A stretch of DNA of 64,000 nt from Candidatus Methylomirabilota bacterium (GTDB lineage: Bacteria; Methylomirabilota; Methylomirabilia; Methylomirabilales; Methylomirabilaceae): positions 248,001 to 312,000 of the forward strand of contig PQAM01000008.1 of assembly GCA_003104975.1 (NCBI GenBank), in the 5' to 3' direction. The translations under genes were made by a program, and so were the position numbers. Numbering within the stretch: the stretch's first letter is position 1; each line of letters begins with the position of its first letter. Below the pieces are notes generated by a model. That model did not search any database and was not told where the DNA came from. It saw only the letters and a list, made by a program, of their open reading frames with translations. Below, piece after piece: positions 1 to 64,000 of this stretch.

Positions 1-584
1 GACTGGCCCTTTGGCGTAAGGACTCCCAGAACGGTGAACGGGACCTTCTTGATCCGTATGATCTGTCCGACGGGATCGCTGCCGCCGAACAGGTTCTGCG
101 CTACGGTCTGCCCGATCAGGGCCACCTTTGTGGACCCATCCACATCCCGCCAGGTAAACGGACGCCCGGATTCTACTGTGAAGTCCCGGATTTGCAGGTA
201 CTCAGGCGTCGTTCCCCGAATGACGGTAGACCAGTTGGTGTTACCGAAGACCACCTGGGCCGTTCCCCGACTGCTCGGGGCGACGAGCGCCACTGCCGGG
301 CACTCATTGGCAATGGCTTTGGCATCATCCTCCGATAACGTCAGAACCGACCCGGCGCCGATCCGGATCCCGCCGCTGGTCATGCTGCCGGACATCACGA
401 TGATGACGTTGCTGCCGATGCTGCGGATCTGCTCCTGGATCTGGGCTGTGGCCCCGGAGCCGACGGCCATCATCGCGATCACGGCCGCGACCCCGATGAT
501 AATCCCCAGCATCGTCAGGGCCGATCGCAGTCGGTTCACCCGTAGCGCCTTCAAGGCGATCGTAATATTGATCAGGAGATTCAT
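1..584 (-). CDS. MacB-type ABC transporter permease, 3' part cut off by window edge
   Basis: N-terminal 194 codons of an inner-membrane permease of the MacB/FtsX family, the subunit that powers periplasmic substrate extrusion with a MacA adaptor and a TolC-like channel. The protein starts at the ATG at 584 with MNLLINITIALKALRVN, followed by one transmembrane helix (about residues 21-42, LTMLGIIIGVAAVIAMMAV) and the start of the MacB periplasmic domain (GSNVIIVMSGS, SVLTLSEDDA). It begins 7 nt after the stop of the ATPase gene, so it is the last visible member of a sigma/anti-sigma/efflux operon. The remaining transmembrane helices lie outside the window. Family assignment is confident; the exported substrate is unknown. 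Confidence 0.9.
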   Translation of the reverse strand, partial: MNLLINITIALKALRVNRLRSALTMLGIIIGVAAVIAMMAVGSGATAQIQEQIRSIGSNVIIVMSGSMTSGGIRIGAGSVLTLSEDDAKAIANECPAVALVAPSSRGTAQVVFGNTNWSTVIRGTTPEYLQIRDFTVESGRPFTWRDVDGSTKVALIGQTVAQNLFGGSDPVGQIIRIKKVPFTVLGVLTPKGQ

Positions 585-591
585 AAACCGT

Positions 592-1335
<744 letters not shown>

Positions 1336-1343
1336 GTCCCGAC

Positions 1344-2753
1344 CTAGAACCTCGGCCCACGCTGGCCAAACGGCTGTGCCGGTCCGCCTGCGGCCTCCTT
1401 GGACGCCACCCCGATAATAACCTCGTCGCCCTCCTTCACGTCGCCTTGGAGCAATTCACTGGCACTTCCATCCGTGATACCCAACGTGACCGGGACCGGT
1501 CGAGGCTGCTTGTCGCTCCCCAGAACCCAAACGGTCTGGCCGCCGCCTCCCTTTAGACCGCCGCCTGATGCCGTTGCGCGAACCGTCCCTTCCTTGCTTG
1601 CCTGCTGTTGTTTCAGGTCCGGAGGCCGGAATCGCAGAGCGGCGTTGGGAATCTTCAGGACATTGTCTCGTCTGTCCACGAGGAACGTGACGTTCGCCGT
1701 CATCCCCGGAAAGAGTTTAAGCTCAGGATTCGCGACCCCGACGACGGCATTGTACGTGATGACGTTCTGGATGTTAATGGCCGCCTGGCGAATCTGAACG
1801 ACCTTCCCCTTGAAGATCTCACCTGGGAAGGCGTCGACGGTGAAGGTGGCGTCCTGCCCCAGTTGCACCCGCCCGATATCGGCCTCATCCACGTTCGTGT
1901 CCACCTGCATCTTGGTCAGGTCCTGCGCGATCAGGAACAGGGTCGGCGCCTGAAGTGAGGCCGCTACCGTCTGTCCGACATCCACATTCCGCGAGACGAC
2001 GGTTCCGTCCACCGGCGCCCGGATATAGGTATGATCCAGATCGATCTGCGCCTGTCTGAGAGCCGCCTCACTCTGCTTCACCTGCGCCTCGGCCGCTGCG
2101 AGCTGGGCGACGGCGACGTCATGCTGGGCCTGAGCGGCGCGCAGCGCAAACTGCGCCGCTTGATCCTGGGCCTTCGCCGCCTCGAGGGCTGCAATGTTGG
2201 AGTCGTAGGTTGCCTGCGCAGAGTCACGCTCCTCGGCCGAGATGCCCCCCTCCTTGAAGAGGTTGAGGCGGCTCTTGAGCTTGATCTGCGCATCCAGGAC
2301 GGCGACCTTGGCCTTGGCCGCGTTCGCCTTCGCACCCTCCAATGACGCCTTGGCGCTGGCGATATCGGCCTCAGTTTTCTGAAGCATCGCCCGGGCGTTG
2401 AGGACGGCCGCGCGAGCGTTTTCCCGGTTGCCCTTGGCCTGGTTGACCTTGGCCTCAAAGATCTCCGGATCGATTCTCGCCACCAGTTGTCCCTTCCTGA
2501 CCTTGGTATTGAAGTCGGCATAGAGCGCCTTGATATTGCCGGATATCTGGCTGCCGACCTGGACCGTGACGACGGCATTGGGGTTGCCGGTCGCCGACAC
2601 GGTCGACTCAATGGTACCCCGCTCGAGCGCGACCGTCCGGTATTCGGTCCGGCTCTGCCTGCTCAGGTACGTCCAGCCGCCCAGGCCGGACAGCACGACG
2701 AGACCGGCGATAACCAGCAACACCTGTGTGCTCGGCGTCTTCATTGAGATCAC
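1344..2753 (-). CDS. MacA/HlyD-family periplasmic adaptor of ABC efflux pump
   Basis: A 469-residue membrane-fusion protein that bridges the inner-membrane ABC permease and the outer-membrane channel. A single N-terminal membrane anchor (about residues 8-27) is followed by a biotinyl-lipoyl half motif, a long Ala/Gln/Lys-rich alpha-helical hairpin (about 85-235) and a second lipoyl half plus beta-barrel ([20 protein letters not shown]). The C-terminus has a Gly-rich insert of unknown role ([13 protein letters not shown]). The start ATG overlaps the stop of the upstream channel gene by 4 nt, indicating translational coupling. MacA is the closest well-known relative; the true substrate cannot be read from sequence. 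Confidence 0.93.
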
Positions 2754-4369
2754 AAGGCGAGGCGATCGTGTTCCAGGATCGTCCCTTTCTGGAGTTCAAG
2801 ATTGGCCAGGTCCTGATTGTAGGTCGCGATGGCCTGGATCTCACTGACCTCAGCGACCGCCAGATCACGCTGAAACGATAGGACGTTGAAGGTCGTGGTC
2901 ACACCGGCCTCGAGTCGCTTCTGCTCGACCCGGAGCTGCTCCTCCGCGAGCACCCGCGCCGCCCGGGTGGCCTCCACACGCCGGATATCGGCCTCGATCC
3001 GGCGGACCGCCTCGCGAACCTGCGAGATGATCTGACGTTTGAGGTTGAGCAGACTCGTCTCGGCCTGATCGCGACTGAGCCGTGCCTGAACAAACGCCGA
3101 CCTGGCGGATCGATTGCCTAGCGGGTAGGTGAGAACCAGGGCTGCCGACCACTGCGTAAAGTCGCCTGAGGTCAACCGATCCAGATCGCCGCCGGCGCTG
3201 CCGTTCAGACCGTTGAGGCCAACATTCCCCTGCAACTGCAGACTGGGCAGCAACTGGTTCCTGGCAACCCTCAGGTTCAAGTCGGTATTCTGAAGGGTCA
3301 GCTTTTGGGCGGCGTATTCCGGCCGCTTCTCCAGGGCCTCCTGAATGCTGGCCTCCGTGTTCACCAGGACCATGTCAAACGGCGGCTGATCGGTCGGCAG
3401 GATTGTTCTGGCCCAGAGACGTTCGCCGTCGGGAAGGTTGATGATCAGCTTAAGTTGATCCTCGGCGTCCTTGATGGCCTTCTCGGCCAGAATCACGAAC
3501 TGCACCTGGGCGGCGGCCTGGGCCTCCGCCTGCGTCACCTCGACCGGTGCCGCGACACCGGCCCGCACCCGCGCCCTGTTCAGATCCTCGAGTTCCCTGG
3601 CCAGGCGCAGCGAGCGTTTCTGAACCTCCAGGTTATCGATAGCAAATACTAAATTCCAGTAGGCGTTGTGAACGTTATTGATCACCTGATTGGCCTGCTG
3701 ACGGAACTGCGTCACAGAGATCGCCTGATCGTTCCTGGCGATCCTGATCGGCGCCGTGTTGACATCGACGCCGAAGTTCTTGAGAAGATCCTGGGTAATG
3801 CTGAGGTTGAGAAATGTCTTATAGGCTGGATTGATCGACGCGAAACTGGAGTTCGTCTTCAGTCGGTTATTGGTCATGCTTAACGTGTAGTTGGCGCCGA
3901 ACGGCAGCTTCTGAACGAGCGAGGTATTGACATCCCGGTTCTCTATCTCGCTGACAGGGACCCCAACTCCTGCAGCAAGCTGCGTTGCTGTCGGTGAGAC
4001 CGTCCGGTTCGCATCGAGGGTGAGCGAGAAGGTCGGGTCAAAGACCGCCTTCGCAATCGCGATGTCCTCTGCGGTGATTCTTGGATTGTAGCCGGCGATG
4101 GCAATATCCAGGTTGTTCTTCAGCGCCAGCACCACAGCCTCCCGCAGCGCCAGCCGCAGATCGCCGACCTCGGTCGATTCGCTGGCAGCGGATTGATCTT
4201 GAGGCGCCGCGGGGCCGGCCGGCCGCGTTAGGTCCTCCGACGGTCCGGCGCGATGCAGCGCAGGCGAGGGCGGCGGATCATCCTCAGCATTGGCGGCGAC
4301 CGCACGCAGCACCGCCACACATATCACCGCTATCGTCCATACGCACACCTTGCGTTGTAGCGCCGTCAT
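2750..4369 (-). CDS. TolC-family outer membrane efflux protein
   Basis: A 539-residue outer-membrane channel protein. I chose the ATG at 4369 because AAGGAGG sits just upstream and the protein then opens with a signal peptide (MTALQRKVCVWTIAVICVAV, probable cleavage after ANA). An upstream extension of the open frame would run through a heptanucleotide repeat and is not credible. Two OEP repeats follow: one around residues 60-290 and a second around 290-530, with the family pattern of alternating Ala/Gln/Arg-rich helices (SLRLARELEDLNRARVRAG, RLEAGVTTTFNVLSFQRDL). Linked by a 4-nt overlap to its adaptor, so the tripartite pump is assembled from one operon. Confidence 0.93.
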   Translation of the reverse strand: MTALQRKVCVWTIAVICVAVLRAVAANAEDDPPPSPALHRAGPSEDLTRPAGPAAPQDQSAASESTEVGDLRLALREAVVLALKNNLDIAIAGYNPRITAEDIAIAKAVFDPTFSLTLDANRTVSPTATQLAAGVGVPVSEIENRDVNTSLVQKLPFGANYTLSMTNNRLKTNSSFASINPAYKTFLNLSITQDLLKNFGVDVNTAPIRIARNDQAISVTQFRQQANQVINNVHNAYWNLVFAIDNLEVQKRSLRLARELEDLNRARVRAGVAAPVEVTQAEAQAAAQVQFVILAEKAIKDAEDQLKLIINLPDGERLWARTILPTDQPPFDMVLVNTEASIQEALEKRPEYAAQKLTLQNTDLNLRVARNQLLPSLQLQGNVGLNGLNGSAGGDLDRLTSGDFTQWSAALVLTYPLGNRSARSAFVQARLSRDQAETSLLNLKRQIISQVREAVRRIEADIRRVEATRAARVLAEEQLRVEQKRLEAGVTTTFNVLSFQRDLAVAEVSEIQAIATYNQDLANLELQKGTILEHDRLAL

Positions 4370-4388
4370 GCTACCTCCTTTGAAAGAC

Positions 4389-4506
4389 AGGGTATAGGGG
4401 TTAGGGTGTAGGGTGTAGAACTCGCATGCTGACCTTACTTTCATACCCCGGACCCGTTTCACTCTTCACCATACCCACGTTCTTATCTTTTACCCTATAC
4501 CCTATT
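4389..4506. repeat. Inverted pair of AGGGTRT heptanucleotide arrays
   Basis: Four G-rich heptads on the plus strand at 4389-4417 (AGGGTAT, AGGGGTT, AGGGTGT, AGGGTGT) face a two-heptad array on the minus strand at 4490-4503. Read along transcription (minus), the right array begins 4 nt after the stop of the Spy-like gene and the left array lies just before the ribosome-binding site of the TolC-like gene. The two could pair into an intercistronic hairpin. One of several such arrays in the window. Confidence 0.85.
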
Positions 4507-4507
4507 G

Positions 4508-4936
4508 CTATGGTTTGCGCTCTGACGCCTTCGAGGCGGAGGCGGCCGATTCTTCTCTGCGACGCTCCTCGTCCCATCGCTTCAGAAACGCCTCAAAGCG
4601 AGGCTGCTGATCCGCGTTCAGAATCGACCGGATCCGCCGGCGCGCCCGTTGTTTCACCTCGTCGAACTGTGGCTGAAGCTGTCTGCGCAGGGCCAGAAAC
4701 TCCTCGCGCGTTTCATCCAGCGCCGTATTCAACGCGCTCATCTGTTCCGGCCGAAGTTGTACGGCCTCCGTCAGCTCTTTGACGTAGCGCTCTCGATTGA
4801 ATCGTCCGGCCCACACCGCCTGAGGCGCCGGCTCGCTCCGGCGCAGATAGGCGGATAAGGCGAGGGCGCCGGCCGCTACCCCCAAGAGAAAGACGATCAG
4901 AAAGGCGATTCCGACCTTCGCGCGTGTCTCGATCAT
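4508..4936 (-). CDS. Membrane-anchored Spy/CpxP-like periplasmic protein
   Basis: A 142-residue protein with one N-terminal membrane anchor (residues about 9-31) and a periplasmic, highly charged helical domain. The helices carry an LRPEQMSALN segment followed by LNADQQPRFEAFLKRWDEE, the LTxxQ-type pattern typical of Spy/CpxP/CnrX metal- and stress-sensing proteins. It sits 9 nt after the anti-sigma gene and before the efflux genes. I infer that it senses an envelope or metal stress and feeds into the sigma/anti-sigma pair, as CnrX does in cobalt-nickel systems; that role is not shown by sequence. The C-terminal tail is Ser/Ala/Lys rich. Confidence 0.7.
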   Translation of the reverse strand: MIETRAKVGIAFLIVFLLGVAAGALALSAYLRRSEPAPQAVWAGRFNRERYVKELTEAVQLRPEQMSALNTALDETREEFLALRRQLQPQFDEVKQRARRRIRSILNADQQPRFEAFLKRWDEERRREESAASASKASERKP

Positions 4937-4945
4937 CGATTCGTC

Positions 4946-5488
4946 CTACCTGTCTGACCTCGATTGTGTCGGCAGGTGGTCCGGGATCCGTACGGATCCG
5001 GACCCTCGCACGTCATCCTGTCCGAGCACAAACGCGAGCATCTGGTCTCGACTGGGCTCTCCGACCACCCCCGGCAGGTTCACCTCCTCCAGGGAGAAGG
5101 CGTACACCTCTGTTCCGCCATGGATTTGAACCGGAAGCAACGAGCGCGACCGGCCTACGGAGAGCGTCACACCGGCGAGCAGCAGGACCCCCACGGCCAG
5201 CGCCGGAATGAGTCGCCTCGCCAATCCCAAGGCCTGAAGCAGGCCCATGTCGGGCCGACCGGCCTCCATCTCTGCCAGTCGCGCTCGCAGACGCGGATAG
5301 AAGGTGGGCTCGGGCTCGCGCTCTTCACGCAAGCTCTGAAACAACGCCGCCGACAGCGCGGCAACCTTCAGCGCCTGGCCGCACCGATGGCAGCTCTCCA
5401 GGTGCGCCGTCAGCGCCCTGTCGTCCGTTTGGGGTGGACCGTCTCGTCCTTCCCCCTTTAACAGTCGCTCAACCTCCCGACAGGTCAT
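4946..5488 (-). CDS. Anti-sigma factor with N-terminal zinc finger and one membrane helix
   Basis: A 180-residue single-pass membrane protein expected to hold the ECF sigma factor inactive. The N-terminal cytoplasmic ZAS domain opens MTCREVERLL and carries the HLESCHRC zinc motif (H-x3-C-x2-C), then a transmembrane helix (about residues 95-112, LIPALAVGVLLLAGVTL) and a periplasmic tail. I chose the ATG at 5488, which has AAGGAGGG upstream; an earlier in-frame codon has no such site. Its start lies inside the end of the sigma gene (20-nt overlap), the usual arrangement for translational coupling of a sigma factor and its antagonist. Confidence 0.87.
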   Translation of the reverse strand: MTCREVERLLKGEGRDGPPQTDDRALTAHLESCHRCGQALKVAALSAALFQSLREEREPEPTFYPRLRARLAEMEAGRPDMGLLQALGLARRLIPALAVGVLLLAGVTLSVGRSRSLLPVQIHGGTEVYAFSLEEVNLPGVVGEPSRDQMLAFVLGQDDVRGSGSVRIPDHLPTQSRSDR

Positions 5489-6143
5489 CTGTCCCTCCTT
5501 TACGATGCGCCTCATCTCCCTCGCGGATCAGATACTGAAGCCCTATCTGCATGGCCCGGCGCGCCCGCCACAATCGGACCTTCACCGCCGCTCTGGAGCA
5601 CCCCAGGGCGTCGGCAATCTCCACAATGTCAAGTCCGTGAACCTCCCGTAATGTAATGACCAGTCTGTCCTTTGGGGTCAGGTCGGCCAGTATCCGTTCG
5701 GCAAGATCCCTGGCGGCCACCTGATCGCGATCCTGGCGCCCGATTGACGGATAGCCCTTTTCGGTCAGGATCTGCATCACATCACGCTCGGCCTCCCCCA
5801 GATCGGTAAAGGCGACCTCGGGGTGCCGACGGGCCCTCCGCAGGTAATCGTAACAGGTGTTGACCGTAATCCGGCGCAACCATGGCCCAAACGGCGCCCC
5901 CACCCGAAACCGCGGGATCGCCAGGTACGCCTTCAGAAACACCTCTTGCGCTAGGTCTTCCACGTCCTGTTTGCGCCGCAAAAAGCTGCCGATGATGGCA
6001 AAAACATGCCGATCGTACAGTTTGAGCAGGGCTTCGAAGGCGTACTGATCACCCTCTTGCGCCTGCCGGATGAGCCGGGCTTCTCGCGTGGAAGCCTCTT
6101 GCCATCTCTCTGCAGCCTCCTGACCTTTTTGGCTGTCCATCAT
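5469..6143 (-). CDS. ECF sigma-70 family RNA polymerase sigma factor
   Basis: About 224 residues. Region 2 (ALLKLYDRHVFAIIGSFLRR, then DVEDLAQEVFLKAY) binds core polymerase and the -10 element; region 4 (LTPKDRLVITLREVHGLDIV, EIADALGCSRAAVKVRLWRA) is the -35 helix-turn-helix. Tandem ATG codons at 6143/6140 are the likely starts; the longer frame upstream is translated repeat sequence. It heads a seven-gene minus-strand operon with an anti-sigma, a Spy-like protein and a tripartite efflux pump, so it probably autoregulates a pump in response to envelope stress. No clear Shine-Dalgarno site precedes the start. Confidence 0.92.
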   Translation of the reverse strand: MMDSQKGQEAAERWQEASTREARLIRQAQEGDQYAFEALLKLYDRHVFAIIGSFLRRKQDVEDLAQEVFLKAYLAIPRFRVGAPFGPWLRRITVNTCYDYLRRARRHPEVAFTDLGEAERDVMQILTEKGYPSIGRQDRDQVAARDLAERILADLTPKDRLVITLREVHGLDIVEIADALGCSRAAVKVRLWRARRAMQIGLQYLIREGDEAHRKGGTDDLSGG

Positions 6144-6185
6144 AAGTACGTATGACCAGGCCGTTCGGTTACCTGAAGTGAAGAA

Positions 6186-6271
6186 AGGGTGTAGGGGGTA
6201 TGGGGTGTAGGGTATGGGTTTACAAGGCATGGGTTGTTCTCTAAACCCTATACCCCGCACCCTCTACCCTA
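6186..6271. repeat. Inverted pair of heptanucleotide arrays between glcD-like and sigma genes
   Basis: A G-rich array on the plus strand (6186-6218, with AGGGTGT and AGGGTAT units) faces a G-rich array on the minus strand (6241-6270: AGGGTAG, AGGGTGC, GGGGTAT, AGGGTTT). On the minus strand the second begins 7 nt after the stop of the glcD-like gene. They could fold as a long imperfect hairpin around a 22-nt spacer. Confidence 0.85.
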
Positions 6272-6277
6272 TTTCTT

Positions 6278-7735
6278 TCAGTAGCGCTGCGTCAGACCCT
6301 CCCGTTCAATACGATGTGGTCGATAGGAGATGTTGGTTTCACCGCACGACCTGGGGGTGGGCAGGAGTTTACCGGGGTTACACCGTGAAGAGCCGTCAAA
6401 GGCCGTCCGAACCCGCCGCATCGCATCCACATCGTCAGGACTGTACATCAGCGGGATAAAGTCAATCTTTTCCATCCCGATGCCGTGCTCCCCCGTAATG
6501 CTACCGCCGACGGCCAGGCAGAGCCTCATGATCTCCGACCCGGCCGCAAGCGCCCGCTGCAATTCGCCCTCTCGGCGTGAATCGAAGCAGATCAGGGGAT
6601 GGAGGTTGCCGTCGCCTGCGTGGAAGACATTTGCAATGACGCACACATGTCGCTCCGCGATCGCCTCAACCTCCCTGAGTACCTGGGGGAGCCTGGTTCG
6701 TGGGACGACGCCGTCCTGCAGATAGAATTCATGGGTAATCCGGCCGATGGCCGCCACCGCGCCCTTCCGTCCCCTCCAGAGCAGGGCCCGCTCCTGCTCA
6801 TCTTTGGCGAGTCGAAGGTCCAGGGCGCCGCGCCGCACACAGATGCGCTTAATCTGCTCAGCCTGGGCCTCGATCTCCGCAGCCGGCCCATCCAGCTCGA
6901 TCAGCAGCACCGCGCCGGCGCCCTCAGGGTAGCCGATCTGCAGCCACGCTTCAAGCGCCCTGATGATGTGGCGATCCATCATCTCCATCGCCGCAGGGAT
7001 GATGCCTGCGGCGATGGTTTCCGACACGACCTCACTGGCCGCGTCAACGGTGGGGAAGGAGGCCAGCAGAGTTTTCACGGCCTCCGCGCGGGGCAGGAGG
7101 CGAACAATGACCTTCGTCGCAATTCCCAGGGTCCCTTCGGAGCCGGTAAAGAGACCGGTGAGATCGTAACCGGGGCAGTCCAGGGTCCTTCCGCCAAGCT
7201 GGACAACCTCTCCTGACGGCAGGACCAGCTCAAGACCGAGGATATGTATCGTCGTCGTCCCGTACTTCAGGCAGTGGGGGCCTCCGGCGTTTTCCGCGAC
7301 ATTCCCGCCGATGGTTGAGGCAATCTGGCTGGCCGGATCCGGCGCGAAGTAGTGGCCGCGATCGGCAACCGCCTGGGTCAGGGCAATGTTCACCAGACCA
7401 GGTTCGACCACTGCGCGCTGATTCGCCAGATCGATCTCCAGGATCCGGTTCATGCGGTTCAGCCCGATAATGATTCCTCCCTGGGCAGCAATGGCGCCGC
7501 CGGACAGCCCGGTCCCCGCCCCACGCGGCAGGAAGGGAAGCTGCTCCCTGTCGCACAGTTTCACCACCTCGACCACCTGCTCCGTACTGTTGGGGAGAAC
7601 CACCACGTCGGGCTTTGCCTTCTCCAGGAATGTCATCCCGTCACACTCGTAGACGCTTAACTCGTCCGGGTCCGCGATCACCCATTTGCGGCCCACGATG
7701 GCTGCCAGCGCTTGGATAATCCGTTGCTTATCCAT
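6278..7735 (-). CDS. GlcD-like FAD-linked oxidase (glycolate/lactate dehydrogenase family)
   Basis: A 485-residue flavoprotein of the GlcD/D-lactate dehydrogenase family, which oxidises 2-hydroxy acids such as glycolate. The PCMH FAD-binding domain is visible as PRGAGTGLSGGAIA (about residues 80-93) and VAENAGGPHCLKYG; the C-terminal FAD-oxidase domain has NVFHAGDGNLHPLI and GSITGEHGIG, both family hallmarks. The ATG at 7735 has AAGAGGA upstream; an earlier GTG would place the ribosome site too close. It follows a GlcE-like gene, but no GlcF iron-sulfur subunit is visible nearby, so the electron acceptor is unclear. Confidence 0.93.
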   Translation of the reverse strand: MDKQRIIQALAAIVGRKWVIADPDELSVYECDGMTFLEKAKPDVVVLPNSTEQVVEVVKLCDREQLPFLPRGAGTGLSGGAIAAQGGIIIGLNRMNRILEIDLANQRAVVEPGLVNIALTQAVADRGHYFAPDPASQIASTIGGNVAENAGGPHCLKYGTTTIHILGLELVLPSGEVVQLGGRTLDCPGYDLTGLFTGSEGTLGIATKVIVRLLPRAEAVKTLLASFPTVDAASEVVSETIAAGIIPAAMEMMDRHIIRALEAWLQIGYPEGAGAVLLIELDGPAAEIEAQAEQIKRICVRRGALDLRLAKDEQERALLWRGRKGAVAAIGRITHEFYLQDGVVPRTRLPQVLREVEAIAERHVCVIANVFHAGDGNLHPLICFDSRREGELQRALAAGSEIMRLCLAVGGSITGEHGIGMEKIDFIPLMYSPDDVDAMRRVRTAFDGSSRCNPGKLLPTPRSCGETNISYRPHRIEREGLTQRY

Positions 7736-7753
7736 GCGTTCTATCCTCTTACT

Positions 7754-7781
7754 ACCCCCCACCTCCTACACCCTCCACCCT
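7754..7781 (-). repeat. Heptanucleotide array fused to the stop codon of the glcE-like gene
   Basis: On the minus strand the units are AGGGTGG, AGGGTGT, AGGAGGT and GGGGGGT. The AG of the TAG stop codon of the upstream glcE-like gene (7780-7782) is the first dinucleotide of the array. It fills almost the whole gap to the glcD-like gene, whose start is at 7735. Confidence 0.85.
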
Positions 7782-9141
7782 AGATCTTACCCACGAAACG
7801 ACCGTGATTGAGCAGCCCTTGGGGATCGAACTGGCGCTTCAATTCCCGCATGAGGGACAGGGCGTTGCCGACCGGACCCCATACGTCGACGACGGCCTTA
7901 ATGGCCGGTGGCGCCGACAGGATCACCAGACTTCCACCGTGGCGTACGACCCAGCTGCGAAAATCTTCGACCCCTTTTGCGATAGAGATCGGATCCCCGG
8001 CTGCCGGACCCGGCGCGCCCGTCCAATACAGCCGAACGATCCCGCAGCCGGCCTCGGCGATTGCCGCCGACTCCAGGCCGAGGTTGTAAGCGGTCGTCTC
8101 CGCATACCGGATCGTCTCGATCACGTCTGTCGGCAGGACGCTTGCCTTCAGTATCACCCAATTCGGACCGTTGCCGTTCGCCGACGGGAAATCCCGAACC
8201 ATCTGCCACAGGGCGACGTGCGCGTGCCCCTCAACGAGGAACCCCGTCGAGGCCCCCGCTTGATCGCAGAGCGCCTGAATAGCCGTGATCTGCGCATCGA
8301 CCGCCTCCGGGACGCTCCCCACCGACACCGCAACCATGACGGCCCCCACCGGAACGTCGCAAGATATCTGTCGACCGAGCGGCTGGGCCGCAACCGACGA
8401 GAGGAGCTCGATCCTGGTGCAGACGACGGTCGAGTGGAGGAGTTGAGTGAGGGCGCAGGCTGCCGCGTCGCCTGTGGGGAACAGCGCGATCCAGGTGTGC
8501 TCGACGGCCGGCAACGGGTAGAGCTTGACGGTGGCCTCGAGAATGATGCCGAGGGTCCCCAGCGAGCCGACATAGAGTTTATTCATATCGTAGCCGCTGA
8601 CGTTCTTGACCACCTTTGCGCCGCCCTTTGTGATGGTGCCGTCGGCGTGGACGATGCGAATCCCGATAACCAGGTCGCGGGCGGCCCCATACCGGTGCCG
8701 CCACGAACCGCTCGAATTCGTGGCAAGGATGCCTCCGATCGTGGCCCGCTCGCAGCCGGCCGGATCGAGGGGCAGAAACTGACCGCTCCGGGAAAGGGAC
8801 GCCTGGGCCTCGCACAGCAGAATCCCAGCCTGAAAGGTCGCCGTCAGATCGCCAGGTTCGTGATCGATGATCCGGTTCAGCCGCGTGAGCACAACCGCCA
8901 GATCGACCCTCGCAGGAATCCCTCCGAGGCCGACCGTCGTTCCGCCCCCCCACGGCGCCACCGACAGCCGCTCAGACGACGCCAGTTTCATGATGCCGGA
9001 GAGCTGCTGCTCGTCCCCAGGAAAGACGACCGCGGTGGGAATCCGGTCATCGACGGTATATAGGGCGCACGACTCGGCGACCAAGACATGCTCGGTCCCG
9101 ACAATTCCGGCCAGCCGACGTATCAGGCGTTCCGAGTCCAC
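7780..9141 (-). CDS. GlcE-like FAD-binding oxidase subunit
   Basis: A 453-residue flavoprotein of the GlcE/FAD-binding oxidase group. An N-terminal FAD domain includes APWGGGTTVGLGG (about residues 62-74), TIGGILATNSSGSWRHRYG and KVVKNVSGYDMNKLYVGSLG, a string typical of GlcE. It ends RQFDPQGLLNHGRFVG, the conserved FAD-oxidase tail. It is longer than E. coli GlcE (about 350 residues). It lies 12 nt downstream of an aminotransferase gene and upstream of the GlcD-like gene, forming a three-gene minus-strand group. Partner of the GlcD-like protein by context; the substrate is inferred only from family. Confidence 0.9.
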   Translation of the reverse strand: MDSERLIRRLAGIVGTEHVLVAESCALYTVDDRIPTAVVFPGDEQQLSGIMKLASSERLSVAPWGGGTTVGLGGIPARVDLAVVLTRLNRIIDHEPGDLTATFQAGILLCEAQASLSRSGQFLPLDPAGCERATIGGILATNSSGSWRHRYGAARDLVIGIRIVHADGTITKGGAKVVKNVSGYDMNKLYVGSLGTLGIILEATVKLYPLPAVEHTWIALFPTGDAAACALTQLLHSTVVCTRIELLSSVAAQPLGRQISCDVPVGAVMVAVSVGSVPEAVDAQITAIQALCDQAGASTGFLVEGHAHVALWQMVRDFPSANGNGPNWVILKASVLPTDVIETIRYAETTAYNLGLESAAIAEAGCGIVRLYWTGAPGPAAGDPISIAKGVEDFRSWVVRHGGSLVILSAPPAIKAVVDVWGPVGNALSLMRELKRQFDPQGLLNHGRFVGKI

Positions 9142-9153
9142 GGTGTGCCGGCG

Positions 9154-10521
9154 CTATACTGCGCCTTCGTCCCGCATCAGACGGAACGCAGCCTCGAAGG
9201 CCCGGATGGTCTGCTCCAGATCCGCATCCGAGTGGGCTGCCGAGACCCACCCATGAAAGAGGGGAAAATCGACACCGTGCAGGATCAGCGCGCACCGCAT
9301 CCGGTGATACGCCTCCTGGTTCGGATGGTCCATGAGGAGGCGATGATCGACTGGAGAGTCGGGTCGGTCGAGAACAAGGGCATGACGACGAGGCTGGAGG
9401 AAGAGATTGACGATTGATGATTCACCATAGACGCAGGCGTCTACGCCGAGGCGTGTGATGACTTCGTTGATGCCGTTCCGTAGTACCCGGCCGGCGCGAT
9501 CGGCGCTACCCTGGACTTGGCCGTCGGCCAGGAGCGGGAGCGTCGCCACGCCGGCCGCCGCTGAAAGCGGATTCGCGTTGAAGGTCCCGGCGTGCCACAC
9601 CCGCTCTTCCCGATTCCAGGTCTGATCCTCCCTGAAGGCCAACTGGTCCATCAGGGGGGCGGCACCGACCACGGCGCCCCCTGGGAGCCCCCCGGCCAGG
9701 ATCTTAGCCAGCGTGGTCAGGTCTGCATGGATGCCATACCGCTGCTGCGCGCCGCCTGGGGCCAACCGGAATCCTGTGATCACCTCGTCGAAGATGAGGA
9801 CGATCCCGTGGGCGCGAGTCACATCACGGAGCTGTTGCAGGAAGCCGTGATCGGTGGGGATGGTCCCGCAACTGCCGCCGGCCGGCTCCAGGATCGCGCC
9901 GGCGATATCGTCTCTGTCCGAAACGAGCGTCATGAACGCATCCCAGTTGTTCGGCGGACAGATGAGGATATCGTCGCGAATGCCTCGTGGGACACCTGCG
10001 GAGACCGGCCGGTCGAATGGCGGACGGATCGCGACCGCCGCAGCGTCGTGCCATCCGTGAAAATGCCCCTCGAACTTGATGATCTTGTCTCGACCGGTTG
10101 CGGCCCGGGCAAGCCGAATCGCGAGCAGCGTCGCCTCCGTCCCTGAGCCGACAAAGCGGACCCTGTCGATCCCCGGGATCATCTTCAGCACCTGCTCGGC
10201 CCACCGAATCTCCAGCTCATGACACGCGCCGTAGTGGGTGCCGCGGCCAAGCTGTTCAGCCACGGCCTGTTGGACAGTCGGATAGCCATGGCCAAGGATG
10301 AGCGCCCCGTGTCCCATCCAGTAGTCGATCAACTCGTGACCGTCGACGTCCCACTTCCTGGAGCCGCCGGCCCGATCGACATAGATGGGAAACGGATGGA
10401 GGTGGCGAATATCGTGCGTCAGACCTCCCGCAATCGTCGTCTTCGCCCGTCGGAATAGCGCCTCCGATCGAGAATGGGTGCGGCGAAACTCCTCGTAGAT
10501 CGATGGTTCGGCCTTTTTCAC
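9154..10521 (-). CDS. Class III aminotransferase, glutamate-1-semialdehyde aminomutase-like
   Basis: About 455 residues of a fold-type I PLP enzyme. GSGTEATLLAIRLARAATGR (about 126-145), EGHFHGWHD (151-159), FDEV with the PLP-ring aspartate at about 245, and the Schiff-base lysine in TLAKILAGGLPGG at about 273 all match GSA aminomutase (HemL) and close aminotransferases. I prefer the GTG at 10521, which has AAGGCGGT at suitable distance; a GTG at 10539 is possible. Clustered with 2-hydroxy-acid oxidases rather than with heme genes, so a catabolic transaminase role is as likely as tetrapyrrole synthesis. Confidence 0.8.
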   Translation of the reverse strand: MKKAEPSIYEEFRRTHSRSEALFRRAKTTIAGGLTHDIRHLHPFPIYVDRAGGSRKWDVDGHELIDYWMGHGALILGHGYPTVQQAVAEQLGRGTHYGACHELEIRWAEQVLKMIPGIDRVRFVGSGTEATLLAIRLARAATGRDKIIKFEGHFHGWHDAAAVAIRPPFDRPVSAGVPRGIRDDILICPPNNWDAFMTLVSDRDDIAGAILEPAGGSCGTIPTDHGFLQQLRDVTRAHGIVLIFDEVITGFRLAPGGAQQRYGIHADLTTLAKILAGGLPGGAVVGAAPLMDQLAFREDQTWNREERVWHAGTFNANPLSAAAGVATLPLLADGQVQGSADRAGRVLRNGINEVITRLGVDACVYGESSIVNLFLQPRRHALVLDRPDSPVDHRLLMDHPNQEAYHRMRCALILHGVDFPLFHGWVSAAHSDADLEQTIRAFEAAFRLMRDEGAV

Positions 10522-10539
10522 TCTCCCACCGCCTTTCAC

Positions 10540-11071
10540 ATGGCATCGTTCAGCGGGTAGACACCTGCCACTACCCGCTCACCGCGTATAACTCCAGGCA
10601 CGTTACCATGTCCCCCTTCCGGCTGTCAACGCAGCGGCCGTCTGTGATAGATCGCGTGCGTAAACCCTCTGTCGCATCGCGCTATGCCCGCCTATCAGCC
10701 GACGGCTAGGACATATGCATCATTCGTGTAACCTATTATGAATACGGAGTTATACGCCATACAAAAGATTATTTTCCCAAGCTCAAAAATGACTTGACAG
10801 CCGTGATGGGGGTGGGCTAAAAGAGACACCTCTTCAACAACGCACTGTCGGTACCGACACATGAAAAACGGTTTTCCACAGCGACCCTGTTTGTCGAATC
10901 AGCCCCTCACCAGGGATGATCGCCCCCTTTATGAGGCGGGACAGCCACTTGCGGCTTATCCACATCTGTGGATAAATCTGTGGATAATAGAAACCGCGTC
11001 CGATAGCGATTCGCTGGGAATGATAGCAGGATTTCATCGTATATTCAACGGGTTAGATAAGGAGGCTTCCT
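10540..11071. other. Intergenic region with DnaA boxes, probable oriC
   Basis: A 532-nt gene-free stretch between the divergent aminotransferase gene and dnaA. It contains an AT-rich stretch (about 10730-10792, a candidate unwinding element), a TTGACA hexamer at 10794-10799 with a weak -10, a near-consensus DnaA box TTTTCCACA at 10872-10880, a tight cluster of three perfect boxes at 10956-10987, and a near box over the dnaA start. The position next to dnaA and the box clustering are classic for a bacterial origin; function is inferred. Confidence 0.7.
10956..10987. promoter_or_regulatory. Three perfect DnaA boxes
   Basis: TTATCCACA on the plus strand at 10956-10964, and the same box on the minus strand (TGTGGATAA) at 10967-10975 and 10979-10987. 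Spacings are 2 and 3 nt. All three match the consensus TTATCCACA exactly. Confidence 0.9.
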
Positions 11072-11079
11072 GTGGAAAA
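11071..11079 (-). promoter_or_regulatory. Near-consensus DnaA box overlapping the dnaA start codon
   Basis: TGTGGAAAA (TTTTCCACA on the minus strand, one mismatch from consensus) covers the GTG start codon of dnaA at 11072-11074. Binding here could repress dnaA; this is inference. Confidence 0.55.
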
Positions 11080-12457
11080 CGTTGGACAAGGCGCGAAGTC
11101 GAGTCTGGCCAATTCACCCGTAAAGGCAAATGATATCTGGAATGAGGCCCTTGCGACCATCCAGGGAAAGGTCACACGCCAAAGCTACGACAATTGGTTC
11201 CGCCCACTGGCCCTGGAATCACTGGAAGACTCGTGCGTCACGGTCCGGCTCCCGAACCAGTTTTTTAAGGAGTGGTTCGAAGATCATTATCTGGACGTGC
11301 TCAAGTCGGTCTTCACCGATCTGATGTTTACAGGTGTCGACGTGATCCTCCGCATAGCCGAGCCCTCGGGACAGGCCGAGCCCACCGTCAAGCCTGAGCC
11401 TGCGGCGAGGCGCCCAGTCAAGCGATACCGGCACGAAGCCGCAAACCTGAATCCGAAGTACACCTTCGAGAACTTCGTGGTCGGCAGCTCCAGCCAATTC
11501 GCCCACGCCGGTTGCCTGGCCGTGGCTGAGCAGCTCTCAAAGGCGTACAACCCGCTCTTTATTTATGGCGGGGTGGGTTTGGGGAAGACCCATCTGCTCC
11601 ATGCCATCGGCCACCTGGTCCTCAAACGCAACAACCGACTCAGGCTCTCCTACGTCTCATCGGAGAAGTTTACGAACGACCTGATCAATTCCATCCGCTT
11701 CGATTCCACCGGCGAGTTCCGCAGCCGCTACCGCAGCCTGGACCTGCTGCTTATCGACGATATCCAGTTTATCGCCGGCAAGGAGCGGACCCAGGAGGAG
11801 TTCTTCCATACCTTCAATGAATTGTACGACTCCTCGAAACAGATTGTGATCTCTTCCGACAGCCTGCCGCGCGAGATTCCCACACTGGAGGAGCGGCTGC
11901 GCTCCAGGTTCGAGTGGGGGCTGATCGCCGACATCCAACCGCCCGACCTTGAGACCAAGGCCGCCATCATCCGAAAGAAGGCGCAGGCGGAGGGTGTGCG
12001 GCTGCCTGACGATGTCTCACTCTTTATCGCGAAGAACGTACAGTCGAATATTCGGGAACTGGAAGGCTCATTGGTCCGTCTCATCGCCTACGCCTCGATG
12101 ACCGGTCGCGATATCACTTTGGAACTCGCCCAGGAGACCCTGAAGGACCTGAATGCAGAGCGGGCCAAGGTCATTACACTGGCCGCCATCCAGCAGGCGG
12201 TCGCCGACTTTTATCGCGTCAAGGTCGAAGATCTGAAATCGAAGGATCGAAACTGGGGTGTGGTCTTGCCGCGCCAGGTCGCGATGTACCTCGGTCGGAC
12301 GCTGACCGCCTCCTCGTTGCCGGTCATCGGCGAGGCGTTCGGCGGGAAGGACCATACAACGGTCATCCACTCCTGCGAAAAGATCAAGCAAAAGCTCACA
12401 ACCGATGAGGCCTTCCGGCGACAGATCGAATCGCTCTCCCAGGCGATCACCTCATAA
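11072..12457 (+). CDS. dnaA: Chromosomal replication initiator protein DnaA
   Basis: A 461-residue AAA+ initiator that binds DnaA boxes and opens oriC. Domain I spans about residues 19-95 (DIWNEALATIQGKV, SYDNWFRPLALES), a short linker follows, then the AAA+ domain with Walker A GGVGLGKT at 166-173 and Walker B LLLIDDIQF at about 225-233, and domain IV with the DnaA signature DHTTVIHSCEKI near 426-437. The GTG at 11072 is the start because AAGGAGG lies 6 nt upstream. Full length and intact. Cytoplasmic, with adjacent DnaA boxes suggesting autoregulation. Confidence 0.98.
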   Translation: MENVGQGAKSSLANSPVKANDIWNEALATIQGKVTRQSYDNWFRPLALESLEDSCVTVRLPNQFFKEWFEDHYLDVLKSVFTDLMFTGVDVILRIAEPSGQAEPTVKPEPAARRPVKRYRHEAANLNPKYTFENFVVGSSSQFAHAGCLAVAEQLSKAYNPLFIYGGVGLGKTHLLHAIGHLVLKRNNRLRLSYVSSEKFTNDLINSIRFDSTGEFRSRYRSLDLLLIDDIQFIAGKERTQEEFFHTFNELYDSSKQIVISSDSLPREIPTLEERLRSRFEWGLIADIQPPDLETKAAIIRKKAQAEGVRLPDDVSLFIAKNVQSNIRELEGSLVRLIAYASMTGRDITLELAQETLKDLNAERAKVITLAAIQQAVADFYRVKVEDLKSKDRNWGVVLPRQVAMYLGRTLTASSLPVIGEAFGGKDHTTVIHSCEKIKQKLTTDEAFRRQIESLSQAITS

Positions 12458-12460
12458 AAC

Positions 12461-12491
12461 AGGGTATAGGGTTTAGGGTGTAGGGTCTAGG
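12461..12491 (+). repeat. AGGGTNT heptanucleotide array after dnaA
   Basis: Four heptads AGGGTAT, AGGGTTT, AGGGTGT, AGGGTCT and a partial AGG, starting 3 nt after the dnaA stop codon and G-rich on the coding strand. The remaining 135 nt before hpnA hold only degenerate C-rich sequence. Confidence 0.88.
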
Positions 12492-12626
12492 AAAAGCAGG
12501 GCACGTAAATTTTCTAACCCCATGCCCAATTCCTGAGCCCTGATTCTGTATCCCGCACCGCGCACCTCACGCCCGGCATATCCTTCAGTCCTTGCCTCAG
12601 ATCGCCCGTTCACGTATGATTCAGGC

Positions 12627-13616
12627 ATGTTGACGCTTGTTACGGGCGGGACCGGCTTCGTCGGTGCCGCCGTGGTCCGACTGCTGTTGTCGGAAGGCCA
12701 TACCGTCCGGGCGCTGGCGCGACGCGGCAGCGACCTGCACAACCTCGACGGCCTCGATGTCGACCTCGCCTTCGGCGACCTGCTGGATAAGGAATCACTG
12801 CGGCGGGCGTGCAAAGGGTGCCGACGACTCTACCACGTCGGGGCCCACTACTCGCTGTGGGAGCCCTCACCGGAGGTCTTTTACCGGGTGAATGTGGACG
12901 GCACCCGCAACCTCCTGGAGGCCGCCCTGGAGGAAGGGGTTGAGCGGGTCGTCTACACCAGCACCGTCGGCGCACTCGGCCATCAGGACAATGGCAACCC
13001 CGCCGACGAAGAGACGCCGGCGAACCTCGTTCAGATGATCGGCCACTACAAGCGATCGAAGTTCCTGGCCGAAGAGGAGGCGCGAGGGGCCGCACGCCGC
13101 GGACTGCCGGTCGTGATCGTTAACCCGAGCACACCGGTCGGGCCGCGCGACATCAAACCGACACCGACAGGCCGGATCATCGTCGATTTCCTCAACCGCC
13201 GCATGCCGGCCTATGTCGACACCGGCCTGAATTTCATCGACGTCGACGATGTGGCCCGAGGCCACCTGCTGGCCGCCGAGCGGGGTCGGATCGGCGAACG
13301 GTATATCCTCGGCCACAGCAACCTGACGCTCCAGGAACTCTTCACCGTCCTGGGCCGGATGACGAAGCTCCCGCCGCCCAGTGTCCGTCTGCCATACCGG
13401 TTGATCGTCCCGCTGGCCTATGCGAATCACTGGCTGTCCAGTGTGACCAGGAAGCCGCCGCGCATCCCATTGGAGGGGGTGAAGATGGCCAAGCGACGGA
13501 TGTTCTTTGACGCCTCCAAGGCGGTACGGGAACTGGGGCTGCCGCAATCGCCGATCGAGCAGGCGCTTGAAGCGGCGGTTCGATGGTTCACCGACAACGG
13601 GTATGTGAAGCGATAA
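12627..13616 (+). CDS. hpnA: Hopanoid-associated sugar epimerase HpnA (extended SDR family)
   Basis: A 329-residue NAD(P)-dependent epimerase/dehydratase. The Rossmann motif GGTGFVG is at residues 7-13, YTSTVGALG at about 110-118, and the catalytic Tyr/Lys pair YKRSK at 141-145. The substrate domain contains VIVNPSTPVGPRDIKPTPTG, a sequence I associate with HpnA proteins, which are thought to act on sugar-modified hopanoids. The main hopanoid operon is about 29 kb away, so this is a detached member. The last ~25 codons are duplicated as a fragment at 14098-14178. No strong Shine-Dalgarno site is seen at the ATG. Confidence 0.88.
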   Translation: MLTLVTGGTGFVGAAVVRLLLSEGHTVRALARRGSDLHNLDGLDVDLAFGDLLDKESLRRACKGCRRLYHVGAHYSLWEPSPEVFYRVNVDGTRNLLEAALEEGVERVVYTSTVGALGHQDNGNPADEETPANLVQMIGHYKRSKFLAEEEARGAARRGLPVVIVNPSTPVGPRDIKPTPTGRIIVDFLNRRMPAYVDTGLNFIDVDDVARGHLLAAERGRIGERYILGHSNLTLQELFTVLGRMTKLPPPSVRLPYRLIVPLAYANHWLSSVTRKPPRIPLEGVKMAKRRMFFDASKAVRELGLPQSPIEQALEAAVRWFTDNGYVKR

Positions 13617-13622
13617 GAGAAC

Positions 13623-13636
13623 AGGGTGTAGGGTAT
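13623..13636 (+). repeat. Short heptanucleotide array after hpnA
   Basis: Two units AGGGTGT and AGGGTAT beginning 6 nt after the hpnA stop codon, followed by degenerate AGAGGGTAG. G-rich on the coding strand, like the other arrays. Confidence 0.75.
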
Positions 13637-13692
13637 CGCGTAAAGAGGGTAGAGCTTGAGGGGGACTGAGGAGCACAAACGGAGAGGGGCCG

Positions 13693-14061
13693 ATGGGTTT
13701 TGTTGAGGACCTGGGACTCCAGACGACCCGGACCGAAGGAGGGGCGGAGGTTCGGCTGGAGGTGACGGAGGCGGTTCTGAACGGTCTGGGGCTGGTCCAC
13801 GGCGGCGTGATCTGCAGCCTTGTTGATCACGCCATCGGCGCGGCGGTGATCTTCGCCCTTGGTCACGGCGGGCGGGCCGTCACGGCCGAACTGAAGATCA
13901 ATTTCCTTGCCCCGGCTGAGCGTGGGGTTCTGGTCGCGAGAGGACGGCTGCTCCGTGAAGGTCAGCGCCTCCTGGTCGGAGAGGCGGAGGTCATCGATCA
14001 GTCGGGTCGATTGATCGCCAAGGCCCTCGGGACATGGGCCGTTGTACGGAAGGCCCTATAG
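13693..14061 (+). CDS. PaaI-type hotdog thioesterase
   Basis: A 122-residue hotdog-fold protein that should hydrolyse an acyl-CoA thioester. The family core is visible: GLVHGGVICSLVDHAIGAAV (about residues 36-55), with the conserved HGG and D of PaaI/YdiI enzymes, then TAELKINFLAPAERGVLVAR. GGAGAGGGG precedes the ATG. It lies 76 nt after hpnA on the same strand. Its stop codon overlaps the stop of a remnant ccdA reading frame on the opposite strand. Substrate unknown; phenylacetyl-, aromatic- or medium-chain acyl-CoA are all possible. Confidence 0.85.
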   Translation: MGFVEDLGLQTTRTEGGAEVRLEVTEAVLNGLGLVHGGVICSLVDHAIGAAVIFALGHGGRAVTAELKINFLAPAERGVLVARGRLLREGQRLLVGEAEVIDQSGRLIAKALGTWAVVRKAL

Positions 14062-14097
14062 CCGCTGCCAGAGCCATTGCGGCGTGAGGCGAAGCGC
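14056..14097 (-). pseudogene. Remnant of a second ccdA 3' end
   Basis: Read on the minus strand, this encodes ALRLTPQWLWQRL followed by a stop, the same C-terminus as intact ccdA at 15641-16390. By hand count, 35 of 38 nt match, and the three differences I see are synonymous. It lies in the same orientation as ccdA, so the two copies bracket the toxin-antitoxin islet as direct repeats. Confidence 0.8.
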
Positions 14098-14178
14098 CCG
14101 ATACAATCACCGATCGAGCGGGTGCTAGACAAAGCGGTTCGCTGGTTCACCGGCAACGGGTATGTGAGGCAAAAATAG
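14098..14178 (+). pseudogene. Remnant of a second hpnA 3' end
   Basis: In frame it reads PIQSPIERVLDKAVRWFTGN, then GYVRQK and a stop, matching the HpnA C-terminus (SPIEQALEAAVRWFTDNGYV). By hand count 57 of 69 aligned nt match. It is directly joined to the ccdA remnant and is in the same orientation as hpnA. Confidence 0.8.
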
Positions 14179-14289
14179 CAAGAAAATTACGCTACGGCCA
14201 ATCTCTTTTCCTTGTGGATGAGAACTTCTCGATTCTGTTCCGGTAATCTGACGAGCTTGCTAAACTTCAACCAGCTTCTCCAATAACCG

Positions 14290-14604
14290 TCAAGCTGCTG
14301 TACCTTCCCCACCTCTGTGCCGTCGTACGTAGGCCATGTAGCTGCGCAAGACCGCATTCATGCGCGACTGGTAACGTGGGCCGGAGGCCCTGAACCAGTT
14401 CAGCACATCTTCATCTACCCGCAACGAGATGGCCCGCTTGGTCACAGGCAGTACGAGCGTAGGTTCAGTCCAGAAATCGTCCGGAAGGTCAGCGAGTTCT
14501 GGTGGTGCCGTCCGAGCGATCTCGGCGTCACTCACACGCCTGAGACGCGCCAGATTTGCTCGACCCCTGCTCGGTCGCCTATTCTTGCTGGATGGCCTGA
14601 TCAT
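14290..14604 (-). CDS. brnA: BrnA-family antitoxin
   Basis: A 104-residue ribbon-helix-helix-type antitoxin. The C-terminal half carries the BrnA (DUF4415) pattern KRAISLRVDEDVLNWFRASG (about residues 55-74) followed by YQSRMNAVLRSYM. A long basic N-terminus precedes it. Its start lies inside the end of the toxin gene (26-nt overlap), the standard brnT-brnA order. Expected to neutralise BrnT and repress the shared promoter at 14878-14906. Confidence 0.85.
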   Translation of the reverse strand: MIRPSSKNRRPSRGRANLARLRRVSDAEIARTAPPELADLPDDFWTEPTLVLPVTKRAISLRVDEDVLNWFRASGPRYQSRMNAVLRSYMAYVRRHRGGEGTAA

Positions 14605-14872
14605 ATAGATTCCGCTCCCGCCGGTTACTCTGTCGCGCCGAGATGATCCGACGCGCGATTTCGCCCTTCACCCCGATACGATCCGTAAACACGACCGTAA
14701 GGTGGAGGCCATCTGCCGAACCGATTGCCACAAACCGTCGTTCGCCATAGTCACGACGAGTGTCCTCCACCATGACAATGAGACCGTCAAAGATGAGCGA
14801 GGCAAACTCGAAGTCGAATCCGCGCTCCCGATAGTTCGCGTCGCTCTTACGCCGGTCCCAGGTGAACCGCAT
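14579..14872 (-). CDS. brnT: BrnT-family ribonuclease toxin
   Basis: A 97-residue toxin of the BrnT (DUF497) family, RelE-fold ribonucleases that cut mRNA and halt growth. Hallmarks seen: opening MRFTWDRRKSDANYRERGFD, then EDTRRDYGERRFVAIGSADG, and the tail IARRIISARQSNRRERNLY, close to the family RIISAR..N..ERR pattern. A TTGACA-17-TATATG promoter ends only 5 nt before the ATG and no ribosome-binding site is present, so the mRNA may be leaderless. Part of the islet bounded by duplicated ccdA ends. Confidence 0.88.
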   Translation of the reverse strand: MRFTWDRRKSDANYRERGFDFEFASLIFDGLIVMVEDTRRDYGERRFVAIGSADGLHLTVVFTDRIGVKGEIARRIISARQSNRRERNLYDQAIQQE

Positions 14873-14877
14873 ACCAA

Positions 14878-14906
14878 CATATACTACTGTATATACAACC
14901 TGTCAA
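14878..14906 (-). promoter_or_regulatory. brnTA promoter
   Basis: On the minus strand, TTGACA (14906-14901), a 17-nt spacer, then TATATG (14883-14878). The spacer and -10 contain the self-complementary GTATATAC, a plausible BrnA operator. The predicted start site falls on or next to the brnT ATG (A at 14872). Confidence 0.75.
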
Positions 14907-15031
14907 GCCCCTCTTGCAGCGGAAGGCGCGAACCCGACGCGGGCTAACGCGCACGATGACAGACCAGTCCATCGTGAAGTTAGCCAGCTCTCGTTGCTGC
15001 CCAGATTGATACCTGGCCTGAAGACGTTGAG

Positions 15032-15397
15032 CTACCTTAGGATCGCCAGAACGATCCGACATCGTTGGTCGATCACTGCGAACATGCTCGAGAGGTCCAC
15101 ATCCACGGGGCGGGTGGACTGTCCGCGGCTCCGATCCCGCGGGTCGAGCCAAAGGAACGCGATCTTCGGACCCGCGTTCAGTACGAAGTGAAAGGGATTG
15201 GTGTTGCGATGGACGACCTCGTTTCTGTAGTTGATGGTCCGGTAGATTAATCCTTCCTCCGAGTACGGGTCAGCCGGAAGGACCGTCTTTCGAGTATCAG
15301 CCGAGAGGCCTTTGAGCGGGACCAAGAGTGGGTCCGACGGATCCCGGTCCTCGAGCTCCCTTGCAACCTTGTGGACGGCGACGGCGTCGGACCGCAA
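15032..15397 (-). CDS. HEPN-like protein, probably N-terminally truncated
   Basis: A frame of about 121 codons from a TTG at 15397. The open frame extends upstream to a stop near 15454 without a convincing start, so the N-terminus may be lost. It contains TINYRNEVVHRNTNPFHFV, with an R-x4-H motif (RNEVVH) typical of HEPN ribonuclease-like domains such as the Cthe_2314 type, and an amphipathic C-terminal helix. It shares the islet with brnTA. Either a small toxin-like HEPN protein or a decaying fragment; I see no partner gene. The flanking 14907-15031 and 15398-15640 stretches hold nothing I can identify. Confidence 0.45.
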   Translation of the reverse strand: MRSDAVAVHKVARELEDRDPSDPLLVPLKGLSADTRKTVLPADPYSEEGLIYRTINYRNEVVHRNTNPFHFVLNAGPKIAFLWLDPRDRSRGQSTRPVDVDLSSMFAVIDQRCRIVLAILR

Positions 15398-15640
15398 GTG
15401 AAGAGAGCGACGCTCGTTGACGAGCTGCGCAAGGTACTCCGTTACGCCTAACTACGATTATGCTGGTTTATATGGCATCGACCCAAGAAGCCTGACGATA
15501 TGCCGGATTTTCCTGCCAGCTCGCAGAGTTGTCAACGGAATTTCACCAGGGCCTAGAGCGCCAAAGACCGCCCTTGCCGGTGGCCTAATCCTCATAGGGC
15601 CCGATACTACAGCCCTGCGGGTGGGGCCAGCTCGCCTTTC

Positions 15641-16390
15641 TTAGAGTCGCTGCCAGAGCCATTGCGGCGTGAGCCGCAGCGCGTAGGCTGAGAGGATCGT
15701 GAAGTAGTTCGTCAGCAGGAGGCTGCCGACGACAACCAGGAAGATCCCACTGACCGCGTTTACAATCGGCATGAGTCGTTTAAAGCGGTCGAAGTAGTCG
15801 AGAAAACGGTTGAGGGCCAGTGCGCTCAAAAAGAACGGGATGGCAAGGCCAAGCGAGTAGGCGCCCAGCATCAGGATACCCGTAGACGCCGTCTTGGCCG
15901 TGCTCGCATACAGCAGGATGGAGCCCAGGATCGGCCCGACGCAGGGCGTCCAGCCGGCCGCAAAGGTTATTCCCACGATAAAGGCGCCCAGGTACCCGGC
16001 CGGTCGATCCTGCAGCTCGAATCGGATAGTCTTTGCGAGAAAGGGGAGCTTCAGGAGGCCGGCGATATAGAGACCGAAGAGGATCACCAGTACGCCTCCG
16101 ACCTTCTTCAGCACCTGTTGGTAGTCAAACAGCAGCCGACCCAGCAGGCTGAAGGAGGCGCCCAAGGACATAAAGACCATCGAGAAACCGAGGATGAAGC
16201 AGAGGGCGTTCAGGATGATCGCCCGTCGCGTTTTGACATTCGCTACCGGGCCCGACAGCTCGCTGAAGGAGAGGCCGGTTACAAACGAGAGGTACGAGGG
16301 AAAGAGGGGCAGTACACAGGGCGAGATAAAAGAGAGGATCCCGGCCCCAAGGGCCATCCAAATAGTTAAAGCCTCGCCAGTCTCCGACAT
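15641..16390 (-). CDS. ccdA: Cytochrome c biogenesis / thiol-disulfide transporter CcdA
   Basis: A 249-residue inner-membrane protein with six predicted helices that moves reducing equivalents from cytoplasmic thioredoxin to periplasmic thioredoxin-like proteins. The two redox cysteines are Cys25 in ISPCVLPLFPSYL and Cys150 in WTPCVGPILG, each in the conserved proline-bracketed motif. Length matches the short CcdA form. It lies 25 nt after an M16 peptidase gene at the end of an envelope-quality operon. Its last 13 codons are duplicated at 14056-14097. Confidence 0.94.
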   Translation of the reverse strand: MSETGEALTIWMALGAGILSFISPCVLPLFPSYLSFVTGLSFSELSGPVANVKTRRAIILNALCFILGFSMVFMSLGASFSLLGRLLFDYQQVLKKVGGVLVILFGLYIAGLLKLPFLAKTIRFELQDRPAGYLGAFIVGITFAAGWTPCVGPILGSILLYASTAKTASTGILMLGAYSLGLAIPFFLSALALNRFLDYFDRFKRLMPIVNAVSGIFLVVVGSLLLTNYFTILSAYALRLTPQWLWQRL

Positions 16391-16415
16391 CAGCAGCCTC
16401 TCGCCTTACCCTGCT

Positions 16416-17753
16416 CTACTCGGAGAGCGCTGCCTTAGCCTGGTCTGCGACAACGACCAGAACGTAACCCTCCGGCTTGAGATAGGTACGCGCGACCCGT
16501 AGGATATCCTCTTTACTGACGCCCTCAATCAGCGTTCGGTACCGGTCTGCGTAGTCCAATCCTAATTTATAATACTCGACCGTTGAAATCAACCCGGCCA
16601 GCTTCGCGTTGGTGTCGAGCCGCATGGGAAAGCTTCCGATAAGGTAGGCCTTGGCATCCGCCAGCTCCTGATCGCTCACCCCCTGCTCCCGGATCCGCTG
16701 AAGCTCCCGTACCACCTCCCGTACGGCCGGGCCGGCTGTTTCGTTCTTGGTCTGCAGCACCACCTGAAAGGCGCCCGGCTCCAGACCGGGAGAGAATTGG
16801 GAGCTGACATCATAGGCCCAGCCGTTCTTTTCGCGGATTCGCTCTACCAGGCGGGAGGAAAACCCGCCCCCGCCAAGAATATAGTTCATCACGGTGAGTG
16901 CGTAGAAATCAGGGTTGTCTCGCCGGATACCTTGATGGCCGAGGACAATACTGGCCTGTGTCACACGTCGATCGATCTTTTTGACAACGATCCTCTCCTG
17001 AAGCGGCGTGGGCACCGTCGCTCGCTCGACCGACGCCTTACCTCTTGTCCACGAACCGAGCGATCTGCGGATCCGGTCGGTGATCTCATCGCGATCAACG
17101 TCGCCCACGATGGTGATCGAGGTCCGCTCCGGCGTGTAGTGATCGCGATAAAACCCCAGAATATCATCCCGGGTGATCGCCGCGAGGGAGGCATCGGTTC
17201 CCTCCAGTGGGCGGCCGTATGGATGACTCCCAAAGACCAGCCGGTTGAACTCCTCCTCCGCCACCTCGCCGGGGTCCTCCTGCCGCTTTCGCAACGCCGC
17301 CCTGAGCTCTTGCACCTTCCTGACGATCTCCCCCTGTTCGAAGACCGGGTGCAGCAGGATGTCCGACAGCAATTCCAGTCCCTTCGGTAGATCTTTTTTC
17401 AAGACGGTCAGATCCACCTCGCTGGAGTCCCGGCCGGCGGATGACGACAGGGAGGCGCCGATAAAGTCGACCGACTCGTCGATCTGGGCGGCCGTTCGGC
17501 TCGTCGTACCCCTTGTGAGCAGAAGGGCTGTCAGATCGGCCAGCCCGGCGCGCGTCTCCGGCTCCCAGAGTGAGCCCGCCTGTACCGTCACCTTAATCGT
17601 GACGATCGGCAGCGCGCGGCTGCTCCTGATCAGCAGGGTCAACCCATTGTCCAGAACCTGCCGCTCGGCCAATGGGGCCGCGGTCGCGACAACGGGCAGC
17701 AGCAGAAGCAGTAGAAGACCGACCGCTCCAGCCTTACTGTACCGACGAATCAT
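16416..17753 (-). CDS. M16-family peptidase-like protein, catalytically silent partner
   Basis: A 445-residue secreted or lipoprotein-like M16 (pitrilysin) homologue: signal peptide at the N-terminus (AVGLLLLLLLPVVATA), two M16 domains, and GGGFSSRLVERIREKNGWAY in the second domain, which holds the substrate-binding Arg/Tyr. At the place of the zinc motif HxxEH it has AGLADL, so it should not bind zinc. The adjacent M16 gene has an intact motif, so the two likely form an active/inactive heterodimer, as known for other bacterial M16B pairs. The ATG at 17753 starts the signal peptide; a longer frame upstream is less likely. Confidence 0.88.
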   Translation of the reverse strand: MIRRYSKAGAVGLLLLLLLPVVATAAPLAERQVLDNGLTLLIRSSRALPIVTIKVTVQAGSLWEPETRAGLADLTALLLTRGTTSRTAAQIDESVDFIGASLSSSAGRDSSEVDLTVLKKDLPKGLELLSDILLHPVFEQGEIVRKVQELRAALRKRQEDPGEVAEEEFNRLVFGSHPYGRPLEGTDASLAAITRDDILGFYRDHYTPERTSITIVGDVDRDEITDRIRRSLGSWTRGKASVERATVPTPLQERIVVKKIDRRVTQASIVLGHQGIRRDNPDFYALTVMNYILGGGGFSSRLVERIREKNGWAYDVSSQFSPGLEPGAFQVVLQTKNETAGPAVREVVRELQRIREQGVSDQELADAKAYLIGSFPMRLDTNAKLAGLISTVEYYKLGLDYADRYRTLIEGVSKEDILRVARTYLKPEGYVLVVVADQAKAALSE

Positions 17754-17772
17754 CTCAGTTGCACCTCGCACT

Positions 17773-17796
17773 GGGCGCAGCAAGCAGCGCCCCTAC
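17773..17796 (-). repeat. 24-nt dispersed repeat copy
   Basis: A self-complementary GGGCGC...GCGCCC core with a flanking CCTAC in the 66-nt gap between the two M16 genes. The reverse complement occurs at 57025-57048 with one mismatch. Confidence 0.6.
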
Positions 17797-17819
17797 ATGA
17801 CCTTGCACCTTGTGCGCCG

Positions 17820-19184
17820 CTACTTCTTGATCTTTTCCGGAATCAGGATCCCAACGGTGCGGTTGTCCGGCGTCAGGTAGGTTTTTGCCGCCCGTTGCAG
17901 ATCCGCCGCCGTCACGGCGCGGATACCCGGGAGGTACGCGTCCCAGGCGCGCCAGCCGGCGACAATTTCATACTCAGCCAGCCGCCTGGCCAGATTGAAG
18001 ACCGAATCCTGTCCGAGCAGAAAGTCGGCTTCAATCTGATTCTTTGCCTTCTGTAACTCCCGATCCGGAACAGACTCGTTCTTCAGCCGCTCGATCTCTG
18101 CCGTCAGCGCCCGCTCAACCTCTTCGGCCGTTTTTCCGGGCATTACGCTGGCGTATAACGGAAACAGGTTGGGATCGATGCTCTCCCGGTGGTATCCTCC
18201 ACCGGCAAAAAGGGCAAGTTGTTGCTCGTATACCAGGCTCTTGTAGATTCTGGCACTCTTGCCGCCGGACAGGATATAGGCCAGCACCTCGAGCGCGAAG
18301 TTGTCGGGATGTTTCAGATTCGGGACGTGATACCCCATGAACACAAACGGTAGCTCCGCCTCCTTCTTCAGAAAGACCCGACGCTCTCCCCGTTGCGCCG
18401 GCTCCACAGCACGGACGACCGGCGGATCGACGCCCCGCGGAATCGAGCCAAAATACTGCCGGATCTTGGGAAGCAGTTCATCGCTGTTGAAATCACCGAC
18501 GACGACCAGCACCGCGTTGTTCGGTACGTAGTAGGTGTTGTAGTACCGTACCAGATCGTCCCTCGTGATCCCTTCGATATCGGTCATCCAGCCGATGACC
18601 GGCTGTCGGTAGGGATGGGCCTGGAACGCCGCCGCCGCCATCGCCTCCCTTAAGGCGGAGACCGGATCGTCGTCGGTGCGCAGACGGCGTTCTTCCATAA
18701 CGACCTTCTTCTCCGATTCCGCCTCTTTTGGATCGATCAACAGGCCCCGCATCCGATCAGCCTCGAGTTTCAGGGCCAGTTCGATCCGGTCCGATGCAAA
18801 GGTCTCGAAATAGCCGGTGTAGTCATCGCTGGTAAAGGCGTTATCCCGACCGCCGTTCTTTCTGATGATCCTCGAAAACTGCCCCGGACCCACATTGGAG
18901 GTCCCCTTGAACATCATATGTTCCAACAGGTGGGACAGACCGGTAGTGCCGGGCTGCTCGTTGCGCGCGCCGACCCGATACCAGACATGGATGGTGACCA
19001 CAGGCGCCTTATGCTCTTCAAGTAACAGGATTTTCAGCCCGTTTTCGAGCGTCGACTCTTTCACTCTGGCGGCCATCTGCGCCTCAGCCAGACCCTCAAA
19101 CAGCAGGAGGGACAGCACGATCCAGGCCGCTGTCGCGTCCCGCCTCCACAGGCGTCCTCTCTGTCGCACCAGCACCTCCATCAT
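17820..19184 (-). CDS. M16-family zinc metallopeptidase (active subunit)
   Basis: A 454-residue periplasmic pitrilysin-type peptidase with an N-terminal signal segment ending LAEAQ. The inverted zinc motif HLLEH is seen in GLSHLLEHMMFKGTSNVG (about residues 84-101), with the third ligand in the downstream KKVVMEERRLR. A second M16 domain follows. It starts at tandem ATG codons only 3 nt from the DUF192 gene and precedes the inactive M16 homologue, so both are one unit. Probable role: degrading small peptides or misfolded fragments in the periplasm, consistent with htrA at the operon head. Confidence 0.92.
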   Translation of the reverse strand: MMEVLVRQRGRLWRRDATAAWIVLSLLLFEGLAEAQMAARVKESTLENGLKILLLEEHKAPVVTIHVWYRVGARNEQPGTTGLSHLLEHMMFKGTSNVGPGQFSRIIRKNGGRDNAFTSDDYTGYFETFASDRIELALKLEADRMRGLLIDPKEAESEKKVVMEERRLRTDDDPVSALREAMAAAAFQAHPYRQPVIGWMTDIEGITRDDLVRYYNTYYVPNNAVLVVVGDFNSDELLPKIRQYFGSIPRGVDPPVVRAVEPAQRGERRVFLKKEAELPFVFMGYHVPNLKHPDNFALEVLAYILSGGKSARIYKSLVYEQQLALFAGGGYHRESIDPNLFPLYASVMPGKTAEEVERALTAEIERLKNESVPDRELQKAKNQIEADFLLGQDSVFNLARRLAEYEIVAGWRAWDAYLPGIRAVTAADLQRAAKTYLTPDNRTVGILIPEKIKK

Positions 19185-19187
19185 GCG

Positions 19188-19631
19188 CTAACGAGTCGAT
19201 TCATCGTATCTGACGCGGACTGTCTGACCCGCGCGAATATCCATTTCTTGAGTAAAGCCTGCAGGCACCTCCAACACAAGATCGGCGAGGTGACTGATAA
19301 CGGCAGGCGTTTCGTGCGGGCGCGGCGGAGGAATATTCGCGTGAATGGCGACAACCTCCCCCTCCCTGATCCATACAATGTCGAGTGGAATCAACATCCC
19401 TTTCATCCAGAATGTCCGGTGTTCCGCCGCATCAAAGGGAAAGAGCATCCCTTCACCCTTTGGAAGCGATGATCGACCCGCAAGCCCTTTGGCCTGCTCG
19501 CGCCTGGTCCGCGCCACCTCAACAGTAATCGTCACCCGATCGTCGATAACGACACTGCCCCTTTGAAGGGCCGAGGCGTTACAGACCCACATGACACTCA
19601 GTAAGAGACCAAGCAGCAGCGGACGCCTCAT
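19188..19631 (-). CDS. DUF192-family exported protein
   Basis: A 147-residue protein: signal peptide (about residues 1-21) then a DUF192 domain with the family markers TRREQAKGLAGRSSLPKGEG, FWMKGMLIPLDIVWI and ADLVLEVPAG. The function of DUF192 is not established. Its start overlaps the stop of htrA by 4 nt. Complete; no oddities. Confidence 0.88.
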   Translation of the reverse strand: MRRPLLLGLLLSVMWVCNASALQRGSVVIDDRVTITVEVARTRREQAKGLAGRSSLPKGEGMLFPFDAAEHRTFWMKGMLIPLDIVWIREGEVVAIHANIPPPRPHETPAVISHLADLVLEVPAGFTQEMDIRAGQTVRVRYDESTR

Positions 19632-20746
19632 GCCTCAGGCAACTCTCCCAGGCGAACCGATACGGTGAGCGACTTACCGCCCCTAAGCACTTCGATCCTG
19701 ATCTGGTCTCCCGCCTTCCGCTCCGCGTCCAGAAACGCCGTCAGATCGTCTATCGATGTGACCTTCCGACCCTCGACCGCGACAATGATGTCTCCCCCTA
19801 CACCTACCACCACATTGCCGACCCGTACCCGTCTTATCGCCCCCTTGATACCCGCGCGCTGAACAGGGCCTTTAGGAGCGACCTGTACCACCACGATGCC
19901 TTCTCGAACCGGCAGCTTCAGGGCGTCGGCCAGTTCCGGCGTGATGTCCAGACCGGCGATCCCCAACCAGGGATGGCTGACCCGCCCCTTGGCGATCAAC
20001 TGAGGGAGCAACCGTTTCGCCGTATTCACCGGGACGGCAAACCCGATTCCGACCGACCCGCCGCTTGGCGTATAGATCGCACTGTTGATGCCGATCACCT
20101 CGCCCCTCGAATTCAGCAGCGGTCCGCCCGAATTACCGGGATTAATCGGCGCATCGGTCTGGATAACACCTCGGATCTGCCGACCGCTCTCCGAACGCAA
20201 CGTCCGGCCCACCGAACTCACGACGCCACGCGTTACTGTTCGATCCAGGCCGAACGGATTACCGATCGCGATAGCCATCTGCCCCACCTGCAAGGCATCG
20301 CTGTTGCCCATCTTCAACGGAAACAGCTTCTCCTTTGGGACGGAGATCTTGATGACGGCCAGATCGTTACTCGGATCGCGGCCGATCAACTTGGCGGGAA
20401 CCTTACTTTTGTCGGGTAGTGTGACCTCCAGGCTGTCGGCCTCCTCCACCACATGGTTATTGGTCAGAATGTAGCCTCGGTCGTCGACTACGACACCCGA
20501 ACCGGCTCCCTTCTGAGGTATCGGATTGAAGAAGACATCGTAGGCTAGCGCAGTACTGGTGATATGAACGACGCCGGGGCTGGCATGTTTATAGACCGAG
20601 ATCACGATCTGTTCCTCGGGGCTGAGACCGGGGCCTTCGGTCTGGGTTTTTTCCGCCCAGGCATCGGTCCGGATAGCGAGGCATCCGACAGCCGCGAGTG
20701 CCGCGAATACGACACGTCGAACCCGAATGCAGCGGTAGATGGACAA
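19628..20746 (-). CDS. HtrA/DegP-like periplasmic serine protease with one PDZ domain
   Basis: A 372-residue envelope protease/chaperone. An N-terminal signal or anchor segment (about residues 11-31) is followed by a trypsin-like domain with catalytic His98 (LTNNHVVEEA), Asp128 (DPSNDLAVIK) and Ser206 (NPGNSGGPL), then a single PDZ domain (about 255-365). A single PDZ is closer to DegS or cyanobacterial HhoA types than to DegP. The start is a TTG at 20746: AAGGAG lies 8 nt upstream. It is the first gene of a five-gene minus-strand operon (htrA, DUF192, M16, M16, ccdA) with a strong promoter. Confidence 0.93.
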   Translation of the reverse strand: MSIYRCIRVRRVVFAALAAVGCLAIRTDAWAEKTQTEGPGLSPEEQIVISVYKHASPGVVHITSTALAYDVFFNPIPQKGAGSGVVVDDRGYILTNNHVVEEADSLEVTLPDKSKVPAKLIGRDPSNDLAVIKISVPKEKLFPLKMGNSDALQVGQMAIAIGNPFGLDRTVTRGVVSSVGRTLRSESGRQIRGVIQTDAPINPGNSGGPLLNSRGEVIGINSAIYTPSGGSVGIGFAVPVNTAKRLLPQLIAKGRVSHPWLGIAGLDITPELADALKLPVREGIVVVQVAPKGPVQRAGIKGAIRRVRVGNVVVGVGGDIIVAVEGRKVTSIDDLTAFLDAERKAGDQIRIEVLRGGKSLTVSVRLGELPEA

Positions 20747-20814
20747 ACGTCTCGCTCCTTCGATTTTTGTTTGCTCCCGAAAAAGATAAAGTGGACCTTC
20801 CGTCCACCTCGATC

Positions 20815-20843
20815 ACTGTAGAACACCAGCATAGGCTTGTCAA
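20815..20843 (-). promoter_or_regulatory. Promoter of the htrA operon
   Basis: On the minus strand, TTGACA (20843-20838), a 17-nt spacer and TACAGT (20820-20815). Just downstream a perfect 6-bp hairpin, GTGGAC with GTCCAC (20791-20807), lies in the 5' leader. The rest of 20844-20958 holds nothing I recognise. Confidence 0.78.
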
Positions 20844-20958
20844 CGTCCAAGGCGGGTCAATCTACCGTCAGTTGTGAGACGCAACCCCTTGATGCGCTGA
20901 TCGATGGGGGTATGCGTCACAAGAAGATAGAGAGGTCAACGAATGGCAAGCGGCAGGA

Positions 20959-21741
20959 TCAGCGTTCCATGGCCAGGACGCGGAGCATCTCGGCATGGAG
21001 CAGGCCGTTGCTGGCTACGATTTGGGGGTTAGACAGGCGATGCGGCCCACCGTGAAGGTCGGTCACCCGGCCGCCCGCCTCGGTGACCATCAGAATGCCT
21101 GCCGCCATGTCCCACGGATACAGCTTCAGCTCCCAGAAGCCGTCAAATCGACCGGCGGCCACATAGCAGAGGTCAAGGGCGGCTGAACCGGGGCGACGGA
21201 CGCCCTGCGCGCGTGTCATAAACTTCACGAACTGATCCAGGTTATTGTGCTCGGCACCTGCGACATCGTTGGGAAACCCGGTAGCCAGCAGCGCGTCAGG
21301 CAGGCCGGCGATGGTTGAGACCTGTAAACGCTTTCCGTTGAGAAACGCGCCTCCGCCTCGCTCGGCCATAAACAGCTCCTCCTGGCTCGGATCATATACG
21401 ATCCCGAAGATCAACTCTCCGTCTTGTTCCACCCCGATCGATACTGAGTAACAGGGGTAACCGTGGGCGTAATTGGTCGTCCCGTCCAGCGGGTCGACGT
21501 ACCACCGATATCCGGAATCGCCCTGGAGTCTGGTCCCCTCCTCACAGAGGACATTGTGGTGCGGCAGCGCCTGCCGCACCAGGTCGGCAATGGTTTCCTC
21601 TGAACGGCGATCCATATCGGTCACGAGGTTCTTCACCCCCTTGAACTCGATGGTTCGCTGTTGTTCTAACCCCTGGCGAAGGATCGCCCCGGCCTCCTTC
21701 GCAGCGCGCAGTGCGACCTCGCGTATGGCGTCGATTTCCAT
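20959..21741 (-). CDS. suhB: Inositol-1-monophosphatase family protein (SuhB-like)
   Basis: A 260-residue Mg-dependent, lithium-sensitive-type phosphatase. Metal-binding motifs: CEEGTR (about 69-74), WYVDPLDGTTNYAHGYPCY (about 83-101) and PWDMAAGILMVTEAGG (about 212-227). I chose the ATG at 21741 because AGGAGGAG is directly upstream; the open frame continues 25 codons further without a better signal. SuhB proteins hydrolyse inositol-1-phosphate and can also act in rRNA transcription; which role applies here cannot be told. Confidence 0.9.
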   Translation of the reverse strand: MEIDAIREVALRAAKEAGAILRQGLEQQRTIEFKGVKNLVTDMDRRSEETIADLVRQALPHHNVLCEEGTRLQGDSGYRWYVDPLDGTTNYAHGYPCYSVSIGVEQDGELIFGIVYDPSQEELFMAERGGGAFLNGKRLQVSTIAGLPDALLATGFPNDVAGAEHNNLDQFVKFMTRAQGVRRPGSAALDLCYVAAGRFDGFWELKLYPWDMAAGILMVTEAGGRVTDLHGGPHRLSNPQIVASNGLLHAEMLRVLAMER

Positions 21742-21913
21742 CGCTCCTCCTGATAACAGTGGGTGTAGTCTATCATATTGATCCAATGCTGTCGAAGCCT
21801 CGTCGATCTGGGTCACGCATTGTCCGGGACCTATCGTAGTGATAATATGGTGCGAGAGTGTGGGTCATGCTCTCCACGTACCTGACGAAATGATCGCGAG
21901 GCAGCGGTACCCC

Positions 21914-22033
21914 ATGACCATCGTCTGGAAGTGCCTCATCTGCGGCCACCACCAACAGGACGACCGGCCGCCGGCGCACTGTCCGAACTGCGGTGCGCCA
22001 AAGGAAGAGTTTGTCCTGGTAGAGGAGGACTGA
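21914..22033 (+). CDS. Small rubredoxin-like zinc/iron ribbon protein
   Basis: A 39-residue protein beginning MTIVWKCLICGHHQQDDRPP with two CxxC-type knuckles, CLIC and CPNC, spaced as in rubredoxin-like domains of rubrerythrins (HCPNCGAPKEEF). It is a stand-alone domain, probably binding one iron or zinc and acting in electron transfer or as a structural ribbon. The ATG at 21914 places the domain at the N-terminus; two upstream in-frame ATGs would add about 25 unmatched residues. It lies 47 nt before cstA. Confidence 0.75.
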   Translation: MTIVWKCLICGHHQQDDRPPAHCPNCGAPKEEFVLVEED

Positions 22034-22080
22034 TCGTTGTTGACGCGTGTTGAGCATCGACTGAAAAGGATCGGCGACGT

Positions 22081-23775
22081 ATGAGCCTGCCGTTACTCGC
22101 GGTCATTCTGCTGGTAGGAATCGGTGTGGGGTATCGGCTCTACAGCCGATTTGTGGCCGGGCAGTACGGTCTGGATGATACGCGTCAGACCCCGGCGTGT
22201 GAGATCAACGACGGGGTCGACTATGTCCCCACTAAACCGTTCTACCTGCTTGGCCAGCACTTCAGCGCCATTGCTGCGGCGGGTCCTATCGCCGGTCCGA
22301 TCATGGCCGCCCAGATGTTCGGATGGCTTCCGTGCCTGCTCTGGATCGGCCTGGGGACGATCTTTATCGGGGCAGTTCACGACTTCTCCAGTCTGGTAGC
22401 GTCGGTCAAACACGGCGCCCGGTCCATTGCCGAGATCGTCCGTGTGCATCTTGGGCCGCGGGGCTGGCTCATCATGATGCTCTTCATCTGGCTGGCCCTG
22501 ATCTATGTGATCGTGGCCTTTACCGATATCACGGCGAGCACCTTCGTCGGCAAAACGGAAGAGTTTGAGGGGGAGGTCTTCGCCTTTAATCCGGGCGGGG
22601 CGGTTGCTGCGGCGAGCATCATGTACCTGCTCCTCGCCGTTCTGATGGGATTAGTGCAGTGGCGCTTCAACCCGCCACTGTGGCTGCAGACACTCATCTT
22701 TGTCCCGGCGACCTTGGGCGTTGTCTGGTTCGGTACAAAGATTTCGACCCTCCTGATCCTGGACGTGAAGATGTGGGGGGTGCTGATTTTGCTTTACTGC
22801 TTCGCGGCCTCCCTCCTGCCGATGTGGCTCCTTCTCCAGCCGCGGGGATACCTGGGCGGGTTCATCCTGTATCTCACCCTCTTTGTCGGCCTCATCGGGA
22901 TCTTCTTTGGCGGATTTGAGGTCCAGCAGGAGTCGTTTAAGACCTGGCACGCGCCGGGTATGACCGGGGCGCTGTTTCCGTTTCTGTTTGTCACCATCGC
23001 CTGCGGCGCCTGTTCCGGCTTTCACGGCCTGGTCTGCTCGGGGACCACGTCAAAGCAGATCGAGAAAGAGGCCCACTGCCGGCCGGTAGGGTACGGTGCG
23101 ATGCTGCTGGAAGGGTTTGTGGCCTTTATCGCGCTGGCCACCGTCATGATCGTGGCTCAGCCTCAGCTTCAGGGAATGGCGCCGGGAAAGATCTATGGGG
23201 ATGGGATCGGCAGGTTCCTTGCGATCCTCATCGGCAAGGAGCATCTTCAATTCGCGATGACCTTTGGGGCTATGGCCTTTTCCACCTTTGTCTTCGATAC
23301 ACTGGACGTGGCCACCCGCCTGAGCCGCTATATCATTCAAGAGCTGTTCAACTGGTCCGGCAAGCGGGGTGCGGTACTCGCGACGGCGATGACGATTGTA
23401 TTGCCCCTTATGCTGATCACTACCTCCGGTGAGGGGGCCTATCGGCTCTTCTGGACCCTCTTCGGAACAGGCAATCAACTGCTGGCGGCCCTGACCCTTC
23501 TGGGGATTACGGTTTGGTTGAAACGGTCGTCTCGACCGACCTGGTTTGTCGCGCTGCCGATGCTCTTCGTCATGAGCATGACAATCTGGTCTCTTGTGAT
23601 TCAGGCGAGGGGGGCCTATGCCGTCATCCTGCAGGAGGGCCTCATCCTGAATACGACGATCTTGAATGGGGTTGTCAGCATCAGTCTATTGCTGCTCGCC
23701 GTGATGCTGATCGCTGAGGCGCTGCGAAGCCTGGCCCATCCGGCGATGTCGACGGCCAAGGCCCCGACCACCTGA
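22081..23775 (+). CDS. cstA: CstA-family carbon starvation / peptide-pyruvate transporter
   Basis: A 564-residue polytopic inner-membrane protein with about 14-16 hydrophobic segments. Family motifs include DGVDYVPTKPFYLLGQHFSA (about residues 44-63), AGPIAGPIMAAQMFGWLPC, GAVHDFSSLVASVKHGARSI and SGFHGLVCSGTTSKQI. Shorter than E. coli CstA (about 700 residues) but like other compact CstA proteins. CstA relatives import peptides or pyruvate under starvation; the substrate here is unknown. It precedes a phosphatase gene by 1 nt, so the two are co-transcribed. Confidence 0.93.
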   Translation: MSLPLLAVILLVGIGVGYRLYSRFVAGQYGLDDTRQTPACEINDGVDYVPTKPFYLLGQHFSAIAAAGPIAGPIMAAQMFGWLPCLLWIGLGTIFIGAVHDFSSLVASVKHGARSIAEIVRVHLGPRGWLIMMLFIWLALIYVIVAFTDITASTFVGKTEEFEGEVFAFNPGGAVAAASIMYLLLAVLMGLVQWRFNPPLWLQTLIFVPATLGVVWFGTKISTLLILDVKMWGVLILLYCFAASLLPMWLLLQPRGYLGGFILYLTLFVGLIGIFFGGFEVQQESFKTWHAPGMTGALFPFLFVTIACGACSGFHGLVCSGTTSKQIEKEAHCRPVGYGAMLLEGFVAFIALATVMIVAQPQLQGMAPGKIYGDGIGRFLAILIGKEHLQFAMTFGAMAFSTFVFDTLDVATRLSRYIIQELFNWSGKRGAVLATAMTIVLPLMLITTSGEGAYRLFWTLFGTGNQLLAALTLLGITVWLKRSSRPTWFVALPMLFVMSMTIWSLVIQARGAYAVILQEGLILNTTILNGVVSISLLLLAVMLIAEALRSLAHPAMSTAKAPTT

Positions 23776-23776
23776 C

Positions 23777-24571
23777 ATGAGGAAGCGGATGCCCACAGGC
23801 GACGAACTTCAGAGGCTCCTCGACTTTGCCGTCGGTGCAGCGACACAGGCCGGCGAGATCATCATGACCTACTTCCAGACTGCGTTGACGCCGGAGCGAA
23901 AACCGGATCGGACCTTTGTGACGGCGGCCGACCGTCAGGCCGAGGAGAGACTCCGAACCTTGATCCGGCAGACCTATCCGGACCACGGAGTTCTTGGGGA
24001 GGAGTTCGGCGAGCAGCGGGGAGATTCCAACCGGATCTGGATTATCGACCCGCTCGACGGCACCGCCTCCTTTCTGCACGGCGTTCCGCTCTTCGGCGTC
24101 CTGCTCGGATTAGAGGTCGATGGGGAGGTAGTCCTTGGGGTCGCCAACTTCCCTGCGCTGAACGAAATCGTCTATGCCGCCAGGGGAATGGGCTGTTTCT
24201 GGAACGGGCGCCGTGCGTCGGTCTCCGGTCTGGATGATCTGAAGGAGGCGTTGCTCGTGTACACCGACGGCGCCGGTTTTGAGCCGCATGGACGTGAACC
24301 CGCCTTCCGCCACCTGATCACTGCCACCGGGATGTACCGGAGCTGGGGCGACTGTTACGGCCATATTCTGGTGGCAACAGGGCGGGCGGAGGTGATGCTC
24401 GATCCGGTGATGAGCATCTGGGACTGTGCGGCGCTGCTGCCAATTCTGCGCGAGGCGGGCGGTACCTTTACGGATTGGAAGGGGAGACCGACCATTCGGG
24501 GGGGGAACGCGATCTCAACCAACGGTCGGCTGTTCGATCAGGTGATGCAGGCCGTCAAGAAGGAGTACTAA
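23777..24571 (+). CDS. Inositol monophosphatase-family enzyme, histidinol-phosphatase (HisN)-like
   Basis: A 264-residue Mg-dependent phosphatase. The metal sites are GEEFGE (about 73-78), IIDPLDGTASFLHGVPLFG (about 92-110) and MSIWDCAALLPILREAGG (about 213-230). The run WGDCYGHILVATGRAEVMLD and the ending FTDWKGRPTIRGG are closer to HisN-type histidinol phosphatases than to SuhB, so it could supply the histidine pathway; other sugar or inositol phosphates remain possible. It follows cstA at once and is followed by a strong hairpin terminator. Confidence 0.82.
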   Translation: MRKRMPTGDELQRLLDFAVGAATQAGEIIMTYFQTALTPERKPDRTFVTAADRQAEERLRTLIRQTYPDHGVLGEEFGEQRGDSNRIWIIDPLDGTASFLHGVPLFGVLLGLEVDGEVVLGVANFPALNEIVYAARGMGCFWNGRRASVSGLDDLKEALLVYTDGAGFEPHGREPAFRHLITATGMYRSWGDCYGHILVATGRAEVMLDPVMSIWDCAALLPILREAGGTFTDWKGRPTIRGGNAISTNGRLFDQVMQAVKKEY

Positions 24572-24620
24572 CACAATACGTCCGGCGCGTCTGTCCGAGT
24601 CTCGGTTCCAATAAATAACA

Positions 24621-24651
24621 CGGGCGTTCCCAGGTGATCCGGGAACGCCCG
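24621..24651. terminator. Bidirectional hairpin terminator between convergent genes
   Basis: Perfect 11-bp stem CGGGCGTTCCC / GGGAACGCCCG around a 9-nt loop. On the minus strand it is followed by a T-rich tract (TGTTATTTATT), so it best ends the YtxH/DUF948 transcript. It also lies just after the phosphatase gene on the plus strand. Confidence 0.8.
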
Positions 24652-24671
24652 TTGCGATGTGGTTGTAGCGA

Positions 24672-24983
24672 TCATCGCTCCAAGAGCTTACCTCGTTCTC
24701 TGTCCATCGCCTCCTTACCGGCCTGGTAGGCGGCGGTCAGAATGGCCTTCTTTTCTTCAAAAATTTCTCTCCCTGCCCCGATGGCATCTTCGACCCGGTC
24801 TTTCACATCGTCAACGATATCCGTACTCCGATCCTTCACGTCTGTCGCGAGGTCCCTGAGGCGAGTGCGGGTCTTACGGCCCCCCTCCGGGGCAAACAGG
24901 AGAGCCAAGCTCGCTCCAAGCGCGCCGCCGATGATAAACGCGAGGCCAACAGACGCAGGCGAACACCCCCGTTCCTCACTCAT
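24672..24983 (-). CDS. YtxH-domain small membrane protein
   Basis: A 103-residue protein with one N-terminal transmembrane segment of the YtxH type (GLAFIIGGALGASLALLFAP followed by EGGRKTR), then a long charged helical tail with repeated valine/aspartate-lysine patterns. The family is general-stress associated in Bacillus but of unknown mechanism. The ATG at 24983 has AAGGAGGTGA upstream; an earlier GTG lies inside that site. It starts 5 nt after the DUF948 gene, with which it often occurs. Confidence 0.85.
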   Translation of the reverse strand: MSEERGCSPASVGLAFIIGGALGASLALLFAPEGGRKTRTRLRDLATDVKDRSTDIVDDVKDRVEDAIGAGREIFEEKKAILTAAYQAGKEAMDRERGKLLER

Positions 24984-24988
24984 GTTCG

Positions 24989-25378
24989 TCACCTCCTTTT
25001 TATGAGCCTGATGATGAGAGTCTTGAGACCGACCCGAAGGCCGGTCGTAAAGGCGGCACCGGCGATCAGCTTCGGATAGACGAACTGCTGTACCAACTGA
25101 TTCACATCCCGCACGGTCTGCCCTGCTTCAGCAATCGCGTCGAGTGTCCCGCCCATCTTTCCCAACCCACCGGTTACTTGATCCGAGGCGCGATTGAGGT
25201 TCCGAATCACCTCTTTCAGCTCCACCAGCGACGGTCGCAGTTCAAGCTCCACGACCCTCAGGAAATCCTCCGTCTGCCTCGCGGTACGGCGAAGCTGAAA
25301 CAGCATGGGGATCGCGGCGCATACCAACACGAAGAATAGGGCGACAATTGCCCATAGAGCGTACTCTACCGTAGACAT
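24989..25378 (-). CDS. DUF948-family membrane protein
   Basis: A 129-residue protein starting MSTVEYALWAIVALFFVLVC, an N-terminal membrane helix followed by a coiled-coil-like stretch (QTEDFLRVVELELRPSLVEL, KEVIRNLNRASDQV) and a short amphipathic tail. This pattern is DUF948, usually paired with YtxH proteins. AAGGAGG lies just before the ATG at 25378; the open frame continues far upstream but no better start exists. Function unknown. Confidence 0.82.
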   Translation of the reverse strand: MSTVEYALWAIVALFFVLVCAAIPMLFQLRRTARQTEDFLRVVELELRPSLVELKEVIRNLNRASDQVTGGLGKMGGTLDAIAEAGQTVRDVNQLVQQFVYPKLIAGAAFTTGLRVGLKTLIIRLIKRR

Positions 25379-25475
25379 GGGCCTCCTTAAGCAAATGCCC
25401 GGTGAACTCGGGTCTACTGTATCAAAGCCACCGGGTGAGGTCAAGGCGCAAGATTCCAGAGAGCTCATTTTTAGC

Positions 25476-25504
25476 TTGACAATGGAATCCCGCTTGGCTA
25501 GATT
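25476..25504 (+). promoter_or_regulatory. Strong orphan promoter
   Basis: TTGACA (25476-25481), exactly 17 nt, then TAGATT (25499-25504). No recognisable gene follows for about 400 nt; downstream are the tiny membrane ORF at 25917 and a terminator at 26300. The stretch 25505-25916 shows no convincing coding potential: its only long frame is Arg/Ser-rich and looks spurious. Confidence 0.6.
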
Positions 25505-25916
25505 ACATCCCGACGCTGTTCGAAGAAAGGCTGCTGGCTGAATCCTGCCGAATGATTTGCCGGCCCTCATACCGGAGTAATCGGCGCCCGTACCGTTCGC
25601 ACAGAGCAAATCTGTGGCAGTTTAATCCGAGCAGATCCGAGACGGTGAGCGGTAAGGTAGAAGGTTATACAGTACGCCGGTTATCGGTTCCTGGAAGAAT
25701 GTGGAGGCTAACGCGGCGACGCTTCCGTTCAGCGCCTGAAATTGCAGGGAGGAGTTGTACTGCTCTGGTCGGACGGCCACATACCACGCGAACCTTTCCG
25801 GATTGCCGGCGATTGCAGGGTGAATCGCCGAAACACGACACGGAAAGTAACGAGTGGTGAACGTTGTCGAACGATCAGAGTTAACCGCTAACCAGTCAAA
25901 CTAAGGGAGGATTTCA

Positions 25917-26009
25917 GTGGATCGCGGCGACACAATACTGTTGTGGCTTGCGGCTGGTGGCCTGCTGATCTTTGTGACGGTCGCTATGATTATCTCGTTC
26001 ATGAGCTAG
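25917..26009 (+). CDS. Candidate 30-residue single-pass membrane peptide
   Basis: GTG start at 25917 with AAGGGAGG 6 nt upstream. The peptide opens MDRGDTILLW and is almost wholly one hydrophobic helix (LLIFVTVAMIISFM), ending with a TAG at 26007. Small peptides of this form often act as regulators or assembly factors of membrane complexes, but I do not recognise it. The good ribosome site and uninterrupted hydrophobicity support it; there is no homology evidence. Confidence 0.5.
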   Translation: MDRGDTILLWLAAGGLLIFVTVAMIISFMS

Positions 26010-26299
26010 TGGTTCCAGCAGATGTGCGAGCTTCAGGGTCACACGAACTCATAAAATCAGCGCAAGACATCCCTAGCAGACCGAAAGTTGGATGCTCATC
26101 CTCGATATTGCGACTATATTACCGGGACCTATCATAATGGGCTGGTAGTATAGGCAATATCGGTGTATGGTCGGCGGGTTCGCGAGATCCGCCGCCTGTG
26201 GTGAGCGTTCGAAAAGCGATGGTCTAGGCGGCTATTAAAAAAGTCGAAGAACGTCGCTTTCGGTGAGTCGGCTTCGAGGTGAGTTAATATCAGCAAAGA
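26010..26299. other. Gene-free region, possible structured RNA
   Basis: No credible gene. Local inverted repeats are present, such as AAAGCGA (about 26213) with TCGCTTT (about 26254), and GGCGG with CCGCC around 26175-26195. The stretch ends in an intrinsic terminator, so it may be the 3' part of a non-coding or leader RNA started at 25476. Confidence 0.3.
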
Positions 26300-26329
26300 A
26301 AGCCGGGCGCGTCCTGCGCCCGGCTTTTT
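26300..26329 (+). terminator. Intrinsic terminator
   Basis: 11-bp stem AAGCCGGGCGC / GCGCCCGGCTT with a 5-nt loop, followed by a run of T. The A-rich left flank means it may also work for minus-strand transcripts such as the usp gene. Confidence 0.85.
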
Positions 26330-26430
26330 CTCAATCCGGCTTGACTTATATAATAGCGTAGGCTGCCAGGGATCAGGCCGTCGGTCAGTCTATATCCTTA
26401 GGCGCTCCAGACCCTCAGTCGATCTCCGTA

Positions 26431-26898
26431 CTACTTGGTCCGGACAACGAGGACGGGTCGATCGGCGTTCCGCAACACATGCTCTACGACTGAGCCGAGG
26501 AGCAGGTGCTTTACCCCGGAATAGCCGTGGGAGGCCATGACGATCACATCAGCCTCCTTGGCCGCCGCCTCCTGGCAGATTGCGTCATGGACCGCCCCGG
26601 AAATCTCCAGTACCCGTACCTCCGTTTTGATCTTTCCCTCTGTGCGAACCTCCTCGGGTACGAGCGCCTCCAGTGAGGAGAAGAGATTGTCCCGGATCTC
26701 CGCCCGCTCTTCAGCGAGGGTTTCACCGGGCGTAGGCTGGGCGTAGAGCGGGTCCGGCATCCCTGAGACGTCAACGGCGCACCAGAGGATGACAGTGCCG
26801 CCCCGTTCACCTAGGAGCGCATAGGCATGGGGAACCGCGCCGTTTCCGAGAGGTGAGAGATCAGTGGTTACCAATACCTTCTGATATGTCGGCACCAT
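26431..26898 (-). CDS. Universal stress protein (UspA family)
   Basis: A 155-residue single-domain Usp. It opens YQKVLVTTDLSPLGNGAVPH and ends with the ATP-binding signature G-x2-G-x9-GS within ASHGYSGVKHLLLGSVVEHV, then LVVR. This supports an ATP-binding Usp that dimerises in the cytoplasm. AGGAGG precedes the ATG by 9 nt. Monocistronic by position: terminator at 26300-26329 downstream, and a divergent kelch gene 235 nt upstream across an AT-rich spacer that probably holds both promoters. Confidence 0.92.
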   Translation of the reverse strand: MVPTYQKVLVTTDLSPLGNGAVPHAYALLGERGGTVILWCAVDVSGMPDPLYAQPTPGETLAEERAEIRDNLFSSLEALVPEEVRTEGKIKTEVRVLEISGAVHDAICQEAAAKEADVIVMASHGYSGVKHLLLGSVVEHVLRNADRPVLVVRTK

Positions 26899-27133
26899 GG
26901 CACGATACCTCCTTTTGATAAGCAGGTTGTTGCCGCCCAGTTACTGACATGGGGTCATCACGATTGCGACCGTTTGTTATACCTGTCGTATATCGATTCC
27001 AAACAACATTGTTAATGTAGCCCTCTGCCGGTATATTGTCAATGGGTGGGGAAGGACCGAAAAGCTACAAAAACAGCAATGAATACTGGGGTGTAGGAAC
27101 GCTTAAAGAGCTGGTTAGTGTGGTGAACGACGG

Positions 27134-28105
27134 ATGAAGCGAGGGGTGAGATATCTGATAGGCGCGATTGCAGTGTCCTGTCTCCTTATTGCGCTCGGTG
27201 TCCGGGCTGAGGGGCTGGGGAGTTGGCGTACCGTTGCCCCCATGCCGATGGAACGCACCGAGGTGGCGGCAGCGGCGGTTGATGGGAAGATTTATGTGAT
27301 CGGGGGCTTCAAGATGTTCTTCATCGGTGGCGTGACCGGTGCTGTTCAGGCGTACGATCCGGCGCTGGACCGATGGGAGAATCGGGCGCCGCTTCCCCAA
27401 GCCCTTCATCACGTGGCCGCCGTCGACATAGACGGTAAGCTGTACGTGGTTGGCGGGTATCGCCGGGCATGGCCCTGGCAGCCGGTTGCCAACCTTTGGC
27501 GCTACGATCCCTCGACCAATCGGTGGGAGGCGCGACGACCGATGCCCACTGCGCGAGGAGCGTTGGCCGTCGGCGTGATCAACGGCAAACTCTACGCCGT
27601 TGGCGGGATGGCCGACCGGGTGCTCAACGTCAACGAGGAGTACGATCCAGTGACCGATACCTGGCGTAAACGGGCACCGATGCCGACGGCCCGCGATCAC
27701 CTGGCGGCGGCCGCATTGGACGGGAAACTGTATGCGGTCGGTGGGCGTGTCGGAACGGGGGTGGCCATGCTGGGTGAAAATCTGGCAGTCACCGAGGTCT
27801 ACGATCCGGATACTGATCGGTGGGACGACAGGCGGCCGATGCCGACGGCCAGGGGTGGTATTGCTGCCGTAGCCCTGGGCGGCCGACTCTTTGTCTTTGG
27901 CGGAGAGGAGTCTGCGGGAACGTTCGCCCAGACTGAAGCCTACGATGCGGGTACAGATCGCTGGACAACCCTGGCGCCAATGCCGACGGCGCGGCATGGG
28001 CTCGGCGCTGCGGCGGTCGGCGGCAGGATCTATGTCATTGGAGGTGGGGTGAAACCCGGCGCCTCAAAAAGCGCCCTCAACGAGGTCTTCGACCCCTGGT
28101 CGTAA
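27134..28105 (+). CDS. Exported six-bladed kelch-repeat protein
   Basis: A 323-residue protein with a signal peptide (YLIGAIAVSCLLIALGVRA) and six kelch motifs, each running W-x4-PMP-x2-R...G-KxYVxGG, for example WEARRPMPTARGALAVGVIN (third) and WRKRAPMPTARDHLAAAALD (fourth). Six repeats make a closed beta-propeller. Such proteins are carbohydrate- or protein-binding, or enzymes such as N-acetylneuraminate epimerase; none of the latter's catalytic residues can be assigned by eye. Periplasmic location inferred from the signal peptide. Confidence 0.88.
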   Translation: MKRGVRYLIGAIAVSCLLIALGVRAEGLGSWRTVAPMPMERTEVAAAAVDGKIYVIGGFKMFFIGGVTGAVQAYDPALDRWENRAPLPQALHHVAAVDIDGKLYVVGGYRRAWPWQPVANLWRYDPSTNRWEARRPMPTARGALAVGVINGKLYAVGGMADRVLNVNEEYDPVTDTWRKRAPMPTARDHLAAAALDGKLYAVGGRVGTGVAMLGENLAVTEVYDPDTDRWDDRRPMPTARGGIAAVALGGRLFVFGGEESAGTFAQTEAYDAGTDRWTTLAPMPTARHGLGAAAVGGRIYVIGGGVKPGASKSALNEVFDPWS

Positions 28106-28132
28106 AGCGGTTCGACACACTGAGCACGAACC

Positions 28133-28531
28133 CTAGAGGGCTCGCGCTCTTTTGCCGATGAATTCATCGATACTCCAAACGCCAGAACCCTTAGAGGCAA
28201 TGAACAGGAACACGAAGCAGTAGAGTACAGCCATCTCACCTGCATTCAGGATGGGCCAGAAGCCAAGAGGTGCGTGTACCATGAAGTACGCGACCGCCAT
28301 CTGCCCACTTGCGATGAATGCAAGGTAGCGCGCCCGCAACCCCAGCGCTACCAGTAGACCACCAACGAACTCAATAATTCCCGCCGTAACCATCAAGGGG
28401 TTGGAGGGTTGACTCACCTCTCCCAGAACACCAAAAAGCTTCTGCGCTCCATGACAAGCAAACAGAAGGCCGATCACCAGGCGCATTACCGCATACAACA
28501 ACTCCGAATACGCTCCGAGCCAACGATTCAT
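28133..28531 (-). CDS. DoxX-family membrane protein
   Basis: A 132-residue four-helix membrane protein. DoxX hallmarks: RLVIGLLFACHGAQKLFG (about residues 17-34), then GIIEFVGGLLVALGLRARYL and AYFMVHAPLGFWPILNAGE. DoxX relatives are quinone-linked or thiosulfate-related membrane subunits, but this branch is functionally undefined. It is convergent with the kelch gene, with 27 nt between stops. Confidence 0.88.
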   Translation of the reverse strand: MNRWLGAYSELLYAVMRLVIGLLFACHGAQKLFGVLGEVSQPSNPLMVTAGIIEFVGGLLVALGLRARYLAFIASGQMAVAYFMVHAPLGFWPILNAGEMAVLYCFVFLFIASKGSGVWSIDEFIGKRARAL

Positions 28532-28717
28532 AGGGCACCCCTCTTATAGTGATCTCTACAGTCGACCACGACACCCCCTTCACAACTTCCGGCGTCCGTT
28601 GAACGCTTGAGTGAAGCTGTGGCCCAACCGAACGGATAGATCTCGGAATTGCTTAAAAACGCGGTGGGGTCTGGACGTCAGCTTCAGCGAGTTGTTGGGT
28701 GGCGACCGCACCACCGC

Positions 28718-29086
28718 TCATATTGGCAAGACCCTCACTCGAGATTTGCTCTCGTCTACAGCAACAAGCGCCCCAGAAGCCAAGTCAGCATCGTGTTGCT
28801 TGAGGGCGGCAATCACCACGCCTTCCAGATAGTCAGGCAACACATCGTCGACACGAATCTGAAGCACGCTCGGACCCGTTGCACGCGTCAGGGCAAGCAA
28901 CGCGCCAAAATCCAAGTCGTGGGTAAATACGATGTAGCCATTCGCTGCGGCCCAGTCCATGATGGTCCGGTCGGTGGCCCGTGGATCGCCTATCGTGGAC
29001 CAGTGGACTGCCGACCAGCCGTGGCGCTGCAATACAGGCACCCAGTCAGGGGACAGATTCATGTCGACCAGAACGTTCACACTCAT
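28718..29086 (-). CDS. DUF5615 PIN-like toxin
   Basis: A 122-residue PIN-like nuclease-fold protein: opening MSVNVLVDMNLSPDWVPVLQ with the first acidic residue (DMNLS), then GDPRATDRTIMDWAAANGYI with the second acidic cluster, and FTHDLDFGALLALTRATGPS. This spacing is typical of DUF5615/Mut7-C-type toxins, usually next to a DUF433 antitoxin, as here. Its start overlaps the antitoxin stop by 4 nt. Predicted to cut RNA; not demonstrated for this family member. Confidence 0.82.
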   Translation of the reverse strand: MSVNVLVDMNLSPDWVPVLQRHGWSAVHWSTIGDPRATDRTIMDWAAANGYIVFTHDLDFGALLALTRATGPSVLQIRVDDVLPDYLEGVVIAALKQHDADLASGALVAVDESKSRVRVLPI

Positions 29087-29313
29087 CCGGCGGCCAGCGG
29101 AACCTCCCGCTCCTCGACTCGCCACGCCGCGTAGGCTAGCGCCTGGTCAATGTCTTCCGGTTCGAGGTACGGGTATGCCTTGAGGATCTCTTCGCGAGAC
29201 CGGCCGGCCGCCAGTAGTCCCACGATCGTCCCGACCGTGACCCGCAAACCCCGAATACACGCTTTGCCACCCATGACTTCAGGATCTAAGGTAATGCGCG
29301 TCAACTGCTTCAT
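29083..29313 (-). CDS. DUF433 antitoxin
   Basis: A 76-residue protein. MGGKACIRGLRVTVGTIVG (about residues 14-32) and LKAYPYLEPEDIDQALAYAA are the DUF433 signature, a helix-turn-helix-like DNA-binding antitoxin. I chose the ATG at 29313, which gives the usual length. It pairs with the DUF5615 protein immediately downstream. Confidence 0.83.
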   Translation of the reverse strand: MKQLTRITLDPEVMGGKACIRGLRVTVGTIVGLLAAGRSREEILKAYPYLEPEDIDQALAYAAWRVEEREVPLAAG

Positions 29314-29321
29314 ACGCCACC

Positions 29322-29600
29322 TCACAAGGTATGAACGCCTGATGGACGGTCTTGTTGGGCGTTTTCTATTGCCCCAGGCTTCCACCGTGCCTCAATGGTA
29401 TCAACAGAAAGATCTGCCCCACACTCCCACTCAATATAGTACCTCCCATTATGAATGCGCTCGAACTCACTTCTGTCTTTCAGAGGCTTGAAGGCTTCTG
29501 ATTCGAGATAAGGCGTTACATCAAATAGACCGGTTTGCCCATCATCGGTCTTTATGTAAAGTATGTAATTTTCTTTCGGAACGATCTCTGCAATGTTCAT
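29322..29600 (-). CDS. DUF2442-family protein
   Basis: A 92-residue protein that reads DGQTGLFDVTPYLESEAFKP (about residues 19-38) and GRYYIEWECGADLSVDTI, the DUF2442 pattern. DUF2442 proteins commonly sit next to DUF4160 proteins in presumed toxin-antitoxin pairs, as here (4-nt overlap with the gene upstream). It carries an extra C-terminal tail (about 18 residues, GAIENAQQDRPSG). Role inferred from context. Confidence 0.8.
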   Translation of the reverse strand: MNIAEIVPKENYILYIKTDDGQTGLFDVTPYLESEAFKPLKDRSEFERIHNGRYYIEWECGADLSVDTIEARWKPGAIENAQQDRPSGVHTL

Positions 29601-29830
29601 TGGTCCAGTCCTCGAATAGGAAAAGGTTTCTTGCCATTAACCGCCAGTTCCCAGTCCGCAAGCAGGTCTTCTTGGTGTATTTCAATCCATGCATCGACTA
29701 ACTTTACAAAGCAGCGACCCTTTGAGTCTGGACAACCAAAGAGTCGACTGGCCATACAAGCTCGCCGAAAAACCTCGCATATGGTTGGGGCGATTGTCCG
29801 GCGTTTCTGTTGGGTTGTCAAGGTTTTCAA
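29597..29830 (-). pseudogene. Degenerate DUF4160-family gene
   Basis: The ends match DUF4160 (PTICEVF near the start; WIEIHQEDLLADWELAVNGK and KPFPIRG at the end), but the middle, where the family carries a HNPPHFHA-type segment, is missing or scrambled, leaving a protein about 25 residues short. The only upstream start is a TTG that would place a TTGACA-17-GACAAT promoter inside the gene, and the codon expected as ATG before PTIC reads GCC. I therefore judge it decayed, though a shortened working protein cannot be excluded. It overlaps the DUF2442 gene by 4 nt. Confidence 0.55.
29793..29821 (-). promoter_or_regulatory. Promoter for the DUF4160/DUF2442/DUF433/DUF5615 cassette
   Basis: On the minus strand, TTGACA (29821-29816), a 17-nt spacer and GACAAT (29798-29793). 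It lies divergent to, and 17 nt from, the csoR promoter. Confidence 0.6.
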
Positions 29831-29838
29831 TCCCGGTC

Positions 29839-29867
29839 TTGACTGGATCCCCTGCCTGGTATATACT
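29839..29867 (+). promoter_or_regulatory. Promoter of the csoR-copA operon
   Basis: TTGACT (29839-29844), 17-nt spacer, TATACT (29862-29867): a near-consensus sigma-70 promoter. It is followed at once by a palindrome suited to CsoR. Confidence 0.82.
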
Positions 29868-29879
29868 CTACCAGGGTAG
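29868..29879. promoter_or_regulatory. Candidate CsoR operator
   Basis: CTACCAGGGTAG, an imperfect palindrome immediately after the -10 box, with a second GGGTAG half at 29878-29883. Known CsoR sites are GC-rich palindromes with TACCC/GGGTA halves that overlap the promoter, which this resembles. Not proven. Confidence 0.55.
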
Positions 29880-29916
29880 GGTAGTGATAGTCGACGGCCG
29901 TGTTGGGGGTGAGATG

Positions 29917-30192
29917 ATGGACGAGGAGACGAGGCAAAAGGCGCTGGCTCGGCTGAGTCGGATCGAGGGGCAGGTGCAGGGTGTGCAGCGGATGGTGGAG
30001 GAGGAGAAGTACTGCGTCGATATCCTGCTCCAGCTCTCCGCTATCCAGGGCGCATTGGAGCAGGTTCGCAAGATCCTGCTCGGCCGTCACATCGAATCGT
30101 GCGTCGTCGAGGCGATGGCCTCCGGGCGGGCGGAGGATCGCCAGAAGAAGATTGAGGAGCTTCTGGATGTCTTCACCCGCTACGGTAAGTAG
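29917..30192 (+). CDS. csoR: CsoR-type copper-sensing repressor
   Basis: A 91-residue all-helical repressor of the CsoR/RcnR family. The Cu(I) ligand set is intact: Cys33 (EKYCVDIL), His58 and Cys62 (GRHIESCVVEA), with the exact C-x24-H-x3-C spacing of CsoR, separating it from RcnR and FrmR. RLSRIEGQVQGVQRMVEEE is the N-terminal family motif. Tandem ATGs at 29914/29917 follow a GGGGGTGAG site. It heads the operon with an FAD reductase and CopA; copper binding should release it from the operator at 29868-29879. Confidence 0.92.
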   Translation: MDEETRQKALARLSRIEGQVQGVQRMVEEEKYCVDILLQLSAIQGALEQVRKILLGRHIESCVVEAMASGRAEDRQKKIEELLDVFTRYGK

Positions 30193-30201
30193 GTCAGGTC
30201 C

Positions 30202-31398
30202 GTGATGCGGTACGATGCGATTGTGGTGGGCGGCGGGCCTGCCGGGGCGACGGCGGCGCTTACCCTGGCCAAGGGCGGCGCCCGGGTGCTGTTGCTGGAG
30301 CGGCGGCGGTTGCCTCGTTACAAGCCGTGCGGCGGCTGCCTGTCGCGACGGGTGGAGCGGTGGCTTCCGTTCGATCCGAGTGTGCTGATAGAGGAGCGGA
30401 TCACCGGACTCACCTTTACCTGGCGCGGTCGTGATGCGGTGGAGGCGACCTTCTCGGAGCCGGTGGCCCTCATGATCTGGCGCAACATGTTTGATCAGGC
30501 GCTGTGCGGACGCGCGGTTGACGCCGGAGCCGAGTTGCAGGATGGACAGACCATCCGATCCGCCAGGACATCTGCAAACCATGTCGAGGTCGAGATTGCG
30601 GGCAGGACGGTCACCGCCGATTTCCTGGTCGGGGCCGATGGGGCCTACAGTGTCGTGGCCCGGGATCTCTTTCCGGATCGCGGACAGCCGGGTCTGGCGG
30701 CGCTGGATGTGGAGCTCCCCTTGACGAGGACGGGAGAGGCGAAGCTGAAGGGTCGGGTGGTACTGGATGTGGGGCACGCGCCGGGAGGGTACGGCTGGGC
30801 CTTTCCGAAAGGCGGCGTGGCCTCGGTCGGTGTGGCGGTCGATCGCAGATCGGCGAAACGGGTCCAGTCGTGCCTGACGGCCTTTCTGAACTCGACCGGC
30901 TTCCAGGATCGCAGCGCCATACGGACCACCGGGGCGTTGATTCCGATTCATGGCAACGGGGTCCGCTCGCTTCACCGAGGGCGCGCCCTTCTTGTAGGTG
31001 ATGCGGCCCGCCTGGTCGATCCCTTTCTTGGGGAGGGGATCTATTACGCCATTCAGAGCGGACAACAGGCGGCGCGGACGATCCTGACCGACGGAAGCCG
31101 CAACGGCGACCTATCGTCATATCAGACCGCCGTCTCGCGGACGATCATCCCGGAGCTCGAGGCGGCCGATCGGCTCAGCCGTGCGGCCCATCGGGCCCCG
31201 TGGCTCTGGTTTCAGGTCCTCAAGCGGCGTCGTTCGGTGATCGATCTGTACCGAAAGGTCTTGATGGGTGACGCAGGCTACCGATGGTTTGAAGATCAGG
31301 TCTGGGCGGGGACGCCTCGTCCTATAGTTTGGCTGTATGGCCTTTGGGCCGGGCGAGGGGCCCTTCGCGATAGACCTCAGGGTTTGGGGAGCCGGTAA
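30202..31398 (+). CDS. Geranylgeranyl-reductase-family FAD oxidoreductase
   Basis: A 398-residue flavoprotein. The N-terminal dinucleotide fold is [20 protein letters not shown] (about residues 4-23), followed by [14 protein letters not shown], a conserved geranylgeranyl-reductase PCGG-type motif, and [20 protein letters not shown] with the second FAD motif, then [12 protein letters not shown]. This family saturates isoprenoid chains of quinones, archaeal-type lipids or chlorophyll side chains. It begins 9 nt after csoR and its stop touches copA, so it is copper-regulated by position, which is unusual. GTG at 30202 or ATG at 30205 are both possible starts. Confidence 0.9.
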
Positions 31399-34115
31399 TG
31401 GCAACAGATCCGATTTGCGGCATGGATGTACTCCCCGAAGAGGCTGCAGGCACAAGCCGCTATCAAGGCGTGGACTATTACTTCTGTGCGGTGGCCTGCA
31501 AAGAGGCGTTCGACAGGTCGCCGGAACAGTATGTGCCTAAATCCCCCCACCCCCCCTTTACCAAAGGGGGGCACGGGGGGATTTCAGGTGCGAAGCCTGA
31601 AGCTCAAGCTGCCAGTGTCGAAGCCTCCCGCCTCCCGCCTCCCGCCTCCCGCGCTCTTCATACCGTCGCGCTCCCCATCGGGGGCATGACCTGTGCCTCA
31701 TGTGTGGCCAGGATCGAGGACGGCCTGTCGCGGCTCGACGGGGTCGAGGCGGCCAGTGTCAATTTTGCAACGCAACAGGCGACGATCTCGTACGATCCCA
31801 CGCAGGCCACCATCGATCGACTTGTCCGGGAGGTTCGAGAGCTCGGCTATGAAGTACCGGTCGCCGACGTTGTCTTCCCGATCCGTGGGATGTCCTGCGC
31901 CTCATGCGTTCAGCACATCGAGCAGGCGTTATCGTCAGTCCCGGGGGTGGTCTCCGCCTCCGTCAACTTTGCGACGGATCGGGCGACCGTGACCTACCTT
32001 GCCCCGATCGTTCAACCGTCCGATCTGCGGAAGGCGATTGAAGATGCTGGGTATCAGGTTGCGGACGTAACTACTGCCGCCGCAGCGCCCGATCAGGAGA
32101 AGGCGACGGCAGATGCAGAGATCCGTCTACTTCGAACCAAGTTTGTGGCGGGCGCGGCCCTGAGCCTTCCTGTCCTGTTCGGGAGCTTTCCGGCCTGGTT
32201 CCCATGGGCTCCGGCGCCGCTCTCCGACCCCTACGTCCTCCTGGTCCTGACCACCCCGGTGCAGTTCTGGGTCGGCCGGCAGTTTCATCGGGGGTTCTGG
32301 GCGAGCCTGAGACACCGAACCGCCGACATGAACACCCTGGTCTCGATCGGGACAAATGCGGCCTATCTCTACAGTGCGGCACTTACCCTCTTCCCGGCGT
32401 CCATCGCGCCGGCGGGGATGGAGACGATGACCTACTACGACACCGCCGCCATCCTGATGACCCTGATCGTCATGGGGCGGTGGCTGGAGGCCAAGGCCAA
32501 GGGCCGCACCTCCGAGGCGATCAAGAAGTTGATGGGACTGCGAGCCAAGACCGCTCGGGTGATCCGCGGCGACGTCATGCAAGACATCCCCGTGGAAGAG
32601 GTCCGGGTCGGTGACCTGGTGTTGGTGAGGCCGGGTGAGAAGGTCCCGGTGGACGGGATCATCCGCGAGGGGCAGTCGGCGCTGGATGAGTCGATGCTGA
32701 CCGGAGAGAGCCTTCCCGTCGAGAAGGGGCCGAGCGATCAGGTGATCGGCGCGACGGTCAATAAGATGGGAAGCTTCACGTTCGAGGCGACGCGGGTCGG
32801 ACGGGAGACGGTCCTCGCCCAGATCGTCCGACTGGTGGAGCAGGCCCAGGGATCGAAGGCGCCGATCCAGCGACTGGTCGATAGGATTGCCGGCGTCTTT
32901 GTCCCGATCGTCCTGGTGATCGCGGTGATGACCTTTGGGATCTGGTGGTTGGTCGGGGGGGAGCAGGCGTTTCTTGTAGCCCTCTCGAACTTCGTCGCCG
33001 TCCTGGTGATCGCCTGCCCCTGCGCCCTGGGTCTGGCGACGCCCACCTCGATTATGGTCGGTATCGGCAAGGGGGCCGAGCATGGTGTCCTGATCAAGAA
33101 CGCCGAGAGCCTCGAACGGGCCTATCAGGTGGGCGCCATTATTTTCGACAAGACCGGCACGCTGACCGTCGGCCAACCGGTCGTCACCGACGTTGTTCCG
33201 AGTGTTCCCCTCACGCCTCACGCCTCACGCGAACTCGTTCGCTTGGCCGCCTCAGCGGAACTGGGTTCCGAGCACCCGCTCGGCCAGGCGATTATTGAGC
33301 ACGCCAGGGCGCAGGGGCTCGATCTTGCCCAGCCGCAGGAGTTTAAGGCCGCTCCAGGACATGGCATCAGGGCGGTGGTAGAGGGACAGGAGGTTCTTCT
33401 CGGCAACGCGGCTTTGATGCGGCAGCACCGGATCGACCTTGCCGGGATGGACGTCCAGGCGCAGGCGCTCTCGGGCGCAGGTAAGACGCCGATGTTCGTG
33501 GCCGCCGATGGTCGGTTTCTCGGCATCATCGCCGTAGCCGACGTCGTCAAGCCGCATTCCAAGGCAGCCGTGGCGGCGCTACATGATTTGGGTATCGAGG
33601 TGGTGATGATGACCGGTGATACCCGTCGGACCGCACAGGCCATCGCCGGGCAGGTGGGGATCGATCGCGTCCTGGCCGAGGTCCTCCCCGAACACAAGGC
33701 GCTCCAGGTCCGTCAGCTCCAGGAGCAGGGGAAGCTGGTCGCGATGGTGGGCGACGGGATCAACGATGCCCCAGCCCTGGCCCAGGCCGATGTCGGAATC
33801 GCCATCGGAACCGGGACCGATGTGGCGATGGAGGCGGCCGATATCACCCTGATCGGTGGCGACCTGCGCAGCGTTGTGACGGCCCTCCAGTTAAGCAGGC
33901 TGACGATGCGCAATATCAGGCAGAACCTGTTTTGGGCGTTTGCCTACAATGTGATCCTGATCCCGGTGGCCGCCGGTGTCCTATACCCGTTGTTCGGGGT
34001 AATGTTGAGTCCGGTCCTGGCCGGTGGCGCCATGGCGCTGTCGTCGGTGACGGTGGTCAGCAATGCCCTCCGGTTACGGCGATTCCGGCCGATGGACGTA
34101 GCCGCATCCGCATAG
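31398..34115 (+). CDS. copA: Cu(I)-exporting P-type ATPase CopA with N-terminal YHS domain and two HMA domains
   Basis: A 905-residue inner-membrane pump. Order: YHS domain (residues 1-46; Cys7, Cys30, Cys34), a low-complexity linker (48-88), HMA1 with GGMTCASC (Cys99, Cys102), HMA2 with RGMSCASC (Cys167, Cys170), then helices, the actuator TGES, the transmembrane copper site CPC (540-542) and phosphorylation site DKTGTLT with Asp584. Everything needed for activity is present. The linker is encoded by an in-frame palindromic repeat plus a heptanucleotide array, and the nucleotide-binding domain holds a second heptamer insertion ([12 protein letters not shown]). The start codon overlaps the stop of the reductase gene. 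Confidence 0.96.
31539..31584. repeat. Palindromic repeat inside the copA coding sequence
   Basis: AAATCCCCCC and GGGGGGATTT arms flank CTTTACCAAAG-type sequence; in frame it encodes [14 protein letters not shown]. It resembles intergenic palindromes found in many bacterial genomes, here read through as the linker between YHS and HMA1. Confidence 0.75.
31624..31651 (+). repeat. Tandem heptamer CCTCCCG (four copies) in copA
   Basis: Four exact CCTCCCG units in the coding sequence of the YHS-HMA1 linker, encoding SRLPPPAS. Period 7, like the intergenic AGGGTRT arrays. Confidence 0.85.
33210..33230 (+). repeat. Tandem heptamer CTCACGC (three copies) in copA
   Basis: Three exact CTCACGC units (21 nt, frame-neutral) inside the nucleotide-binding domain, encoding LTPHAS and neighbours shortly after the phosphorylation site. 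Confidence 0.85.
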
Positions 34116-34192
34116 CGGCTTACCGGTGTGATACAATAGCAGCCGGTATTCTGTGTCAGAAATTCGATGAAAAGGTCGACACCCTCTGAGTC

Positions 34193-34279
34193 GTCATTCC
34201 TGCGAAAGCAGGAATCCAGAACCTACGTTCTTTCCTGGATTCCGACTCGTGCCCGCGACGCGAGCTTGGCCGGAATGAC
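34193..34279. repeat. Intergenic palindromic repeat (GTCATTCC...GGAATGAC type)
   Basis: Outer arms GTCATTCC and GGAATGAC enclose an inner inverted repeat (CCTGCGAAAGCAGG) and further complementary segments (GGAATCCAG with CTGGATTCC). This form occurs as a dispersed repeat in many bacterial chromosomes. It lies between copA and the CYCXC gene and probably folds as an mRNA hairpin. Confidence 0.75.
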
Positions 34280-34356
34280 GTCCAGAAAGCTGCAACGAAT
34301 GTCGAGTACACGATTTTGGTTCGGGTTGATTGGTAAGAAGGGAGGTGAACGCGTAT

Positions 34357-34782
34357 ATGGAACAAGATCCAATGAAGCAATCCGATAGGCGATGGGCGTT
34401 AAAGATCATTGGCGGAGGTCTGGTGGGCCTCCTCGTCGGGCTGGCGACCGGTGGACTTGCTGTGGCAGGTGGGGATGGCAGCCTGCCGGGGATCCCCAGG
34501 CGTCCTCGCCCGGCGACACCTTCGCCCGCGCTGTTCAGTGGCAAGCTGGCTGAGACTTATCGGATCGCCAGGGAGGTACCGGAGCTGATCGAGCAGATGC
34601 CGTGCTATTGTGGCTGCTACGGGATGGCGGACCACCGGAACAACCTCGACTGTTACGCGGATCGGCATGCGGACACGTGAAGGATGTGCCAAGACATTAC
34701 GCTGGATGCGTATGCCATGTACAAGCAGGGGAAGAAGGTTCCAGAGATCAAGGCGGCAATCGATCGAAAGTATGCGCGATAA
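34357..34782 (+). CDS. CYCXC-family protein with in-frame TGA, probable selenoprotein
   Basis: Read through the TGA at 34678-34680, this is 141 residues with Sec as residue 108. The N-terminus has a Tat-like motif (SDRRWALKIIGGG) and a membrane segment, then PCYCGC (Cys83, 85, 87), HRNNLDCY, and HADT-U-RMC followed by QDITLDAYAMYKQGKKVPEI and KAAIDRKYAR. Cys-containing relatives I know (PCYCGC family) carry CxxC at this spot and the same C-terminal pattern of EIRxxIDxKY, so U replaces the first Cys. A SECIS-like hairpin lies at 34695-34714. AGGGAGGTGA precedes the ATG at 34357. Probably an exported, thiol-based metal or redox protein of the copper operon. If Sec is not inserted, a 107-residue truncated form results. 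Confidence 0.82.
34695..34714 (+). promoter_or_regulatory. Candidate bacterial SECIS element
   Basis: Hairpin CAU(U)ACGC - UGGAU - GCGUAUG: seven base pairs with one bulged U four pairs below the loop, and two G in a five-base loop. It starts 14 nt after the TGA, so loop and bulge sit at about the distance and arrangement of the E. coli fdhF SECIS (bulged U, four pairs, G-rich loop). Folded by eye, not by program. Confidence 0.65.
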
Positions 34783-34794
34783 AAGGAGAGAGCG

Positions 34795-34941
34795 ATGGCT
34801 ATCGATCCCGTGTGCAAGATGACGGTGAATGAGAAGCAGGCGGCGGCGACCGCCGTCCATCAAGGGGTGACCTACTATTTCTGTGCCGTGGGCTGCAAGC
34901 GCGCCTTCGAACAGTCGCCGGAGAAATATCTTTCGAAATAG
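34795..34941 (+). CDS. Small stand-alone YHS-domain protein
   Basis: A 48-residue protein: MAIDPVCKMTVNEKQAAATA at the start, then YYFCAVGCKRAFEQSPEKYL. The Cys7, Cys30 and Cys34 pattern is the same as in the YHS domain of CopA (about 50% identical by eye). AAAAGGAGAG precedes the ATG by 6 nt. Likely a copper or metal carrier in the same operon as CopA and the CYCXC protein. Confidence 0.88.
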   Translation: MAIDPVCKMTVNEKQAAATAVHQGVTYYFCAVGCKRAFEQSPEKYLSK

Positions 34942-34966
34942 GAGGCCGAGGCGGGATGTATTGTGT

Positions 34967-35044
34967 TTAAGCTGCTCGGAGGGCGTCGACGATTTTGAGG
35001 CGCGCGGCGCGCACTGCGGGCAGGAATCCGTCCGCGAGTCCCAT
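34967..35044 (-). pseudogene. Remnant of the ABC permease 3' end
   Basis: On the minus strand it reads MGLADGFLPAVRAARLKIVD then ALRAA and a stop, matching the C-terminus of the permease at 37351-38517 (LLGGFLPAVRAARLKIVDAL). By hand count 66 of 76 nt match, the first 34 identical. It is a direct repeat of that end and forms the left border of the second toxin-antitoxin islet. The next 115 nt (35045-35160) hold nothing recognisable. Confidence 0.85.
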
Positions 35045-35161
35045 CGCCTATCCAACCCATGGGTTGTGCCGAGTAATCGTCTGTCCATGACAAGATGTTC
35101 TGTGTCCCAGCCATGGAGAGTTGAAAAACCTTCCGGCAACTACATACCCTGGACGGTCAGT

Positions 35162-35611
35162 TTACGGGCACTTCGCGAAAAATGCCTCGTACAACTCAAT
35201 AACTCGATTTTTTAGGTTGATTATCTCGTACCGACCGACGTCTGTTTTAATATCGATCGTATCTTTCGCTTTTCCTAAACGACTCACTCCCAATTTCGTT
35301 CTGCCTATACCCCCTGGTACGTGGACAATATCCTTGGCAGTCGGAGTATATGTGAGCGAGTAGTGTTTACTCGCGTTTGCGATGTCGCGGCAAATCTGTA
35401 AATATTCACTCTTTCGGATTGTATCGAGATCAGCTTCCTGTTCAGGAGCCCACGTACCGGGCTTCTTCTTGAGCCACTCGTAAAGATGCCACGCCGTCAC
35501 GGCGAAATTGAACACGTTATCGGCACTGACACCCTGATCCAGCCGTGCTGCCTCCCTTCGTAATTTCTCAAAAAGATCTACAGGTGAAGTCAGTTGGAAT
35601 GTAATGCTCAT
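35162..35611 (-). CDS. Hypothetical protein, possibly HEPN-like
   Basis: About 149 residues, starting MSITFQLTSPVDLFEKLRRE. The middle has VFNFAVTAWHLYEWLKKKPG and the segment ICRDIANASKHYSLTY, a pattern (RDIANASKH) seen in HEPN-type helical proteins linked to mobile elements. A longer start (GTG at 35647) is open, but neither has a good ribosome site. Codon use is less GC-rich than the flanks, fitting an acquired islet. I cannot name its function. Confidence 0.55.
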   Translation of the reverse strand: MSITFQLTSPVDLFEKLRREAARLDQGVSADNVFNFAVTAWHLYEWLKKKPGTWAPEQEADLDTIRKSEYLQICRDIANASKHYSLTYTPTAKDIVHVPGGIGRTKLGVSRLGKAKDTIDIKTDVGRYEIINLKNRVIELYEAFFAKCP

Positions 35612-35780
35612 TGCGGCTTCCGCATAGGTAACCTGACCATTAACCACACTAGTCGAGCTATCGGTACAGGGCTGATCGACCTCGTGTAACCTTAGAGCCC
35701 CAAACGGTTATCGCGAGTCTCTTGCCGTTCCAGGGGCTTGTCAATATTTTTCAGATTTCGCCATTGTCGACAAACGTCGA

Positions 35781-36041
35781 TCAGCCAAAACGCTTGTCGT
35801 ACTCGGCATGCGACCCGATCCAGAACCACTGAACTCCGTCAGGGACTAATACGCCGAGGGCGCGGTAATGCATACCGACTCGGACGCTACGGAAGCGTCC
35901 GCCGTGCACGGATTTGAAGTGTAGGGAGGGGTGTGCCGGATTCTTTTTGAGGAGAGTGAAACAGCGTCGGGCGAGATCTTGAACGTCGGGTGGCAGAGTA
36001 TCGAAACATCGCCAGAATCCACTCGACGTGAAGTGTCTCAC
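35781..36041 (-). CDS. RelE/ParE-type toxin
   Basis: An 86-residue protein with the RelE/ParE layout: FTSSGFWRCFDTLPPDVQDL (first helix pair), HPSLHFKSVHGGRFRSVRVG (central sheet with basic residues) and WFWIGSHAEYDKRFG at the end, where H-x2-Y is often seen in this family. It overlaps the antitoxin gene by 4 nt. Complete; likely inhibits translation or gyrase, undecided. Confidence 0.75.
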   Translation of the reverse strand: MRHFTSSGFWRCFDTLPPDVQDLARRCFTLLKKNPAHPSLHFKSVHGGRFRSVRVGMHYRALGVLVPDGVQWFWIGSHAEYDKRFG

Positions 36042-36238
36042 ATCTCGCGCGCCTTACCCGCACGATATTCGACTAGTGCCTCTTTAGCTAACGCATCGAA
36101 CTTTCCGGCAGCGGCATCCGCCTCGATTTGGGCATCCCAGGCAGCAGCATCGAACTCCAAGAACCAACGTCGAAACTTTGCCAGTTCCTCCGGAGGAAGT
36201 TGTTCGATAGCGCGTTCGATCGTCTCTACAGTTGTCAT
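36038..36238 (-). CDS. Antitoxin partner of the RelE/ParE-type toxin
   Basis: A 66-residue acidic, helical protein starting MTTVETIERAIEQLPPEELA, with KFRRWFLEFDAAAWDAQIEA in the middle. AAGGAGAG lies 5 nt upstream of the ATG at 36238. This short helical type often precedes RelE/ParE toxins, as here with a 4-nt overlap. Confidence 0.72.
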   Translation of the reverse strand: MTTVETIERAIEQLPPEELAKFRRWFLEFDAAAWDAQIEADAAAGKFDALAKEALVEYRAGKAREM

Positions 36239-36266
36239 GACGCTCTCCTTGCAGCGAGCCTTCATT

Positions 36267-36509
36267 TTACCAATCAAGCACCTCGTGACACTTCCCGACA
36301 GGCGTTTTGAAGCCCTTGCGAATCGACGCACGCATTCCCGGGATCGCATTCAGGTATAGCGTCTCCTGGATGGCGCGCCAATCGGCTTCCGATACGAGCA
36401 CGGCGGAATGACGCTTGCCAGCGATCTGGATCGGTTCGTGGGAATCGGCAACATCGTCCAGAAGCGCGTACAGTCTTTTTCGGGCCTCAGTGGCGGTTAT
36501 ACTGGTCAT
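36267..36509 (-). CDS. Phd/YefM-family antitoxin, orphan
   Basis: An 80-residue antitoxin opening MTSITATEARKRLYALLDDV and with IQIAGKRHSAVLVSEADWRA, the Phd/YefM core that binds operator DNA. GGAGAG lies upstream. No YoeB/Doc-type toxin follows: the next gene downstream belongs to another pair. It may be an unpaired regulator, or the toxin was lost. A 26-nt palindrome is just upstream. Confidence 0.82.
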   Translation of the reverse strand: MTSITATEARKRLYALLDDVADSHEPIQIAGKRHSAVLVSEADWRAIQETLYLNAIPGMRASIRKGFKTPVGKCHEVLDW

Positions 36510-36532
36510 ATGCGTCTCTCCAATCCCCTATG

Positions 36533-36558
36533 ATGGCGTACGGTGTACCGTACGCCAT
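36533..36558. promoter_or_regulatory. 26-nt perfect palindrome upstream of the phd-like gene
   Basis: ATGGCGTACGGT and its reverse complement ACCGTACGCCAT around a GT centre, 24 nt upstream of the antitoxin start. A likely operator for the Phd-type antitoxin. Confidence 0.6.
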
Positions 36559-36629
36559 ATCTATTTCGATGGTCCCGTGTGTTATTCGGCACCGAGCATC
36601 ATCTGCGCCTGAAAGCCTATCTAGGCCTG

Positions 36630-36986
36630 TTAGGCGACCTTCCCTGCCTTGGGGCCGCGTGCCAAACTCGTCGCTTGCGTTAGCACTTCGGCCACCCATC
36701 TTTCAGGTTTTTTCCCCGCCTTCTCAGCGGCTAAAACTACTCGGCGGTGTTGTTCGGGTGATAGCCGTACCGTCAACTGACCCGCAAACGGTTGTTCCGG
36801 CTCTTCCCCGCGCTCGGCGCAGAAAGCCAAATAATCCTCTACCGAATCCTCAAACGCCCGACGTAGTTCATCCACCGATTTGCCCTGAAACGTAATCACG
36901 TCGCGGATGTTGATCACCTCTCCGTGAAAGAGATTGGCTTTATCGTCGAACTCGGTGTGGGCTAGATAGCCTTTGTACTCCATCAT
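36630..36986 (-). CDS. hicB: HicB-family antitoxin
   Basis: A 118-residue antitoxin: N-terminal partial RNase-H-like domain (YKGYLAHTEFDDKANLFHGE, then GKSVDELRRAFEDSVEDYLA) and a C-terminal ribbon-helix-helix (GQLTVRLSPEQHRRVVLAAE). Its start overlaps hicA by 4 nt; order hicA then hicB is standard. Confidence 0.87.
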   Translation of the reverse strand: MMEYKGYLAHTEFDDKANLFHGEVINIRDVITFQGKSVDELRRAFEDSVEDYLAFCAERGEEPEQPFAGQLTVRLSPEQHRRVVLAAEKAGKKPERWVAEVLTQATSLARGPKAGKVA

Positions 36987-37249
36987 GGCATCACCCCTGC
37001 TTCTGTCAAAAAACGGCGCATTGCCGCAACCGCGCCTCGATCAGTTTCTTTTCCGGGATGGGGACAATGAAATACCGCGCGAACGCCCTTGAGGGCAATG
37101 CGCACTCTTGAACCGCGTCCTTCAGTGATATCTGCTCCGCAAGCGACCAATAAACGCTCGATATCTGCCCAATGGATGTTGGCACGCACAGGGTCTGCAA
37201 AGACGGCTTCCAATGTCTTGCGATGCTTCGCGCTCAGCCTTGGTTGCAT
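36983..37249 (-). CDS. hicA: HicA-family mRNA interferase toxin
   Basis: An 88-residue toxin with a dsRBD-like fold: HWADIERLLVACGADITEGR (about residues 26-45), GSRVRIALKGVRAVFHCPHP and a catalytic-type His in the HCPHP segment. Longer than many HicA (about 60 residues) by an N-terminal extension (LSAKHRKTLEAVFADP), as in the HicA form paired with long HicB. A TTGACA promoter ends only 4 nt before the ATG, so the mRNA may be leaderless. Confidence 0.85.
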   Translation of the reverse strand: MQPRLSAKHRKTLEAVFADPVRANIHWADIERLLVACGADITEGRGSRVRIALKGVRAVFHCPHPGKETDRGAVAAMRRFLTEAGVMP

Positions 37250-37253
37250 GCTG

Positions 37254-37282
37254 ATTCTCTAGCTTTTCCAATAGCCTGTCAA
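37254..37282 (-). promoter_or_regulatory. hicAB promoter
   Basis: On the minus strand, TTGACA (37282-37277), a 17-nt spacer and GAGAAT (37259-37254). The -10 ends 4 nt before the hicA ATG; no ribosome-binding site is visible. Confidence 0.6.
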
Positions 37283-37350
37283 GGTTTCGGTCGGTAAGTG
37301 TCCCTGTTGCTACCCGGCACTGGCTCGGTGGGGATCCAGATGCCTTTGTA

Positions 37351-38517
37351 TCAAGCTGCTCGGAGGGCGTCGACGATTTTGAGGCGGGCGGCGCGGACGG
37401 CCGGCAGGAAGCCGCCCAGCAGCCCCATGGTGAGCGCGAAGACGAGCGATTTCCAGACGATTTCCGGCGTGAGAGCGAACCGGAACGCCAGCTCCGAGAA
37501 CGACTGCCAGTTCATCGTCGAGATCTGGACGAGTTGCATTGCCGAGGCGCACGCCAGTCCAACCACCCAACCGACGAGTCCGAGAAACAGCGCCTCCAGG
37601 AGAAACGCCGCCAGGATCGCACCCCGGCGGAATCCCAGCGCGCGCAGGGCGCCGATTTCCGACGTGCGGATGGCCACCGCTGCGTACATAGTGATCATGG
37701 CGCCGATCATCGCGCCGACCGAGAAGATCACCGAAAGGGTCAGCCCGAGGTAGCTGATGAAGTTCGACATGGCCTGCGACTGCTCCTCATAGAAGGAGCG
37801 CTCGCGCTTGACGTCGAGGGTCAGCCGCGGATCGGATTCCAGCCGCCGCTTCAGCGCCTCGAACTGCGACGGGTCGGTCAGCCGCGCGGCGACCGACGAG
37901 AACGCCGTCCGTCGAAACGCCTGCATCATCTGCTCGCCGTCGCCCCACACCTCCGAGTCGAACGCCGATCCGCCGGCGTCGAAGACGCCGACCACCGTCC
38001 AGTGACGACCGCCGAAGCGCAGTCGTTCGCCGATCCCCGTTCCGTCGAAGCGCTCGGCGATACTCCTGCCCACGGTGATCTCGGTGCTGTCGGGCCGAAA
38101 CATCCGCCCAGAGACGACCCGGACCTGGGGGCGAAGGGCGAGGCCCTGCGCGCCGACCCCCCGCACGGTCACATTGGTCGGTACGCCGGTCCCGCGCTTG
38201 GGTTGCGTGATCAGGACGACCACCTCCTTCGAGGCCATTCGCACCCCGGCAGGACCGGTGGCGATCTCCGGCTGGCTCTCGATGATGGCTGCCTGCGCGC
38301 GGGCGACGGCGCTCTGGATCTCGGTGCCCGAGGAGCGGCGGCTTACCAGGATGTTGTTCGGCTGTCCGGTCGCGACGAGTGTCTGCTTCAGTCCCGCGTC
38401 GAGCATCATCACCGCCGCAAACACAAAGACCACGAGCGCCATCCCGCCGGCAGTCAGTGCGGTGGTCAACTTCCGGGTCCAGAGGTTCCGGACACTGTAT
38501 GAGACCGGGATCGGCAT
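37351..38517 (-). CDS. FtsX/MacB-type ABC permease
   Basis: A 388-residue permease with an N-terminal membrane helix (about residues 20-42), a large periplasmic domain and three C-terminal helices in the FtsX domain (VIFSVGAMIGAMITMYAAVA, GALRALGFRRGAILAAFLLE). It is the last gene of the adaptor-ATPase-permease-permease operon. Its last 25 codons are repeated at 34967-35044 at the far border of the islet. Whole and intact. Confidence 0.92.
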   Translation of the reverse strand: MPIPVSYSVRNLWTRKLTTALTAGGMALVVFVFAAVMMLDAGLKQTLVATGQPNNILVSRRSSGTEIQSAVARAQAAIIESQPEIATGPAGVRMASKEVVVLITQPKRGTGVPTNVTVRGVGAQGLALRPQVRVVSGRMFRPDSTEITVGRSIAERFDGTGIGERLRFGGRHWTVVGVFDAGGSAFDSEVWGDGEQMMQAFRRTAFSSVAARLTDPSQFEALKRRLESDPRLTLDVKRERSFYEEQSQAMSNFISYLGLTLSVIFSVGAMIGAMITMYAAVAIRTSEIGALRALGFRRGAILAAFLLEALFLGLVGWVVGLACASAMQLVQISTMNWQSFSELAFRFALTPEIVWKSLVFALTMGLLGGFLPAVRAARLKIVDALRAA

Positions 38518-38533
38518 CGCGTACCCTCCGCCA

Positions 38534-39691
38534 TCACCCGATGGCGCGCAGCCCCTCGACGATCTTGACCGTCGCCGCCCGCCGTCCCGGGACGACCGCC
38601 GCGGCGATCCCGACCCCCAGCGCGCAGACGATCTGCAGGGCGACGGTCTCGCCGCTCACCTCAAACACGGGAAACAGCGTCCCCACCTTTGCGGCGAACC
38701 AGGCGGCGACCGGAAATGTGGCGACGATACCGATGACCGCGCCGCTGGCGGCGATGGCGACCGATTCACCGAAGATGAGCGCTGCGATATAGGCCGGTGA
38801 GAAGCCGAGGGTCTTGAGCGTCGCGTACTCGCAGAGCCGCTCGCGGGCGGTCATCGCGATCGTGTTGGCCATGACCGCCAGGATGATGACGATGACGACA
38901 TAGGAGACGATCCGGATGGCGATGACCAGCGCCTCGGTCTGCTTGACGAAGCCGATCTGAAAGGCGCGCTCGGTTTCGGTCAGGGTCTCAGCCAGCGAGT
39001 TCTTGAAGACGGCATCGATGGCGCGACTCACCTCGGCGACGCGGTCGATGTCGGTGACGTCGACAAGGTAGACGCCGACCTGATCGGTCTGACGGATGGC
39101 GCGCTTCTTGATCGTTTCGTTCAGATACTCCCAGTGAAAGAACATCTGCGAGGTATCGGTCTTGGTGTCGACGCCGTCGTAGATGGCGCGCACCGTGAAC
39201 TCCCAGGTGCCGGGGTAGATCGTCCCGCGCAGCGGTAGTACGTCGCCGACCTTGAAGTGGTAGGTGTCGGCGAGCTTGCGGCCGACCACGGCGCCCTTGC
39301 GGTCGCGCAGAAAGGCGGCAAACTCCTCCGGCGCGACGACATATTCGCGGTACATGGCGAAATAGGTGCGCGGTTCGACGGCGAATTGCGGAAAGAAGTT
39401 TTTCGGGTCCTGATAGATGCCGGCGAACCAGGTGGCGTACGAGACGGCACGCACCCCGTCGACGCCGCGGATCTGGTCGCGATAGCTGAGCGGCAGATGG
39501 AAGACCAGCGAGACCGCGTTGCGCGTGACCAGCCGCGTCGGGGCCGCCCCGGCCGCCCCGGCGTACCAGGCGTCCACGACCGTTTGCAGCAACCCGAACG
39601 ACAGGATCGCCACCACCAGGCCGAGCAACGTCAGCGCGGTGCGCAACTTGTGGCGGAGCGCATTCCGCAATACGAGCTTCAGAAACTGCAC
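38534..39691 (-). CDS. FtsX/MacB-type ABC permease
   Basis: A 385-residue permease, paralogous to the next gene in the operon. It has an N-terminal helix ([20 protein letters not shown]), a periplasmic domain, and the C-terminal FtsX helices with [20 protein letters not shown]. Sixteen nt separate it from the second permease. The two likely form a heterodimer, as LolC/LolE or DevC-type pairs do. Confidence 0.92.
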
Positions 39692-39698
39692 CGGACGT

Positions 39699-40418
39699 TC
39701 ACCGCAGCGACCGCTCGTGCACGTCGTCCGCCGTCGACAGCTCGCCCTTGTCGAGATACATGATCGCGTGGGCCTGGTCGGCGGCGCGTCGGTCGTGGGT
39801 GACCATCACGATTGTCTTACCGAGGTCGGTGTTCAGGCGGTCCATGAGCGTGAGCACCTCCTCGGCCGAGTGTCGGTCGAGATCGCCGGTCGGTTCGTCG
39901 GCGACAATCAGGCGCGGGTCGGTAATGATGGCCCGCGCGATGGCGACGCGCTGCTGCTGTCCACCGGAGAGCTCGGATGGGTAGTGGGCCATGCGATCGG
40001 ACAGACCGACGAGCGCAAGCGCGGCCTCGACGTGCTCCCGTCGCTTGCGGCGGTTCAGACGGGTCAGCGTGAGCGGCAGCTCGACGTTCTCAAAGGCCGT
40101 GAGAACCGGTATCAGGTTATAGAACTGGAAGATAAAGCCGACGGTTCCGGCGCGCCAGTCGGCGAGTTCGGTCTCCGACAGCCGGGTGATGTCAACGCCG
40201 TCAAAGAGGATCTCGCCGGTGTCGGGCTTGTCGATTCCGGCGATCAGGTTGAGCAGCGTCGACTTGCCTGATCCGGACGGACCCATCAGGCCGAGGAAGT
40301 CGCCTGCCCGCACCTGAAGGGTAATATCGGTCAGCACCGGTACGACCTGTCCGCCGCGCCGGTAGGACTTGGCGAGGTTGTGGATATCGATCAGCGGCCG
40401 AGCGGCAGTCTCATTCAC
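39699..40418 (-). CDS. LolD/MacB-type ABC transporter ATP-binding protein
   Basis: A 239-residue ATPase. Walker A is GPSGSGKST (about residues 46-54), the signature LSGGQQQR (about 148-155) and Walker [13 protein letters not shown] (about 169-180). It lies 7 nt upstream of the first permease gene and 19 nt after the adaptor gene. Confidence 0.95.
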
Positions 40419-40437
40419 GGGTGTGTGCCTCTTACCG

Positions 40438-41649
40438 TCACTTCCGGTCCGTCTTGACGCGCGTGCCGTCGGTCAGTTTGTCGAGTGGTGTGAGGGCGAC
40501 CTTCTCCCCTGTCGGAACGCCGCGAATCTCGACAAGATCGCCGAGTGTGCGGCCGGTCTCGACCGTGGTGCGCATCGCCCGGCCCTCTTTGACGACGAAC
40601 ACGACCTGCTGTCCGTTGCGCTCGACGACCGCCTGTCTTGGGACGGCGATGACGGACTTCCGTTCCTCGGGCGCGACCTCGCGCTCGAGGAACGCAACCT
40701 TCGCGCTCATGTCCGGCAGGACGCGCGTGTCACGCTCCACAAGCCCGATTTTGACCATCACCGTCGCCTTCGCGCGGTCGACGGTCGGCACGATCCGGTT
40801 CACGACGGCGGCAAAGCGTGTATCGGGTATGGCATCGAGTTGGATCTCGCACGGCTGGCCGACTGTAATCCGACCCAGCGACGACTCGGCCACGTCTGCC
40901 TCAACCTCCAGCGTCGACATATCGGCGATGGTCACGACCGCGCCCTTGGTATCCATGGCGCTTGAGAACGGGGTGATGTTGTCGCCGACGTTGGCGTTCT
41001 TGGTCAGGACCACCCCGTCGAACGGCGCGCGGATCAGCGTCTGGTCCAGCGCGACCTCCGCCGCCTTCAGGTTGGCCCGCGCTACTGAGATGGCGGCCTC
41101 ATTCGACTGAGCTGTCGCGCGCGCCTTGTCGGCCCGCGCAACCGCCGTATCGAGCTCCAACTCGCTGACAAACTTGTTCTGCCACAGCTCGCGCCAGCGT
41201 GCCAGGGTACGTTCGGCGTCGCGCAGTTCGGCCTGCGCCTGCTCGAGGTTTGCCGTCGCAACCTTAACGTTGGCTGCTGCCTGCTCGCGGCTTGCCGCAA
41301 CGTCGCGGCTCTCGAGCCGCGCGATGACCTCGTCCTTCTTGACGTGGCTGCCTTCCATGACGCCGAGCCATTCGAGACGCCCCGTTGCCTTCGACGCTAC
41401 CGCCGCCTTGCGCTGTGCGACGACATAGCCGGTGGCGTTGAGTGCGGTGACCGCCTGCGATGGATATGCGGTCGTGACCGTTGCGGTCTCTACCGTCACC
41501 GTACCACCGAGGCCGCCAGAGAAACCGAGTATCGCCGCAACGACCAAGAGGGCGACGCCTGCCGCCCAGGGCCACAGCCGTCGACGCGCGCGCGGGATAC
41601 GGGCCGCACTCTTGTCGATGCTCAGCTTCGAGAGATCGGGATTTGCCAC
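40438..41649 (-). CDS. HlyD-family efflux adaptor
   Basis: A 403-residue membrane-fusion protein: N-terminal anchor (about residues 27-46), lipoyl half (ATGRLEWLGVMEGSHVKKDE), an Ala/Gln-rich helical hairpin (about 120-205), the second half (LIRAPFDGVVLTKNANVGDN) and a beta-barrel. First gene of a four-gene exporter operon. No TolC-like gene is attached here; the one at 2750-4369 might serve both pumps. Confidence 0.92.
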   Translation of the reverse strand: MANPDLSKLSIDKSAARIPRARRRLWPWAAGVALLVVAAILGFSGGLGGTVTVETATVTTAYPSQAVTALNATGYVVAQRKAAVASKATGRLEWLGVMEGSHVKKDEVIARLESRDVAASREQAAANVKVATANLEQAQAELRDAERTLARWRELWQNKFVSELELDTAVARADKARATAQSNEAAISVARANLKAAEVALDQTLIRAPFDGVVLTKNANVGDNITPFSSAMDTKGAVVTIADMSTLEVEADVAESSLGRITVGQPCEIQLDAIPDTRFAAVVNRIVPTVDRAKATVMVKIGLVERDTRVLPDMSAKVAFLEREVAPEERKSVIAVPRQAVVERNGQQVVFVVKEGRAMRTTVETGRTLGDLVEIRGVPTGEKVALTPLDKLTDGTRVKTDRK

Positions 41650-41678
41650 AACGAACCTCTGGAGGTGTAGACCACTGG

Positions 41679-42521
41679 TCAGCTCAGGGTAGTCGAGAGC
41701 GCCTGGAGTAACAGACCGAGGCGGGCGCAGATTGCCTTTGTTCGAACGCCCAGTCCGATCAGGTACGGAACGGCGAACGGGTGCGTGATTAGATAGCGCA
41801 TGAGCGGAAGGGGTTGCGGCTCCCCGTGGCCGTTCAGAAACTGATCAAAGCCGACCGTAATATCTTCATCGACGGTGTCGAGGACGCCGCGAACGGCCAG
41901 GAACGGGATGGAGCGGGCCGCGGCGGCGAAGGCGATAGCGGCACTCTCCATATCCAGGGCCGTTGCGCCCGACTCCGCCGCCAGACGGCGTTTGTCCTCT
42001 GCCGTCAGGACGATGCGGTCAACGGTGAGGATCGGACCAAGGCAGTACCGACTGTTCCACCGTTGGATAACGGTGACGGCCGCGTCCTGCAAGCCTGAGT
42101 CACAGGAGACACTCTCCAATGTCGAGTCGCCTGCTCTGTGTGGGCGTTGTTGAGGGTCGCGTCGAAGAACCTGCCCTGAGCCGCGTCGAAGGATCACCCG
42201 GTCCGCCACAACCAGGTCTCCGGTCCGCAGCTCAGGATCCAGCCCGGCAGTCACGCCCAGCGATAAGGCGGCAGCAATAGACGTGTCTTCGAAGAGGCGG
42301 CGGGCAGCGGCTTCGGCGTGATCCGGTCCCACCCCTGTTCGCGTCAGCAGGAGATTCCGGCCCCCTGTCTCAACCCGGACGATCGAATCCGATCGGTGCG
42401 CTGATTGACGGGTGGGCGGCAGGGCGGTCGCGATCGGCTTCATCTCTGCCCGCGTCGCCACGAAGACGGCGAGCGGCGCGCTGCTGACCCGATCAGTCTG
42501 AGGGGGGTGCGCCGTTGTCAT
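41679..42521 (-). CDS. hpnG: Hopanoid-associated nucleoside phosphorylase-like protein HpnG
   Basis: A 280-residue protein of the nucleoside phosphorylase fold. Markers: LTRTGVGPDHAEAAARRLF, SLGVTAGLDPELRTGDLVVA, and GATALDMESAAIAFAAAARS with the base-binding Met-Glu. HpnG releases adenine from adenosylhopane to make ribosylhopane. The ATG at 42521 overlaps the end of shc by 29 nt. Residues about 110-134 (RDPQQRPHRAGDSTLESV and neighbours) look like an insertion derived from a dispersed repeat (CCCTGAGC-GTCGAAGG type at about 42135-42190). Confidence 0.82.
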   Translation of the reverse strand: MTTAHPPQTDRVSSAPLAVFVATRAEMKPIATALPPTRQSAHRSDSIVRVETGGRNLLLTRTGVGPDHAEAAARRLFEDTSIAAALSLGVTAGLDPELRTGDLVVADRVILRRGSGQVLRRDPQQRPHRAGDSTLESVSCDSGLQDAAVTVIQRWNSRYCLGPILTVDRIVLTAEDKRRLAAESGATALDMESAAIAFAAAARSIPFLAVRGVLDTVDEDITVGFDQFLNGHGEPQPLPLMRYLITHPFAVPYLIGLGVRTKAICARLGLLLQALSTTLS

Positions 42522-44481
42522 TGTGGCCGGAAGCGGCCTTCTGGAGCAGGGTACGATACAGGGAAAGGGCCCAGAGTGGGAAGTAGAGTCGATAGAGATG
42601 ATACCGCAGGTAAAAGACGCGGGGGAATCCTGTTCCGGTGAATTCCCGTTCCTCCCACCCGCCATCCGCGCCCTGGGTTCGGAGGAGATAGTCGATGCCC
42701 TTTTCTACTGAAGGGTGCCGTACGACACCGGCGTGTAAGAGCCCCAAAAGCGCCCAGGCGGTCTGGGAGGCAGTGCTGGGACCCTGACCGGCTGTCCGCG
42801 GATCCTCATAGGAATGGCACGATTCGCCCCAGCCGCCGTCGGGATTCTGATGACCGATCAGCCAGTCAACGGCCCGCCGGATGTACGGCTGGTCCATCTG
42901 TTCTCCGATGCCTCGAAGACCCGCCAGCACCGCCCAGGTTCCGTACAGGTAATTGACCCCCCATCGGCCGTACCAGCACCCCTCGGGTTCCTGTTCGCGC
43001 TTCAGGAACGCGATCGCGCGCTGCGCCACCGAGGTGGCGTTGCTCCAGCCCAGATGGCCGAGCATCTCAAGCACCCGCCCCGTCAGATCCGCCGTGGGTG
43101 GATCGAGCAGCGCCTTGTGATCCGCGAAGGGGTGTTCGTTCAGGAACCGTTTGTTGTTGTCCTTATCGTACGCGGCCCAGCCCCCATCGCTCGACTGCAG
43201 TGGGAGGACCCACTTGAGCGCCTGCCTGATCGCCGCCTCTTTGGTGGCCTGATCTGGGAGAACGGTCTTGATCAGGGCGGTCATGACCACTGCGCTGTCG
43301 TCGATGTCGGGATAGAACTCGTTTTCAAACTGAAAATACCAGCCGCCCGGTTCGGCGTCCGGAGCCTTGACCTTCCAGTCGCCCACGGTCTGAGTCTGCC
43401 TTGAGAGCAGCCATTGACATGCGCCAACCAGGACGGGATGGTCGACGGGAAGCCCGGACGTGAGAAGCGCATTGACCGCGAGGCAGGTGTCCCAGACCGG
43501 GGAAAGACACGGTTGCAGGTGGAGGGTCCGTTCGTCTTCCACCTCGAGGGCCTCGATCTGTTTGAACGCTCCGGCTACTACAGAGTGCTCGACCTCGTAG
43601 CCCAGGCATCGCAGCGCGATGACCGAATTGGCCATGGCCGGAAAGATTCCGCCGAGGCCGCCTTCTCCCATGCGGCGAAGCATCCAGTTGGTCGCTCGTT
43701 CTATCGCCAACTGGCGGAGGCGCTGGTTCGGACGTCGCTCATACCAGTGGAGCAGTCGGTCGACGGCCAGGAAAAGGTTTTGCCACGACACCAGCCGATG
43801 GTCTTTGGGAAACCGGTAGTCATGCTTCGGCGCAGGCTCCGTCCGGAGTTCCATCAGATCGGCTCCGGTCGGGACGGGTATGACCGGCTTATGAGCGAAG
43901 ATGATCATCAACGGGGTGAGTACGGTCCTGGACCAATAGGAGATCTCATGCATGTTGAAGAATGACCGCTCCGGAAGGAGGAACGGTTCAACGGGCATGG
44001 CCGGGACGCCCCGCCAATCGAGTTGGCCGAAGATGGCGAGCGCAAACTTCGTAAAGACGTTGGCGTGAAAGAGGCCGCCCTGACGGAGGATGAGCTCTCG
44101 GGCCCGCTGCATGAACGGCTCTGTCTGAGCATAGCCGCAGAGCTTTAACGCGAAGTATGCCTTGACCGTGGTGCTCAGGTGGCTTGGTCCGCCATAGTAG
44201 ATGTTCCAGCCGCCATCGGGCAGTTGTGTCTCGCGCAGATAGGCCGCAGCCTTCCGCTGTTTGGTTGCGTCGACCTTGCCGAGCAGATAACGGAGCATGA
44301 TGTACTCGGAGGTTAGTGTGGTGTCGGCTTCCAGCTCCGCAACCCAAAAGCCGGCGGGATCTTGCATGGCCAGGAGTCGGGCCCGCGCCTGATCGATCGC
44401 CTTATCGAGCGGGCTTCTATCGGCTCGCAGAGTATCGGCCGCCGTCTCAAGCTGTTGATTCCTATTGGATGATGTCGCCAT
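42493..44481 (-). CDS. shc: Squalene-hopene cyclase
   Basis: A 662-residue terpene cyclase that folds squalene into hopene on the membrane surface. The catalytic DxDD motif is present as PDIDDSAVVM (about residues 389-398; usual form DVDDTA). Several QW repeats are seen (QDPAGFWVAELE, QLPDGGWNIYYGG, QSSDGGWAAYD, QNPDGGWGES, QGADGGWEERE). Length and repeat number are normal. It lies 5 nt after hpnH. Confidence 0.95.
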   Translation of the reverse strand: MATSSNRNQQLETAADTLRADRSPLDKAIDQARARLLAMQDPAGFWVAELEADTTLTSEYIMLRYLLGKVDATKQRKAAAYLRETQLPDGGWNIYYGGPSHLSTTVKAYFALKLCGYAQTEPFMQRARELILRQGGLFHANVFTKFALAIFGQLDWRGVPAMPVEPFLLPERSFFNMHEISYWSRTVLTPLMIIFAHKPVIPVPTGADLMELRTEPAPKHDYRFPKDHRLVSWQNLFLAVDRLLHWYERRPNQRLRQLAIERATNWMLRRMGEGGLGGIFPAMANSVIALRCLGYEVEHSVVAGAFKQIEALEVEDERTLHLQPCLSPVWDTCLAVNALLTSGLPVDHPVLVGACQWLLSRQTQTVGDWKVKAPDAEPGGWYFQFENEFYPDIDDSAVVMTALIKTVLPDQATKEAAIRQALKWVLPLQSSDGGWAAYDKDNNKRFLNEHPFADHKALLDPPTADLTGRVLEMLGHLGWSNATSVAQRAIAFLKREQEPEGCWYGRWGVNYLYGTWAVLAGLRGIGEQMDQPYIRRAVDWLIGHQNPDGGWGESCHSYEDPRTAGQGPSTASQTAWALLGLLHAGVVRHPSVEKGIDYLLRTQGADGGWEEREFTGTGFPRVFYLRYHLYRLYFPLWALSLYRTLLQKAASGHNDNGAPPSD

Positions 44482-44486
44482 GCTGC

Positions 44487-45488
44487 CTACTCCAGAAAGT
44501 TCCAGACGGCCATCCTGAGCATGTCCTTCGGGCTGTTTCGGAGTCCGCGGACGACGGAGGCCTCGAAGCCGGAGTGCATTTTACAGTTGTAACAGCGCAG
44601 ATCCTGGCGGGATTCCCAGTAGTCCCAGTCTACGCTTTGCCAGAACTCCTCGAATGTTCGGTAATACTTTTCCCCGATGAGGTAGCAGGGCCCCCTCCAA
44701 CCTTGGGGGGTGTAGGTCACGGTGCTCCAGGGGGAGCAGGGATACTCGCGCAGGCCGGCCGCAAATTCGAGAAACATCGGGGTGGAGGTCAGCCGATACC
44801 GCGTCGACAGATCGAGCACTCGCTGGAACTTTTGGTGGATCTCCTCGCGCGCCAGGAAGAAATCGGACTCGATCGAGGCGTAGTGATATCCCGGGGACAG
44901 GAGCATGCCGTCCACCTGATACTCGCGCAGCAGGCGGCACAGCGCCTCGACCTCATCCATGTCGGTCTCTTTGAAGATCGTCGTATTAGTTGTCACGCGA
45001 AAGCCGAGCCTCTTCCCCTCCTTGATCATCTCGAGCGCCTTATCGAAGACCCCCTCCCTGTCGCAGACCTCGTCGTGGGTTCGCTTCAATCCATCCAGGT
45101 GGATGTTGATCGAGAGTCGGTTGTGCGGCGCGATTTGGCCGTAGACGGTCCGATCGAGCAGCAGCCCGTTTGTGCAGAGGTAGATGTGGCGCTTGCGCGC
45201 GATGATCCCCTCCACCAACTCCTTCAGTTCGGGGTAGATGGTGGGCTCTCCACCGCAGAGCGAGACGACCGGAGCGCCCGAATCATCCGCCGCCTTCAGG
45301 CACTCCTCGAGTGTTAACCGGTCCTCGATGCGTCCGGTGTGTCGTTCGACAGAGCATCCGAGGCAGGCCAGATTACAGGTGTAGAGCGGTTCCAGCATGA
45401 GGACGAACGGATAACGTGCCTGCCCTTTCAGCCCATGGCGGACCTGGTGTTTGATCATATCGGTGGTGATGTGCAGTGGAAATCTCAT
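44487..45488 (-). CDS. hpnH: Adenosyl-hopene transferase HpnH (radical SAM)
   Basis: A 333-residue radical SAM enzyme that joins the adenosyl group to hopene, the first step of C35 hopanoid side-chain synthesis. The cluster motif CNLACLGC (Cys38, Cys42, Cys45) is followed by VVSLCGGEPTIYPELKEL. The C-terminus has a conserved Cys pair, CYNCKMHSGFEAS. Its ATG overlaps the preceding carotenoid-type gene by 4 nt, and shc follows. Confidence 0.95.
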   Translation of the reverse strand: MRFPLHITTDMIKHQVRHGLKGQARYPFVLMLEPLYTCNLACLGCSVERHTGRIEDRLTLEECLKAADDSGAPVVSLCGGEPTIYPELKELVEGIIARKRHIYLCTNGLLLDRTVYGQIAPHNRLSINIHLDGLKRTHDEVCDREGVFDKALEMIKEGKRLGFRVTTNTTIFKETDMDEVEALCRLLREYQVDGMLLSPGYHYASIESDFFLAREEIHQKFQRVLDLSTRYRLTSTPMFLEFAAGLREYPCSPWSTVTYTPQGWRGPCYLIGEKYYRTFEEFWQSVDWDYWESRQDLRCYNCKMHSGFEASVVRGLRNSPKDMLRMAVWNFLE

Positions 45489-46285
45489 GACAGCACCCTG
45501 CGACCGACAAGCGTATGCGCTGACCCCTGCTGCCAGTAGCGTTTGAGGACCAGCCAGGTAATCGGGGTGTACAACACAATTCCGGTGATCCCGAGCAGCA
45601 TTTCGCCAATAATAAAGGTCATCACGAGGTTGAAGACCAGAATCAGATAGTAAAGCATGACCCCACAGAGGATCGGTTTTACACCAGGGTTCGATCCCCT
45701 CTCCGGCGGCAGGGCGCGGTCAACCTGTTGGAATATTGCGATTGTCACGAATCCGACAATTGCCCACCCAAGAAAGTTGGTGAGCGGCACGCCGAAATAG
45801 ATTCCCGGTTCCGGATATTCGTAGATCTTTCCCAAAAACCAGCGATCGCCCCTCAGCGCGACCGGGTCAATTACCACATCGATCAGCATGAAGAGAAAGG
45901 CCGTCAGCACCAAAACCGGGAAGGACCGTCTGGCGGCGACCACCTCTTGATCGCTTGCGCCGACAGGCAGCCTGAGCCATTGCGCCAGTGTGAAGCTGAC
46001 GTACGCAAGAAACGTAAACGAGAGCGAATCCATAAACGGGACGTTGCTGATCCACAGTTCCTGACCGATGGTGCTCGGAATATAGCTGTAAAAACCGAAT
46101 GGAATTCCGTTCCTGGTCGAGGAGTATTCGGCCGTGAATGCGACGACCCAGGCGATTGCTGTCAGCAGCGCGGTCCGCTGCCACCCGATGGCAACGGTCG
46201 CCGCCGTCAGGTAGAACGCCAGGAATACAAATACGTAGGGTCGTAAGAAGACCGTCGCGATAAGGAGTTGAATCGTCTCCACCAT
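45485..46285 (-). CDS. Carotenoid biosynthesis membrane protein (CruF/DUF422-like)
   Basis: A 266-residue protein with seven predicted helices. Family signature: AEYSSTRNGIPFGFYSYIPS (about residues 52-71), then GQELWISNVPFMDSLSFTFL and MLIDVVIDPVALRGDRW. CruF hydrates the ends of carotenoids such as bisanhydrobacterioruberin. AGGGAG precedes the ATG. First gene of the hopanoid operon, so hydroxylation or hydration of a terpenoid other than a carotenoid is also thinkable; no carotenoid synthase is visible. Confidence 0.82.
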   Translation of the reverse strand: MVETIQLLIATVFLRPYVFVFLAFYLTAATVAIGWQRTALLTAIAWVVAFTAEYSSTRNGIPFGFYSYIPSTIGQELWISNVPFMDSLSFTFLAYVSFTLAQWLRLPVGASDQEVVAARRSFPVLVLTAFLFMLIDVVIDPVALRGDRWFLGKIYEYPEPGIYFGVPLTNFLGWAIVGFVTIAIFQQVDRALPPERGSNPGVKPILCGVMLYYLILVFNLVMTFIIGEMLLGITGIVLYTPITWLVLKRYWQQGSAHTLVGRRVLS

Positions 46286-46670
46286 TCAGCTCCCTCATGG
46301 CAGCCGTCCCCATATGCTCCCACATCCTGCGTGAACAGTGATAGTGTCAGCGGTGGGTCAGCGGGTCAGGGACGCGGTCGATACCCGGCCTTCGGGACGC
46401 TCCGGCCATGAGAATGGATACTACCCCAAGGGTAGGGTGCATTCCAAGCCGCAGACCTACCGTATTGTGGCAATATAGGCCACTGCAACTGATCAGCCAT
46501 TGACCGTTCACGCGGGATTTTTATATATATCACATCTGGTCGAGCGCTGGCAATCCCAAAAGAACGTAGCGCTCGCAGGAGTGTTCTCACTGCCGAGCGT
46601 TCCCACCGGCATTGAACGTATGAGGATGGTTCCGTGATGAAAGGCAGTTATCACAGGCCGGTCTGCGGGA
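46286..46670. other. Intergenic region, no gene seen
   Basis: A 385-nt gap between the hopanoid operon (its upstream region) and the end of the aminotransferase gene. A TTGACC-18-TATATA element at 46500-46529 on the plus strand points at the convergent aminotransferase gene. I find no coding frame with a ribosome site and no terminator-grade hairpin. Confidence 0.4.
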
Positions 46671-47789
46671 TCATCCGTCGTAGAAGGTTTGGATGGCATC
46701 CACGACATATTCCAGCATCGGCTGGGTCAGCTCCGGATAGATCGGCAGAGCTAATGCCTCTCTGGCGGCCTGTTCGGACGCCGGCATGTCCCCTTCCTTG
46801 TACCCAAGGTACTGGAAGCAGACCTGCAAATGGAGCGGCACAGGATAGTAGATGTCGTGGCCGATGCTCCGAGACGTAAGGAAGCGACTCAACTCGTCTC
46901 GCCGTGAAACCCTGATGACATACTGATTGAAGACGTGCCGTTCATTCCTCGGAATGTCCGGAAGCCGGATCCGATGCTCCAGACCCATCTTACGGAAGAG
47001 GGCATCATACGCTTTGGCATTGCCGATCCGCTGTTCGATCCACCGATCGAGGTGTGGAAATTTGACCCCCAGGACGGCTGCCTGCAACTCATCAAGGCGG
47101 AAATTACCGCCGAGCAGCGAGTGGAGATATTTGGTTGACGCCCCATGGTTCCTGAGAGACACAAGCGTTGAGGTCAGGGAGGGGTCGGCGGTGACGACCA
47201 TCCCGCCATCGCCGAAACCGCCCAGGTTTTTTGTGGGATAAAACGAGAAACAGCCCACCTGCCCGATCGAGCCCGCCCTCCTGCCGTATTCATCCTCTGC
47301 TCCGATCGCCTGGGCGGCATCTTCTATAACAGCGAGGTTGTGCTGCGCAGCCAAGGTGCGGATCGGCTCCAACTCGGCGCATCGACCGAACAGGTGGACC
47401 GGGAGGATCGCGCGCGTCCGCTCCGTGATTCGATCGACAATCCGCTTCGGATCAATCGTGAAACGGATCGGATCGATATCGACGAAGACCGGTGTGGCCC
47501 CGGACCTGACGATAGATCCCGCCGTCGCAATAAAGGTGTATGGGGTCGTGATCACCTCGTCCCCCGGGCGGATGTCCAGGGCCATGAGAACCAGCAGGAG
47601 GGCGTCGGTACCGGAGGAGACGCCCACCGCGTGGGGGGTTCCACAATACCGCGCCATCTCATCCTCAAGCCGCCGAACCTGCGGGCCAAGGATGAACTGC
47701 TGATTGTCGCAGACCTCATCCATTGCACGCCTGATCTCGCGCTTGATGACCGCGTACTGTGCTTTCAAATCGAAGAAGGGGACCCGCAT
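46671..47789 (-). CDS. DegT/DnrJ/EryC1/StrS-family aminotransferase
   Basis: A 372-residue PLP aminotransferase, usually acting on keto-sugar nucleotides. Hallmarks: VPFFDLKAQYAVIKREIRRA at the start, GVSSGTDALLLVLMALDI, GDEVITTPYTFIATAGSI, and the Schiff-base lysine in SFYPTKNLGGFGDGG. Start codons at 47798, 47792 and 47789 are all ATG; the last gives the usual N-terminus. Stand-alone: no sugar-nucleotide partners nearby, so the substrate is unknown. Confidence 0.92.
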   Translation of the reverse strand: MRVPFFDLKAQYAVIKREIRRAMDEVCDNQQFILGPQVRRLEDEMARYCGTPHAVGVSSGTDALLLVLMALDIRPGDEVITTPYTFIATAGSIVRSGATPVFVDIDPIRFTIDPKRIVDRITERTRAILPVHLFGRCAELEPIRTLAAQHNLAVIEDAAQAIGAEDEYGRRAGSIGQVGCFSFYPTKNLGGFGDGGMVVTADPSLTSTLVSLRNHGASTKYLHSLLGGNFRLDELQAAVLGVKFPHLDRWIEQRIGNAKAYDALFRKMGLEHRIRLPDIPRNERHVFNQYVIRVSRRDELSRFLTSRSIGHDIYYPVPLHLQVCFQYLGYKEGDMPASEQAAREALALPIYPELTQPMLEYVVDAIQTFYDG

Positions 47790-47973
47790 CATATTCATAT
47801 CCGTCTGGATGCCAGCACTATTGTCTACGTTACGTTATCACTTTTAAAAATTCTACGCACGTCTGCCGATGAAGTCTACAGCTTTTTCACGATGTCGTCC
47901 GATCGACCGTCGTGCCGACTGAGGAACGGAAGAGAAGGGGACGAGAAATTTCGCGACCCCCTCATTTTTTTCT

Positions 47974-48001
47974 TGCATTTCTCTCAAAACGCGATATAAG
48001 G
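47974..48001 (+). promoter_or_regulatory. speD promoter
   Basis: TTGCAT (47974-47979), 16-nt spacer, TATAAG (47996-48001). A 65-nt leader follows, with two purine-rich stretches (GGGGAGG and GAGGGGGG), the second serving speD. Confidence 0.65.
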
Positions 48002-48066
48002 CATTTGCGTATAGACGTACGGGGAGGTGGATATCGAACAACAATTTTACGAGGGGGGGTAGATCG

Positions 48067-48501
48067 TTGCAAGCACTCGGGAAACACCTGTTGGTGGAGC
48101 TACACGGTTGTAACCCAGAGTCGCTGAAAAAAGCTGAAGTTGTCAGGGATATTCTGGTTAGTGCGGCGAATGCCTGTAAGGCTACTATTGTTGACACCTC
48201 CTTCCACGAGTTCAATCCCTTTGGTGTGAGCGGCGTGGTTGTGATCGCCGAGTCTCACATCTCGATTCACACCTGGCCCGAATACCGGTATGCGGCGGTC
48301 GATATCTTTACCTGTGGGGATGTTCTCAGACCTGAGGTAGCCGTCGATTATATTGCCGCCCGCTTTCGGTGCAAAAAGCCGTCGGTGGTCGAGATGCGGC
48401 GGGGGATCATCCCAGGACATGTCGGGAAGTTGATCCATAAACTCAGTTCGTCCATCGAGAAGGTTGTCGATGCCGATCAAGAGCTTTCACTGGTTCATTG
48501 A
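48067..48501 (+). CDS. speD: S-adenosylmethionine decarboxylase proenzyme SpeD
   Basis: A 144-residue class 1b proenzyme. It self-cleaves in the sequence VVIAESHISIHTWPE between Glu62 and Ser63, leaving a pyruvoyl group on Ser63; His68 and Cys83 (IFTCGD) are the other catalytic residues. It makes decarboxylated AdoMet, the aminopropyl donor. The start is a TTG at 48067 with GAGGGGGG upstream. Overlaps speE by 32 nt. Confidence 0.95.
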   Translation: MQALGKHLLVELHGCNPESLKKAEVVRDILVSAANACKATIVDTSFHEFNPFGVSGVVVIAESHISIHTWPEYRYAAVDIFTCGDVLRPEVAVDYIAARFRCKKPSVVEMRRGIIPGHVGKLIHKLSSSIEKVVDADQELSLVH

Positions 48502-49387
48502 AGCGCTGGGTCCTGATGAGGGACACCTGCACGGAGTTCGGCGGGCCCTGTTTTCGACGCAGACCCCGTTTCAGTCGCTCGATATTATGGAGCTCGGCAG
48601 CTACGGGAAGGCCCTGATCCTCGACGGCAAGATCCAGTCGAGCCTCCTTGATGAGTTTATCTACCATGAGACATTGGTCCATCCGGCGATGCTCAGTCAT
48701 CCGGCCCCCAAGAGGGTATTCATTGTGGGCGGCGGGGAGGGGGCGACGCTGCGGGAGGTCCTTCGGCACCCGACGGTGGAGCGGGCGCTGATGGTCGATA
48801 TTGATGAGGAGGTTGTCAATCGATGCAAAGAACTGCTCCCCGAGTGGCATAAGGGCGCGTTCGACGATCCGCGCGCCGAGGTTCGTTTCCTGGACGCCAG
48901 ACGCTATCTGGAGGAGACGGACGAGCGGTTTGACGTGATCATTATCGATATCTCTGAGCCGGTGGAAGAGGGTCCGGCCTATCTCCTGTTTACGCGGGAG
49001 TTTTATCATATCGTACATCGTTGTCTGACCGATCAGGGGGTGATCGCGCTGCAGGCAGGTGCGGTCAGTCTCTCAGATCTATCCTGCTTTACTGCCATCC
49101 ACCAGACCTTGCGCACTGTATTTCCCGTCGTAGCCCCTTACTGGGCGACGATCCCCAGCTTTGCCCTCCCCTGGGGATTTTCTATAGCTTCGAAGGGGGC
49201 CGACCCGCGAGCGTTTAACCCGGATGCGATCGATCGCCTGATTGCCGAACGGATGGGGTGTGACCTGCGGTATTATGATGGGCAGACACATCAGATGTCG
49301 TTTCTCCTCCCCAAGTATGTACGGCAGCGGCTTGAAGAGGAGAAGCGGATCATCGAGGACAACGCCCCCCTCTTTACCTTCCACTGA
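48470..49387 (+). CDS. speE: Spermidine synthase SpeE
   Basis: A 305-residue aminopropyltransferase. Markers: YHETLVHPAMLSHPAPKRVF, the nucleotide-binding loop IVGGGEGATLREVLRH, VDIDEEV and the acidic triad IIIDISEPVEEGPA. The first catalytic Asp of the usual IxDxxDP motif is partly changed (ISEP for xDP), seen also in broad-specificity synthases. GAGAAGG lies 6 nt before the ATG at 48470. Translationally coupled to speD by overlap. Confidence 0.92.
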   Translation: MPIKSFHWFIEALGPDEGHLHGVRRALFSTQTPFQSLDIMELGSYGKALILDGKIQSSLLDEFIYHETLVHPAMLSHPAPKRVFIVGGGEGATLREVLRHPTVERALMVDIDEEVVNRCKELLPEWHKGAFDDPRAEVRFLDARRYLEETDERFDVIIIDISEPVEEGPAYLLFTREFYHIVHRCLTDQGVIALQAGAVSLSDLSCFTAIHQTLRTVFPVVAPYWATIPSFALPWGFSIASKGADPRAFNPDAIDRLIAERMGCDLRYYDGQTHQMSFLLPKYVRQRLEEEKRIIEDNAPLFTFH

Positions 49388-49392
49388 AAGAC

Positions 49393-49519
49393 AGGGTTTA
49401 GGGTGAAGGGTTTAGAATGCAAGATCGGTCCGACGAGAACTTATCCTACAAACACACATCCCATGGTTCTTTGCTCTTCTTGCCCCTCCTATACCCTATA
49501 CCCTAACCCCTATCCCCTG
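49393..49519. repeat. Inverted pair of heptanucleotide arrays between speE and the decarboxylase gene
   Basis: AGGGTTT, AGGGTGA, AGGGTTT at 49393-49413 start 5 nt after the speE stop; a C-rich array (AGGGTAT units on the minus strand) at 49484-49519 ends just before the next start codon. The two are complementary and can pair across a 70-nt spacer. Confidence 0.88.
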
Positions 49520-49527
49520 TTTTTGTG

Positions 49528-50991
49528 ATGGTTCCCGAACGACAGTATAGGACTCCCCTCTTTGATGCGATGGTCAACCTGGCGGAGAGCCGCAAGGTCT
49601 CGTTCCACACCCCCGGGCACAAGAGCGGCAAGGGGATCTCGACTCGCTTCCGCAAGTTCGTCGGCCCCAAGATCTTTACGATCGACCTGACAACACTTGA
49701 CGAGGTCGATTGTCTGCAGCGTCCGATCGGGGTTATCAAGGAGGCCCAGGAGTTGGCGGCCGAGGCATACGGAGCCGATCACTCGTTCTTTCTGATTAAT
49801 GGAACGACCGGCGGCAATCATGCCATGATCCTGTCAACGGTCAGACCGGGAGATGAGATCCTCATCGCGAGGAATGCGCATAAATCGATCCTGACCGGGA
49901 TCATCCTCAGCGGCGCGATACCGCGCTTCTTCCTGCCGACCTTCGACCCGGAGCTGGGCATGCTGTTAAACGTGACGGCCGAGGATGTGGGGCGCGCCAT
50001 GGCGCAGCATCCGAAGGCCAAGGTGCTCTCCCTGACCAGTCCGAATTATTACGGCGTGACGGCCGACCTATGCGCTATCGTCGCGATGGCCAGGCGCCGG
50101 GGTGTCGTCGTGCTGGTCGACGAGGCGCACGGTCCGCACCTGCATTTCCACCCGGGCCTGCCGCCCTCGGCGCTTGATGCCGGCACCGACCTTTGCGTCC
50201 AGTCCACCCATAAGATCCTGGGGGGGATGACCCAGTCCTCCATGCTGCACCTGAAGAGTGCGGCGATCGATTATCCTAGAGTTGTCAAGCTGCTGCTGCT
50301 TCTGCAAAGCACCAGTCCGTCGTATATTTTGATGGCCTCGTTGGATCTGGCCAGAATGCAGATGGCGACCGAGGGGGAGAAGCTGTTGGATAAAGCCATC
50401 AACCTTGCGCAAGACGCGAGGAACCGTATCAATCGGATTCCCGGTCTCTCCTGCTTTGGGGAGGCTGAGCTGCGAGATCGGGATTTCTTTCTGGATGTGA
50501 CGAAACTGACTATTTGCGTCAAGGGACTCGGTCTCAGCGGATTTGAGGTGTCTGCTATCCTGAACGCCGACTTCGGCATCCAGGTAGAGATGGCCGACCT
50601 CTTCAACGTCCTTGTCATCGTGAGCATCGGGGATCGCAGGGATGACCTGGATCGGCTGGTCGCGGCGCTGGAGAGTCTGGCCGGGCGTGGTGCCCGATCC
50701 CGCGATCTGCGGGCTGTTCCCTCTTTGCTGCCGCCGTTGGGTCGGGAGCTTCATCGAACCCCGCGTGACGCCTTCTTTGGCCCTTCGGAGTATCTGCCGC
50801 TTGCAAAGGCGGAGGGGCGTGTCAGTGCCGACATCATCACGATCTATCCGCCCGGTGTGCCTGTCCTTGTGCCGGGTGAAGAGGTGGGGTTGGCCGCAAT
50901 TGACTATCTACTGTCGCTTGCCTCGTACGGGGCGCGAATCGACGGGGTCTCAGAGCTGGATGAGCCCCAGATCCGCGTCCTATGCGACTGA
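49528..50991 (+). CDS. Orn/Lys/Arg decarboxylase family, arginine decarboxylase-type
   Basis: A 487-residue PLP decarboxylase of the Bacillus SpeA type. Opening RTPLFDAMVNLAESRKVSFH, then TPGHKSGKG, INGTTGGNHAM, VDEAHGPHLHFHPGLP and the Schiff-base Lys229 in QSTHKILGGMTQSSML. By the speD-speE context it probably feeds the polyamine route (arginine to agmatine); lysine or ornithine are alternative substrates. No agmatinase or agmatine deiminase is visible. No Shine-Dalgarno site precedes the ATG/GTG, whose upstream sequence is the C-rich repeat arm. Confidence 0.88.
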   Translation: MVPERQYRTPLFDAMVNLAESRKVSFHTPGHKSGKGISTRFRKFVGPKIFTIDLTTLDEVDCLQRPIGVIKEAQELAAEAYGADHSFFLINGTTGGNHAMILSTVRPGDEILIARNAHKSILTGIILSGAIPRFFLPTFDPELGMLLNVTAEDVGRAMAQHPKAKVLSLTSPNYYGVTADLCAIVAMARRRGVVVLVDEAHGPHLHFHPGLPPSALDAGTDLCVQSTHKILGGMTQSSMLHLKSAAIDYPRVVKLLLLLQSTSPSYILMASLDLARMQMATEGEKLLDKAINLAQDARNRINRIPGLSCFGEAELRDRDFFLDVTKLTICVKGLGLSGFEVSAILNADFGIQVEMADLFNVLVIVSIGDRRDDLDRLVAALESLAGRGARSRDLRAVPSLLPPLGRELHRTPRDAFFGPSEYLPLAKAEGRVSADIITIYPPGVPVLVPGEEVGLAAIDYLLSLASYGARIDGVSELDEPQIRVLCD

Positions 50992-51014
50992 GCCCTTCCC
51001 CTTGAACTTTTCCA

Positions 51015-51043
51015 TTGCTTTTTCGGTACCGTTTCCGTATATT
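51015..51043 (+). promoter_or_regulatory. secD promoter
   Basis: TTGCTT (51015-51020), 17-nt spacer, TATATT (51038-51043), 58 nt before the secD start. Confidence 0.6.
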
Positions 51044-51100
51044 TTGCCGTCCGAATATTCCTGCGGCGTTGCGTGTTGCTAAAGAGGCGGACCTAGTCGA

Positions 51101-52696
51101 ATGAAAAAAACGGTCGTCTGGAAGACCCTCTCGCTCTTGGGGGTCACCGTGATCGCGGGGTACTATCTGTTTCCCACGCTGTCCGGTCGGCCGTCGCTGC
51201 CGTCACTGCTGCCGCCGTTACTTCCGCGAGCTGAGCGACTTAATCTCGGACTCGATCTGCAGGGTGGGATGCATTTAGTGCTGGAGGTCGCGACCGAAAA
51301 GGCAATAGAAAACACCATCGATCGACTGCTGGCCGAATTGCGCCGCGAAACCGAGAAGGACAGCATTGCTGTCGAGCGGATGACTCGCGAGGGCAACGAC
51401 CGGATCAGGGTCAAACTTCAGGCGAAAGAGGGCCTGGAGGGATTGCGACGCATCCTGAAGGATTATAGCAACCTGGAACAATCCGGCGGTGCCGATCCGA
51501 CCGAACTGGTCCTGAGCCTGGCCTCTGGTGAGGCGAAGCGGATCCAGGAGTCGGCCGTCCGACAAAGTCTGGAGACCATTCGAAACCGCATTGATCAGTT
51601 CGGGGTCGCCGAGCCTCACATTGTTCAGGAGGGAGATCGGCGGATTGTCGTCCAGCTTCCCGGCATCAAGGATCCGCAGCGTGCCATTAATCTGATCGGG
51701 AAGACCGCCCTTTTAGAGTTCAAACTGGTAGTCGAGGATGCCAATCTTGCTGAAGCTATGGCCGGCAAGATCCCAGTGGACGATCAGCTTCTGTATCTGC
51801 GTCGTGGAGGGGGGCAGAACGAGACCGGCAAGATCCCCCTTGTTCTGCACAAGCAGGCCGTCCTCAGCGGTGATCTGCTGACCTCGGCTCAGGTGCAGAT
51901 CGACAGCCAGACGAATCAGCCGGTCGTCTCTATAGAGTTCGATCGGGAGGGGACACGACTCTTTGGTGAGGCGACGGCGGCCAATGTGGGCCGACGCCTG
52001 GCCATTGTGTTGGATGATACGATCTATTCGGCGCCGGTCATCAGGGAGAAGATCCCCGGCGGCAAGGCCCAGATCTCCGGAAGCTTCACCATGGAGGAGG
52101 CGCGCGACCTGGCGATTGTGTTACGGGCCGGCGCACTCCCCGCGCCCGTCGATATCATTTCGAATCTGACGGTTGGTCCGTCGCTCGGTCTGGACTCGAT
52201 TCAAAAGGGTGTGCAGGCCGCGATTTTCGGCGGCGTTCTTGTCATCGCCTTTATGGCGATCTACTACAAGTTGTCCGGGGTTATCGCCAACCTTGCATTA
52301 CTGCTGAACCTGATTTGGCTGGTCGGGGCATTGGCCAGTCTCAGGGCCACGCTGACACTGCCGGGGATCGCGGGAATCATTCTGGGAATCGGGATGGCGG
52401 TGGATTCGAACGTCCTGATCCTGGAGCGGATTCGTGAAGAGCTCCGATTAGGTAAGACGGTCCGGTCGGCTATTGATGGGGGCTACGACAAGGCCTTCTT
52501 CAGCATTGTCGATTCCCATGTGACGACACTGATTACCGCGTTTGCGTTGTTTTTGTTCGGGACCGGGCCCGTGAAAGGCTTTGCGGTTACGCTGAGCCTC
52601 GGGGTTATCTTTAACCTGGTGACGGCGCTGACGGGCACCCGAGTCGTGTACGATTGGATGACCCAGCGGTGGAATCTGAAAACCTTAAGCATCTAA
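51101..52696 (+). CDS. secD: Protein translocase subunit SecD
   Basis: A 531-residue inner-membrane protein that uses the proton gradient to pull secreted proteins out of SecYEG. N-terminal helix (about residues 9-26), then NLGLDLQGGMHLVLEV, the P1 periplasmic domain (RNRIDQFGVAEPHIVQEGDR), and a C-terminal six-helix block with GMAVDSNVLILERIREELR, the conserved RND-type motif. Complete. Followed after 114 nt by secF. Confidence 0.96.
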   Translation: MKKTVVWKTLSLLGVTVIAGYYLFPTLSGRPSLPSLLPPLLPRAERLNLGLDLQGGMHLVLEVATEKAIENTIDRLLAELRRETEKDSIAVERMTREGNDRIRVKLQAKEGLEGLRRILKDYSNLEQSGGADPTELVLSLASGEAKRIQESAVRQSLETIRNRIDQFGVAEPHIVQEGDRRIVVQLPGIKDPQRAINLIGKTALLEFKLVVEDANLAEAMAGKIPVDDQLLYLRRGGGQNETGKIPLVLHKQAVLSGDLLTSAQVQIDSQTNQPVVSIEFDREGTRLFGEATAANVGRRLAIVLDDTIYSAPVIREKIPGGKAQISGSFTMEEARDLAIVLRAGALPAPVDIISNLTVGPSLGLDSIQKGVQAAIFGGVLVIAFMAIYYKLSGVIANLALLLNLIWLVGALASLRATLTLPGIAGIILGIGMAVDSNVLILERIREELRLGKTVRSAIDGGYDKAFFSIVDSHVTTLITAFALFLFGTGPVKGFAVTLSLGVIFNLVTALTGTRVVYDWMTQRWNLKTLSI

Positions 52697-52700
52697 AGAC

Positions 52701-52795
52701 AGGGTACAGGGTGTAGGGTATAGGGTATGGAAAAAATGGCTAGTGAGTTCCGGTCCCCAACCCCCAACCCCCAACCCCCAACCCCCAACCCCCAT
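52701..52795 (+). repeat. Two heptanucleotide arrays between secD and secF
   Basis: Four units AGGGTAC, AGGGTGT, AGGGTAT, AGGGTAT at 52701-52728 begin 4 nt after the secD stop; a C-rich array of about six CCCCCAA units follows at 52754-52795. Both have period 7. The G-rich then C-rich order repeats that at other junctions. Confidence 0.9.
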
Positions 52796-52810
52796 CCCCT
52801 AGGGTTAACA

Positions 52811-53749
52811 GTGATTGAACTTCTCGGCAAGACACAGATTGATTTTGTTGCCTGGCGGCGGATTGCGTTTATCATATCGTCGATTCTCTGCCTGCTCGGC
52901 ATTGTTGCGATCATTCAGATTGGGCGCGGCGCGGCGAATCTCGGCATCGACTTCGCCGGCGGCACCTCAGTGCAGCTCAAGTTCAACAAGCCGGTGGACC
53001 TTGGTCAGATCAGGACGCTGCTGGCTGAAAGTGGGCTGAAGGACAGCGAACCCCAGCAGTTCGCCGGCGGGGACCGGATCATGGTTCGTGTGAAGCGTGC
53101 GGAGGACAGTCAGGTCGGGATGGCCCAGCGGGTACAGGACATTTTTTCGAAAGGGTTACCCGATAATCCCTTTGTCGTAGAGGGGACGAATGAGGTCGGA
53201 CCGGCCATAGGAAAGGACCTGCAGAAGGCCGCCTTATGGGCGATTACGATTTCTATGCTCGGCATCATCGCCTATATCGCCTGGCGTTTTGAGTTTAAGT
53301 TCGGGGTGGCTGCGGCCATCGCTACCCTCCACGACGTCCTGGCGGTGCTGGGACTTTTCATGGTATTAAACCGGGAGATCACCCTGCTCATCGTCACCGC
53401 GTTGCTCACCCTTGCCGGGTATTCGCTGTCTGATACCGTGGTAGTTTTCGACCGAATCCGTGAGAACCTTCGGGGCCGACGGAAAGAATCGCTGGGCGAG
53501 ATCATCAACATAAGCATCAATGAGGTCGTGAGCCGGACGACCGTGACGGGAATCACGGTTCTATTGGTTTTGTTTGCCCTCTTCCTACTCGGCGGGGAGG
53601 TGCTCCACGATTTCTCTCTCGCGCTTATCGCCGGTATCGGTGTAGGGACCTTTTCTTCCTGGTTTGTGGCTTCTCCCATTGTCTATGAGTGGCGTATATG
53701 GGAGCGGGCCAAAGTGCAAGCCTCCGCTAAGGTCAAAGCCAAGGGATAA
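52811..53749 (+). CDS. secF: Protein translocase subunit SecF
   Basis: A 312-residue partner of SecD. Opening MIELLGKTQIDFVAWRRIAF, then NLGIDFAGGTSVQLKF and the C-terminal block with LSDTVVVFDRIRENLRGRRK. I chose the GTG at 52811: it gives the normal SecF N-terminus. A frame from 52727 would start inside the G-rich repeat and translate the CCCCCAA array into PNP/PTP repeats, which is unlikely but cannot be excluded. Confidence 0.93.
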   Translation: MIELLGKTQIDFVAWRRIAFIISSILCLLGIVAIIQIGRGAANLGIDFAGGTSVQLKFNKPVDLGQIRTLLAESGLKDSEPQQFAGGDRIMVRVKRAEDSQVGMAQRVQDIFSKGLPDNPFVVEGTNEVGPAIGKDLQKAALWAITISMLGIIAYIAWRFEFKFGVAAAIATLHDVLAVLGLFMVLNREITLLIVTALLTLAGYSLSDTVVVFDRIRENLRGRRKESLGEIINISINEVVSRTTVTGITVLLVLFALFLLGGEVLHDFSLALIAGIGVGTFSSWFVASPIVYEWRIWERAKVQASAKVKAKG

Positions 53750-53792
53750 CACGGCAGTCACATCCCCTGCAGTGCCTTTGCCTTTTTTCTCC

Positions 53793-53820
53793 TTGACAAT
53801 CAGACTCACCATAAGGTAAT
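53793..53820 (+). promoter_or_regulatory. Candidate promoter upstream of gmhA
   Basis: TTGACA (53793-53798), 16-nt spacer, GGTAAT (53815-53820). The -10 is weak. The rest of 53750-54000 shows no gene. Confidence 0.45.
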
Positions 53821-54000
53821 AGCTCCGCTATAACCGCGATTGATGCGATTCCATTGTCGGTTCTACGTACCAGGTTCTGCGTTCCACATGATAGACATGG
53901 GAATGTTACAACGCGTGGTGGCTCAGATGTGGGACAGCCGTTCAGCCTGGGATCTGATGTCAGGAATATGAAACCCGACGTCGGATATTGGCGTCGGGAT

Positions 54001-54567
54001 ATGGCCGAGGCGATATTCCGTGAGAGCGCCGAACTTACGCTTGCCTTTCTGGAGGGTCACCTGGACCTGATGGTCCAGGCCGCCACAGCGGTCGCAGGCG
54101 CTTTGCGAGCCGGCAGGAAGATATTAATCTTCGGCAACGGCGGGAGTGCGACCGACGCACAGCATCTGGCGGGCGAGTTGGTCAACTGTCTCTTGCTTGA
54201 CCGACCGGCGCTCCCGGCCATCGCCCTGACCACTGACGGCTCAATTCTGACGAGTATCAGCAATGACCGGGGTTACGCTCAGGTGTTTGCCCGTCAAGTT
54301 GAAGCCCTAGGCTCTGCGGGCGATGTGGCTATCGGAATCAGTACAAGTGGCCGATCTCCGAGTGTCATATGTGGAATCGAAGCGGCGAGCAAGATGCAAC
54401 TTCGCACCGTTGCGTTTACCGGCAGGGATGGCGGAAACCTCGCTGAGTCAGTGGACTATGCGTTTGTGGTGCCCTCTCAATCGACACCCAGGATTCAGGA
54501 GGTCCATGCCACGCTGGGCCACGCCCTCTGTCAGATGGTCGAGACCGAGCTGTTCGGCGCGCCGTAG
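54001..54567 (+). CDS. gmhA: Phosphoheptose isomerase GmhA-like SIS-domain protein
   Basis: A 188-residue SIS-domain enzyme converting sedoheptulose 7-phosphate to heptose for lipopolysaccharide. The phosphate-binding segment is LIFGNGGSATDAQHLAGELV (about residues 43-62), then ISTSGRSPSV, and AFVVPSQSTPRIQEVHATLG with the C-terminal His/Glu pair. The ATG at 54001 gives the standard length; ATG 53968 is possible. DiaA, a related replication factor, is an alternative reading. It precedes a penicillin-binding protein gene by 14 nt. Confidence 0.85.
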   Translation: MAEAIFRESAELTLAFLEGHLDLMVQAATAVAGALRAGRKILIFGNGGSATDAQHLAGELVNCLLLDRPALPAIALTTDGSILTSISNDRGYAQVFARQVEALGSAGDVAIGISTSGRSPSVICGIEAASKMQLRTVAFTGRDGGNLAESVDYAFVVPSQSTPRIQEVHATLGHALCQMVETELFGAP

Positions 54568-54581
54568 GTAAAGGAGAGCCC

Positions 54582-55649
54582 GTGGAAAGAGGGAAGAAGC
54601 GGATTGCGCTCGTCACGCTGAGCATCATCCTGGCAACCGCTCTCCCGGCGTGGGGGCGATCGCCGCGTTCAGCAAGGATTCGAGAGGATCTTACCCTCCC
54701 ATCGGTGACCGGCCTTTCAACCCGCCACTCCCAGATCACTCGCGTACAAACGGTTCGCCAATCAGATGGGCCTGCGCCGACGCGACAGACGGGTCGCGGG
54801 GGCGTCTCAACCGATCTCGATTGGTTCGTAGCCGATCCTGAGGCGCTGAGCGCCGCGTCAGCGCTATTGATGGACGCCGATACGGGCGCGGTACTGTTTG
54901 CGAGGTACCCCACGGAGCGACGCTCCCCCGCCAGTACGACGAAGATCATGACGGCGCTCCTTATTTTGGAAGAGGGACGGCTGGATGACCAGGTGGTGAT
55001 CAGTGAGCGGGCCGCCGCTGTCAGCGGCACCGGGCTGGGACTGCGACGCGGTGAGCGGATTATGCTTCGAGACCTGTTGTGGGCGATCCTGTTGAAGTCT
55101 GCGAACGATGCCGCGTTGGCCGCAGCCGAACATGTCGGTGGAAGTGAAGCGCGGTTTGTTACCCAAATGAATGCGAAGGCAGCCGCTCTGGGGATGCAGG
55201 GGACATGGTTCGCGAATCCGCACGGACTTGACGATCCGGATCACTACTCAACCGCGTACGACTTGGCGATCCTGACTCGTCAGGCCTTGCGTAATCCGAC
55301 GTTCGCCCGCATGGTCCAGACCCGCGAGGTTCGAATCGCCATCCTGACGGGGCGAAGAGGAAACGTGGTGAAGCGAAGGGTGATCCGCACCCACAATCAA
55401 CTGCTCGGACAGTTTGTCGGGGCGGACGGTGTCAAGACCGGCTACACGTCATCAGCCGGCCGGTGCCTTGTCGCGTCGGCCACGCGGGGCGAGCGCCAAC
55501 TGATCGCCGTTCTCCTGAACGATGTCCGTCGGTGGAGTGAGGCCGTCGCATTGCTGGAGTACGGTTTTGCCGCGCTCGGCGGCGGAGGCTCCGGTCTCGG
55601 GGTATCCGATGGAGGCGCTGCCGATATGCCGAAAGGTGAAGGGGGCTAA
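54582..55649 (+). CDS. D-alanyl-D-alanine carboxypeptidase (DacF/PBP5-6 family)
   Basis: A 355-residue class C low-molecular-mass penicillin-binding protein. Signal peptide (about residues 7-24), a Ser/Arg-rich linker of about 60 residues, then the catalytic domain with SxxK (Ser118-Lys121, SPASTTK), SxN (Ser173, KSANDAAL) and KTG (Lys285, DGVKTGYT). It trims peptidoglycan pentapeptides. There is no clear C-terminal membrane anchor helix; the tail is Gly-rich. GTG start with AAAGGAGAG upstream. Confidence 0.92.
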   Translation: MERGKKRIALVTLSIILATALPAWGRSPRSARIREDLTLPSVTGLSTRHSQITRVQTVRQSDGPAPTRQTGRGGVSTDLDWFVADPEALSAASALLMDADTGAVLFARYPTERRSPASTTKIMTALLILEEGRLDDQVVISERAAAVSGTGLGLRRGERIMLRDLLWAILLKSANDAALAAAEHVGGSEARFVTQMNAKAAALGMQGTWFANPHGLDDPDHYSTAYDLAILTRQALRNPTFARMVQTREVRIAILTGRRGNVVKRRVIRTHNQLLGQFVGADGVKTGYTSSAGRCLVASATRGERQLIAVLLNDVRRWSEAVALLEYGFAALGGGGSGLGVSDGGAADMPKGEGG

Positions 55650-55838
55650 GGCCGTCCTCTGCCACAACGATTCCGTATCCCGCTTTCTTCCGCCTTTCCT
55701 ATGAGAGACGTGCCGCCGGAAATTCGCAGGTCTGCTCACTCCATTCAACCTGTTGCCTGCATACGTACGGAAATAACCGGATCGGTTTGAGGGCTGACGA
55801 CCGGCAGCTTTTCACATAGTGACGAGGCGATAGAGGTC

Positions 55839-56972
55839 ATGGGTGAAACTAGGCAGCGACTGACGGAGCGGGAAGCCTGGCTGGCGCTCGGTCTGATCCC
55901 TGAGGTCGGCTCGGCCACCTTTTACCGCCTGGTAGAGAGATTCGGTTCGGCCGAGGCTGTTCTCGAGGCCGATATAGAGGCGCTCACGCAGATTCCGGGC
56001 GTGAGCCTGCAGAACGCGCAGACCATTGTCTCCTTTCCCTGGCGTGATGCCCTTCATCGGGAACTGCGAGTGATCGAGGCACGAAGTCTTGGTCTGGTGC
56101 GATTCGGTGAAGCGGGATATCCCGAGTTGCTGGCCGCCATACATTCACCACCGCCGGTTCTCTATCTGCGAGGTGCGATGAGAGCGGAAGATCGGGTGGC
56201 TGTTGCGGTGGTCGGTTCGCGAACGGCCAGCCCGTACGGCAGCGCGATGGCGGAACAGATCAGCGCAGAACTCGCACAGCGCGGGGTGACGATCGTAAGC
56301 GGCATGGCTCGTGGGATCGACGCCGCGGCGCATCGAGGGGCGCTGGGGGCGGGCGGGCGGACCGTCGCCGTACTGGGATGCGGAGTCGGGGTCACCTATC
56401 CTTCCGAGCACGCGGAACTGGCCGATCAGATTGCCGCACGAGGCGCCCTGATCAGCGAGTTCCCTGTTTTTACGCCGCCCAAGCCGAGCCACTTCCCGCG
56501 CCGGAACCGGATCATCAGCGGCCTCGCGCGGGGCGTCGTCGTGATTGAAGCCGGACTCGACAGCGGGGCGCTGATCACGGCGAATTATGCGCTGGAGCAA
56601 GGGCGCGATGTCTTCGCGGTTCCCGGACAGGTCACATCGCGCCTGAGTCGCGGGTGCCATCAGCTTATTAAGGCGGGCGCGAAACTGACGGAAGGGTGGG
56701 AGGACATCTGGGAGGATATTGAGCCCCAGGTGTCGGCGCCGACACAGATCGAGCTGGATCTGACCCCCATGAGGGGTCCGCTTGAGCCTGAAGAGACCCT
56801 GATCGTCGATACGCTGGAGGCCGGACCGATGCAGATCGATGACCTGATCGACCGGACACAGCTTCCGGCCGGTCAGATGGCGTCACTCCTCTTGTCGTTG
56901 ATGCTCAAGGGGATGATCGAGGAGCTGCCAGGGAAAAGTTTTGCCAAGCGGCTCCGGCCGGTAAAAAAATAG
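55839..56972 (+). CDS. dprA: DNA processing protein DprA
   Basis: A 377-residue DprA/Smf protein that loads RecA on incoming single-stranded DNA in transformation. N-terminal SAM-like helices (LGLIPEVGSATFYRLVERFG), the Rossmann core with VVGSRTASPYGSAMAEQISA, VSGMARGIDAAAHRGALGAG and ISEFPVFTPPKPSHFPRRNR, and a C-terminal winged helix (about residues 310-375). Its TAG stop is the first part of the heptamer array downstream. Together with the islets it hints at competence, but dprA is common in non-competent cells too. Confidence 0.94.
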   Translation: MGETRQRLTEREAWLALGLIPEVGSATFYRLVERFGSAEAVLEADIEALTQIPGVSLQNAQTIVSFPWRDALHRELRVIEARSLGLVRFGEAGYPELLAAIHSPPPVLYLRGAMRAEDRVAVAVVGSRTASPYGSAMAEQISAELAQRGVTIVSGMARGIDAAAHRGALGAGGRTVAVLGCGVGVTYPSEHAELADQIAARGALISEFPVFTPPKPSHFPRRNRIISGLARGVVVIEAGLDSGALITANYALEQGRDVFAVPGQVTSRLSRGCHQLIKAGAKLTEGWEDIWEDIEPQVSAPTQIELDLTPMRGPLEPEETLIVDTLEAGPMQIDDLIDRTQLPAGQMASLLLSLMLKGMIEELPGKSFAKRLRPVKK

Positions 56973-57005
56973 GGTGGAGGGTGTAGCGTGGAGGGTGCAG
57001 GGTAG
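56971..57005 (+). repeat. Five-unit heptanucleotide array fused to the dprA stop codon
   Basis: AGGGTGG, AGGGTGT, AGCGTGG, AGGGTGC, AGGGTAG, with the AG of the dprA TAG stop (56970-56972) as the first two bases. Confidence 0.88.
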
Positions 57006-57008
57006 AAA

Positions 57009-57082
57009 ATCAGCGGCTAGTAATGTAGGGGCGCCGCTTGCTGCGCCCTATGGGGCAGGGAAAATCCGGCTCCTACGCTGAT
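57009..57082. repeat. Hairpin carrying a second copy of the 24-nt dispersed repeat
   Basis: Outer arms ATCAGCG (57009-57015) and CGCTGAT (57076-57082) surround the repeat at 57025-57048 (GTAGGGGCGCC...GCGCCC core), whose reverse complement with one mismatch is at 17773-17796. It lies in the topA leader, just before the ribosome-binding site. Confidence 0.6.
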
Positions 57083-57102
57083 AGCTGGTAAAGGAGGCTG
57101 AG

Positions 57103-59586
57103 TTGGGCGTGTCTAAGTCATTGGTAGTTGTTGAGTCGCCTGCAAAGGCGAAGACGATCGGAAAATATCTCGGAAAAGGGTTCGTGGTGGCGGCCTCGAT
57201 GGGCCATATCCGCGATCTGCCGGCCAAGTCGCTGAGCATCGACGTCGCGCACGACTTCGCCCCTCAGTACGAGATCATCGAGGGACGAGAGAAGGTCGTA
57301 TCGGCGCTGAAAAAGGCGGCCAAGGGCGCCGACGCGATCTATCTGGCGGCCGACCCGGATCGGGAGGGCGAGGCCATCTGCTGGCATCTGGTGCAGGCGT
57401 TGAGCCTTGCCAAAAAACCGGTCCACCGCGTCACCTTCGATGAGATCACGAAGCGTGCTGTACGGGAGGCGTTCGAGCATCCGTCCGCAATCGACCAGCG
57501 GCTTGTCGACGCGCAGCAGGCCAGACGGATTCTGGATCGTCTGGTCGGCTACCAGATCAGTCCGCTCCTCTGGGACAAGGTACGGCGTGGGCTGTCCGCC
57601 GGGCGGGTCCAGTCGGTCGCGTTGCGCCTGATCGTGGATCGGGAACGGGAGATCAAGGCGTTCGTCAAGACCGAGTACTGGTCGGTCGATGTCGCCTTGG
57701 AAGGCCGCACACCCCCACCGTTTACGGCGGGCCTGTACAGGATCGACGGCGAACGGGTGAACCTGTCGGACCAGGCGCACACCGACCGGGTTGTCGAGGA
57801 ACTCCGCCGGCAGGAGTTCCGGGTCACTGACCTTGCCAAGAAGGAAAAGCGCCGCAATCCGGTCCCGCCGTTTACGACCAGCAAGCTGCAACAGGAGGCC
57901 GTTCGAAAGCTCCGCTTGACGGCCAGACGGGCGATGCAGATCGCCCAGCAACTCTACGAGGGGATCGAGATCGGTGATGAAGGCGCCGTCGGGCTGATCA
58001 CCTACATGCGGACAGACTCGGTCCGCGTCTCCAGGGAGGCTCAGACAGAGGCGGCCCGCTATATTGCCGAGCGGTTCGGGCAGGCGTTTGTGCCTGATCG
58101 ACCACCGACCTACCGGAGCGGCCGCGGCGCCCAGGAGGCCCACGAGGCGATCCGCCCGACATCGATCTACCGGGATCCGGCATCGCTTCGGCAGTTTCTG
58201 ACGAAGGACCAATTAGCCCTCTACGCCCTGATCTGGAGTCGCTTCGTCGCGTCCCAGATGCCGCCGGCCCTCTACGACGTCACCACGGTGACGATCCAGG
58301 GCGGACGATTTACCTTGCGAGCCAGCGGTCGACATCAACGGTTTGCGGGCTTCATGCAGGTCTATATCGAGGGGCGGGACGAGGCGGCCGAGACCAAGCC
58401 GGCCGAGGCGAAAGATGAAACAGCCGAGGGAACAGCCGTCGAGGAGGAGGCCGAATTGGTGCTCCCCTCCCTGGAGGTCGGGGAGCCGTTGCGGCTGCTC
58501 GATGTGACCCCGGCCCAGCACTTCACACAGCCGCCGCCACGCTATACCGAGGCCACGCTGGTCAAGGAGCTGGAGGAACGGGGGATCGGGCGTCCCAGCA
58601 CCTATGCCTCCATTCTGAGCGTGATTCAGAACCGCGACTATGTGGTAAAAACCCAAGGGAAATTCCGACCGACGGAGTTGGGTGGGATTGTGGTCGGCCT
58701 TTTGGTGGAAAGCTTCCCTCACGTGATGGACTATGAATTTACGGCCAGGATGGAGACCACCCTCGATGAGATCGAGGAGGGACAGAAGAACTGGCTTGAG
58801 GAGATGCGCCGCTTCTACGGACCCTTCGCCCAGTGGGTGAAGGAGGCCGAAGTCGGGATGCGGAATATCAAGGCGATGGAAGAGAAGACCGAGGAGGTCT
58901 GCGAGCGGTGCGGTAGTCGGATGGTGATCCGCTGGGGTCGATTCGGCCGGTTTCTGGCCTGCACCAACTACCCGGAGTGCAAAGGCACGCGGGAATTGAC
59001 GGCCGAGCTGAAGGGTGAGCACGCGACGGATGAGGATGTCCATGCATCGGCCGAGGCCGAGACGGCATCGTGCGAAAATTGTGGCCGGCCTATGGTCATG
59101 AAGCGCGGCCGGTTCGGACCCTTCCTGGGCTGCTCCGGCTACCCCGAGTGCAAGACGATCCGGAAACTCACGCCGGCAGAGTCCGCCGGCGCGCGTCCGG
59201 CGCCGCAGCCGACCGACGAGGTCTGCGAGAAGTGCGGGAGCCCGATGGTTATGCGGGAGGGGCGCTACGGCCGCTTCCTCTCCTGCTCTACCTATCCCGC
59301 CTGCAAACATCTCAAGCCGATCCCGATCGGGGTCCAGTGTCCGCAATGCGGCAGCCCGCTCTCCGAGCGACGCACCAAACGGGGACGGGTTTTTTATGGG
59401 TGTACCGGCTATCCAAAATGCGCCTTCGCCATCTGGGATCGTCCGATTCAGGAGGCCTGTCCGCAGTGCGGGGCGGCCTTCCTGATCGAGAAACGGCTGA
59501 AAGGCGGCGGGGTCACGATCCGGTGTAGCGCCGAAGGGTGTACCTATACGCGGGAGGCCGAGGCGGCTGTACAGGCGAAGGCGTGA
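57103..59586 (+). CDS. topA: DNA topoisomerase I
   Basis: An 827-residue type IA topoisomerase. TOPRIM domain (SLVVVESPAKAKTIGKYLGK, then ADPDREGEAICWHL), the catalytic tyrosine Tyr301 in GLITYMRTDSVRVS, and a C-terminal series of five Cys4-type zinc ribbons (CERCGSRMVIRWGRFGRFLA, CENCGRPMVMKRGRFGPFLG, CEKCGSPMV, CPQCGSPLSERR and CPQCGAAF). Start is the TTG at 57103, 5 nt after GGAGG. An acidic, Glu/Ala-rich loop (about residues 427-450) interrupts the core. Relaxes negative supercoils. Confidence 0.96.
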   Translation: MGVSKSLVVVESPAKAKTIGKYLGKGFVVAASMGHIRDLPAKSLSIDVAHDFAPQYEIIEGREKVVSALKKAAKGADAIYLAADPDREGEAICWHLVQALSLAKKPVHRVTFDEITKRAVREAFEHPSAIDQRLVDAQQARRILDRLVGYQISPLLWDKVRRGLSAGRVQSVALRLIVDREREIKAFVKTEYWSVDVALEGRTPPPFTAGLYRIDGERVNLSDQAHTDRVVEELRRQEFRVTDLAKKEKRRNPVPPFTTSKLQQEAVRKLRLTARRAMQIAQQLYEGIEIGDEGAVGLITYMRTDSVRVSREAQTEAARYIAERFGQAFVPDRPPTYRSGRGAQEAHEAIRPTSIYRDPASLRQFLTKDQLALYALIWSRFVASQMPPALYDVTTVTIQGGRFTLRASGRHQRFAGFMQVYIEGRDEAAETKPAEAKDETAEGTAVEEEAELVLPSLEVGEPLRLLDVTPAQHFTQPPPRYTEATLVKELEERGIGRPSTYASILSVIQNRDYVVKTQGKFRPTELGGIVVGLLVESFPHVMDYEFTARMETTLDEIEEGQKNWLEEMRRFYGPFAQWVKEAEVGMRNIKAMEEKTEEVCERCGSRMVIRWGRFGRFLACTNYPECKGTRELTAELKGEHATDEDVHASAEAETASCENCGRPMVMKRGRFGPFLGCSGYPECKTIRKLTPAESAGARPAPQPTDEVCEKCGSPMVMREGRYGRFLSCSTYPACKHLKPIPIGVQCPQCGSPLSERRTKRGRVFYGCTGYPKCAFAIWDRPIQEACPQCGAAFLIEKRLKGGGVTIRCSAEGCTYTREAEAAVQAKA

Positions 59587-60914
59587 CCGAGATTGTCGTC
59601 GTTGGAGGAGGGCTGGCCGGGTGCGAGGCGGCCTGGCAGGCCGCCTCGCGGGGCGCCCATGTGCGCCTGTACGAGATGCGGCCGGCCGTCTGTACGGCCG
59701 CCCACAAGACCGATCGGCTGGCCGAGCTGGTCTGCAGTAACTCGCTCAAATCGGACGCGTCGGACGACTGTCACGGCCTGTTGAAGCGGGAACTGACCTC
59801 GTATGGATCGGTCATCATGGCCGCCGCGCGGGCGCATACTGTCCCGGCCGGGTCGGCACTGGCCGTGGATCGTGATGCCTTTGCGGCTGAGGTGACCGCA
59901 CGGCTTACGGGGCACCCGCGCATCACCGTGATCCGGGAGGAGATCAAGGCGATTCCGGACGGCAGGCCGCTCATTATCGCCACCGGTCCGCTCACCTCCG
60001 GTCGGTTGGCCGACGCACTGCGCGATCTGCTGGTGAACTATCAGGCATCGGTGGAGGCCTCCGTCGATACGCACGATCTGCTCTATTTCTATGACGCCAT
60101 CTCGCCCATCGTTGCCGCCGAGTCCATCGACCGCACCGTAGCCTTTGCCGCCTCCCGTTATGATAAAGGTGGTCATGACTATCTGAACTGCCCTCTCACG
60201 CGTGAGGAGTATCGGCGTTTTTGGGATGCAATCCGGACGGCGGAACTCGCGCCGATTCACCCGTTCGAAGGGGCGCACTACTTCGAACGCTGTCTGCCTG
60301 TTGAGGTCCTGGTGGCCCGCGGCGAGGATGCCTTGCGGTTCGGGCCGATGAAACCGGTAGGCCTGACCGATCCCCGGACCGGACGCCAACCCTACGCCGT
60401 TGTCCAGCTTCGGCTGGAGAATCGGGAGGCCACCATGTACAACATGGTGGGATTTCAGACGCGGATGAAGTGGGGCGAGCAGCGCCGCGTTCTACGGATG
60501 ATTCCTGGGCTTGGCGACACCGAATTCCTTCGATACGGTTCGATCCACCGCAACACCTTCATCGCTGCGCCGGCCCTGCTCCAGGAGACGATGCAGTTCA
60601 AAGGCGATCCCGGAATCCTGCTGGCGGGACAGCTCACCGGCGTGGAAGGGTACCTGGAATCGGCCGGCACCGGACTCTTAGCCGGGGTCAACGCGGTGAG
60701 ACGTCTCTGCGGCGACGATCCCATCGTGCTGTCGCCGACCACCGCTCTCGGAGCCCTTATCCGTCACATCTGTCACGCCGATGCCCGTACCTTCCAGCCG
60801 ATGAACGTGAACTTCGGCCTGCTGCCGCCGCTCGACGAACTGATTCGGGCGAAGCGGCAGCGGCGCCAGGCCCTCGCCGCGCGCGCTCTCCGCGACCTGC
60901 CCGATCTGTCTTGA
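59583..60914 (+). CDS. trmFO: FAD- and folate-dependent tRNA (uracil-5-)-methyltransferase TrmFO
   Basis: A 443-residue flavoenzyme that makes ribothymidine 54 in tRNA from methylenetetrahydrofolate. FAD fold: IVVVGGGLAGCEAAWQAASR near the start, then ELVCSNSLKSDASDDCHGLL, GSALAVDRDAFAAEVTARL and GQLTGVEGYLESAGTGLLAG. GTG at 59583 overlaps the topA stop by 4 nt. Same gene order topA-trmFO-xerC-hslV-hslU as in Bacillus. Confidence 0.95.
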   Translation: MTEIVVVGGGLAGCEAAWQAASRGAHVRLYEMRPAVCTAAHKTDRLAELVCSNSLKSDASDDCHGLLKRELTSYGSVIMAAARAHTVPAGSALAVDRDAFAAEVTARLTGHPRITVIREEIKAIPDGRPLIIATGPLTSGRLADALRDLLVNYQASVEASVDTHDLLYFYDAISPIVAAESIDRTVAFAASRYDKGGHDYLNCPLTREEYRRFWDAIRTAELAPIHPFEGAHYFERCLPVEVLVARGEDALRFGPMKPVGLTDPRTGRQPYAVVQLRLENREATMYNMVGFQTRMKWGEQRRVLRMIPGLGDTEFLRYGSIHRNTFIAAPALLQETMQFKGDPGILLAGQLTGVEGYLESAGTGLLAGVNAVRRLCGDDPIVLSPTTALGALIRHICHADARTFQPMNVNFGLLPPLDELIRAKRQRRQALAARALRDLPDLS

Positions 60915-61009
60915 AGACAGCCTCAGGTCCCACAACTGCAACCTTTGGGCTTGATCTTTCAGGCTATTCCTCGTATCGTACCGGACAGGAACGGACGGGG
61001 ATAGAGCCG

Positions 61010-61990
61010 GTGTTGAAGCAGATTGAGGCATATCTTGTGTATCTTCAGGTGGAGCGGGCGGCGTCGTCGCACACGCTGCAGAACTACGCGATCGACCTGC
61101 AGCAGCTTCAAACGTTCCTGAGAACTCGCGGGTTGTCGCGGCGGGAACCGATTGGGAGCGGTTCGACCAGGCTCACCACAAGCGACGCCGAACACGGGGA
61201 TGCCCTCCGCCGGGAGATCGAGCCGAACGAGATAGATGTCCTGGCGATCAGGGCCTTTGTGGCGGATCTGCACAGACGGGGCATCGCCAGAAGCAGCATT
61301 GCGCGGAAGCTGGCGACCCTGCGATCGTTCTTCCGGTACCTGTGCCGGGAGGGTATCGTTACAGCAAATCCGGCAAAGCTCGTTCCGACCCCGAAGCTGC
61401 CGAAGCGGTTACCGGCCTATCTGACTGTGGACGAGGCGGATCGGCTCCTGGCGTCATCCCATGAGCCAGATCCCCCCGGCGCCCGAGATCTCGCGATCCT
61501 CGAGCTTTTCTATGCCTCAGGGATCAGATTGAGCGAGTTGACGGGCTTGGATGTGCGGGATGTTGATATGCGGCAGGGTCTGGTTCGGGTGCGAGGTAAA
61601 GGAGGAAAAGAGCGAATCGTTCCGATAGGATCTAAGGCGATTGCTGTCCTGAGGCGTTATCTTGATCAACGGGATGACCTGATCCTGAAGTCAAAACACG
61701 ATACTCCCGAACTGGCGGCGCTGTTTCTGAATCAGCAAGGCGGCCGCTTGACCCCACGGAGTACCGCGCGAATCGTACTGAAGTGCCTGAATCGGAGCGG
61801 TCTGGGGCCGAAGATCACACCCCACGGACTGCGCCACAGCTATGCGACGCATCTGCTGCAGGCCGGGGCCGATCTGCGCGCGATTCAGGAGCTGCTGGGG
61901 CATGCACGGCTTTCGACGACCCAGCGGTATACCCACGTGAATCTGGATCACCTGATGGAGGTGTATGACAAGGCGCATCCGCGGGCCTAA
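61010..61990 (+). CDS. xerC: Tyrosine recombinase XerC
   Basis: A 326-residue site-specific recombinase, probably for dimer resolution at dif. The N-terminal SAM-like domain starts IEAYLVYLQVERAASSHTLQ and carries an unusual insertion of about 30 residues (SRREPIGSGSTRLTTSDAEH and onward). Catalytic residues: Arg173 (GIRLSEL), Lys197/200, His272 and Arg275 (HGLRHSYATHLL), His298 (GHARL) and Tyr307 (TQRYTHV). The GTG at 61010 gives the expected N-terminus; a much longer frame upstream overlaps trmFO and is rejected. Confidence 0.92.
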   Translation: MLKQIEAYLVYLQVERAASSHTLQNYAIDLQQLQTFLRTRGLSRREPIGSGSTRLTTSDAEHGDALRREIEPNEIDVLAIRAFVADLHRRGIARSSIARKLATLRSFFRYLCREGIVTANPAKLVPTPKLPKRLPAYLTVDEADRLLASSHEPDPPGARDLAILELFYASGIRLSELTGLDVRDVDMRQGLVRVRGKGGKERIVPIGSKAIAVLRRYLDQRDDLILKSKHDTPELAALFLNQQGGRLTPRSTARIVLKCLNRSGLGPKITPHGLRHSYATHLLQAGADLRAIQELLGHARLSTTQRYTHVNLDHLMEVYDKAHPRA

Positions 61991-61995
61991 GAACT

Positions 61996-62030
61996 AGGGT
62001 ATAGGGTAGAGGGTAGAGGGTATAGGGTGA
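61996..62030 (+). repeat. Heptanucleotide array that contains the hslV start codon
   Basis: AGGGTAT, AGGGTAG, AGGGTAG, AGGGTAT, AGGGTGA, starting 5 nt after the xerC stop. The last unit includes the GTG start of hslV (62027-62029), so the array also supplies the AGGG stretches that must act as its ribosome-binding site. Confidence 0.9.
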
Positions 62031-62560
62031 TAACAACACGAAGCACAACAATTCTGGCGGTACGGCATAAGGGGAAAGTCGTGGTGGCCGGGGACGGGCA
62101 GGTGTCCGTCGGCGAGACGGTGATGAAGCAGACCGCCCGCAAGGTCCGTCGGCTATGGAATGATCGGGTGATCGCCGGGTTTGCCGGGGCGGCCGCCGAT
62201 GCGTTTGCCCTCCAATCACGGTTCGAGGCAAAGCTGGAGGCGTTTGGCGGCAACCTGCCGCGCGCTGCGGTTGAGCTGGCGAAGGATTGGCGAACCGACC
62301 GGGCGCTGCGCCGACTGGAGGCGCTGCTGGTAACAGTCGATAAAGAGCATTCGCTGGTCATTTCGGGGACGGGGGATGTGATTGAACCGGACGACGGGGT
62401 CGTCGGCATCGGCTCCGGTGGGCAATACGCGGCCGCTGCGGCTCGGGCGCTTGTACGGTTTTCCGAACTCGACGCCAGAAGGATCGCCGAAGAGGCGATG
62501 AAGATCGCTGCCTCTATCTGCGTCTATACGAACGATACGATCACGATCGAAGAGTTGTAG
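62027..62560 (+). CDS. hslV: ATP-dependent protease subunit HslV
   Basis: A 177-residue proteasome-like peptidase that forms the double-hexamer core of HslVU. After cleavage of a short propeptide (MITTRS) the nucleophile is the first Thr of [40 protein letters not shown] and [16 protein letters not shown] are family segments. Start GTG at 62027 lies inside the heptamer array. The next gene, hslU, is its unfoldase. Confidence 0.94.
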
Positions 62561-62574
62561 ATCATTCCGTAAGC

Positions 62575-62672
62575 GTCATTGCGAGGAGCAACGCGACGAA
62601 GCAATCTCAGGGCGTGGGGCAAGCTTCATGGTCTTGGTAAGAACGAGATTACTTCGCTACGCTCGCAATGAC
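62575..62672. repeat. Intergenic palindromic repeat between hslV and hslU
   Basis: Left arm GTCATTGCGAGGAGC...GAAGCAATCTC (62575-62608) and right arm GAGATTACTTCG...CGCTCGCAATGAC (62645-62672). The form is known from dispersed repeats in many bacterial chromosomes. It sits inside an operon, so it may fold as an mRNA hairpin between hslV and hslU. Confidence 0.85.
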
Positions 62673-62703
62673 AGTGTAACGTTACGGGAAGTGGGAGCCT
62701 GGT

Positions 62704-64000
62704 ATGGAACAGTTGACACCGCGACAGATTGTGGCCGAGTTGGATAAATACATTATCGGTCAGAAGGACGCCAAGCGAGCCGTCGCCATTGCGTTGCGCA
62801 ATCGGTGGCGGCGTCAGAAGCTGCCGACGGAATTGCGGGACGAGGTAGCGCCGAAGAACATCATCATGATCGGACCGACGGGAGTGGGTAAGACCGAGAT
62901 TGCCCGCCGCCTGGCCAAGCTGGTGGATGCCCCGTTCATCAAGGTTGAGGCCAGCAAGTACACCGAGGTGGGCTATGTCGGACGCGACGTCGAATCGATG
63001 GTGCGCGATCTGACCGAACTGGCGGTCGACATGGTGAAGGAGGAACGGATCAAGGGGGTCCAGGAACGGGCGAGGGAGTTGGCGGAGGAGCGGCTCCTGG
63101 ACCTGCTGTTACCCACCAGCAGGATACCCACGCCCTCCGGTATCGAACAATCTCATGACGCAGCAGCCGCCTCGGTGGCCGAGACACGCGAGAAACTCAG
63201 GAAGCGCCTGCACGAAGGGAAACTGGACGACCGCACTGTGGAACTGGAGGTCAAGGATCGGGCCACGCCGATGGTCGAGATCTTCAGCGGCGCCGGCATG
63301 GAGGGGATGGACATCAATATGAAGGAGATGCTGGGGAACCTGTTGCCCCAGCGGACCAAGCGGCGTAAGGTCAAGATCCGGGAAGCGCATCGGATCCTTG
63401 CTCAGGAAGAGGCCGACAAGCTGATCGACGTGGACGAGGTGCGGTCTGAGGCGATTCGCCGCGTTGAGGATTCCGGAATCGTCTTCCTGGATGAGATCGA
63501 CAAGATCGCCGGTCGAGATTCAAGCCACGGCCCGGATGTCTCACGCCAGGGCGTGCAACGCGACCTCTTGCCGATTGTCGAGGGGTGCACGGTCAACACC
63601 AAGTACGGCCTGGTGCGGACGGACCACATCCTGTTCATTGCGGCCGGCGCGTTCCACGTGGCGAAACCGTCTGATCTGATTCCGGAGTTGCAGGGGCGCT
63701 TCCCGCTGCGCGTCGAACTGGCCAGTCTGACGCAGGACGACTTCGTCAGGATCCTTACAGAGCCGCAGAATGCCCTGATCAAACAGTATACCGCTCTTCT
63801 GAAGACAGAAGAGGTTACGCTGAACTTTACAGAAGATGCTGTACAGGAGCTGGCCGCTACCGCAAGCGCCGTCAATCAGGCGACCGAGAACATCGGCGCC
63901 CGCCGCCTGTACACCATCTTGGAGCGGCTGCTGGACGAGGTCTCGTTTGAGGCGCCTGCTATGCACGGGGCCCAGGTGACGATCAACGCTGCGTATGTCC
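62704..64000 (+). CDS. hslU: HslU unfoldase, cut by right window edge
   Basis: The first 432 codons of the AAA+ ATPase that unfolds substrates and feeds HslV. N-terminus [20 protein letters not shown], Walker A GPTGVGKT at 57-64, then [20 protein letters not shown]; an I-domain about residues 110-220 (rich in Arg/Glu); Walker B VFLDEIDK, and the C-terminal [25 protein letters not shown] is upstream of the ATG. Typical HslU is 440-460 residues, so only the last few codons are missing. Confidence 0.95.

Follow-up and report, generated by a model that had tools for sequence, protein, structure and literature searches.

Organisation of the locus

The window (the whole 64,000-nucleotide stretch of Candidatus Methylomirabilota DNA that was analysed) contains a copper operon in which the gene following copA is predicted to encode a selenoprotein of the CYCXC family. 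The features of the operon are given below by window position and strand, with the evidence for each in brackets.

29914–30192, plus strand: putative CsoR-type metal-sensing repressor (translation; conserved beside copA in relatives and bacilli)
30202–31398, plus strand: geranylgeranyl-reductase-like FAD oxidoreductase (TIGR02032, 237 bits; conserved in the operon)
31398–34115, plus strand: copper P-type ATPase CopA, with an N-terminal YHS domain and two HMA domains (profile searches)
34338–34348, plus strand: Shine-Dalgarno-like GGGAGGTGA / AAGGGAGGTGA, just 5′ of ATG 34357 (sequence)
34357–34782, plus strand: predicted CYCXC family selenoprotein gene, 141 residues with Sec as residue 108, TAA stop included (NF041379, PF13798)
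34381–34431, plus strand: DRRxxL(K/R) and hydrophobic stretch, a probable Tat signal or membrane anchor (N-termini compared by sequence)
34678–34680, plus strand: in-frame TGA, predicted to be read as Sec, the U of UxxC (TGA kept in relatives, Cys in others)
34698–34712, plus strand: bSECIS-like hairpin, stem TACGC/GCGTA, loop TGGAT (folding, Cys-homologue control, compensatory changes)
34795–34941, plus strand: small YHS-domain protein, 48 aa (PF04945, 50.9 bits; directly 3′ in relatives too)

The YHS domain thus occurs twice in the operon, at the N-terminus of CopA (31398–31541) and as the free-standing protein, and relatives carry the same pair, 55–60% alike. Just 5′ of csoR (29860–29900), TACTCTACCAGGGTAGGGTAGTGATAG looks by eye like a G-tract palindromic CsoR operator. 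Within the operon, copA is parted from the CYCXC gene by a dispersed repeat of ~125 bases (34165–34290), which has no fewer than 39 further full or partial copies in the genome, mostly 76–92% identical.

An interrupted reading frame of the CYCXC family

From ATG 34357 to TAA 34780–34782, sequence and translation show a single frame with TGA 34678–34680 as its sole interruption. The frame runs on 3′ of the TGA as RMCQDITLDAYAMYKQGKKVPEIKAAIDRKYAR until the TAA is reached, and a ribosome site (AAGGAGAG) and the YHS gene follow. When read through, the protein scored 119.6 bits against NF041379, the NCBIfam model "CYCXC family (seleno)protein" (curated cut-off 90 bits), covering profile positions 2–89 of 90, and 53.6 bits against PF13798 (PCYCGC; cut-off 25). 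The NF041379 model had no match in any of 14 control genomes. The protein has five conserved Cys and one predicted Sec, and an alignment of homologues showed CYCxC, a single C and U/CxxC as invariant columns in register, with the TGA codon as the first residue of the UxxC motif. Chance is excluded as the source of this pattern, because the similarity runs past the TGA in the relatives fetched and Cys lies exactly at the TGA column of the Cys-containing homologues. The original prediction of a TGA-broken frame with PCYCGC/CYCXC similarity, in which the family's CxxC starts at the TGA and the frame stays open to the TAA ahead of a ribosome site and the next gene, was therefore borne out.

Conservation of the TGA in relatives

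A homologue scan with one genome per species yielded 47 loci, the nearest of which belonged to Candidatus Methylomirabilis and Methylomirabilota MAGs. Within the phylum of the window, 70 of 95 genomes had family matches. These numbered 83 in all, and 82 contained an in-frame TGA, the codon position being checked in 30 fetched loci and the remaining phylum matches being judged by stop count alone. The lone match lacking a TGA was a fragment (profile positions 31–56) that ends before the Sec column. We observed the TGA at the same column in Methylomirabilota, Deltaproteobacteria, Tectomicrobia, one Acidobacteria MAG and most of the Bacillaceae fetched, and a TGC or TGT there in Nitrospinota, one Anaerolineaceae MAG and two bacilli.

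These data bear on the possibility that translation simply ends at the TGA, or that the codon results from a pseudogene or assembly error, with the downstream homology a mere remnant. Of the 46 non-overlapping long ORFs in the window, 21 end in TGA, more than in any other stop codon, and such a use at 34678 would fit that habit. However, both the TGA and the frame beyond it recur in independent genomes throughout the phylum, and also in Deltaproteobacteria, Tectomicrobia, Acidobacteria and Bacillaceae, which refutes an ordinary stop; we consider this explanation extremely improbable.

A hairpin downstream of the TGA

Counted from the U of the UGA, the stem of the predicted hairpin begins 20 nt further on; it has five pairs, more in some relatives. 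All five pairs are kept throughout 21 distinct sequences (105 of 105 cells paired), and two of the five show compensatory variation: the pair at the base of the stem occurs as U-A, G-C and C-G, and the adjoining pair as A-U, G-U, G-C and U-A. The covariation score was 0.378, compared with 0.141 in shuffles (0 of 500 as high), figures whose force as proof on their own is limited by the kinship of the sequences and by coding constraint. Sliding the hairpin by +2 gave a covariation of 0.323, yet only 76% of cells were then paired. Cys homologues were without such a hairpin (mean −3.8 kcal/mol vs. −10.2 and −6.7 kcal/mol). Among synonymous recodings of the window sequence, 7% were as stable as the hairpin, which by energy alone is only moderately unusual; 2.9% formed the full five-pair stem. 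In bacilli, another hairpin (TAGCC-CGTGA-GGCTA) occupies almost the same position. Searches of Rfam around the TGA (E ≤ 1) returned no match to the hairpin, and Rfam SECIS_1 had no match in the genome, nor in any of the 14 control genomes, so that its silence carries no weight. Covariation at the place expected downstream of a UGA supports the view that this is a bSECIS-like element.

Selenocysteine machinery and proposed decoding of the UGA

Profile searches of the genome carrying the window (3.0 Mb, 99.99% complete) identified selA (591 bits), selD (412 bits) and selB (380 bits). The last of these shares the contig of the window and lies 11.6 kb outside it. A tRNA-Sec with anticodon TCA (UCA in the tRNA) was found at 65.2 bits and was called by ARAGORN too. 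Two further tRNA-Sec matches above the cut-off were set aside: one is a Ser tRNA and the other was not called as a tRNA by ARAGORN. The selD reading frame also contains a TGA, at the codon for the catalytic residue (GAGUACK site; L018, 1531–1533), so SelD itself is likely a selenoprotein; GAGUACK is the known Sec form of the enzyme. No clear second selenoprotein emerged from a scan of the window for TGA read-through frames, the candidates mostly overlapping other ORFs.

We also considered decoding of the TGA as another amino acid, by global or partial reassignment (e.g., to Trp or Gly) or by near-cognate read-through. The frame is open whatever sense reading the TGA is given, and to that extent such decoding would fit. 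On the other hand, the many genes of the window that stop at TGA indicate that the codon is not globally reassigned, homologues without a TGA have Cys at the aligned residue, and the genome encodes the full Sec machinery with a tRNA-Sec(UCA). The chance that another amino acid is inserted therefore appears minute.

Selenocysteine at the first position of UxxC is supported by this machinery, the conservation of the TGA in the phylum and in Firmicutes, the covarying hairpin and the Cys homologues. We propose that SelB and Sec-tRNA(UCA) would decode UGA 34678, with insertion guided by the hairpin at 34698–34712, and that the product would be a member of the CYCXC (OS_HP4, PCYCGC) selenoprotein family. 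Judged from sequence comparison, this decoding is strongly supported, and we regard it as almost certain. The original prediction that Sec takes the place of the first Cys of the CxxC thus gains support: selA, selB, selD and tRNA-Sec are all present, Cys falls at the TGA column of aligned homologues, and relatives keep the TGA with a conserved downstream frame rather than a plain stop.

Copper neighbourhood and predicted role

With CopA, csoR and YHS genes around the CYCXC gene, the copper-operon context first proposed was right. The order csoR, oxidoreductase, copA, CYCXC, YHS is kept in the relatives with long enough contigs (four loci). Outside the phylum, the family adjoins csoR-copA-copZ in two bacilli, an HMA protein at three Alkalibacillus loci, a multicopper oxidase at two loci (L030, L045) and SCO1 at four (L027, L030, L031, L061). 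The neighbour in many bacilli is a P-type ATPase only about 32–35% identical to CopA and probably of the Zn/Cd type, and at a sizeable minority of related loci no metal gene was seen in the available flanks.

All full-length members examined have a hydrophobic N-terminal stretch; the N-termini carry DRRxxL(K/R), Tat-like by eye, in Methylomirabilis members and a lipobox in bacilli. The structural model (mean pLDDT 78) consists entirely of helices, and confidence in it is good from about residue 50 onwards. A fold search of the PDB with this model found no similar solved structure (best E = 1.0), and the single weak match in a PDB sequence search (Saposin-A, E = 0.061) was taken as chance.

Given the gene context and the hydrophobic stretch, the product is likely a putative exported copper- or thiol-handling protein. 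It would be exported or membrane-anchored via its N-terminal signal and would bind or redox-handle copper or thiols outside the cytoplasm, partnering CopA and the YHS protein; neighbouring genes in several phyla make this the most likely predicted role. More tentatively, the family may be a dedicated extracytoplasmic copper-handling selenoprotein of several phyla, with Sec as a Cu(I) ligand or redox centre beside CopA, SCO1, CopZ or multicopper oxidase. It is also conceivable, and we hold this with similar reserve, that the selenoprotein performs general thiol/oxidoreductase chemistry, in periplasmic disulfide or cytochrome-oxidase assembly, and that copper genes lie close by only through shared extracytoplasmic stress. 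UxxC does resemble redox-active motifs, and thioredoxin-like and SCO1 genes adjoin the family in Deltaproteobacteria and Tectomicrobia; but CopA, CsoR, CopZ or a multicopper oxidase is repeatedly encoded beside the family in separate lineages, and the CYCxC cluster suits metal binding.

The literature searched contained no paper assigning the CYCXC family a role, and a study of the Parageobacillus lipoproteome described the function of the PCYCGC member there as unknown. In reviews, the family appears as "CYCXC family protein (hypothetical protein OS_HP4)" with the motif UxxC (PMC13188914, PMC9312934), which, with the "(seleno)protein" of the NCBIfam name, agrees with the earlier statement that CYCXC proteins include selenocysteine forms. 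These reviews trace OS_HP4 (UxxC) to an Olavius algarvensis symbiont study of 2007, and one of the two mentions a Methylomirabilota MAG for which 63 selenoproteins were predicted. Of the "new selenoprotein" originally announced, the selenoprotein therefore stands but the novelty does not at family level: CYCXC / OS_HP4 is already described, with its own NCBIfam model, and the gene here adds a member. Gene callers that take the TGA as a stop would cut the protein short before UxxC, and the family is thus easily mis-annotated. The recurring copper neighbourhood gives this selenoprotein family a role that can be tested.

Comparison with known systems

Like the E. coli fdhF-type bSECIS, the hairpin is short, lies soon after the UGA and has G residues in its apical loop, and the two may also share a bulged U beneath the upper stem; the fdhF-type sequence is unlike that of the present hairpin, which is without an Rfam match. 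Compared with the NF041379 (OS_HP4) family, the protein has a near full-length profile match, the UxxC and the PCYCGC motif in common and is not different in kind; its gene belongs to a csoR-copA-YHS operon in Methylomirabilota. Bacillaceae PCYCGC lipoproteins (PF13798) have the same Cys pattern, and most of those fetched also have TGA at UxxC, but they carry a lipobox N-terminus in place of the DRRxxL signal found here, and an insertion before UxxC.
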